Origin: a virus
IMG/VR virus record: IMGVR_UViG_3300035660_001487
Coordinates: 1 to 30,359 of that record
Length of the DNA stretch: 30,359 nt
Strand: one strand, 5' to 3'
A model generated the notes under the pieces. The model had not been told where the DNA came from, did no database searches, and saw nothing but the letters and a program-made list of their open reading frames with translations. Each line of letters opens with the position of its first letter. The stretch's first letter is position 1. Below, piece after piece: positions 1 through 30,359 of this stretch. The translations under genes were made by a program, and so were the position numbers.

Positions 1-228
1 CGCGAACTCGGCGGGTTGCCCGAGGCCGAGCAACCCGAGGAAGCGCCGGCGCCGCCCGCACCGCCAGTGCCGCCGGCAGGCACGCCCGGGCCACCGGGGA
101 TAACGCAGGACCAGGCGGTGCCCGAGGATACTGGCCAGCAGGTCGCGACGGCCAAGCGGTCGGCGACGGATTTCATACGGGAGGGCAAAGCCCATGACGA
201 AAGTGGACATCATCCGAGGGCGCATTGA
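1..228 (+). CDS. C-terminal end of a phage structural protein, probably portal (5'-truncated)
   Basis: The frame is open from base 1 and ends at a stop at 226-228; the true start lies outside the window. The visible 75 residues are low-complexity, with a Pro/Ala-rich stretch at about residues 14-39 and then a charged tail. Nothing in it is diagnostic. The position directly upstream of prohead-protease and capsid genes is where portal genes normally sit, and portal C-termini are often variable and proline-rich, so portal is an inference from gene order only. A TTG at position 16 could act as a start, but codons before it are also open, so a truncated longer gene is more likely. Its end overlaps the next gene by 35 bases. 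Confidence 0.45.
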   Translation, partial: RELGGLPEAEQPEEAPAPPAPPVPPAGTPGPPGITQDQAVPEDTGQQVATAKRSATDFIREGKAHDESGHHPRAH

Positions 229-712
229 ACAACTCGCGGCGGCGGGGAGACTGTGGGGCGCGGAACTGCTCGCGGTGCGGCTGCGGGATCTCCAGGAATG
301 CCCTAGGTGCGGCGGACAGATTCGCAAGGAGTTGGGCCGCACCACCGACCATTGCACCATGCGCTGCGCGTGCGGGTTCAGTGTGACGGTGCCGGCATGG
401 GACCTGCACCGCAACCTGGTCGAGGGTAACGGCTTGCTGGCCGCGTGTGTGGCCGAGGAGCGGCGCAAGCAGCAGTTGCCCGCCCCCATGGCACCTACAG
501 GCGCGGTGCGGGCCGAAAGGCCAGCGTGGCCCACTGGGGCTGCACCAAAGGAGGCCCTGGGGGCGGGGGCACCAGCGAAGGCGAGGGTGGCGACCCCGAG
601 GCCGGCAATGGCGCCAAGCGCGCCGGCCGCGCCAGTCAGCGAGGGCGCATCGAGCGCCCGGAAAGGACACGAGGATGCCGTACACGCAGATCGCGTTGCC
701 CCAGGCGATTGA
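194..712 (+). CDS. Zinc-ribbon-like small phage protein with disordered tail
   Basis: A 172-residue protein of unknown function. The N-terminal 35 residues look helical (R-x-R-I-E-Q-L-AAAGRL pattern). A Cys cluster follows: C36-x2-C39 and C54-x3-C58-x-C60, the spacing of a zinc ribbon, although it has one Cys more than needed. From about residue 95 to the end it is Pro/Ala-rich and probably disordered. An SD-like GGGAGGG lies about ten bases upstream of the ATG. It overlaps the preceding reading frame by 35 bases and the next by 38 bases, so part of the disordered tail may simply be tolerated overlap coding. Metal binding is inferred from the Cys pattern; a DNA, RNA or protein partner cannot be assigned. 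Confidence 0.65.
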   Translation: MTKVDIIRGRIEQLAAAGRLWGAELLAVRLRDLQECPRCGGQIRKELGRTTDHCTMRCACGFSVTVPAWDLHRNLVEGNGLLAACVAEERRKQQLPAPMAPTGAVRAERPAWPTGAAPKEALGAGAPAKARVATPRPAMAPSAPAAPVSEGASSARKGHEDAVHADRVAPGD

Positions 713-950
713 CCTGGTGCAGCGCACCAACCAGTGGAGCGATGAGGATGTGGCGGGGGCCGCCTCGGGCGCGGGGTTGCCCCAGGAGTTCTGCATTTCG
801 CTCAAGCGGGTGCGCGAGATCAAGCGGTGGATGCCCGTCCAGCCTGGCGAGCATCTGCAGCTCGCGGTCGCCTACTACTTGCTGAACGGGTGGGATGAGA
901 CTCCGGGGGGCGGCCCCGAGGGACTTGCGCGTTGCCTTCAAACTCGCTGA
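675..950 (+). CDS. Hypothetical phage protein, 91 aa
   Basis: I do not recognise this protein. It starts at an ATG with a short purine-rich leader (GGACACGAGG) and encodes 91 residues. It looks mainly alpha-helical, with amphipathic stretches at about residues 8-30 and 42-70, and is acidic in its first half. No Cys pair, membrane segment or catalytic motif is visible. The frame stays open upstream to position 447, but the ATG at 675 gives a protein that does not depend on the Pro/Ala-rich overlap with the previous gene, so it is preferred. It lies between a zinc-ribbon-like protein and the PYPNEH-domain protein, in the segment between portal and protease. A head-assembly accessory role is guilt by association only. 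Confidence 0.55.
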   Translation: MPYTQIALPQAIDLVQRTNQWSDEDVAGAASGAGLPQEFCISLKRVREIKRWMPVQPGEHLQLAVAYYLLNGWDETPGGGPEGLARCLQTR

Positions 951-968
951 GCGGAAAAGGAGACGTCC

Positions 969-1271
969 ATGCCATATCCCAACGAACACGCCTGTCGGCT
1001 CAAGGCACCAGGGCAGTTCCCGATCATACGCCGGGAGCCGAAGCCACGCGACCACAAGGGCAAGGCGTACTACGTGATCTACGGCAAGAAGAGTGCCGCT
1101 TCTCCGATGCAGGAGCAAGCCTACCGCTATCCCAAGGACAAGTGGAACGCCGCGTCTGCGCAAGCCCACTGTGAGGCCCACAAAGGGATGGCATTTGAGG
1201 CGGCCAGCGAGAAAGCAACGGGCGGTGGAGGGTTCAGCTTCGGCTTCTACCGCATGGCGGCGGGAAGATAG
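969..1271 (+). CDS. PYPNEH-type small phage domain protein
   Basis: A 100-residue protein starting after a good SD (AAAAGGAGA). It begins with MPYPNEHACRL, followed by an I-x-R-R-E segment, YYVIYGKK, a Y-R-Y-P-K-D-K-W segment and CEAHKG. From memory, this pattern (PYPNEHACRL, then an IYG strand, then YPKDKW and a C-x2-H end) recurs in tailed-phage proteins near or fused to prohead proteases. Its biochemical role is not established. C9 and the later C-x2-H could bind a metal, but that is a guess. The gene is followed after three bases by the next gene, so the two are probably translated together. Confidence 0.7.
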   Translation: MPYPNEHACRLKAPGQFPIIRREPKPRDHKGKAYYVIYGKKSAASPMQEQAYRYPKDKWNAASAQAHCEAHKGMAFEAASEKATGGGGFSFGFYRMAAGR

Positions 1272-1274
1272 CCA

Positions 1275-1742
1275 ATGCCGGTCAAGGTGGGAGCGAAAGG
1301 CGGGGGCGGTTGCCCCGCGGGCAAGCCGTGGCCGATCATCGAAGTGGCCACCGGCAAGACCATTGCCTGCGCGACGACGAAGGCGAATGCTGAGGCGTCG
1401 GCCCGTGCACGCATGGCAGCGGCGCATGGCTGGACGCCGACAGGAAAGGAGCAGAAGATGCAACCGTTTTCGTTCGGAAGATTCCCGGTCGCCAAGGCCA
1501 TGGCCTCAGGCGAGATGTCGTTCGACGAATTGCGCCAGGCCGTGCAAGAACAGATGCGGCCTCAAGCCGCACGGCCGCCGGAGCCGTGGGTGATCGAGAT
1601 CTACGACAAGTTCGTGATCATCTCTCTGGGCGACAACCACTACGAGCGCCGCGCCTACAGCATCGGCACGGATGGCGAGGTCCAACTGGATGCCACGGGC
1701 ACCCCCGTCGCGCGAGTGTGGGTCGAGGTGAAGGCCGCCTGA
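1275..1742 (+). CDS. Phage accessory protein with CPxGKPW motif and C-terminal beta domain
   Basis: This 155-residue protein has two parts. Residues 10-50 carry a CPAGKPWPII segment and a CATTKANAEA segment, a short module common in phage head-region proteins. Residues 75-155 start with MSFDELRQAVQE and continue with the strands PWVIEIYDKFVIISLG, YERRAYSIG and VWVEVKAA. From memory, both parts occur together in phage proteins near prohead proteases, but their function is unknown. The ATG at 1458 is in frame and preceded by AAAGGA at seven-base spacing, so a 94-residue short form containing only the C-terminal domain may also be made. The stop overlaps the next ATG by one base (TGATG). Confidence 0.65.
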   Translation: MPVKVGAKGGGGCPAGKPWPIIEVATGKTIACATTKANAEASARARMAAAHGWTPTGKEQKMQPFSFGRFPVAKAMASGEMSFDELRQAVQEQMRPQAARPPEPWVIEIYDKFVIISLGDNHYERRAYSIGTDGEVQLDATGTPVARVWVEVKAA

Positions 1743-1825
1743 TGGATGGAACCGAGCGCGTCCTGACCTGGCTGGCGATATTGGGGTTCTGGTCGGTGGC
1801 GATCTACGCGATCGCGACGCGGTGA
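1742..1825 (+). CDS. 27-residue single-pass membrane micropeptide
   Basis: A short frame starting at the ATG in the TGATG overlap with the preceding gene and ending at TGA 1823-1825. It encodes a charged N-terminus (MDGTERV), about 16 hydrophobic residues (LTWLAILGFWSVAIYA) and a basic C-terminal TR. This fits one transmembrane helix. The tight stop/start overlap argues for coupled translation. Such tiny membrane peptides occur in phage late operons, but no function can be assigned; a lysis or membrane-anchoring role would be speculation. It could also be a chance frame, since 27 codons is short, but the hydrophobic core and the lack of other coding in the gap favour a real gene. Confidence 0.4.
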   Translation: MDGTERVLTWLAILGFWSVAIYAIATR

Positions 1826-1842
1826 GGTAATGAGGGAAGCCG

Positions 1843-2592
1843 ATGGCTGACATGCGGTTCGAGGTGGCGGGGCGGACTTTCAACCGCCAGGTGGTGCTGC
1901 GGATCCTCAAGTTCAATCCCTACCATGAGCCGGCCGGCACCCCGATCGGAGGGCAGTTTGCATCGGGCCCTGGCGGGGCAGGTGGTCGGGCAACGGCACC
2001 GGCAGCCGCGCCCACGGCAGCAGGGCCCACGTTTGCTGCATCCACCGAGGGTGGCCAGCAGATCCTGATGATGTCCCACGAAGAACGGATTGGCAGAACG
2101 TCCCTTAGGGCGCGAGCTGGCACATCCAAAGAGACCTTGGAATCGGTCAGGAAAGTGCTGAAGGATGAAGCGCGCAAGGATCTCAACTGCGTGGATGTAG
2201 TCGAACTCTCGCCAGCCGAGGGCCGAGCCTTCAAGGCGGGAGGAAGGCAGTACAGCGAGGGCGGGCACTGGGATCGCATTTTCGGCAAGATAGTGCTCTA
2301 CCGATGCGACCGCCCCGGTGATCCGAAATGGGTGCACGCCATGCTTGATCACGAAATAGGCCATGCCATCTATGAGCGGCGGGCGGGCTTGGGGCGATTC
2401 CAGGCTGCCTATGCCAAGCACGATGGTGTAACCTCCTACTCCAAGGCATGGGCAAAAGAGGGACCTGTGGGAGCCACGGAGACGTTCGCGGAATTGCGCG
2501 GCATTGCGATGGGCTCGACAAAAGCATCAGGGAAGATCCACCCCGACCTGCAAGCCGCCTTCGATGATCTATGGAAGGGCAAGGGCCACTGA
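1843..2592 (+). CDS. Putative zinc metalloprotease (HEIGH) with phage NPYHEP leader
   Basis: A 249-residue protein starting after GAGGG at good spacing. Residues 23-47 carry FNPYHEPAGTPIGGQFASG, a segment that recurs in phage head-morphogenesis proteins. An Ala/Gly/Pro linker follows to about residue 65. The C-terminal half contains H170-E-I-G-H174, the zinc-binding and catalytic signature of zincin peptidases. E213 or E217 in the downstream T-E-T-F-A-E segment is placed to be the third ligand, as in gluzincins. No signal peptide is visible, so it should act inside the infected cell or in the prohead. It sits next to the XkdF-like serine protease, which would make it a second protease of head assembly. 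The peptidase fold is well supported by the motif; the substrate is unknown. Confidence 0.7.
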   Translation: MADMRFEVAGRTFNRQVVLRILKFNPYHEPAGTPIGGQFASGPGGAGGRATAPAAAPTAAGPTFAASTEGGQQILMMSHEERIGRTSLRARAGTSKETLESVRKVLKDEARKDLNCVDVVELSPAEGRAFKAGGRQYSEGGHWDRIFGKIVLYRCDRPGDPKWVHAMLDHEIGHAIYERRAGLGRFQAAYAKHDGVTSYSKAWAKEGPVGATETFAELRGIAMGSTKASGKIHPDLQAAFDDLWKGKGH

Positions 2593-2621
2593 GTTGCTAT
2601 CGGTGATGAAGGGAGATGAGG

Positions 2622-3275
2622 ATGCCTGAAAAGGTGACCACGCTGTTCTTCAACGACGTGCGCGAAGAGGTCCCTGCGGCCGAGGCTACCTTCGCCGAGC
2701 GGATCACTGTGGACGACCACGGCGTGGTCGTGAAGTCTGAGCTGTTTACCGTGGAGCCCGAAGAGCCCGTCGCAACCAGCAAGGGCGAGCGAGATGGGGG
2801 TGATTCGTCGCCACGGATGGGTAGTATCCTGAAGGCCGACGAGGACCAGCGGATCGTCTATGGGATCGTGTACGCGGCCGACGATGCGGCGATCGCGAAG
2901 TGGGCCGCGGACGGCAGCAAACCCGAGGACGCCCCCGACGTGGTGGACACCCAGGGCGAATGGGTCGGCGAGGCCACCCTGCGCAAGGCATTCGAGGGCT
3001 ACATGCGCCACTACGCCGAGATGGCGATGGGCGAGGGCAAACTCCCCACCGGGGCCCAGCACCGGCGTCTCGCCAAGGGCGTGGTCATGCTCCAGAGTGC
3101 CCTCCTTGTGAAGGGGACATGCTGGCCGGACGCGGACTCGCCGGCCACTGAGGCGGCGCTCACGTGGGTGCGGGCCGACCATGTGGGCGACGGCGCCGAG
3201 GACCTGTGGAAGGCGATCAAGAAGCAGGAACTGACCGGGTACAGCATGGGCGGGAAGGCGACGCGGGCGACATGA
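2622..3275 (+). CDS. XkdF-like prohead protease (Peptidase S78_2 family)
   Basis: A 217-residue protein. The ATG at 2622 is chosen over the one at 2616 because GGGAG at 2611-2615 abuts 2616 but is six bases from 2622. Residues from about 60 on match the XkdF pattern: ILKADEDQRIVYGIVYAAD, then VVDTQGEWVGEATLRKAF, then LWKAIKKQELTGYSMGG. The family is a serine peptidase that matures the capsid by cleaving scaffold and head proteins. H147 (AQHRR) and S159 (QSALL) align by eye with the family's catalytic His and Ser. The protein stops just after GYSMGG, at tandem TGA TGA. In many relatives the chain continues with a D-L-x-V-x-E-x-S-L-V segment into the scaffold; here that segment begins the gene at 10518. 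Confidence 0.75.
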   Translation: MPEKVTTLFFNDVREEVPAAEATFAERITVDDHGVVVKSELFTVEPEEPVATSKGERDGGDSSPRMGSILKADEDQRIVYGIVYAADDAAIAKWAADGSKPEDAPDVVDTQGEWVGEATLRKAFEGYMRHYAEMAMGEGKLPTGAQHRRLAKGVVMLQSALLVKGTCWPDADSPATEAALTWVRADHVGDGAEDLWKAIKKQELTGYSMGGKATRAT

Positions 3276-3311
3276 TGATGGGCCTGGCGGAAGGCTGAAA
3301 GGAGCATCACG

Positions 3312-3731
3312 ATGGCTGGAAGTCTCAACGATTACCTGGAGTTGAAGTTGCTGGAGGAGCTGACGGGCAAGACGGCATTCACGATGCCGACTGTCTACAT
3401 CGCCCTCTCGCGGGCCGATCCGGGCGAGAGCGGGGCGGGCGTGGACGAGCCGGCCATCGGTTCGTTGGGCTACGCCCGCATTCAAACGGTAGCGGCGAAC
3501 TGGGGAACGGCTGCGGCGGGCGCGATCGCCAACGCGCAACTCCTGGCCTATGCCGAGGCCACGGGCAGTTGGGGCGTCCTCACGCACTGGATCGCCTACG
3601 ACGCGCCCACCGGCGGCAACCCGCTGTTCTATGGGACCATTGACTACCAGGGGACGCCGACTCCGAAGACGATCTCGGGCGGCGACACGGCGAGTTTCGC
3701 CATCGGCGCCCTCGGCGTTACACTGACCTAA
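3312..3731 (+). CDS. Phage virion-associated protein of the 'LNDYLE...LFYG' family
   Basis: A 139-residue protein after a strong SD (GAAAGGAG). It begins MAGSLNDYLELKLLEELTG and continues with a TVYIALSRADPGE strand, a Y-A-R-I-Q segment, WGVLTHWIAYDAPTGGN, LFYGTIDY and a C-terminal ISGGDTASFAIGALGVTL. I recognise this order (LNDYLE, YxALxxADP, GYAR, WGxxTHW, GNxLFYG, GDTxSF) as a common small phage structural protein of unknown exact role, often near fibre or decoration genes. It is mostly beta-structure, and no enzymatic motif is visible. The next gene starts nine bases downstream. It probably belongs to the surface or adhesion module 3312-5930; whether it is head- or tail-associated cannot be told. 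Confidence 0.65.
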   Translation: MAGSLNDYLELKLLEELTGKTAFTMPTVYIALSRADPGESGAGVDEPAIGSLGYARIQTVAANWGTAAAGAIANAQLLAYAEATGSWGVLTHWIAYDAPTGGNPLFYGTIDYQGTPTPKTISGGDTASFAIGALGVTLT

Positions 3732-3740
3732 GGATTAGGA

Positions 3741-5645
3741 ATGGCGATCCCGGTATCGAGAACGCCAGGAGCCAAGGCCGCCGCCACGACTGCTGCGGTT
3801 TCGGTGGCATTGCCCGCCAACATCGCAATCGGCGACATCACGATTCTTGTCGCCGAGACCGATCCTACAGGCACCGTTACCATCACAGTCACCGGGGGCG
3901 GCACCTGGACTGCTTTTACTGGGTTGCCCGCAACCGTCGCCAGCGGATCGAAGTTGTACGCATGGTGGCGGCGACACGCGGGCGGCAATACCGCACCGAG
4001 CGTTCAGGCCAGCGTGGATCATGTCTGTGCTGGTTGCACCGCGTATGGCGGCTGCGTTGGCTCAGGCGATCCCGTAGATGTTTCGGCCGTCGGCACCGAG
4101 ACCGCCTCCGATACCAGTTTCGAGTTCGTGACTGGCATATCCACGACCCGGGCCGATTGCATCTGCATCTGCATTTGCACGAGCAGCGCGGACTCGAACA
4201 CGGGCCAGTTCACGGTGATGACGAATGCCAACCTGTCGAACAAAGCCGAGAAGATGGATTACGAGACAACCTCCGGCCACGGTGGGGGGTTTGCTTTCGA
4301 CGAAGGCGGGCTCGCCATAGCCGGTGCGATGGGCACCTTCGCCGCGACTCTCAGCGCCGCATGGCCGAAAGCCTACATCGCATTCGCTCTGAAGCCGCCG
4401 CAATCGGTTCCGATAGAAGGGTCGGCGGTGGGCGTTGCCGCAACCGCCGCTGCGATCAAAGCCGCGCGGAAGATGGCGGGAGGTAGCACGGCCAGCGGGA
4501 CGACGACGGGAGCGGTCAAGATAGGACGCAACCTAGCGGGTGTCGGCGCGGCGTTCGGCGTTAGCGCAGGCGCGGTAAAGGTGGCGCGTGCCGTCCTTGG
4601 CACCGCGGCCTCGGTGGCGGCGACAATCGGCAACCTTACCATTACGAGGGCGGTGGCGTTGGCCGGCACCGCGGTAGCCGAAGCGATCACCGCAGGCGCG
4701 GTCAAGGTCGGGCGCACCTTGGCAGGAGCCGTCGCCGCAACGGGAACGACCACGGGTGCGGCGCGTGTGACCCTCACCCTGAACGGCGCGGCAGCGGCCG
4801 TCGCTACCACCCTGGGGGCCATCAAGGCAACCCGGAATCTCGCAGGTACAGCAGCGGCGACGGCGGTCACCTCGGCGGCGCTGAAGTGTCAGCGGGCCCT
4901 CGCGGGAATCTCCGAGGCGCTGGGCGCGGCCACGGGGGCTGTGGGTGCCAGCCGCCTGCTGGCGGGATCGGCAGTCGGGCAGGCCACTGCCAACGCGAAC
5001 CTTCGCGTGGCGCGTCTCCTGCAAGGCGTAGCGGTGGCGACGACTGCTGTGAGCGGCACGGTGGGGGTGGCGCGAAAACTGGTCGGGATCGCTGGCGCGG
5101 CTGCCACCACCATCGGGGAACTGACGGTCGAGGTCGGCGGCGCGGTCGTGCAACTCGCGGGGATTGCCGTAGCCGCAGCGACGACGGCGGGCGCCGTCAG
5201 CGTGGCGCGTCTGCTCCAAGGCCAAGCCGCGGTTTTGACCGCCACGAACGGCGCATTGAAAGTGGCCCGCCGATTGGTCGGCGGCATCCTCGCCTCGGCC
5301 AGCACGGCAGGCGCGATAAGAACCGCGCGGCGACTGGCAGGGTCAGTGGTTGCAGCGGCGACAACGGCCGGTATCCTGACCGTTGAAGCGAGCCATGCTG
5401 TACGCCTAACAGGCATGGCGGTTGCGACGAGTACGGTGGTGGGCGCAATCACAGTCGCACGCAAACTGGCGAGTGTCATAAGCGTCATAACGGTTACGGT
5501 TGGATCCCTGCGCGTCGCACGAGAACTGGTGCCAGCCGTCGCCTTGGCGATGGCCCTGCCCACCTCCGCAGACACATCACTGATCCTGGTTGGATCTCCT
5601 CTCGACCTGACGATGGTGTTATCTTCTGAGCAGGAGCTTCCGTAG
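3741..5645 (+). CDS. Adhesin-like virion protein with ~18 tandem 20-residue repeats
   Basis: A 634-residue protein. Residues 1-220 form a beta-rich domain with the pattern of phage and bacterial adhesin-type beta-sandwiches (AAATTAAVSVALPANIAIGD, then GGTWT, then YAWWRRHAGGN, then YIAFALKPP). It contains an unusual DCICICIC strand and several other Cys. Residues about 226-597 are 18 repeats of consensus xGxAxAxxTTxGAVxVARxL. Gly at position 2 is kept in nearly all units and Arg at position 18 in 15 of 18; two units carry 4-5 residue inserts. The last 37 residues are non-repetitive. The alternating small and hydrophobic residues suggest stacked short beta-strands (a solenoid or fibrous shaft), which is inference. 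It precedes a glycosyltransferase cluster and may be a surface fibre and glycosylation target. Confidence 0.7.
   Translation: MAIPVSRTPGAKAAATTAAVSVALPANIAIGDITILVAETDPTGTVTITVTGGGTWTAFTGLPATVASGSKLYAWWRRHAGGNTAPSVQASVDHVCAGCTAYGGCVGSGDPVDVSAVGTETASDTSFEFVTGISTTRADCICICICTSSADSNTGQFTVMTNANLSNKAEKMDYETTSGHGGGFAFDEGGLAIAGAMGTFAATLSAAWPKAYIAFALKPPQSVPIEGSAVGVAATAAAIKAARKMAGGSTASGTTTGAVKIGRNLAGVGAAFGVSAGAVKVARAVLGTAASVAATIGNLTITRAVALAGTAVAEAITAGAVKVGRTLAGAVAATGTTTGAARVTLTLNGAAAAVATTLGAIKATRNLAGTAAATAVTSAALKCQRALAGISEALGAATGAVGASRLLAGSAVGQATANANLRVARLLQGVAVATTAVSGTVGVARKLVGIAGAAATTIGELTVEVGGAVVQLAGIAVAAATTAGAVSVARLLQGQAAVLTATNGALKVARRLVGGILASASTAGAIRTARRLAGSVVAAATTAGILTVEASHAVRLTGMAVATSTVVGAITVARKLASVISVITVTVGSLRVARELVPAVALAMALPTSADTSLILVGSPLDLTMVLSSEQELP
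4415..5533 (+). repeat. Tandem 60-bp coding repeats (20-residue units, diverged)
   Basis: The region codes for about 18 units of 20 residues with a 60-bp period. Units are recognisable at the protein level (a G at position 2, T-T/T-x at 9-10, G at 12, hydrophobic at 14 and 16, R at 18), but the DNA has diverged strongly, with no two adjacent units identical. This indicates an old amplification under structural selection rather than a recent expansion. Two units are longer (near 5121-5160 and 5364-5409), both with an L-T-V-E insert at the same place. Confidence 0.75.
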
Positions 5646-5930
5646 ATGGCAAACTTGTTTGTCGGCAGCCACGGTATGCCCATCGGAGTCACGGTGTCGT
5701 CCGCAGACGATCCCGACCCGCTGATCGGCGCAGAACTGACTGTCTGGCTTGCTGAACCGCGGGGCGCGACGCATCTCGTATCAGTCATCGTAGATAGTGG
5801 CACCCATTTTTACTACATGATAGAACCCGGAGTGCTATCCGTCCCGGGCACCTGGACAGTGAAGTCTCGAGTGGTAAAGAACGGCCGCCAGACTTTTGGC
5901 AAAACAATGTTCACCGTGGACAGATTCTGA
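5646..5930 (+). CDS. Small Ig-like virion protein (BppU-N-like pattern)
   Basis: A 94-residue protein that begins with the base after the previous stop. The sequence reads as beta-strands: an N-terminal GVTVSS strand, an AELTVWLAEPRG segment, YYMIEPGVLSVPGTWTVKSRV and a C-terminal FGKTMFTVDRF. The end pattern (G-x-W-x-V/L-x-x-x-V, then F-x-V) is typical of short Ig-like phage proteins that precede or accompany baseplate and fibre components. There is no catalytic motif. It overlaps the following glycosyltransferase by one base (TGATG), which physically couples the structural triplet 3312-5930 to the modification operon. A small accessory of the repeat protein is a reasonable guess; homology-based assignment would need a profile search. 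Confidence 0.5.
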   Translation: MANLFVGSHGMPIGVTVSSADDPDPLIGAELTVWLAEPRGATHLVSVIVDSGTHFYYMIEPGVLSVPGTWTVKSRVVKNGRQTFGKTMFTVDRF

Positions 5931-6808
5931 TGCCTGGGTACGACCTGCCGCTTGTGGGAATCAACTTCCTGTGCTGCAACCGGGAGCCCCTGCACCATCG
6001 GGCGACAGAGTTCGCGTTGCGCAGCCTGCGCGAATCCGACTTGGCCGAACATGAGTGGCGCATGGTGGCGGTGGATAATGGCTCCACGTGCCCCGAGACG
6101 CCCGGACTCCTGCAGGGATTCGCGGTCGCGAGCGGCGGGAGGACCGAGGTGATCGCGTTGGGAGAGAACGCCGGGATCCCGGTGGCGCGCAATCGGGCCA
6201 GCGAGAGGTTGCTTGACCTGGGCTGCGAGGTGGTGGTGGAGGTTCACAATGACCATCTCTTTCCGCGGCACTGGCTGAGGGCGATGCTCCAGGCCCTCGA
6301 GGCCCAGCCGCGGTGCGGAATCCTTGGCCCTGGGCTGATCACGGAGCGAGGCTACTTCGGTTCGCCGGTCTTGGGGCCAGGGCATGGCTACGAGGCTGGC
6401 TATGAGGCCATGCGTGCTAGGGTGCACGCGCTCAATATGCAACTGGGCCACAACCCCGTTCTGCGGGTCGGCCTGCAGCACCCGGCCGTCAACCGGGCCG
6501 AGATGCTGCGCGAGATCGGCCTGTATGACGAGAGGTTCCCGGCGAAAACCAACTTCGAGGACACGGAACTGTGCTATCGGGCCCACCTAGCTGGCTGGCA
6601 AGTGATGGTGTTCTTGGGGGTGTGGGTCTACCACCACTACCATTTGAGCCGTCTGCAGTTGACCGATCAGTACGCCGACTTCGCGGCCAACAAGGCATAC
6701 TTTGACGCCAAGCATCCGGACTGGTTCCCCTGGAACGTGGAATTCAGCCGCGCCATGGGACAACTCTATGGCCCCGGGCGCGCTTATCATAGGACGGGAC
6801 ACCGATGA
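5930..6808 (+). CDS. Family 2 (GT-A fold) glycosyltransferase
   Basis: A 292-residue protein with GT2 architecture. It has an N-terminal nucleotide-binding strand and VAVDNGS, then a G-E-N-A-G-I-P-V-A-R-N-R-A helix. The metal-binding position is H106-N-D108 (a DXD equivalent, VEVHNDH). Acceptor and catalytic region NFEDTELCYRAHLAGW has E210-D211, the usual catalytic pair of this family, followed by VYHHYH. The family transfers a sugar from a nucleotide-sugar donor to glycan, lipid or protein acceptors. No transmembrane helix is visible, so it should be cytosolic. The one-base overlap upstream and four-base ATGA overlap downstream place it first in a co-translated modification operon. Donor and acceptor cannot be read from sequence; virion protein or host surface glycan are both possible. 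Confidence 0.85.
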   Translation: MPGYDLPLVGINFLCCNREPLHHRATEFALRSLRESDLAEHEWRMVAVDNGSTCPETPGLLQGFAVASGGRTEVIALGENAGIPVARNRASERLLDLGCEVVVEVHNDHLFPRHWLRAMLQALEAQPRCGILGPGLITERGYFGSPVLGPGHGYEAGYEAMRARVHALNMQLGHNPVLRVGLQHPAVNRAEMLREIGLYDERFPAKTNFEDTELCYRAHLAGWQVMVFLGVWVYHHYHLSRLQLTDQYADFAANKAYFDAKHPDWFPWNVEFSRAMGQLYGPGRAYHRTGHR

Positions 6809-7767
6809 GCAAGCCGAAGTGGTTGGCAGTCGGGAACATCTTCCTCGAGCCCTACTGGGCGCCCGAGGTGGAGATCCTGCACTGCCCTGTCGAGGACATG
6901 CCGGCCACGATCGCGGCCAATCCCGACCTACTGTGCCTGTGGAGTATGAACACTGGAGCCTGGGGGAACCCGCAGGAGTTGCCGCGTGCGGTGGCAATCG
7001 CCCGGGCGGCGGGATTGCCCACAGTGTGGCAGACCATTGAGGACCCGAATGGCTGGGCGGGGTTCGTCGCGGAGGCCAAGCAGTTCGATTTCGTGTTCAC
7101 CAGCGCGGCCGAGTGTGTCGAGCGATACAAGGCGGCCGGGATCCCGAACGTGTTCTGGCTCCCCATGGCTTGCCAGCCGGCGATCCACCAGCCGCAAGTG
7201 CTACTGAAGAGCGCGTGCGACCTGGTCTTCATCGGGAACCACTACCCCTACCCCGAGCGGGTCGAGTTCCTGGAGCGGGTCCTGCTGCCGTTGCTACGGG
7301 CGGGCATGACTCTGGCACTCTATTCCTATGCGAACAGCCCGTGGCCGCCGGAGGTGTGCCAGCACTGGCGGGGCGAGACCTCCTGCTACGACGTGGCGCA
7401 GTACTATCGGGACGGGCGGATCGCGTTGGGCGCCAACTGCCAGGGGCGGAACACGTGGATGACCTCGATGCGCACCTACGAGGCGCTGGCGTGCGGGAAG
7501 CCGCTGCTCGCCTATCACAGCGATGCCTACGAGCGCCTGGGATTCGTCAATGGACGGCATTTTCTCTGGACGAATGAGACGGCGCAGGCGGTATTTCTGG
7601 GACGCCTGATGCAGGAGACACCAGTGGAGACGGCGCTGATGGCCGATCAGGGCCGCGAGTTCGTGCTTCGGCACCACACCTACGCGAAGCGGCTGGAGTA
7701 TCTCCGGTACGTGCTCGCCGGCGGAAGGGAACAGTTGAGATTCGTGGTCCAAACCAATGGAGGCTGA
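6805..7767 (+). CDS. CgeB-like glycosyltransferase (GT-B, Glyco_trans_1_2 type)
   Basis: A 320-residue protein starting in an ATGA overlap. The pattern is that of CgeB-like GT-B enzymes: an N-terminal half with a WSMNTG strand and TVWQTIEDPN, then FDFVFTSAAECVERYKAAGI and VFWLPMACQP, a linker with LVFIGNHYPYPERVEFLERVL, and a C-terminal half with ALGANCQGRNTWMTSMRTYEALACGKPLLAY, the donor-nucleotide-binding region with its E-A-L-A-C-G-x-P signature. CgeB is a Bacillus spore-surface protein proposed to glycosylate coat proteins; phage homologues lie in sugar-modification loci. It is probably cytosolic. Together with the adjacent GT2 enzymes it would build a short glycan. The precise sugar is unknown. 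Confidence 0.82.
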   Translation: MSKPKWLAVGNIFLEPYWAPEVEILHCPVEDMPATIAANPDLLCLWSMNTGAWGNPQELPRAVAIARAAGLPTVWQTIEDPNGWAGFVAEAKQFDFVFTSAAECVERYKAAGIPNVFWLPMACQPAIHQPQVLLKSACDLVFIGNHYPYPERVEFLERVLLPLLRAGMTLALYSYANSPWPPEVCQHWRGETSCYDVAQYYRDGRIALGANCQGRNTWMTSMRTYEALACGKPLLAYHSDAYERLGFVNGRHFLWTNETAQAVFLGRLMQETPVETALMADQGREFVLRHHTYAKRLEYLRYVLAGGREQLRFVVQTNGG

Positions 7768-7771
7768 GAAA

Positions 7772-8083
7772 ATGGTGAATGTAGAGGAAATAGAGAGGTC
7801 GATCACGTTCCAGAGGATAGTCGAATCATTGCTTGTGGGCCAGACGATAAAGGCAGCGCAACTGACCGCCCAGGATGAGGAGGATGGCACTACGATGGGT
7901 CTGGCGTTAGAGTTCGAGGGCGGCGGGAGTGCGGCGGTGAAGACTGGTGTCTACAGTGGCGGCGCGCTGTTTCTCACGATCACAGCCGCAGATGGCGAAG
8001 AAAAGATCGGTCCCTGTGACTCGGGCGGATTGCAGACACCCCTGGGCAGAGTGGCGATCCCGGATGGAGTCCTGCGTGGCTAA
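7772..8083 (+). CDS. Hypothetical small acidic protein in the modification operon
   Basis: A protein I do not recognise. The ATG at 7772 is favoured because GGAGG lies eight bases upstream; an in-frame ATG at 7757, inside the end of the glycosyltransferase gene, would add five residues. The 103-residue product has a helical, acidic N-terminus (VEEIERSITFQRIVESLL) and then a compact beta-rich part: GLALEFEGGGSAAVKTG, GGALFLTITAADGEEK and LGRVAIPDG. No metal or catalytic motif is visible. It overlaps the next gene by eight bases, so it is embedded in the operon. It may be a small partner or regulator of the modifying enzymes, but there is no direct evidence. Confidence 0.5.
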   Translation: MVNVEEIERSITFQRIVESLLVGQTIKAAQLTAQDEEDGTTMGLALEFEGGGSAAVKTGVYSGGALFLTITAADGEEKIGPCDSGGLQTPLGRVAIPDGVLRG

Positions 8084-8282
8084 CCCCATCTATGTCATCG
8101 TGGCCTGCGCGAAGTGCGGGGCGCGCGACCGCGAGTTACTCGAGGAACTTGTGCATTCGGATTTCCCCGCGATCGGCGAGCGCGTGGTGAGCACGCATTG
8201 CCGCAGTTGCGGGCGCGCGATCGTGGCGACGTTGCCGCTCAACCCGGCGGGGCAACAACAGATGCCCATGCAGAGGCAGTGA
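8076..8282 (+). CDS. Small zinc-ribbon protein
   Basis: A 68-residue protein with two CxxC knuckles, C11-x2-C14-G and C42-x2-C45-G, each followed by a basic residue: a classic zinc ribbon. GTG at 8076 has GGAG six bases upstream; an in-frame ATG at 8064 would add four residues and cannot be excluded. It overlaps the previous gene by eight bases and the methyltransferase by one base (TGATG). A second protein with the same two-knuckle layout is encoded at 10174-10395, so the pair may be distant paralogues. Such ribbons bind nucleic acid or protein; nothing shows which. Its place in the operon suggests a role tied to the modifying enzymes. Confidence 0.65.
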   Translation: MANPIYVIVACAKCGARDRELLEELVHSDFPAIGERVVSTHCRSCGRAIVATLPLNPAGQQQMPMQRQ

Positions 8283-8818
8283 TGGCGAAACTCAACCTCG
8301 GCTGTGGCCGGGACATCCGCGAGGGGTGGGTGAACGCTGATCGCGCGGCGCTTGTTGGCGTCGAGGTGATCTTCGACATGGACTGCCGGCCATGGCCATG
8401 GGTGGATGACTATTTCGACGAGGCGTGCGCGCGATCGGTGATTGAACATGCCAAAGACAAGATGTTGGTGCTGGAGGAATTGTGGCGTGTATGCCGGCAC
8501 GGGGCGCGCATCCTGGTCACCAGTTGCCCGGCCACGGCGCCCGATGCCTGGATGGATCCCACGCATCGCAATGGAATGCACCCGCGGACCTTCGAGTTCT
8601 TCTGGCCCGGCCACCTCTACAGTTACTACTCGGAGGCGCACTTCATCACGCTGGATGCAACCCACAACGATCTCTATCTGGAGTGGCGGCTGGCGGTCCA
8701 CAAACGCGAGGATGCCGCCCTGCTGGCCCAGCACCGCGACGCTTCGCGTTGGAAAGACAAGTGGGAGGGGCGGATCGCGGAATTGCCGCTCCTGGTGCCG
8801 CCGGAGGTCCTGCCGTGA
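8282..8818 (+). CDS. Class I SAM-dependent methyltransferase
   Basis: A 178-residue protein starting in a TGATG overlap with AGAGG five bases before it. The N-terminus MAKLNLGCGRDIREGWVNAD holds motif I (L-N-L-G-C-G) followed by the acidic position used for the ribose of SAM. A later FDMDC strand and the FDEACARSVIEH segment correspond to motifs II-III of small methyltransferases that begin with LNLGCG. These are common in polysaccharide and glycan-modification loci and act on sugars or on nucleoside-sugar-linked acceptors. It has no target-recognition domain of DNA methyltransferases and lacks the N/DPPY motif, so DNA methylation is unlikely. It is followed in a GTGA overlap by a second methyltransferase-like gene. 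Substrate not determinable. Confidence 0.8.
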   Translation: MAKLNLGCGRDIREGWVNADRAALVGVEVIFDMDCRPWPWVDDYFDEACARSVIEHAKDKMLVLEELWRVCRHGARILVTSCPATAPDAWMDPTHRNGMHPRTFEFFWPGHLYSYYSEAHFITLDATHNDLYLEWRLAVHKREDAALLAQHRDASRWKDKWEGRIAELPLLVPPEVLP

Positions 8819-9402
8819 TCGTGTTTCACGACAACCGCGGCGAGTCGGAGACCGCACTCTATCGGGCGCTCAATCGCGTGATCGTGCCTGAGCGTCATCC
8901 GCACCGGAACTGGGAATATCCGGCGACGCTACTTGCGCTCGCGCCATTGCTTCCGGATGCCGCAGTTCTGTGTGTGGGGGCGATGTGGGACAGTCTTGCC
9001 CTATACCTCTGCCGCACCCAGCGCCGGTTCGTGGCGGTGGATCTGGCCCCGCCGGCCACGATGGCCTGCTGGTTCGGCGAGCCGCTGCCTGAGGGTTGCG
9101 AAGTCCTGTCGGGCCCCGCCGAGGAGGTGCTGCCCAAGTTCTTCGCGGACGGTGAGTTCGACTGCGCGTTCTGCATCAGCACACTGGAGCACATCGAGAT
9201 GCCGGCGCGCGCGAAGGTCTGGAGCGAACTCTGCCGGGTCTCGGCCCGGCGAGTGGTGGCCACGGTGGATTACACCGCCTGCAAACCGCCACTATGGGAC
9301 ATGCTGAACCCCGTGCGCATGGAGGAGATGACGGGTGTGCGGGGGCCCGATGTGTACGGCGATGGATGGCAGCCGTTGCAGATTATTTGGGAGCCAGGAT
9401 AG
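8815..9402 (+). CDS. Second SAM methyltransferase-like protein (type 11-like)
   Basis: A 195-residue protein with a GTG start overlapping the previous stop (GTGA); GGAGG lies seven bases upstream. It contains HRNWEYPATLLAL, the W-E-Y-P lead-in seen in methyltransferases of glycan clusters. Then come AVLCVGAMWDSLALYL at the motif I position, RRFVAVDLA (motif II), FDCAFCISTLEHIE (motif post-II/III, methyltransferase type 11-like) and RVVATVDYT. The motif I glycines are reduced to a single Gly (V-G-A-M-W), which is unusual, so activity should not be assumed. The next gene starts eight bases downstream. Methylation of a phage-added sugar is the best guess from context. Confidence 0.72.
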   Translation: MIVFHDNRGESETALYRALNRVIVPERHPHRNWEYPATLLALAPLLPDAAVLCVGAMWDSLALYLCRTQRRFVAVDLAPPATMACWFGEPLPEGCEVLSGPAEEVLPKFFADGEFDCAFCISTLEHIEMPARAKVWSELCRVSARRVVATVDYTACKPPLWDMLNPVRMEEMTGVRGPDVYGDGWQPLQIIWEPG

Positions 9403-9409
9403 GAAGCCA

Positions 9410-10180
9410 ATGACCCATGTCCTCATCGGCGGACTCGTGCACGACCGTCCCCAGGTCGAGTGCTACCTGCGGCACCTGCGGGAACTCGACACCGAAGGGT
9501 TGGAGATCTCCTGGGCCTTCGTGCTCGATGGCGTAGACGAACCGGACTGGTGCGATCTGTGGCCGGAAGGCGCCCGCTTCTTGGACGGGCCGCCCGGGCC
9601 GCACTGGGACCGCAAGGCCCTGGATAAGCCGGCCTGCTACGCGCACCTGGCCGATCTGCGCAACCTCCTACGTGCGCACGCGCTCGAAGTCGGCGCCGAC
9701 TATCTGCTGAGCGTGGACAGCGACATCATCGCGCCGCCCGACGTGCTCAAGCGGCTGCTGGCCTCTGGGAAGCCCTGGGTGGCGGGCCTTGTGAGCAACC
9801 GGGAGCCGGGGCAGGAGGACGGGCGAACTTTCAACGTCTTCAAGGTCAAACTGAGCGCCCCCCAGCCTTTCCTGCAGCATTTCCAGCCCATGGGGACAGG
9901 CGCCCACGGGAACCCATGGCCGGGGCCAGAGGGCGCTGGGCAGGACCCGCGCGATACGCTGGTCCCCTCGGTGCCTTTGTGCGTGGGGGCGGTCTGCCTC
10001 TACCAAGCCACTCTGCTGCGCTGCGCCACGTTCGCGGGGCACCGCTGGGGCGAGGACATCGGGTTTGCCCGGCAGGCGTTCAGCGCCGGCTACTCGGGCT
10101 GGTATCTGCCCTTGCGCTGCGAGCACCTGATGACGGTGGAGCAGTTGGCGGAGCACCGTGCGAGGTGCCCACTATGTTGA
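9410..10180 (+). CDS. GT-A fold glycosyltransferase with DSD motif
   Basis: A 256-residue protein; the ATG at 9410 follows AGGATAGGAAG. It starts with a strand typical of GT-A enzymes (THVLIGGLVHDRPQ), continues with ISWAFVLDGVDEPDW and reaches YLLSVDSDIIAPPDVL, where D103-S-D105 is the metal and nucleotide-sugar binding DXD motif. Near the C-terminus HRWGEDIGFARQAFSAGY has E215-D216 at the catalytic acid/base position. A Pro/Gly-rich segment at about residues 163-185 may be a flexible loop. It resembles phage- and plasmid-borne GT2-like enzymes in modification clusters. It overlaps the following zinc-ribbon gene by seven bases. This is the third glycosyltransferase of the cassette. Sugar and acceptor unknown. 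Confidence 0.78.
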   Translation: MTHVLIGGLVHDRPQVECYLRHLRELDTEGLEISWAFVLDGVDEPDWCDLWPEGARFLDGPPGPHWDRKALDKPACYAHLADLRNLLRAHALEVGADYLLSVDSDIIAPPDVLKRLLASGKPWVAGLVSNREPGQEDGRTFNVFKVKLSAPQPFLQHFQPMGTGAHGNPWPGPEGAGQDPRDTLVPSVPLCVGAVCLYQATLLRCATFAGHRWGEDIGFARQAFSAGYSGWYLPLRCEHLMTVEQLAEHRARCPLC

Positions 10181-10395
10181 CGGCCGACCAGGTGACGCCC
10201 CCGGGACGGACCCCGCAATTGCGGGTGCTCTCCTGCCCATCATGCGGTGCCCTGCGCTTGCGGGCCAACCTCGCCATCGAAAAAGGCACGGTCGAGGTAG
10301 AGGACTTCTGCCGGCGCTGCGGAACTCGCACTCTCTGGACGCTTGACAGTTCTGGCGATGCTCGCTACGCTGTCATCGCAGAACGCAAGCGATAG
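10174..10395 (+). CDS. Small zinc-ribbon protein (second copy type)
   Basis: A 73-residue protein starting at ATG 10174, eight bases after GAGG. Cys pairs C21-x2-C24-G and C46-x2-C49-G form a zinc ribbon, with the sequence between them short and charged (AIEKGTVEVEDF). The layout matches the zinc-ribbon protein at 8076-8282, and both sit next to a modifying enzyme. It is the last gene of the cassette, ending 122 bases before the scaffold gene. The TTGACA hexamer of the candidate promoter lies within its 3' end. Metal binding is likely; the partner is unknown. Confidence 0.65.
   Translation: MLTADQVTPPGRTPQLRVLSCPSCGALRLRANLAIEKGTVEVEDFCRRCGTRTLWTLDSSGDARYAVIAERKR
10343..10371 (+). promoter_or_regulatory. 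Candidate sigma70-type promoter upstream of capsid genes
   Basis: A perfect -35 hexamer TTGACA (10343-10348), a 17-base spacer and TACGCT (10366-10371), which keeps the T-A---T positions of the -10 consensus. The start of transcription would fall near 10378, inside the end of the zinc-ribbon gene, and the RNA would enter the structured element at 10424-10487. The -10 box is weak (3 of 6) and a single TTGACA can occur by chance, so this is a candidate only. Confidence 0.35.
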
Positions 10396-10414
10396 ACACT
10401 GAATAACATGCCTC

Positions 10415-10457
10415 AGCGGCCCTAGCGGCCCAGAAGGTCTAGCGACCCGAGCGGTCC
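10415..10457 (+). repeat. Four short AGCGRYCC repeats
   Basis: Copies at 10415, 10424, 10441 and 10450 (AGCGGCCC, AGCGGCCC, AGCGACCC, AGCGGTCC). Spacing is 9, 17 and 9 bases. The second copy is also the 5' arm of the terminator-like stem. They could be protein-binding sites or a by-product of the RNA structure. Confidence 0.45.
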
Positions 10458-10487
10458 ATGCGCGCAACGCGCCTGGGCCGCTTTTTT
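10424..10487 (+). terminator. Branched RNA structure with intrinsic-terminator tail
   Basis: A perfect 10-bp outer stem AGCGGCCCAG (10424-10433) with CTGGGCCGCT (10473-10482) is followed directly by a T run (10482-10487). Inside the stem are a four-base-pair hairpin GGTC/GACC (10436-10447) and a five-base-pair hairpin GCGCG/CGCGC with a CAA loop (10460-10472). A G/C-rich stem followed by U residues is the signature of a rho-independent terminator; a branched interior is unusual. It separates the modification cassette from the scaffold-capsid genes, so it may end cassette transcripts or act as a regulated leader. Confidence 0.7.
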
Positions 10488-10517
10488 GTTTGCCAGGCGC
10501 GAGGACGGAGGCAGACG

Positions 10518-11477
10518 ATGCCCGAGTTGACGGATCTCACCGTAGAGGAGATCAGCCTGGTGGGCAAGGCGGCCAATGGCCAGCGGTTCATCCTCTACAA
10601 ATCCGACGAAGGAGGTGGCACCCTCGTGGAAATGCAGAACGAGGAAGCCCGCAAGGCCTTCGAGGACGCCTTGAACGGCGAAATCGACGGCGAGGCCGGC
10701 CTGATCGGGAAGGCGGGAAACCTACTGAAGGCTGACCTCAGCAACACCACCGAGAACGAACTGCGGGGCGGACTGCGGCTGCTGGCCGCAGCCCGCGGCG
10801 AGTTGGGTGACGAGGTGGTCAAGGGCGTGCTGGCCGAGGCCGGATACGTGCCAGCGCCAGCAGCCGCGCCCGTCGCCAAGCCCGAGACGAAACCCGCGCC
10901 GACGAAGGCGGCTCCGCCAACCCCCGAGATCGACGCGACGGTGCCCGACGAGGTCATGGCCGTCGCCAAGGCGGCTGGTCCCGACGACGGCGCGCAGATC
11001 CTCGCGCGTTATCGCGAGGACCCGAAGGGGGCGGCGGTCTGGTTCCCGATGCTCAAGGCGCAAGCCGAGGAGATCGCAGATCTTCGCAAGAGCGAGAAGG
11101 AACGGGCCGACCGCGAGGACGCCGAGGCGTGCCGCAAGGCGGCCGAGGACCTGGGGATCCCGGGCGACCGGGCCACCCAGGAGAAGTTCCTCAAAGGCCT
11201 CTCGCTCGACCAGCGCAAGGCACTCGCCGACTACCTGAAGCCGGCGCAGGCGCAACTGGAGAAGGCCGACCGTTTGCTGCTTGGCGAGCTTGGCACTTCG
11301 CGGCGCGGCGCCGAGGGCGGCGATACCGCCTACGAGATCGCGATGGAGAAGGCCCGGGCCCTGGTCGCCAAGGGCGACGGGAAACTGAGCGAGACTGACG
11401 CGCTGGTCCAGGTCTTCCAGGCCGAACCCGACCTCCACCGGCGCCACCGCGCCGAGACCTTGAAGGGAGGTGCGTGA
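10518..11477 (+). CDS. Capsid scaffold-like protein
   Basis: A 319-residue protein starting at ATG 10518 after GGAGGCAG. Residues 1-30 contain LTDLTVEEISLVGKAANGQ followed by FILYKS, a segment usually found at the C-terminal edge of XkdF-like prohead proteases before the scaffold part. The middle is Ala/Pro/Lys-rich (about 112-140). Residues about 170-300 are highly charged and helical (ADLRKSEKERADREDAEACR), as expected for a coiled-coil scaffold. It lies just upstream of the decoration and major capsid genes, the standard place for a scaffold. It would direct prohead assembly and be cleaved by the protease encoded at 2622-3275. The frame is open upstream to 10458 but those codons lie in the terminator. 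Confidence 0.72.
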   Translation: MPELTDLTVEEISLVGKAANGQRFILYKSDEGGGTLVEMQNEEARKAFEDALNGEIDGEAGLIGKAGNLLKADLSNTTENELRGGLRLLAAARGELGDEVVKGVLAEAGYVPAPAAAPVAKPETKPAPTKAAPPTPEIDATVPDEVMAVAKAAGPDDGAQILARYREDPKGAAVWFPMLKAQAEEIADLRKSEKERADREDAEACRKAAEDLGIPGDRATQEKFLKGLSLDQRKALADYLKPAQAQLEKADRLLLGELGTSRRGAEGGDTAYEIAMEKARALVAKGDGKLSETDALVQVFQAEPDLHRRHRAETLKGGA

Positions 11478-11478
11478 G

Positions 11479-11916
11479 ATGGCCGCTGAACAGCCTGTCG
11501 TGGATGCGGTCCATACGTTGATCGCCGGCGAGGACCTGCGCCTCATGCAGTACCACGCCGTGAAGATCTGCTGCTGGAGCGACTTCAAGAACTGCTCGCA
11601 GGTCCGCTTGTGCGGAGATGGGCAGAAGCCTTGCGGGATCCTCCAGAACAACCCCAACATCGGCGAGGAAGCGATCGTGATGAGGGCTGGCAAGTCAAAG
11701 GCCGTGATCGCGGAAGCCATCTGTTGCGATGGCAGCACCCCGCTCGATTCCTGGGCATCGGACGTCAACGGACACCTGGTGATCATCGCCAACCACGACT
11801 GGGTGGGCGGGATGTTCCACGAGCGGATGGTGATGTCGGCCACTCCTGGCGAGGGCGACATCGGCACGGTCGACGTCGAGTGCCTGAATCCCTGGCTCTA
11901 CCACGCACTGCAGTGA
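11479..11916 (+). CDS. Head decoration-like protein (DUF2190-like)
   Basis: A 145-residue protein. The ATG at 11479 is chosen because GGGAGG lies eight bases upstream; a GTG at 11470 is within that SD. The pattern AGEDLRLMQYHAVKI, CGILQNNPNIGEEAIVMRAGKSKAVIAE and DVNGHLVIIANH is that of small beta-rich capsid decoration or stabilisation proteins of the DUF2190 type, often encoded just upstream of the major capsid protein. Seven Cys residues (a CC pair twice, plus C42, C48, C55) are unusual for this family and could bind metal or form disulfides. Placement between scaffold and capsid supports a head role. Confidence 0.65.
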   Translation: MAAEQPVVDAVHTLIAGEDLRLMQYHAVKICCWSDFKNCSQVRLCGDGQKPCGILQNNPNIGEEAIVMRAGKSKAVIAEAICCDGSTPLDSWASDVNGHLVIIANHDWVGGMFHERMVMSATPGEGDIGTVDVECLNPWLYHALQ

Positions 11917-11930
11917 GGAGGTAATCCAAA

Positions 11931-12935
11931 ATGCCACTCCCGAACGTGTCTGACGTGCATGTGGACCAGCTCCTCACCAATATCGCCCAGGTCTACCTGA
12001 TGGGGCCTTCGGCGTTTGTGGCGGAGCGGGTCTCCCCCACGGTTCCGGTCAAGAAGCTGACTGACCGGATCCTCCAGTTCGACCGCGCGGATTTCTTCCG
12101 CGACGATGCGCGACCGCGCGCCCCAGGTACCGAATCCCAGGGCGGCGGCTTCCGCATTGACACCGACGAGACCTACAACTGCCAGGAGTGGGCCTGGCAC
12201 TACGACCTGCCGGACGAGTTGCGGGACAACGCCGACCAACCCATTGACCTGGAGCGGTCGGGCACCCGGTGGGTGACCCAGATCCTGCAGATCCGGCGGG
12301 ACCGCACCTGGGCCCTGCGCCACTTCGCGGCTGGCCTGTGGACGACCCAGTACACGGGGGTGCCCGGAGCCCCGGCGCCCGGGCAGGTGCGCCAGTGGGA
12401 TGACTACGTGAACTCCAACCCGATCGCCGACGTGGAGAACGCCAAGGATGCCATGCACACCCTGACGGGCTTCGAGGCCTTGGAATCCATGGGCAAGATC
12501 AGGATGGTGATCGGCCGGCCGGTGTGGCGGTGGCTCAAGCACCACCCGGTGATTGTGAACCGTTACGTGTTCAGCCAGCCCGTCCCGGTCCTCACTGAGC
12601 CCATGGTGGCCTCGGCGCTGGGCGTGGACGAGTTGATCGTGGGCAAGGCGGTCTACACCAATACTGCGGAGGGCGGAACGCCCGTCGTCTACCAGGGCAT
12701 TTTGGGCCGGCACGCCCTGTTGATGTACGTGCCGGACGGGCCGTCGCTCGACACGCCGAGCGCGTCCTACACGTTCAACTACACGGGTGGGAACCGCATG
12801 GGGCAGCGCCTCCTGATGGAGCGCTATCGGTCTCCACTCGACTCCAAGTTCGACAGGCTCGTCGGGTCGATGTTCTACGACCAGCGCCTGCTCGAGCCGG
12901 ATCTGGGCGTGTTCATTCAGACCGTCGTGGCCTAG
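11931..12935 (+). CDS. Major capsid protein (HK97-fold type)
   Basis: A 334-residue protein with a strong SD (GAGGAGG). It begins MPLPNVSDVHVDQLLTNIAQVY and contains FVAERVSPTVPVKK, a TWALRHFAAGLW helix, a GFEALESMGKIRMVIGRPVWRWLKHHP segment and the C-terminal FDRLVGSMFYDQ end. The length and the N-terminal pattern (V-D-x-x-L-T-N-x, F-V-A-E-x-V-x-P-x-V) match a large group of phage major capsid proteins expected to have the HK97 fold. The protein forms the icosahedral shell around the scaffold. A perfect hairpin follows the stop codon by about 19 bases. Its place between decoration protein and connector genes is as expected. Confidence 0.85.
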   Translation: MPLPNVSDVHVDQLLTNIAQVYLMGPSAFVAERVSPTVPVKKLTDRILQFDRADFFRDDARPRAPGTESQGGGFRIDTDETYNCQEWAWHYDLPDELRDNADQPIDLERSGTRWVTQILQIRRDRTWALRHFAAGLWTTQYTGVPGAPAPGQVRQWDDYVNSNPIADVENAKDAMHTLTGFEALESMGKIRMVIGRPVWRWLKHHPVIVNRYVFSQPVPVLTEPMVASALGVDELIVGKAVYTNTAEGGTPVVYQGILGRHALLMYVPDGPSLDTPSASYTFNYTGGNRMGQRLLMERYRSPLDSKFDRLVGSMFYDQRLLEPDLGVFIQTVVA

Positions 12936-12953
12936 CTGACACGACGGGTTCTC

Positions 12954-12984
12954 GGGGCGCCGGTGTTCCCGGTGCCGGCGCCCC
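12954..12984 (+). terminator. Perfect 10-bp hairpin after the major capsid gene
   Basis: GGGGCGCCGG (12954-12963) pairs with CCGGCGCCCC (12975-12984) around an 11-base loop. No U run follows (the next bases are GCTCTCTTG), so it is not a standard intrinsic terminator. It could be a partial terminator or an mRNA stabiliser that raises capsid yield relative to downstream genes. Confidence 0.55.
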
Positions 12985-13032
12985 GCTCTCTTGCCCGGGA
13001 AGCATTGCAACACTGAATCCGGGAGGATTCCA

Positions 13033-13425
13033 ATGGCCGTAAAGACCAAGTCCCGCACCGAAACCAGCGCCCGCAAGGTCGTGGTGGCCCAGTCCTTCAA
13101 GGCCGAGGGATTGATCCTGCGCACCGGGGAGATCATCCCCCGCCGCGGCCCCAACATGCGGTATCTCCTCGATGCCGGGTATGTCACCGCGCTCGAGTCG
13201 GAGGATGCCGAGTTCATCGCCATCTGCCACTGTGGGCGCGAATTCGCCGACGAGAGCGCCATGGAGTGCCACGAGAAGTGGGACCACGAGGGGCAACCCG
13301 CGCCAGCGGCGGCCGAACCCACGGGCGAGCCTGAGGAGAAGACCATGCCCGGCCTCGAACCTGGCGAAGGACCCGGGGATCGCGACAAGGTGGGCTTGCA
13401 CCGCCGAGGCAAGCGCCTGGCCTAA
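13033..13425 (+). CDS. Small head-region protein with C2H2-like zinc finger
   Basis: A 130-residue protein starting after GGGAGGATTCCA. The N-terminal half is basic, then beta-like (FKAEGLILRTGEIIPRRGPNMRYLLDAGYVTAL). Residues 65-85 carry C65-x-C67-x12-H80-x4-H85 (CHCGREFADESAMECHEKWDH), close to a C2H2 zinc finger although the first pair is CxC rather than CxxC. The C-terminal 40 residues are Pro/Glu-rich and basic at the end. Such small proteins between capsid and connector genes are often assigned to head-tail joining by position, but there is no direct evidence. A DNA-end or capsid-interacting role is speculation. Confidence 0.55.
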   Translation: MAVKTKSRTETSARKVVVAQSFKAEGLILRTGEIIPRRGPNMRYLLDAGYVTALESEDAEFIAICHCGREFADESAMECHEKWDHEGQPAPAAAEPTGEPEEKTMPGLEPGEGPGDRDKVGLHRRGKRLA

Positions 13426-13427
13426 CG

Positions 13428-13853
13428 ATGCCAACCTACTCCTACAGCGGCGATCCCAGCGCTTCGGATCTCGACTGGGTGCGGTTCACCATCGGGGACG
13501 ACAGCGGGCCGCCCTGGATGTTCAGTGACGAGGCGATCCTGGCTACCATCGCGGCCCAAGGCACCAAGGAGGCGGCCGCGGTGGACCTCCTGCGCAACCA
13601 GGCCCGGCGGTTGGCCCAACGGGCGAGTTTCACCATCGGGCGATTCTCCGAGCGGTATGCGGAGTCGGCGCGCCTACTCAACGAAAAAGCCAACGAACTG
13701 GCGGCGACTACCCAGGTATTGGGCCTGTTCACGGGCGGCATCTCGAAGGCCGATCGGGCGGCGCGCGAAGCCGACACCGATCGGGTCAAGCCAGCGTTCC
13801 AGAAAGGGATGCACGACATCACCGGCACCGGCGGCTTCCGGGAGGGGTCATAG
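13428..13853 (+). CDS. Head-tail connector/adaptor-like protein
   Basis: A 141-residue protein. The start MPTYSYSGDPSASDLDWVRFTIGDDSG and the helical body (SDEAILATIAAQGTKEAAAVDLLRNQARRLAQRA) resemble head-tail adaptors of the HK97 gp6 / SPP1 gp15 kind that bind beneath the portal. The C-terminal 40 residues are charged. The order capsid, small protein, connector, stopper, gp10-like, tail terminator supports it. The gene begins two bases after the preceding stop and has only a weak SD, so translation may be coupled. The family assignment is from pattern memory, not a computed match. Confidence 0.6.
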   Translation: MPTYSYSGDPSASDLDWVRFTIGDDSGPPWMFSDEAILATIAAQGTKEAAAVDLLRNQARRLAQRASFTIGRFSERYAESARLLNEKANELAATTQVLGLFTGGISKADRAAREADTDRVKPAFQKGMHDITGTGGFREGS

Positions 13854-13854
13854 G

Positions 13855-14874
13855 ATGGCGGGTCCTATCCCTGAACTCACCGACCGCCAGGTGGCGAGCC
13901 TCGTGGCGATCTACGAGCGCGCCGAACGGCGCCTGAAACGCATCCTCAGCGGCTCCGGCGCCACCGCCTTCAAACGCGCACGATCGCGTCTCATTCTCGA
14001 CCAGGTGGAAGTGATCATTGCGGACCTCAAGGCGGGCAATGCACGCTGGATGGACCAGTACCTGCCGCGGTTCTACCAACAGGGCGCCGGGGAGGCCGCG
14101 ATCTCGATAGGCGAGGCCCTGCCGGAGACGAGTGTCGTGAACCGCCTAGCCGTGGAGGCGCTCGCCATGCGGGCGGCCCACGATGTGGACGAGGCGCTCA
14201 ATAGTATCGTCCCGACTCTCGGCCGGATGTTCATTGACACGCAGCAGAGGTTGGTCCGGGAGGAGGAGATCGCGGCCCAGATCGCAGAGGGCATAGTCCG
14301 CGGGGTGGGGGCCCGGGAACTGGGTCGTCGCATCTCGCAGACTCTCAGGGACGGCGCCACGCAGCGCCTGCGGGGATTGCTGAGTCCCGAGTTGGCGCAG
14401 CAGTTGAAGGACACCGCAGAGGGGCGCTTCATCACCATCACCTGTCGAGATGGCAAGGACCGCCGGTATAACCTGAAATGGTACGGCGAAACCGTCGCCC
14501 ACACGCACGCCGCGCAGGCCGCCACAGAGGGAGGGTTGCGCACGGCGGCGACCTTCGCAGCAGACCTGGTACGGATCACATTCCATGAGGGCGCCTGCCC
14601 GATGTGCATTCCGATCCAGGGGAAGATCTACTCGCTCAGTGGCAGGAACACGCACTTCCCGCTCTATACAGAAGACGTGCGGACGCCAATTCATCCGCGC
14701 TGCCGTCACTACACGATTCCTGTCAGCGAGTTGGCGTTGCGGATGACCGGTGAGTATGAGGAGATGATGGCGTACTCGCGGGGCGACCAACCTGCGGTGA
14801 CGACCTGGGAGGAGTATCAGCGGGCCGCACCGCTCACCACGGGTGCCAAGGTCCCGGAAAGGTTGGCCGCATGA
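13855..14874 (+). CDS. Phage minor head protein (minor capsid / Mu F-like)
   Basis: A 339-residue protein starting at ATG 13855 after GGAGGGG. It is mostly helical over residues 1-200, then has a segment (about 240-290) with C248-P-M-C251, a GKIYSLSG turn and H280-PRC283RHY, the pattern of the phage minor-capsid group that includes SPP1 gp7 and Mu F-like proteins. The Cys and His in CPMC/HPRCRH look like a metal-binding or structural cluster. In other phages it sits near the portal and takes part in head assembly and DNA ejection. Here it lies between connector and stopper rather than beside the portal, a less common order. It overlaps the next gene by four bases (ATGA). Confidence 0.72.
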   Translation: MAGPIPELTDRQVASLVAIYERAERRLKRILSGSGATAFKRARSRLILDQVEVIIADLKAGNARWMDQYLPRFYQQGAGEAAISIGEALPETSVVNRLAVEALAMRAAHDVDEALNSIVPTLGRMFIDTQQRLVREEEIAAQIAEGIVRGVGARELGRRISQTLRDGATQRLRGLLSPELAQQLKDTAEGRFITITCRDGKDRRYNLKWYGETVAHTHAAQAATEGGLRTAATFAADLVRITFHEGACPMCIPIQGKIYSLSGRNTHFPLYTEDVRTPIHPRCRHYTIPVSELALRMTGEYEEMMAYSRGDQPAVTTWEEYQRAAPLTTGAKVPERLAA

Positions 14875-15236
14875 GCGTGGGCGCGGGCATCCTGCCCTAC
14901 CTGATCCACACGGTGCAGATCATCCGGGGCCCCACCGGCGAGGCCGGCACGGGAACCGGGACGGACCAGTGGGGCACGCCGCTCAGTCCGGGCGCGACGC
15001 CAGGGACGATTCAGAGTCCAGCCCGATTCGAGTGGGACACGAGGCGGATGTTCGATACGAGCGGCCAGGAAGTGGTCGCCGCCGGCATGGTGTTCCTGCC
15101 CAACACGGTGGAGATCGGGCCAGAGGACCAGATCGTCTTCGAGGGCCGGGCTTACAAGGTGATCAAGCGGGAGCGGTGCGAGGGTTGGGGATGGACCACC
15201 GATCCGAGGGCGCACTGGGAGATTTGGGTGGCGTGA
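14871..15236 (+). CDS. Head-closure/stopper-like protein
   Basis: A 121-residue protein starting in an ATGA overlap. It is a small beta-barrel-like sequence: IHTVQIIRG, ARFEWDTRRMFDTSGQEVVAAGMVFLP, EIGPEDQIVFEGRAYKVIKRE and a C-terminal HWEIWVA strand. The order V-x-I, G-x-E-V-x-x-x-G-x-V, G-D/E-x-I-x-F-x-G-x-x-Y-x-V is common to small head-closure proteins of the SPP1 gp16 kind. These close the portal channel after DNA packaging and bind the tail. Position between the minor head protein and the gp10-like protein is as expected. It overlaps the next gene by one base (TGATG). Confidence 0.62.
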   Translation: MSVGAGILPYLIHTVQIIRGPTGEAGTGTGTDQWGTPLSPGATPGTIQSPARFEWDTRRMFDTSGQEVVAAGMVFLPNTVEIGPEDQIVFEGRAYKVIKRERCEGWGWTTDPRAHWEIWVA

Positions 15237-15658
15237 TGGCGCAGATCATTTGGAGCATGGCCGAGACCCAGCAACGACTCGAGGCCCTGCGCAAGGCGTA
15301 TCCGAAGGGCGCGAAGGCCGCCGCAGTCGAGGTGGGCGCGCGGCTCCTCGACGATTGTCTCACGAAATCGCCCACCGTCCCAATGGCCGCGCACCTGGGT
15401 GGGACCTTGCGGAGCCGGTGGGATGTCAGTGCCATCGCGGACGAAAAGCACGCCGAGGTCCAGGTGACCTTCAACACCGCCTACGCGGCGGTCATGCACG
15501 AGGGCGGGTGGCTCACGGGACGTTTGGCTGGGGTGCGCATCAAGAACTGGAGCACGCCGGGCAGCGGCCCCAAGTTCATCGAGGGCAAACTGCGGGCCTA
15601 CAAGGCCGTCTACCAGGAACTGTTCGCGCAGTTGCTGCGGCGCAACACGGGAACCTAA
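15236..15658 (+). CDS. HK97 gp10-like neck/tail-completion protein
   Basis: A 140-residue protein starting at the ATG in TGATG. The N-terminal helix (QQRLEALRKAYPKGAKAAAVEVGARLL) and the C-terminal part (YAAVMHEGGWLTG, GSGPKFIEGKL) are typical of HK97 gp10-like proteins, where the Y-A-x-x-x-H-E-G and G-x-x-F-x-x-x-A/K-L elements recur. Such proteins lie between head and tail genes and take part in head-tail joining or tail completion. The frame is open upstream to 14843, but those codons overlap the stopper gene. The next gene starts one base after the stop. Confidence 0.68.
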   Translation: MAQIIWSMAETQQRLEALRKAYPKGAKAAAVEVGARLLDDCLTKSPTVPMAAHLGGTLRSRWDVSAIADEKHAEVQVTFNTAYAAVMHEGGWLTGRLAGVRIKNWSTPGSGPKFIEGKLRAYKAVYQELFAQLLRRNTGT

Positions 15659-15659
15659 G

Positions 15660-16070
15660 ATGGACCTGCTCAGGGAGTTGACGACCCACATCGCGGCGGT
15701 GACGGGCCTGAATATCGGCACGGAACTGCACGCCGGCAATTTCCCGGCGCTCGAGCAGGAGCGGTGCGCGGTCGTGCTGGCGGGCCCGGGCGAACCGAGT
15801 AAGCCGGTACTTTGCGGCAATGTCGGCGACTACGCGATCCAGGTTCTGTGCCGGAGCGGAACCGATTACTTCGACTGCCTTGCCTTGGCCGAGCAGATAG
15901 ACGCGGTGCTGGCGGATTGCGCTGGGGCCGACTTGGGCGAGTGGCAGTTGCACGTGTGCGAAGGCGTAACGGCGCCCCAATTCCGGGGATTCGACGACCG
16001 GGCGCGCTGGACGATTTCCACCAACTACACGGCGCGGGCCACGAATAAGGCGGCATGGGCGGCGGTATGA
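15660..16070 (+). CDS. Tail terminator-like (minor capsid PF12691-type) protein
   Basis: A 136-residue protein. It starts MDLLRELTTHIAAVTGL and continues with GTELHAGNFPALEQERCAVVLAGPG, a YAIQVLCRSGTDYFDCLALAEQI segment and a C-terminal RWTISTNYTA strand. A helix, then a beta-strand, then the I-Q-V-x-x-R-x-x-x-x-x-x-A helix is the arrangement of tail-terminator proteins and of small 'minor capsid' proteins in the same locus. It would cap the tail tube and join it to the neck. Position just before the tail-tube region fits. It overlaps the next frame by four bases (ATGA). Confidence 0.6.
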   Translation: MDLLRELTTHIAAVTGLNIGTELHAGNFPALEQERCAVVLAGPGEPSKPVLCGNVGDYAIQVLCRSGTDYFDCLALAEQIDAVLADCAGADLGEWQLHVCEGVTAPQFRGFDDRARWTISTNYTARATNKAAWAAV

Positions 16071-16366
16071 GCATTCCAGCCAGCGATCAGGATGAATATC
16101 GAGTCGCCCTCGAGGCGTCGCGGCCAGCCAGTGAACCCGTCATGGTGGAGACCGCCGCGGCGCGCATCGCATGGGGTGGGGAGACGATCACCCTGCGAAG
16201 GATCGCTCCCGCAGGAACCGTAGCAACCTACTACGGGCCGCGCTACCAGTTGCTCGTCGGCGAGCAACCCATCGGCGCACCCATCGTGGAAGGCCAGGCA
16301 CGCGAGGCGATCCGGATCCTGGCGAACCTCGTGGGCCTGAAGATCACGAACCAAGGAGGCGAGTAA
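16067..16366 (+). CDS. Hypothetical protein before the tail-tube gene
   Basis: An unrecognised 99-residue protein. The ATG at 16067, overlapping the previous stop (ATGA), is preferred; an ATG at 16055 would add four residues. It shows beta-strands ARIAWGGETITLRRI and TVATYYGPRYQLLVGE, then a C-terminal helix (EGQAREAIRILANLVGL). No motif identifies a function. It sits between tail terminator and tail tube with no gap, so a small tail or neck role is likely from context. It ends two bases before the next ATG. Confidence 0.55.
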   Translation: MSIPASDQDEYRVALEASRPASEPVMVETAAARIAWGGETITLRRIAPAGTVATYYGPRYQLLVGEQPIGAPIVEGQAREAIRILANLVGLKITNQGGE

Positions 16367-16367
16367 C

Positions 16368-16919
16368 ATGTCAGCAGCCGCATGGCCAGTCCTCGGCCCG
16401 GCCCAGATCCTGTATGGGCCGGCCGGGCTCGAGGTGGAACTCGGCAAGACTCACGGCGGCGCTCACTTCTTCTGTGAGGAAGTGATCGCCGAGATCTTCT
16501 ACGACCAGACGGGCACCGGCCCGTGGGATGGGGTGATTACCGGCAAGCCTACCCGGTTCGAGGCCCCATTCGCGAACATCTCCCACGCGCTCCTGGCGAG
16601 CATCATCAACGGCGCCGACATCTACACCGATGGCGCCACGCCGGGCGTGTGCGACCAGGTGCTGGATGTGCAATTGGGCCTGGGCACCACGATGCGGGCC
16701 AACGCCAAGAAACTGATCATCGTCCCGTATTGGAACGGCGTACCCAGCGCGGATCCCTGCGACTGGATCGTGTGCCCGTTGGCGTACCCACACGTCAACA
16801 TCGACTGGGCATTCGATGCCACCACCCAGCGGGTGGTCCCGACCATCTTCACGGTGTTGCCGGTCAGCCAGAGCAACCCGCGGATGTGGTTCATGGGCGA
16901 CGAACTCGCCCTGCCGTAA
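16368..16919 (+). CDS. Tail tube protein (probable major tail protein)
   Basis: A 183-residue protein after AGGAGGCGAG. It starts with PVLGPAQILYG and continues in beta-strands (GLEVELGK, GVITGKPTRFEAPFANIS, an LGLGTTMRANAKKLIIVPYWNG segment and IDWAFDATTQRVVPTIFTVLP) as in tube proteins that form hexameric rings. The region 'EDW/DG-x-x-T-G-x-P' and 'RVVPxIFxxLPV' resembles major tail proteins of siphoviruses. The gene is directly upstream of the tail chaperone pair and tape measure, the defining position of the tube gene. Length is within the usual range. Confidence 0.75.
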   Translation: MSAAAWPVLGPAQILYGPAGLEVELGKTHGGAHFFCEEVIAEIFYDQTGTGPWDGVITGKPTRFEAPFANISHALLASIINGADIYTDGATPGVCDQVLDVQLGLGTTMRANAKKLIIVPYWNGVPSADPCDWIVCPLAYPHVNIDWAFDATTQRVVPTIFTVLPVSQSNPRMWFMGDELALP

Positions 16920-16932
16920 CGAAGGAGATGAG

Positions 16933-17301
16933 ATGAGCAAGGCGGTTGACCTCGACGCGATGCTCGGCGCGGACGCGCTGGAACTGACCGTGGGCGGCAA
17001 GACCTACATAGTCAAGGACGCCCCGGTCCAGTTCCTGATGATGATCGAGCAGAAGCAGGAAACGAAGGAGCCTCTGGTGCTTCTGGAGTTCCTGCGGGCC
17101 GTACTAGGTCCGCTCGGTTTCGACACGGAGGCCGAGAAGCAGATCGGGACACGGGGCGTCATCCTGGCGGTGGCGGTGATCACGGACCATTTTATCAGCA
17201 CCCCCGAGGCGTTGAAGAATATGGCTCCGGGGGTGGGACGGGCGCTCGCGAAGGCGCGCGCGGACCTTGCGACTGGGCCAGAGTCTTCGCCGATTTCCTG
17301 A
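16933..17301 (+). CDS. Tail assembly chaperone, G-type
   Basis: A 122-residue protein with ATG at 16933 preceded by AAGGAGATGAG. It has a short beta-rich N-terminus (ALELTVGGKTYIVKDAPVQFLMMIEQK) and a helical C-terminal half (LLEFLRAVLGPL, VILAVAVITDHFISTPEALKNM). Size, position between tail tube and tape measure, and the following overlapping frame identify the G-type chaperone, which binds the tape measure during tail assembly. The second frame (-1) is open from 16932 to 17624 with no usual start before 17337, so a G-T fusion by -1 frameshift is expected. Confidence 0.75.
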   Translation: MSKAVDLDAMLGADALELTVGGKTYIVKDAPVQFLMMIEQKQETKEPLVLLEFLRAVLGPLGFDTEAEKQIGTRGVILAVAVITDHFISTPEALKNMAPGVGRALAKARADLATGPESSPIS

Positions 17302-17336
17302 GCGTTTATCCCGGTTACACCGCAGAGGCGCTCCTG

Positions 17337-17624
17337 GTGATGCCCGGAGGGCGCTTCTTCACGCTGTTGCGCGAGGGCCACCGCCTGCGCAACGAGGAGG
17401 CGCGCGTGGCCATCATGGCGTCGGCCTATCCGCACCTCAAGGCCTCCGCACAGCAGCGCATCCAGGCGTCGCTGAGTGGCGAGCCGGCCGACGAGGAACC
17501 CGAGATGAGCGAGGAGGAGCAGCGGGCCGCGATCGCGCGGTTCCGCGAGATCGCCAAGCAGCACGCCGCGCAGGTAGCGCAGCGAGACAAACAACGACAG
17601 AAGGAAACCCCTGATGCCGTTTGA
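17337..17624 (+). CDS. Tail assembly chaperone, T-type part (expressed by likely -1 frameshift)
   Basis: This frame encodes FFTLLREGHRLRNEEARVAIMASAY and a charged Glu/Gln/Arg-rich C-terminus. Sequence that looks protein-like continues upstream of the first start codon (GTG 17337) with DWARVFADFLSVYPGYTAEA at 17271-17330, so the protein probably begins in the G frame and reaches this frame by slipping back one base. The fused product would run from 16933 to 17624. No textbook slippery heptamer is visible in the right register; a G run at 17229-17233 is the best candidate. The end overlaps the tape-measure start by 11 bases. Independent initiation at 17337 or 17340 cannot be excluded. Confidence 0.7.
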   Translation: MMPGGRFFTLLREGHRLRNEEARVAIMASAYPHLKASAQQRIQASLSGEPADEEPEMSEEEQRAAIARFREIAKQHAAQVAQRDKQRQKETPDAV

Positions 17625-20600
17625 CGCGGGTGCCGTATTCGGCCGCGTGGTGATGGACTTCAGTCCCGCCACCAAGTCGCTCGGCCAGTTCACGGGAAAG
17701 TTGGGGGCGCTTCCTGCCACATCGCAGATCGCCCAGGGCGCTCTCACGCAACTCGAGCGGGTCGCCGCCGGCATGGGGGGAACCCTGGGGCGGGTCGTCT
17801 CGGGCGGCCTGGGGATCCTGACCGGGCAGCTGGGCGGCACCGCCAAAGCGGCGACCGGGCAGGCCGCCGCATTCGCGCAAGCCGACGCCGAGTTGGCTGC
17901 AATGGCGGCGTCCGGCGGGGCTGTTGCGACCCAGATGGGCCAATGGACCAGTAAACTCACGGGGACGGCCGTCGCGGCCGAGGCGGTGGCAGGGGAAGCG
18001 GCGGCGGCGGGCGGTGCTCTGGCGGGACTGGCGGGGGGGCCACTCGCGGCCCTCATCGTAGCGATCGCCACAGCAGTCCTTACTCTCTGGACGCTCCACA
18101 AGGCATTCCAGGCCATCCAGGAGATCGCACCGAAAGTCTTCGGATTCCTGGTGCAAATGATCGACCGCGGCATCGGTTCCCTTGATCGGTTACAGATGGG
18201 GGCGGTGGAAATGGCCGCGGCGATGCGGATCTCATTTCCTGCCGCGACCTTCGAGGCGGCCTATGGGGCCGCCACGCAGTTGCTCAAGGTGGTCGAGACG
18301 TTGGGCGCGAGATTTTCGGGCACCGGCGAGGACCTCCAGCAGATGGCGAAGGCGATGGTCAACTTAGGCGCTGGCGTATTCGTGATGAAATTGATCGGGG
18401 CCAATGCGGAGGGGACGCGCAAGCAGTTCGTGGCACTCGCTGAGGCGATCAAGGCCCAGAATAGTGAACTAGCCTTCCAATCCACAATGACGGCCACGAT
18501 CCGATCGATTATGACCGGCACCGTGCGCCAGGGTGCCCTCCTGGTAGTGGCCATGCGGAACGCGGGCCTGGATCTCAAGAAGGTTCGCCAGGAATTCCTG
18601 GCGGGCGAGTTGTCCGCGAAGACCCTCGAGTTCTTGCAAGGGTATGTGGAGGCATCGGGCAAGCTATCGGGCTTGCTATCTTCCATGCGGAAAGAATGGG
18701 ACAATATCGTCAACCGCCTGCTACGCGATGCCGTGCAGCAGATCTATCCCGACCTGGTGGGTTGGCAGAAGAAACTGAATGGGCTCATCTATGACCAGCA
18801 CGGCAACCTCACCAAGATCGGTCGGTTGCTGAGTGGGGTCATCCAGTACGCCTGGTGGGGAATCCGCACCACGGCCAACATGGTCCTCGAATTCATCAAG
18901 GACATGTACCCGGACACGAAGACCTGGGGCGATGCGTTGGGCAGGGTGGCTGATCACGCTGCGGGCCTGATGTGGTGGTTGGGCATGGCTGGCATCACGG
19001 TGGTGCAGATCATCGGCAACGTGGGCCGTTTAGGCAAGGCGATCTATGAGGCCGGGATGGTCGCCTTCTCTCTGGTCAAGCGACAACCTGCCGAAATGAT
19101 GAAGCACAAGCTTGCGGCTCAGCAGGCCATTCGCGACATGTGGGACACGACGGCGATGCAGAAGGGGATAGTCGGGCTGGATAGGTGGATCTCCAGAATC
19201 TGGCAGGGCGTGAAGGGCATCGGGACGATGGCCGTGCCCCATCTAGGGCCACCGGCCAAACCGCCCGTGGATCCGGAGAAGACGGCCAAGGCCACGGACG
19301 CCGCAAAAAAAGCCCACGAGGCGCTGGTCAAAGCCTTCCACGAAAGCATGGCGGCCTACGAGCAGTGGGCGAAGACAGTAGCCCCGGAAAAGTGGCTTGA
19401 ACGGCTCGAGCAGGTATTCCAGCACCACAAGCAATTGCTGCGGAGCGACAAGGAGGAAATGCGCAAATGGGTTGACGCGGAGATGGAGGCGCGCAAGGCG
19501 AGCCTCGATGATTCGCTGGAATTCATTGACCGCATGGCCCACCAGGAGAAGTTCGGCGCCGACTGGGCCTTGCAACAGATCGCGCGGGTGAAGGAGGGCC
19601 GGCAGAAGGACGCCGAGGAGGTCAAGCGACTCACAGGACGCGAGCAGAAAGACGCATACGAGGACCTCAAACGGCTGGCAGAGGTCGAGCAGAAATACAC
19701 GCATGAGCGTTACCAGGAGGCTCTCCAGGACCTGGAGGATCGCAAGCGCCTCTTTGGGATGGAGACCTGGGCGCACCTCCAGCAGTTGGAGATGATCAAG
19801 CGCCAGTACGCCAAGTCGGGCGAGGACCGCGCGGACATCGACAAGAAGATCGCCGAGGACGAGATGGCCTGGAGCAAGGAGTTCCGGGAGCGCGAACTCG
19901 CCGACATGAAACTGCGCGTCTCCATCAACCAGGCGAGCAAACGCGACCTGCTCGACCTGATGGCAGCGGAACTCAACGCCCTGGAGTCTCAGGGGTTGAA
20001 GGCGAGCGATGAGTACCGCGCATTGGCGGCGGAACGGAAGCAACTCGCCTACGAGGTGGCGGAGACGGAGAAACGGTTCGCCCAGGAATCGGCCGACTAC
20101 CAGATGCGCTTCGGCGACGCCGCGCTCTACAACGAGATCGCCCGCGTGCAGGCCCTCGTCACTGCACTCCGGGCCCAAGAGAGTGCGTTGCGCAGCGACG
20201 GGAAGAGATTGACCGAAAAGGACCAGCAGGACCTGCTTGACAACGAGCAGCGGCTGGCCACACTCTACGAGGAGGATGATCGTCGGCAACTGGTGCGGCT
20301 GGACACCTTGATCGCGACGACCAAGACGGGGTACGGGCTCAAGATCGCGCTGCTAGATCAGATCATTGGTCGCCTCGCTCGCCAAGGTGCCTGGGAGGAA
20401 TTGCTCGCTCGGCAGGAGGAGCGCCGCCGCACCCTCAACGAGATGCTCACGGTCGACCTGGAGAACCTGGACCGCTTCAAGGAGCGCCTGGGCCGGGCGT
20501 TCTACTCGCCGGAGCAGGCGATGAAGCAGACCCGCGACGCCCTGCAGGGCCTGCTCGCCCAATACGAGCGGCTGGGCGCCGGCGCCGAGGTCCTCAAGCC

Positions 20601-21339
20601 CCTGCGGGACCAACTCCGGGAGATAGATCAGGTGATCGCCCAGCAAGCCTGGACCCTGCAAAACGTGCTGCTGCGCGCATGGGGCGACATGCAGAGTAGC
20701 CTGTCGGACTTCTTCTACAACGCCTTCGAGCAGGCGAAGAGTTGGGGCGATCTCTGGAAGGACCTCTGGTATGGGATCGCCCGGTCCTTCCAGCGGATCT
20801 TCGCGGACATGATCGCCAACTTCCTGATGGAGCAGTTGGGGGGCGCGCTGCGAAGCATCCTGGGCATGACCACCCCGCAGTTCGTCGCATTGGGCGCGGG
20901 CGCGGCTACGGCGGGCGTTGCGGTTCTCGCCGCGAATACCGCCATGGCGGCGGGGATCCCGATCGCGGCTGCCCTCGCCGGCACACTGACGACGCTCGCT
21001 GCTGCCTATGCGGCCGTGTCTGCGGCCGCAGGCGGGGTTGGAGCCGGGGTGCCGGCTGGAGACTTGTCTGGCCTCCTGGCGATCCCCGGGTTCGCGCAGA
21101 TGCAGCATGGCGGGGTCGTGACTGAACCCACATTGGCGCTACTGGGAGAGACGGGCCCCGAGGCGGTGGTGCCGCTCGGCGCGGTGGGCGCCGGTGGGGG
21201 CGACGTGCACTTCCACATCAACGCCCTCGACACCCAGACCGGCGTCGAGTTCCTGATGAGGAATCGCAAGGAGGTCGCCAAGGCCATCTTCGGGGCGCAA
21301 CGCGACATGCACAGGGCGCGAGGAGGACCGAAGGGATGA
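17614..21339 (+). CDS. Tail tape measure protein
   Basis: A 1241-residue protein, the longest in the window. An N-terminal segment is followed by an Ala/Gly-rich part with a hydrophobic helix at about 143-160 (PLAALIVAIATAVLTLW) that may cross a membrane at ejection. Residues about 556-945 are very rich in Lys/Glu/Gln/Arg and helical, the coiled-coil ruler. Residues about 1090-1155 are another hydrophobic stretch. The C-terminus carries QHGGVVTEPTLALLGETGPE, the standard tape-measure ending. It sets tail length: with about 0.15 nm per residue the tail would be near 185 nm (rule of thumb, not measured). It overlaps the next gene by four bases (ATGA). No peptidase or lysozyme domain is evident in it. 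Confidence 0.9.
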   Translation: MPFDAGAVFGRVVMDFSPATKSLGQFTGKLGALPATSQIAQGALTQLERVAAGMGGTLGRVVSGGLGILTGQLGGTAKAATGQAAAFAQADAELAAMAASGGAVATQMGQWTSKLTGTAVAAEAVAGEAAAAGGALAGLAGGPLAALIVAIATAVLTLWTLHKAFQAIQEIAPKVFGFLVQMIDRGIGSLDRLQMGAVEMAAAMRISFPAATFEAAYGAATQLLKVVETLGARFSGTGEDLQQMAKAMVNLGAGVFVMKLIGANAEGTRKQFVALAEAIKAQNSELAFQSTMTATIRSIMTGTVRQGALLVVAMRNAGLDLKKVRQEFLAGELSAKTLEFLQGYVEASGKLSGLLSSMRKEWDNIVNRLLRDAVQQIYPDLVGWQKKLNGLIYDQHGNLTKIGRLLSGVIQYAWWGIRTTANMVLEFIKDMYPDTKTWGDALGRVADHAAGLMWWLGMAGITVVQIIGNVGRLGKAIYEAGMVAFSLVKRQPAEMMKHKLAAQQAIRDMWDTTAMQKGIVGLDRWISRIWQGVKGIGTMAVPHLGPPAKPPVDPEKTAKATDAAKKAHEALVKAFHESMAAYEQWAKTVAPEKWLERLEQVFQHHKQLLRSDKEEMRKWVDAEMEARKASLDDSLEFIDRMAHQEKFGADWALQQIARVKEGRQKDAEEVKRLTGREQKDAYEDLKRLAEVEQKYTHERYQEALQDLEDRKRLFGMETWAHLQQLEMIKRQYAKSGEDRADIDKKIAEDEMAWSKEFRERELADMKLRVSINQASKRDLLDLMAAELNALESQGLKASDEYRALAAERKQLAYEVAETEKRFAQESADYQMRFGDAALYNEIARVQALVTALRAQESALRSDGKRLTEKDQQDLLDNEQRLATLYEEDDRRQLVRLDTLIATTKTGYGLKIALLDQIIGRLARQGAWEELLARQEERRRTLNEMLTVDLENLDRFKERLGRAFYSPEQAMKQTRDALQGLLAQYERLGAGAEVLKPLRDQLREIDQVIAQQAWTLQNVLLRAWGDMQSSLSDFFYNAFEQAKSWGDLWKDLWYGIARSFQRIFADMIANFLMEQLGGALRSILGMTTPQFVALGAGAATAGVAVLAANTAMAAGIPIAAALAGTLTTLAAAYAAVSAAAGGVGAGVPAGDLSGLLAIPGFAQMQHGGVVTEPTLALLGETGPEAVVPLGAVGAGGGDVHFHINALDTQTGVEFLMRNRKEVAKAIFGAQRDMHRARGGPKG

Positions 21340-21893
21340 GTAATCTCTACTATCCAGACCTCCAGATGGCGACCCTCAAGAAAACGCCGACTTGGCTGAC
21401 CGAGGAGGCGCGGTACGAGACTGGCTTCGTGCAGCGGAACCGCGTGCGTTCCCGGCCTCTCTACACGTTCGAACTCGCCTACGAGATCCTCACGGTGGCG
21501 CAATACGAATCGCTCCTGAACTTCTTCCACCAGCACGCCGGGATGTTCGAGGCCTTCTGGTTCCGCGACTACACCGATCTCACCCCGGTCGGGAGAACCT
21601 TCGCGACTGCGGATGGCGCTTCACTGCGCTACAAACTGCCGCACGATGCCATGGATAGCGCCGCGATCTATGTGAACGGGATCGGGGTGGCACCCACGGT
21701 GGATCTCGCCACCGGCGTGGTGACCTTCGCGGTCGCGCCGGCCGCGGCCTCGGTGCTTTCCTATAGCGCCACGGTCGTGCGCTACCGGGCACGCTTCGGG
21801 AACGACGATCTGGTTTCGCAGCGCCACAAATTCATCGCCTACGGCGGCGAGGTGACCTTGCTGCAGGTGGCGATCGGGGATTACGATTTCTGA
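21336..21893 (+). CDS. DUF2460-like distal tail protein (GTA gp12-like)
   Basis: A 185-residue protein starting in an ATGA overlap. Features: YYPDLQMATLKKTPTWLTE near the N-terminus, R-x-R-P-L-Y-T-F-E-L-A-Y-E-I-L, a segment NFFHQHAGMFEAFWFRDYTD and a C-terminal IAYGGEVTLLQVAIGDYDF. The order (N-terminal strand, F-x-x-x-x-G-x-x-x-x-F-x-F-x-D-x-x-D, C-terminal beta half) is that of DUF2460, represented in gene transfer agents and many siphoviruses, a ring protein at the end of the tail tube. The set DUF2460, DUF2163/BR0599, NlpC/P60, hub seen next is the classic GTA-type tail-tip gene order, which strengthens the call. It overlaps the next gene by one base. Confidence 0.75.
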   Translation: MSNLYYPDLQMATLKKTPTWLTEEARYETGFVQRNRVRSRPLYTFELAYEILTVAQYESLLNFFHQHAGMFEAFWFRDYTDLTPVGRTFATADGASLRYKLPHDAMDSAAIYVNGIGVAPTVDLATGVVTFAVAPAAASVLSYSATVVRYRARFGNDDLVSQRHKFIAYGGEVTLLQVAIGDYDF

Positions 21894-22786
21894 TGGGCAA
21901 ACTGGGGCCGAGCGAACTGATCGCCCACGCCGAGGCCGATGAGCGGCGGTTCAGCGATCTGCTGGTGGTGGAGTTGGCGGACGGATCCACCATGCACCGG
22001 ATCTGCAATTTCGATCTGATTCTCGACGTGGATGTGGGGGACGGGTGGGGCGTCCAGAGTTTCTACCCGATTCCGTTCGTGCGCTCGGAAATCACCAGCG
22101 AGTCAGATCTCACTATCGAGGATACTATGATCACCTTGCCCAATGTGGAACTATCGTGGAGCCAGGCCGCAACACCCTTCGCGATGGCACTCGGGCAGGC
22201 GGCACGGATCGGGTTGCTTGACGGCGCGGTTCTGCGTCTCTACCTCTACGATCACGAGGCCGGCGAGGTCTTCTATCACAGCGACTGGCTGGTGGGCGAC
22301 ATCCCGCAGATCACGCGCGTCTCGATCGCCGTGCACCTGCAGAGTTACGACATCGAGATCGACCGTCAATCGCCACCCTGCGTGTTTGGTGAGAGTTGCA
22401 ATAACGCCGTCTACGACGCGATCTGCGGGCTGAACCCGGCCCTCTACACCTACGAGGCCACGGCCGGCCTGGATGGCGGCCAGTGGGACCTGTGGAGTGA
22501 CCGCGCCGAGGCGGATGGCACGTGGGACCTGGCCATGTTGGAGTTCCTGACCGGCTCGAACGCGGGACTGCGGCGGTTGGTGCGCAAGTATTACGCCCCG
22601 GGCATCGAAGGCTGGAGTCGCTTCATCTTCACCCACGCACTGCCGGCACCCACCATGGCCGGAGACGAGTTCCAGGTCACGCTCGGCTGCACCAAGAGCC
22701 TGACCATATGCACCACGCGGTTCGTCAATCAGGCGCGGTTCCGTGGGTTCCCTTACATACCGAAACCCGAGGTGATGTTGCCGTGA
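21893..22786 (+). CDS. DUF2163 / BR0599-like tail tip protein (GTA gp13-like)
   Basis: A 297-residue protein starting at the ATG in TGATG. The N-terminal half (HAEADERRFSDLLVVELADG, then ATPFAMALGQ) is beta-rich. The C-terminal half has the BR0599 pattern: C163-x5-C169-x8-C178-G-L-N, then C266-x6-C273 and N-Q-A-R-F-R-G-F-P. In GTA and lambda gpL-like hubs the conserved Cys bind an iron-sulfur cluster; C169, C178, C266 and C273 match those positions, so a cluster is likely, while C163 is extra. The protein forms part of the tail-tip ring below the distal tail protein. It overlaps the peptidase gene by four bases (GTGA). Confidence 0.75.
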   Translation: MGKLGPSELIAHAEADERRFSDLLVVELADGSTMHRICNFDLILDVDVGDGWGVQSFYPIPFVRSEITSESDLTIEDTMITLPNVELSWSQAATPFAMALGQAARIGLLDGAVLRLYLYDHEAGEVFYHSDWLVGDIPQITRVSIAVHLQSYDIEIDRQSPPCVFGESCNNAVYDAICGLNPALYTYEATAGLDGGQWDLWSDRAEADGTWDLAMLEFLTGSNAGLRRLVRKYYAPGIEGWSRFIFTHALPAPTMAGDEFQVTLGCTKSLTICTTRFVNQARFRGFPYIPKPEVMLP

Positions 22787-23211
22787 CTGCGGCCCTCGAA
22801 ACCCGGATTCGCGCAGAGGCCCTCTCGTGGGTGGGGACGCCGTTCCACAACGCGGCGGCCATCAAGGGCGTCGGGGTGGACTGCGTGCGGTTCCTGATCG
22901 AGGTGCTGGCCTCCTGCGGGCTGCTCGAGCGCTTCGAGCCTGCTGAGTATCCTGCGAACTGGCACCTTCACGAAGATCGAGAGCGCTACCTGGAGCGGAT
23001 CGGCGACTTCTGTGACCCCGTCCAGGAACCGTTGCGCGTCGGGGACGTGTTGCTCTACCGCCTCGGGCGCTGCGTCGCGCACGGTGCCCTTTACATCGGG
23101 CAGGATCAGGTGGTGCACGCTGCCGGCCGCGAAGTCATGGTGGATCGGGTTGATGCGCCAACGCTGGCCACTCGTTACGCGGGCGCCTGGAGACTCCGAT
23201 GCCTGCGATGA
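22783..23211 (+). CDS. NlpC/P60 family peptidase (GTA gp14-like tail tip)
   Basis: A 142-residue protein with a GTG start overlapping the previous stop (GTGA). It carries WVGTPFHNAAAIKGVGVDC, with catalytic C34 in G-V-D-C, then the histidine H100 in CVAHGALYIG and H112 in VVHAAGRE, the Cys-His-His arrangement of NlpC/P60 papain-like peptidases. In GTA-type tails the equivalent protein cuts the peptide cross-links of peptidoglycan during DNA entry. It is short and without signal peptide, as expected for a virion tail-tip enzyme. It overlaps the hub gene by 13 bases. Confidence 0.82.
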   Translation: MTAALETRIRAEALSWVGTPFHNAAAIKGVGVDCVRFLIEVLASCGLLERFEPAEYPANWHLHEDRERYLERIGDFCDPVQEPLRVGDVLLYRLGRCVAHGALYIGQDQVVHAAGREVMVDRVDAPTLATRYAGAWRLRCLR

Positions 23212-26200
23212 TCGGGACCGTGATCATGGGCGGCATAGGATACATCGTGGCCGGCCCCACCGGCGCGCGCTGGGGGATGGTCCTGGGTTCGCTGTTGTTC
23301 GGCGGCAACCGAGGGCGTGCGGCCGGCGCTAAGGCCAGCCCCGAGAAGTTGCAAATCACCTGGCCGGGCAAGGGCCAACCGTTGCCCATCCTATACGGGA
23401 AGACCCGGATCGCGGGCAGCATGATCTGGTACGGGGCCTTCGCGGCGACCAAGCAGACCGAGGGCGACAGTGCAGGGAAGAAGAGTCCCTCGACCGAGGT
23501 CAGTTACTACACCTACACGGCCGGGTTCGCCGCGGCGCTCTGCGAGGGGCAGATCACCGGCATTCCGAAGATCTGGGCGAATGACAAACTGATCGACATC
23601 ACCAAGGTGTCGGTCCTGTTCGTGGCGGGCGCGGTTCCTCAGGCATCCGATACCTACATCGACGGCCACCTTGCGGCCGGCCAGTTCTCACTCACCTATC
23701 CGGGTGTAGCCTACATGATCTTCCGTGACTACCCGTTGGGCCGCAGTCCCGCCATCCCCAACTTCACGTTCGAGGCTTGGCGCAGCGGGGCCCAGGTGAT
23801 GGTAAGCAACCCGAACATCCCGAGCGCCTTCGGGATCTGGGCGGACTCGGCCGCAGGCGACCTCAACCCGGTGCTCTGCCTGCTCGACTATCTGACCAAC
23901 GAGCAATATGGCTGCTCGATTCCGATCGGTCGCATTGACGTGCCCAGCTTCATGGATGTCGCCGAGTATTGCTCGCTGGTCAGTCTCTACGGAAGCCCCT
24001 TCATCTCGGACCGCCAAAGCGGCCTGCAGCACGTCGAGGAGCTGTTGGCGCTATTCGATGGGATTCTGACTTACTGGCAGGGCCAGTTCCACCTGCGCGT
24101 GCGCGACCATTGGGCGAGTTCGTGGCCCAATGGCGAGGGCGCGACCACCTACGGGTTGGCGAGCGCCGAGATCGCCAATAGTATCCATCCCCGCCGCACT
24201 GCGCGCGGCTGCGTCGCCGCGAACTCCCGGCTCTTCGCCGTCACCAGTATGGTGAATCCGACTACCACCATCGAGACCGCGCTCCTCTACTACTCGACGG
24301 ATGGTGGGAAAAGCTGGACAGGGCTTGGCGCCCTCGAATCCACGGTGACCTGGGATGAGTCATTCAACCCCGACGTGATCGCCGGCCCGGATGGGCTCGT
24401 GCACGTGGCCTGGGTGGCGCGGCGCGACGATGATTTCCGCTGGGCAGTGCATTACCGAGCCCTCGATCCCGAGACCTTGGGGTGGGTGACCGCGATCGTG
24501 GATCTGACCGATGACAGCGGCGGAGCCAACTGGCTGGCCGGCCAGAAGGCGCAGGACGTGGTACTCTCCGTGGATGGACTCGGCTACCTACACGCCGCCA
24601 TCCAGTGCCCGACTGCCGAACCTGGTGCGACTCCGGACCAACAGGAATTGCATTATAGTTGGCGCGATCTCAACGATCCCGATCCTACCGCCTGGTCCGT
24701 GCCCTCTCGAATCACCGACTTCGCCGACACTGCGGATAAAGCCTGGGCGGATATTGTGAATGACCGCAATGGCATTTGCCACATTTCCTATGTCCTCATC
24801 ACTACCTGGCGTGATTCTCGCTATCGGAGCGGGCGACTGCGGCAACGCAGTGATGGACCAGGCCTAGGGATCCTCCACGGGATGCCGCGCACTTTTGCGG
24901 CCGAAGTGAGTGTCACGGGTATGCCGGGACCGCCCAACTGGAATCAGGATGTGAATGGCGAGTGTTACTTCGATATGCCGATGTGGCAGACTGTAACGGT
25001 TCGGCTCACGGTCGGCAATAACAAACTTGACGATTACACCTATATCGGCAACTTCTGGGTTGCCGACCCCGCGACCGAGGACCCGTACCTGGCGGGAGGC
25101 GCGTCCTACTCGGTGCGGTACGTGACGTTCTCACGTTTGACGCCCACCACCGTCTCGGAGACGGTGGCCGTGGTGGCGACGGGAGTGGATGCCGGCGCCT
25201 ACTCCGCGATCGCGCTCGGCGGCGCGAACATGGATCTACCGATGATCGTCTGGTGCGGGACTGACACCGGCACGGGGTGGGACGAGAGCCAGGTCTGGTA
25301 TTCGGAGCGGTCGGGTGGCACGTGGACCTCGAAGTTCCTCATCTCCGATGATGCGGCCATGGCTACGGCCATCCAAAAGCAGGTGGATCTGTGCGTGGAC
25401 ACCAGCGGGCGCCCGACCATCCTGTGGTCTGGACCGGGGCCCAGCTATGCGACTGCACAGATCTGGCGCCGCAAGCGACGCGACGACGGAACCTGGCTGG
25501 TCATCCGGAACTGCACACTCAACCCCGTTGCGAATCTCGTCATGCCGCACACCATCTGGCACCAGTGGATGCCTGTCGGTTATCCTCTGGGCCTGTTCTA
25601 TCTGGATGTTGCCTCAACTATCGACCCAGGGCGCAATGTGGATTTCAATGATACAAATCTACCTCCTCCCTTCCCACCCGCGACGACCGTTCATGGTTTT
25701 TGGAGCGCCGATGCCGTGAGTTGGTACAGCGATAGCGGCTGGCTCGATCGCTACTGGGTGGAGATCACCGTTCAAGCAGATACGACGGCTGTCCTGCATT
25801 ATACTCAATTGCCGGACGCGCTGGGCAACGACTACGGTGGGGATGCGGAGTTCACCATCCGGGCCATGGATTACATTGAAGGAAAGCCGCCGGTAATCGC
25901 ACGCCGCGGCAACCGCGACACCAAGAATGCCTACCGGGTCGGCTATGTCGACCGCTCCAATGACTACAATGATGCCGTCGCGGAGCGCCAGGAAGACTGG
26001 TCCGTGATCGAGACCGGCAAGCGGCCCGAGGACATTCGACTCCCTGCCGTCACCACCGCCGTAGTGGCCGACAAGATCGCATCCCACCTGTTGATGCAGA
26101 ACTCCTTCGAGGGCATTGGGGTGACACTGACGGTAGGACCGCGGATTGCCTTCCTCATTCCACCCGCCGCGGTGATTATGTGGGAGGATCCCGATTACTC

Positions 26201-26285
26201 CGATTCGCCCGTCCGCCTTCGCGTGGCCTCCATCCAGGAGGAGAAGGCCGGAATCTATGCGTTACAATGCGTGGAGGAACCCTAG
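23199..26285 (+). CDS. Tail hub (GTA gp15-like) with inserted sialidase-like beta-propeller
   Basis: A 1028-residue protein. Residues 1-335 begin with a Gly-rich hydrophobic leader (MIGGVxGG-type), then QITWPGKGQPLPILYGK and a LNPVLCLLDYLTNEQYGC segment, typical of the GTA gp15 / phage-tail-hub group. The C-terminal part (about 810-1028) has KNAYRVGYVDRSNDYNDAV, then ATTAVVADKIASHLLMQNSF and an F-L-I-P end, the Phage-tail_3-like domain. Between them (about 345-800) is a foreign block with an Asp-box (Y-S-T-D-G-G-K-S-W at about 365) and at least five D/G-x-H-x-x-[WY] blade-like repeats such as IAGPDGLVHVAWV, a sialidase-type beta-propeller. The hub's usual far C-terminal domain is found instead at the start of the next gene. 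The stop overlaps the next GTG (TAGTG). Confidence 0.78.
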   Translation: MPAMIGTVIMGGIGYIVAGPTGARWGMVLGSLLFGGNRGRAAGAKASPEKLQITWPGKGQPLPILYGKTRIAGSMIWYGAFAATKQTEGDSAGKKSPSTEVSYYTYTAGFAAALCEGQITGIPKIWANDKLIDITKVSVLFVAGAVPQASDTYIDGHLAAGQFSLTYPGVAYMIFRDYPLGRSPAIPNFTFEAWRSGAQVMVSNPNIPSAFGIWADSAAGDLNPVLCLLDYLTNEQYGCSIPIGRIDVPSFMDVAEYCSLVSLYGSPFISDRQSGLQHVEELLALFDGILTYWQGQFHLRVRDHWASSWPNGEGATTYGLASAEIANSIHPRRTARGCVAANSRLFAVTSMVNPTTTIETALLYYSTDGGKSWTGLGALESTVTWDESFNPDVIAGPDGLVHVAWVARRDDDFRWAVHYRALDPETLGWVTAIVDLTDDSGGANWLAGQKAQDVVLSVDGLGYLHAAIQCPTAEPGATPDQQELHYSWRDLNDPDPTAWSVPSRITDFADTADKAWADIVNDRNGICHISYVLITTWRDSRYRSGRLRQRSDGPGLGILHGMPRTFAAEVSVTGMPGPPNWNQDVNGECYFDMPMWQTVTVRLTVGNNKLDDYTYIGNFWVADPATEDPYLAGGASYSVRYVTFSRLTPTTVSETVAVVATGVDAGAYSAIALGGANMDLPMIVWCGTDTGTGWDESQVWYSERSGGTWTSKFLISDDAAMATAIQKQVDLCVDTSGRPTILWSGPGPSYATAQIWRRKRRDDGTWLVIRNCTLNPVANLVMPHTIWHQWMPVGYPLGLFYLDVASTIDPGRNVDFNDTNLPPPFPPATTVHGFWSADAVSWYSDSGWLDRYWVEITVQADTTAVLHYTQLPDALGNDYGGDAEFTIRAMDYIEGKPPVIARRGNRDTKNAYRVGYVDRSNDYNDAVAERQEDWSVIETGKRPEDIRLPAVTTAVVADKIASHLLMQNSFEGIGVTLTVGPRIAFLIPPAAVIMWEDPDYSDSPVRLRVASIQEEKAGIYALQCVEEP

Positions 26286-29200
26286 TGCCGAGCGGTTTCG
26301 AGAACTATGATCTCCAACAGGGCAATCCCGGGGAGGGCGCGGCCAACTGGTGGCTGGTGGATGCCGGCGACACAGTCGGAGTGCTCTGGGAAGAGCCGGC
26401 CGAACTCGCGGACGGCAAACTGCGATTGCGCATGATCCTGGGCGGGAGCGACGACTGGGCGGGGTGCGTGGTCTACCGCAGTTGGGGGCCGGCTGATTAT
26501 CGGCCATGGGCTTATTGCTCCTACAAGAGCATCATCGGCGAGGTGATCAACGGCGCATTGGCGCCTGGCGCCCTTGTGGATCCCGCCGCCACCGTGGACG
26601 TGGATCTCTCTGCCTCCTCGGGCACCCTGGTCAGCACCGACGATGCTGGTTGGGCGATGGGCGCCAACCTGTGTGTGATCGGGAACGAGATCATCTCGTG
26701 GAAGACGCAAACGCTGCTCGCCGCGAACCAGTACCGGCTCACCGGGCTCCGGCGTGCCTGGTTCGATACCGAGCAGGCCAACCATGCCATCGGGTCGGCT
26801 TTCTACGTGCTTTCGCCCAATCAACCCACGTTGGATTTGCCCGAGAACGAGGACGGTATCACCTTCAACCACAAGCCGGTCTCTTATAACGGCGGCGGGA
26901 TCATGCAGGACATCTCGGGCGTGGGTATCGAGACCGTCACGTTGACCAGCCGCGGGCTGCACCTCGAATACCAACCCGGGCGCACCAAACAATTCGTGGC
27001 CGGTGAGACCCTGAATCACGGCGATTATGTCTACCTCAAGGCGGCCGGCCAGCGCGTCTGGAAGGCGGTTTCGGCGAGTCCTGCACGCCTGGGCTTCGTG
27101 CAGGCCCCAGGTCCGCCCGTCAACGCAGGCGAGAAGGTCTACGTGCAGCTGGACGGGTTGTTCACCTTATCGCCCCACGCGACCCCCTCGTGGGGCCCTG
27201 GGGATCTTTTGTATCTGACGGCCGCCACCGCTGGGGACGTGGCCACTGTCGATGATACCTACTCGGCCGTGGCGCTCGTGACCGACTCGGCGACTGCCGA
27301 GATCCTCATCTTCTCGCCGCAACCAGGCGGGGGCGGTGGCGCGGGCCATCCCCAAATACACGGCGTCTTGGATCATCTCGCCGGCACCTATCCCCGCGTG
27401 CACCTTGCGCAGAATCTCATCCCCGATGGTGAGTTCTCCACGGTGCAGGCTGGAGTGATGCCTTGGTGGGGCGACGATTACGGGCCGGTCACATTCGCCC
27501 GCATCAGCAGCGAGTCCTACGTGGGCGAAGGTTGCCTGAAGATCAGCGGCCGAACCGAGATCAATACGGCCGCGGGAATCTTCCCCCTTTTCAGAACGGC
27601 TGCTGTGGGCGACTCCTACCTGCCGGTCTCCGAGAACCGGATCTACTCGGTGGAGGTCGTAGGGAGGGCCAGCGCGGGAACCGGCAACCGACTGCAGGTG
27701 ATCCTCCACTATTACACATTGGCTGGCGGCCCACTTGGTACCTACACGGCGGGTGATGCCAACCCGCCAACCGCCCTCTGGGTGGCTATTGCAGACGTCG
27801 AGGTGGGTGACGCGACCGCCAACCCCTTCCCGGTGGGCACCCGCCTTCTGCGCGTAGAGGTGCGGGACATCTCCAGCAACGTCACCGCCGAGAACCTGAT
27901 CGGAGCCGTGGTGTTTTACGGCCAGAGTGACTCGTCAAATGACCACGATCCTGTCACGCTCAAGGCCGGGCACGATCCTGCTCTCTCGATCAGCGGCCAG
28001 GAACTCGATCTCGCGGATGTGTTGACACCGACCGAACACACCTCCATCGGCGACGGCGCGCCGCACCACGCACGGGCGCATACAGTCACGGTGGTGGCGG
28101 ACCATCCAGTAACAGGCGGGGCTGCCTTGCAGAGTACGCGCATCAACGCGGCGGGCACCGGCTGGGAGTGGATTACGCCCTGGCTCGGAGGCGGTGGCGC
28201 TTCCGCGTACCGCCAGGTGCAGTTCGTCCTCTTCGTAGATGGCGTTCAGGTGCTCGGGACGCAACGCAAGAACTTCCAAATCACTCTTCCTGAGGCGATG
28301 ACGCTCAAAGAGGTCCACCTGATCTGCAAGACCGCGCCCACCGGCTCGGATATGGTTTTCGACGTGAACCTCGACGGCGGTACCATCTTCACCACTGTAG
28401 GCAACCGGCCGAAGATCGTGGTGAGTGCATACAGTGGCACCAGCGGAACACCGGATATCACGGCGGCTGTGAAGAACTCCGTACTCACCGTTGACTGCGA
28501 TCAGAAGGATTCCAATGATGTCGGTGCTGATGTTACTGTCGAGATTCGCGCCCAGGCGCAGGCGGGCGGTTCGGTGTGGTTCAACGGGGCCGGGGCACCT
28601 GGCGCGGGGACCGGAAATGACGGAGACTACTACCTGCGGACCTCCAATGGCGATGTGTACCAGAAAGTCGGGGGCTCGTGGGGTTCGCCCATCGAGAACC
28701 TGACGGGTCCGGCGGGCGCAAGCACCTTCGACGCCCTGACCGACACACCGGCCAATAAGACCGGCAGTTCACTGAAGGTTGCGCGCGTCAACGTTGGCGA
28801 GACGGCGCTTGAGTACCGTGCGTTCGTGCATACGGATCTGGGCGGCGTGTCCTCGGATCAGCACCATGCGGCCGTCACCGTCGCCGACAGCACCACCATT
28901 GATCTCACCCTTGCCGGCCAGCAGATCAGCGGCGCGGCGATCTCGCAGATGAGCATCACCGCCGACGCCAGTGGCCTGAAACTCTCAGGCGATGCGACCT
29001 CGCCGGGCAACAACAAAGTCTATGGCACTGATGGGGCCGGCACGAAGGGCTGGAAGGCCGATCCAGCGGGCGGCGGCGGCGGCATGTCCTTCTTCGACAC
29101 TCCCGGCAAGATGTTCGGCGTGCTACCAGCCGGGGCATCCTATTCAGTCATCGGATGTGGCCTGGGTGCGGGTGGCACACCATCACTCGACAATGACGCA

Positions 29201-29716
29201 ACCACATCCTGGATGAAGTACACCTGTGTAGCCACCTCCGGTCAGAGTGGGGGACATATTACGAGTGTGTACACCTACACTCGCCGCCAGCATAACCCGA
29301 CCTTCCTGATACACATAAAGACCGGGGCAAGTGTTGCCGCGATGCGATGTTGGAGTGGCTTCACTTCCGCCGCCCTAGGCAACGCCGACGATCCAGCCGT
29401 GAGTCTCGCGGCCTTCCGCTACAGTAGCGGTGTCTCGGCGAACTGGTACTGCTGCTGCAAGGACGGGGCCACGATGAACGCCGTGGACAGCGGGATCGCC
29501 TGCGCGGCCGCGACCAGTTTCTGGCTGAAAATCATCATCAACGACGGCGCGGGCACGGTGGACTTCTACATTGACGGGGTGCTGAAGCAAACCCTCAACG
29601 CCAACTTGCCAGCGGCGGCGACTGATCTTGGGGTTTGGGCTTGGTACTTTTACACGACTGAAGATGTGGCGAAGACCATGAGTTTTGCGGGATGGATGTG
29701 CTCGCGCGCCTCATAG
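26285..29716 (+). CDS. Tail fibre with hub C-terminal domain and lectin-like tip
   Basis: A 1143-residue protein with a GTG start in TAGTG, six bases after GGAGGA. Residues about 1-185 (LRMILGGSDDWAGCVVYRS, NQYRLTGLRRAWFDTEQA) look like the C-terminal part of GTA gp15-type hubs. Then come beta domains, a Gly-rich hinge (about 347), a carbohydrate-binding-like domain (about 370-540, NLIPDGEF), a HARAH segment near 596, a segment with GAGAPGAGTGNDGDYYLRT followed by LTGPAGAS (about 766-810) common in phage fibres, a second Gly-rich hinge (about 925) and a C-terminal domain (about 934-1143) with WLKIIINDGAGTVDFYIDGV, a jelly-roll lectin pattern. The lectin end probably binds the host surface. 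This is a chimera of hub tail and fibre. Confidence 0.72.
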   Translation: MPSGFENYDLQQGNPGEGAANWWLVDAGDTVGVLWEEPAELADGKLRLRMILGGSDDWAGCVVYRSWGPADYRPWAYCSYKSIIGEVINGALAPGALVDPAATVDVDLSASSGTLVSTDDAGWAMGANLCVIGNEIISWKTQTLLAANQYRLTGLRRAWFDTEQANHAIGSAFYVLSPNQPTLDLPENEDGITFNHKPVSYNGGGIMQDISGVGIETVTLTSRGLHLEYQPGRTKQFVAGETLNHGDYVYLKAAGQRVWKAVSASPARLGFVQAPGPPVNAGEKVYVQLDGLFTLSPHATPSWGPGDLLYLTAATAGDVATVDDTYSAVALVTDSATAEILIFSPQPGGGGGAGHPQIHGVLDHLAGTYPRVHLAQNLIPDGEFSTVQAGVMPWWGDDYGPVTFARISSESYVGEGCLKISGRTEINTAAGIFPLFRTAAVGDSYLPVSENRIYSVEVVGRASAGTGNRLQVILHYYTLAGGPLGTYTAGDANPPTALWVAIADVEVGDATANPFPVGTRLLRVEVRDISSNVTAENLIGAVVFYGQSDSSNDHDPVTLKAGHDPALSISGQELDLADVLTPTEHTSIGDGAPHHARAHTVTVVADHPVTGGAALQSTRINAAGTGWEWITPWLGGGGASAYRQVQFVLFVDGVQVLGTQRKNFQITLPEAMTLKEVHLICKTAPTGSDMVFDVNLDGGTIFTTVGNRPKIVVSAYSGTSGTPDITAAVKNSVLTVDCDQKDSNDVGADVTVEIRAQAQAGGSVWFNGAGAPGAGTGNDGDYYLRTSNGDVYQKVGGSWGSPIENLTGPAGASTFDALTDTPANKTGSSLKVARVNVGETALEYRAFVHTDLGGVSSDQHHAAVTVADSTTIDLTLAGQQISGAAISQMSITADASGLKLSGDATSPGNNKVYGTDGAGTKGWKADPAGGGGGMSFFDTPGKMFGVLPAGASYSVIGCGLGAGGTPSLDNDATTSWMKYTCVATSGQSGGHITSVYTYTRRQHNPTFLIHIKTGASVAAMRCWSGFTSAALGNADDPAVSLAAFRYSSGVSANWYCCCKDGATMNAVDSGIACAAATSFWLKIIINDGAGTVDFYIDGVLKQTLNANLPAAATDLGVWAWYFYTTEDVAKTMSFAGWMCSRAS

Positions 29717-29724
29717 GAGAACCC

Positions 29725-29739
29725 ATAGCCCGAGGCTAT
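29725..29739 (+). promoter_or_regulatory. Small hairpin upstream of a 14-codon frame
   Basis: ATAGCC pairs with GGCTAT around a CGA loop. It lies in the gap between the fibre gene and the next short frame. The GAGG in the loop and 3' arm could act as the ribosome binding site of the 29744 frame and would be partly hidden by the stem. It may be fortuitous. Confidence 0.3.
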
Positions 29740-29743
29740 CAAA

Positions 29744-29788
29744 ATGCCACTACCCGACCTGCAAACCTACCTGGTGCTGAGGAACTAA
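29744..29788 (+). CDS. Possible 14-residue leader-like ORF
   Basis: MPLPDLQTYLVLRN from ATG 29744 to TAA 29786-29788, with GAGG nine bases upstream. The stop codon is one base before the GTG of the next gene, so translation could be coupled to it. It is too short to assess by composition and may be a remnant or chance frame; it is listed because it fills the 73-base gap between two fibre genes. Confidence 0.25.
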   Translation: MPLPDLQTYLVLRN

Positions 29789-29789
29789 C

Positions 29790-30359
29790 GTGGCTACCAA
29801 GACCTACGATTTCGTTGGCGTCACCAGCCCGTCAGCCACACACGTCGGCTTTCACAACAATAACGCCGACCTTCCGCCAGCAACCGGCAACCTCGTCACG
29901 GATGCGGAGTTCAATGATGGCGAGTACCTCGGGTTGGCGACGGATGATGGTATTCATACAGACCACTTCACGAGTTCCAACCATGAGTTGTTCCAGTTTG
30001 ACTGGCTCCTTGATGAGGACCGCGCCACCGTCACGCGGATTGATGCTACCGTAGATGCTCAGGGTTCTGCAGACAGCGCGAACGGATGGAACCTCTATAT
30101 CCGCAACAATACGACCCCGGCATGGGAACTACTCGCAACCAAAGGCGATTACGGTTGGGAAACCCTGACCGGCGCGATCACGGCAAATCTCCTCGACTAC
30201 ATCACGGCCGAGGGCCGGGTTTACGTCCTGGCCGAGCAAATCGGCGTGCTCGTTGAGGAGGGTGTCTCGCTGCTGGAAGTGGATTTCGCCGAGTTGGACA
30301 TCACCTACACACCTCCGCCTCCGCCCTCCACCTTCGTGCAGGCGCAGTGCAACGGATGA
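29790..30359 (+). CDS. Beta-sandwich accessory fibre protein
   Basis: A 189-residue protein with GTG start at 29790 (GAGGA six bases upstream) and stop at the last three bases of the window. The sequence is acidic and beta-rich: MATKTYDFVGVTSPSATHV, GWNLYIRNNTTPAWELLATK and TLTGAITANLLDYITAEGRVYVLAEQ, then LLEVDFAELDITY and a Pro-rich PPPPPS end. The I-R-N-x-T-x-x-x-W-E-L-L and L-x-Y-I-x-x-x-G-R-V-Y-V-L-x-E pattern occurs in small carbohydrate-binding-like phage proteins. It follows the lectin-tipped fibre and is probably a fibre accessory or a second receptor-binding protein. No enzymatic motif is seen. Confidence 0.6.
   Translation: MATKTYDFVGVTSPSATHVGFHNNNADLPPATGNLVTDAEFNDGEYLGLATDDGIHTDHFTSSNHELFQFDWLLDEDRATVTRIDATVDAQGSADSANGWNLYIRNNTTPAWELLATKGDYGWETLTGAITANLLDYITAEGRVYVLAEQIGVLVEEGVSLLEVDFAELDITYTPPPPPSTFVQAQCNG

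Follow-up and report, generated by a model that had tools for sequence, protein, structure and literature searches.

A phage prohead protease whose last active-site strand may be supplied in trans by the scaffold protein, and the cassette at the seam between the two genes

It has long been asked how phages silence their capsid protease before the prohead is complete. In HK97, the protease gp4 (Peptidase_S78, PF04586) is one polypeptide with the order His...GxSxG...EISxxxxPAN, which appears in its sequence as ...GMSVGF...REISVCTFPAN. The spacing from S114 to E141, the latter assigned by position, is 27. T4 gp21 and the herpesvirus assemblins also have single-chain catalytic domains, and herpesvirus chains continue from the protease into a fused scaffold. 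For SPN3US gp245, the triad consists of H77, S153 and D178 with a spacing of 25 between the Ser and the third residue (PMC5694885), and a chain ending at residue 155, two past the Ser, lacks the third residue, for which reason it is expected to have no activity (PMC7411985). A further described protein is XkdF of Bacillus PBSX (PF14550, Peptidase_S78_2). In the open-access literature, neither a split prohead protease nor the catalysis of XkdF was found described.

The window, meaning the whole 30,359-nucleotide stretch of viral DNA that was analysed, has a protease gene, a cassette and a scaffold gene in that order (Table 1). The capsid family to which the window belongs shares the order of motifs seen in HK97 gp4 but differs in that the last strand lies on the scaffold gene. 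Together with structure prediction for a relative, this arrangement suggests that the window quite probably encodes a split maturation protease, the last active-site strand of which would be supplied in trans by the scaffold protein.

Table 1. Features of the window from the protease gene to the major capsid gene
Feature	Coordinates	Strand	Basis or remark
XkdF-type (Peptidase_S78_2) prohead protease	2616..3275	+	Pfam HMM; catalytic His149, Ser210
Tandem TGA stops at the seam, closing the protease	3273..3278	+	
Head/fibre protein, PF23140 (GP4 fiber I gp80)	3312..3731	+	Relatives elsewhere in L259, L046, L047
634-aa Ala/Thr/Val-rich repetitive protein, fibre/adhesin-like	3741..5645	+	Weak relatives in L259, L047
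94-aa protein, function unknown	5646..5930	+	
Family 2 glycosyltransferase (PF00535)	5930..6808	+	Pfam
Glycosyltransferase (PF13524 = Glyco_trans_1_2, PF12996)	6805..7767	+	Pfam
108-aa protein, function unknown	7757..8083	+	
Small zinc-ribbon-like protein	8064..8282	+	Cys pairs; Pfam matches below cut-off
Methyltransferase (PF08241 Methyltransf_11)	8279..8818	+	Relative in L099
Methyltransferase (PF08241 Methyltransf_11)	8815..9402	+	Pfam
Putative glycosyltransferase, Anp1-like	9410..10180	+	Anp1 match below cut-off
Small zinc-ribbon-like protein	10174..10395	+	Matches below cut-off
Strong terminator-like hairpin and U-run, between cassette and scaffold	10449..10491	+	
Scaffold protein, 319 aa	10518..11477	+	Followed by the decoration and major capsid genes; relatives likewise placed
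Putative protease-completing segment, scaffold N-terminus (DLTVEEISLVGKAANGQRFILYKS)	10518..10610	+	Glu11 at the predicted third triad position, by structural analogy with L007
Decoration-like head protein	11479..11916	+	
Major capsid protein	11931..12935	+	Query for finding relatives

The protease gene and the start of the scaffold gene

With a score of 50.1 bits against PF14550, for which the cut-off is 24, the window protease clearly belongs to the XkdF family. Its chain closes with ...ELTGYSMGGKATRAT and then TGA TGA, 9 residues past Ser210 and before the third triad position. His149 and Ser210 of the GxSxGG motif align with columns that are each conserved in 74 of 74 loci, while the third catalytic residue and its strand are absent from the chain; the strand sits on the scaffold gene at 10518. 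There, an ATG preceded by GGAGG opens the protein with MPELTDLTVEEISLVGKAANGQRFILYKS, and the segment missing from the protease, DLTVEEISLV-KAANG, forms the start of the gene. Both genes have a proper stop, start and ribosome site.

An earlier note on this DNA had read the protease as stopping at the tandem TGA and the missing segment as opening the scaffold gene, and a segment search confirms it. When a model of the segment was run against the six-frame translation of the window, a 30-kb fragment within which the single copy holds, the sole match was the scaffold start (E 6e-10; next best about 0.7). A model built without the window still gave it as the one significant match in the same translation (E 5.5e-4, followed by 0.77), and the segment scored 15.1 bits against a best of 7.4 bits among 2000 shuffles of the scaffold. 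Within the scaffold, conservation is highest in the segment, with a mean identity of 0.41-0.50 vs 0.12-0.37 elsewhere in the protein. Both halves match the same head maturation protease family, PHROG 3017, the protease aligning with positions 123-154 of the model and the scaffold with positions 3-32. As for the scaffold itself, its gene stands directly before the decoration and capsid genes and its family relatives occupy the same place, in keeping with a scaffold of a tailed phage.

Just upstream of the protease, at 1843-2592, the window encodes a protein with HEIGHAIYERRAG, a zinc-metallopeptidase-like motif; this protein had no match in Pfam or PHROG.

Relatives and the age of the split

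Relatives were found by way of the capsid protein and comprise 87 IMG/VR loci, 17 genome loci and a number of annotated phages; since the loci partly share ancestry, counts among them are not all independent. IMG/VR gave no relatives when scanned with the single sequence of either the protease or the scaffold of the window, tblastn of the window scaffold in phages found nothing, and neither did a genome scan with an alignment of the window and L007 capsids. An alignment of nine capsid sequences was too diverse as a scan query.

Protease and segment share one ORF in 0 of the 77 loci where models detect both halves, and in 8 further loci the segment was seen by eye in the gene that follows the protease. 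The median gap between the two genes is 26 nt across the 77 loci, compared with 7248 nt in the window. In the locus with the best scaffold match (L259, E 8.6e-8), protease and scaffold are adjacent without a cassette. The same holds for L015, with the protease stop at 2817 and the scaffold start at 2820, and for L007, where the protease stop TAA is directly followed, in frame, by the scaffold ATG. These are the adjacent, cassette-free relatives that the earlier note had proposed to look for. Among annotated phages, RDJL, CRP-6, KPP23, RHph_Y60 and Mulvp2 are split at the same position as the window but, unlike it, have adjacent or overlapping genes and no cassette; the capsid proteins of RDJL, KPP23, RHph_Y60 and Mulvp2 are related to that of the window, while CRP-6 was identified through its protease. 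In every case the seam lies past the catalytic Ser and before the third triad position. Because the nearest relatives are split without a cassette, and because all 77 loci are split at the same position, the split is older than the cassette.

These loci also bear on whether the cassette itself divided a single protease-scaffold gene. Single-chain relatives do exist and the window cassette lies exactly at the seam, yet nearly all of the 77 split loci, including the nearest three, are cassette-free, and both window genes are properly bounded for translation. Such an origin is extremely improbable in view of the relatives. The cassette insertion proposed in the earlier note thus stands as an event of the window lineage but not as the cause of the split.

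Another candidate explanation is that frameshifting or read-through joins the halves and yields a little fused protease-scaffold product. About ten loci have the two genes in the same frame with one stop as the sole barrier, which would suit read-through; however, the relative frames of the two genes vary freely (13, 27 and 32 loci for frames 0, 1 and 2), and inserts of 0.7-7 kb make fusion impossible in several lineages. The frame distribution and the inserts together make a translational fusion very improbable. The halves are encoded as separate polypeptides, and since they share no common frame relation and kilobase inserts preclude fusion where they occur, the segment, if needed, would act between two proteins.

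The window is not alone in having an insert. In Arthrobacter phage Salgado, 2.1 kb separates the protease (gp18, annotated as RNA ligase) from the scaffold gp24. L260 has a 2.3 kb insert fused onto the protease at the seam, and L038 and L085 each have an insert of about 0.7 kb there; the insert genes are unrelated. The seam has taken other inserts in at least four lineages; the pattern recurs, and the window shows it in its most extreme form.

Several smaller observations concern the seam. The L260 protease (4075-6693), ahead of the scaffold, is about 720 residues longer at the seam, and the extension ends in a stretch with a ParB-like DGHHR motif and a CxxC tail. A His-rich motif pair, GHTH...SHPW...GHTH, occurs in the scaffold of RDJL-type phages, but RHph_TM16 and RcZahn have it in the C-terminal protease tail (L008 10349-11458, L038 6246-7499, L005 7977-8609, L004 7971-8615), so this domain has also switched sides of the seam. 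In Salgado gp18, the 'RNA ligase', a 2H-phosphoesterase-like part precedes the XkdF protease. Misannotation is recurrent, since RDJL Phi 2 is among the phages in which the short protease bears the name DNA methyltransferase, and several proteases of the group formed by RDJL, CRP-6, KPP23, RHph_Y60 and Mulvp2 carry that label or 'hypothetical' (misannotated examples are L008 9949-10347, L013 5592-6713 and phrog_1530).

Unsplit forms were sought with the protease and scaffold of L007 joined into an artificial single chain, the in-frame stop being read as Gln. By tblastn, 140 phage records have one place covering at least 80% of the pair. Of these, the four that were read (psiM2, Comrade, Peregrin and Polewnik) encode a single chain in the order protease, segment, scaffold, the protein of the Brevundimonas phage Polewnik being annotated as hypothetical. 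The chains of psiM2 (ORF12), Streptomyces phage Comrade (gp27) and Rhodococcus phage Peregrin (gp76) stand directly before the capsid gene, and that of psiM2 has Thr at the third triad position. Because natural single chains keep the same order, the derivation of protease and scaffold from one colinear unit is supported, in agreement with the earlier note. The single chains of Comrade and Peregrin (L267 1447-2766, L270 1435-2742) carry a CxxC zinc-ribbon-like insert right after the segment.

In XkdF of Firmicutes, the segment (THVSYVDKAANKKSFFLTKS) lies on the N-terminal side of the protease within a single chain, and not on another protein as in the window. By sequence this is an apparent circular permutation; the AlphaFold model of the permuted form (L182) has a pLDDT of 41, too low to use. 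The view that the segment usually follows the protease in this family therefore holds for S78-type and single-chain relatives but not for Firmicutes XkdF. In the Firmicutes proteins (L002 4288-5337, L182 1501-2547) the segment usually has His in place of Glu (THVSYV). Herpesvirus proteases have His at the third active-site position.

Active-site geometry and the proposed role of the scaffold

Protease ORFs of the family end 9-17 residues past the catalytic Ser, with a median of 12 (n=70). Because the window protease ends 9 residues past its Ser, and the third position lies at 25-27 in the SPN3US and HK97 enzymes, the window protease alone would by analogy be the same kind of truncation as the shortened SPN3US chain. 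In the joined L007 chain the Ser-to-Glu spacing is 25, and this chain matches PF04586 (25.6 bits, cut-off 21), while the L007 protease alone has no match.

The AlphaFold model of joined L007 has a pLDDT of 90.4 and a pTM of 0.83. In it, the scaffold segment is predicted as a strand (128-142, pLDDT about 97) beside the strand that bears the Ser (111-123). When the model was compared with the PDB by Foldseek, the only matches with E <0.001 were T4 gp21 chains, followed by the HCMV and EBV herpesvirus proteases with probabilities of 0.96-1.00. The combined halves of this one relative, L007, thus have a predicted assemblin fold, and the best fold matches are the single-chain domains from which the window family differs in being split. 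Against BFVD, single-chain prohead proteases matched over the full length, and several XkdF proteins over only about 121 columns, as long as the protease half. A PDB search by sequence profile gave no match, and the hhalign profile match to HK97 was modest, with a probability of 43%.

Of 87 loci, about 76 have Glu at the third position, and the remaining 11 or so have K, Q, F or N. Since the residue varies among loci, the strand itself is better supported than a catalytic role for the Glu and may be more important than the residue it carries. The same variation, together with the Thr of psiM2, would fit a protease that is already complete as a Ser-His dyad, with the strand recruiting it to the procapsid as a docking tag and taking no part in catalysis. 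Such a limited role is doubtful, since the segment corresponds in colinear order to the catalytic strand of S78, lies at the right spacing, has Glu in most loci and is predicted to be an integral strand beside that of the Ser.

A scaffold contribution to the active site would work as follows. A fold of the S78/assemblin type needs its last beta-strand about 25 residues past the Ser, carrying the third active-site residue, and the missing strand (E-[IL]-S-x-V..PA[NQH]...K) would be the one with which the scaffold, the gene after the protease, begins. We infer that the protease docks on the scaffold N-terminus, whose strand would complete both the protease barrel and the active site. Cleavage would then be confined to protease held in the growing procapsid, so that proteolysis would wait for assembly, after which the completed protease would trim scaffold and capsid proteins. 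Because the halves would meet as proteins, the seam between their genes could tolerate insertions.

Alternatively, the protease could be a relic and the scaffold N-terminus conserved for some other reason, such as capsid binding. No activity has been reported in the open-access literature for the window's protease family, but a relic is very improbable given that His and Ser are kept in every one of the 74 loci and that the order of the pair is kept across unrelated hosts, in single-chain and split forms alike.

On balance, the comparison favors a widespread class of phage proteases with a divided active site, in which the protease would provide His and Ser and the scaffold the last strand, usually with Glu. 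The scaffold would then be both substrate and obligatory cofactor, and proteolysis would be licensed by assembly; the module would occur as a single chain as well and, apparently, in permuted form in Firmicutes. If true, this would directly answer the question of protease silencing for a large phage family. The split would also account for the labels 'methyltransferase' and 'hypothetical' on these proteases, for the end of the Pfam XkdF model just past the Ser, and for the settling of unrelated cassettes at the seam.

The cassette at the seam

The glycan cassette of the window is secondary to the split protease. It is an insertion, in the window lineage, into the pre-existing seam. Judged by its genes, this 7.2-kb module of head-fibre genes with glycosyl- and methyl-transferring enzymes would probably serve to modify the virion surface. 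The earlier note had listed three structural or adhesin genes, three glycosyltransferases, two methyltransferases, two zinc ribbons and a terminator-like element; the fibre genes, two of the glycosyltransferases, both methyltransferases and the hairpin are supported, while the third glycosyltransferase and the zinc ribbons fall below the Pfam cut-offs. The genes lie on one strand with tight spacing, mostly overlapping.

Phage-encoded glycosyltransferases have been proposed to modify capsid proteins, for example in mycobacteriophage Maravista (PMC11256854). Those of the window resemble them in being phage-encoded but differ in that none of the three has a tblastn relative among 50,697 phage records.

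The codon use of the cassette, suggested as a check for recent acquisition, differs from the rest (p = 0.017), mainly due to low-GC3 fibre genes; the GC3 of the enzymes is 0.827, near the 0.869 of the head genes, and composition is weak evidence for recent acquisition. The relatives of the fibre genes follow the capsid gene in L259 but precede the protease in L046 and L047, and this part of the cassette is mobile.

The hairpin at 10449-10483 has a folding energy of -27 kcal/mol, matched by 1 of 200 shuffles, and is followed by TTTTTTGTTT. This argues for a boundary between cassette and capsid genes at 10449-10491, and the proposal that the glycan enzymes share control with the capsid genes is not upheld, since a strong terminator-like element separates them.

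The largest cassette protein (3741-5645) has long low-complexity repeats of the form A-T-T-A-G-A-V-x-V-A-R-x-L-x-G and is a possible glycan acceptor. In L007 (1090-2679), L046 (2497-4214) and L047 (1557-4895), fibre/adhesin-like genes lie between portal and protease, and surface genes beside the protease are common among the relatives of the window.
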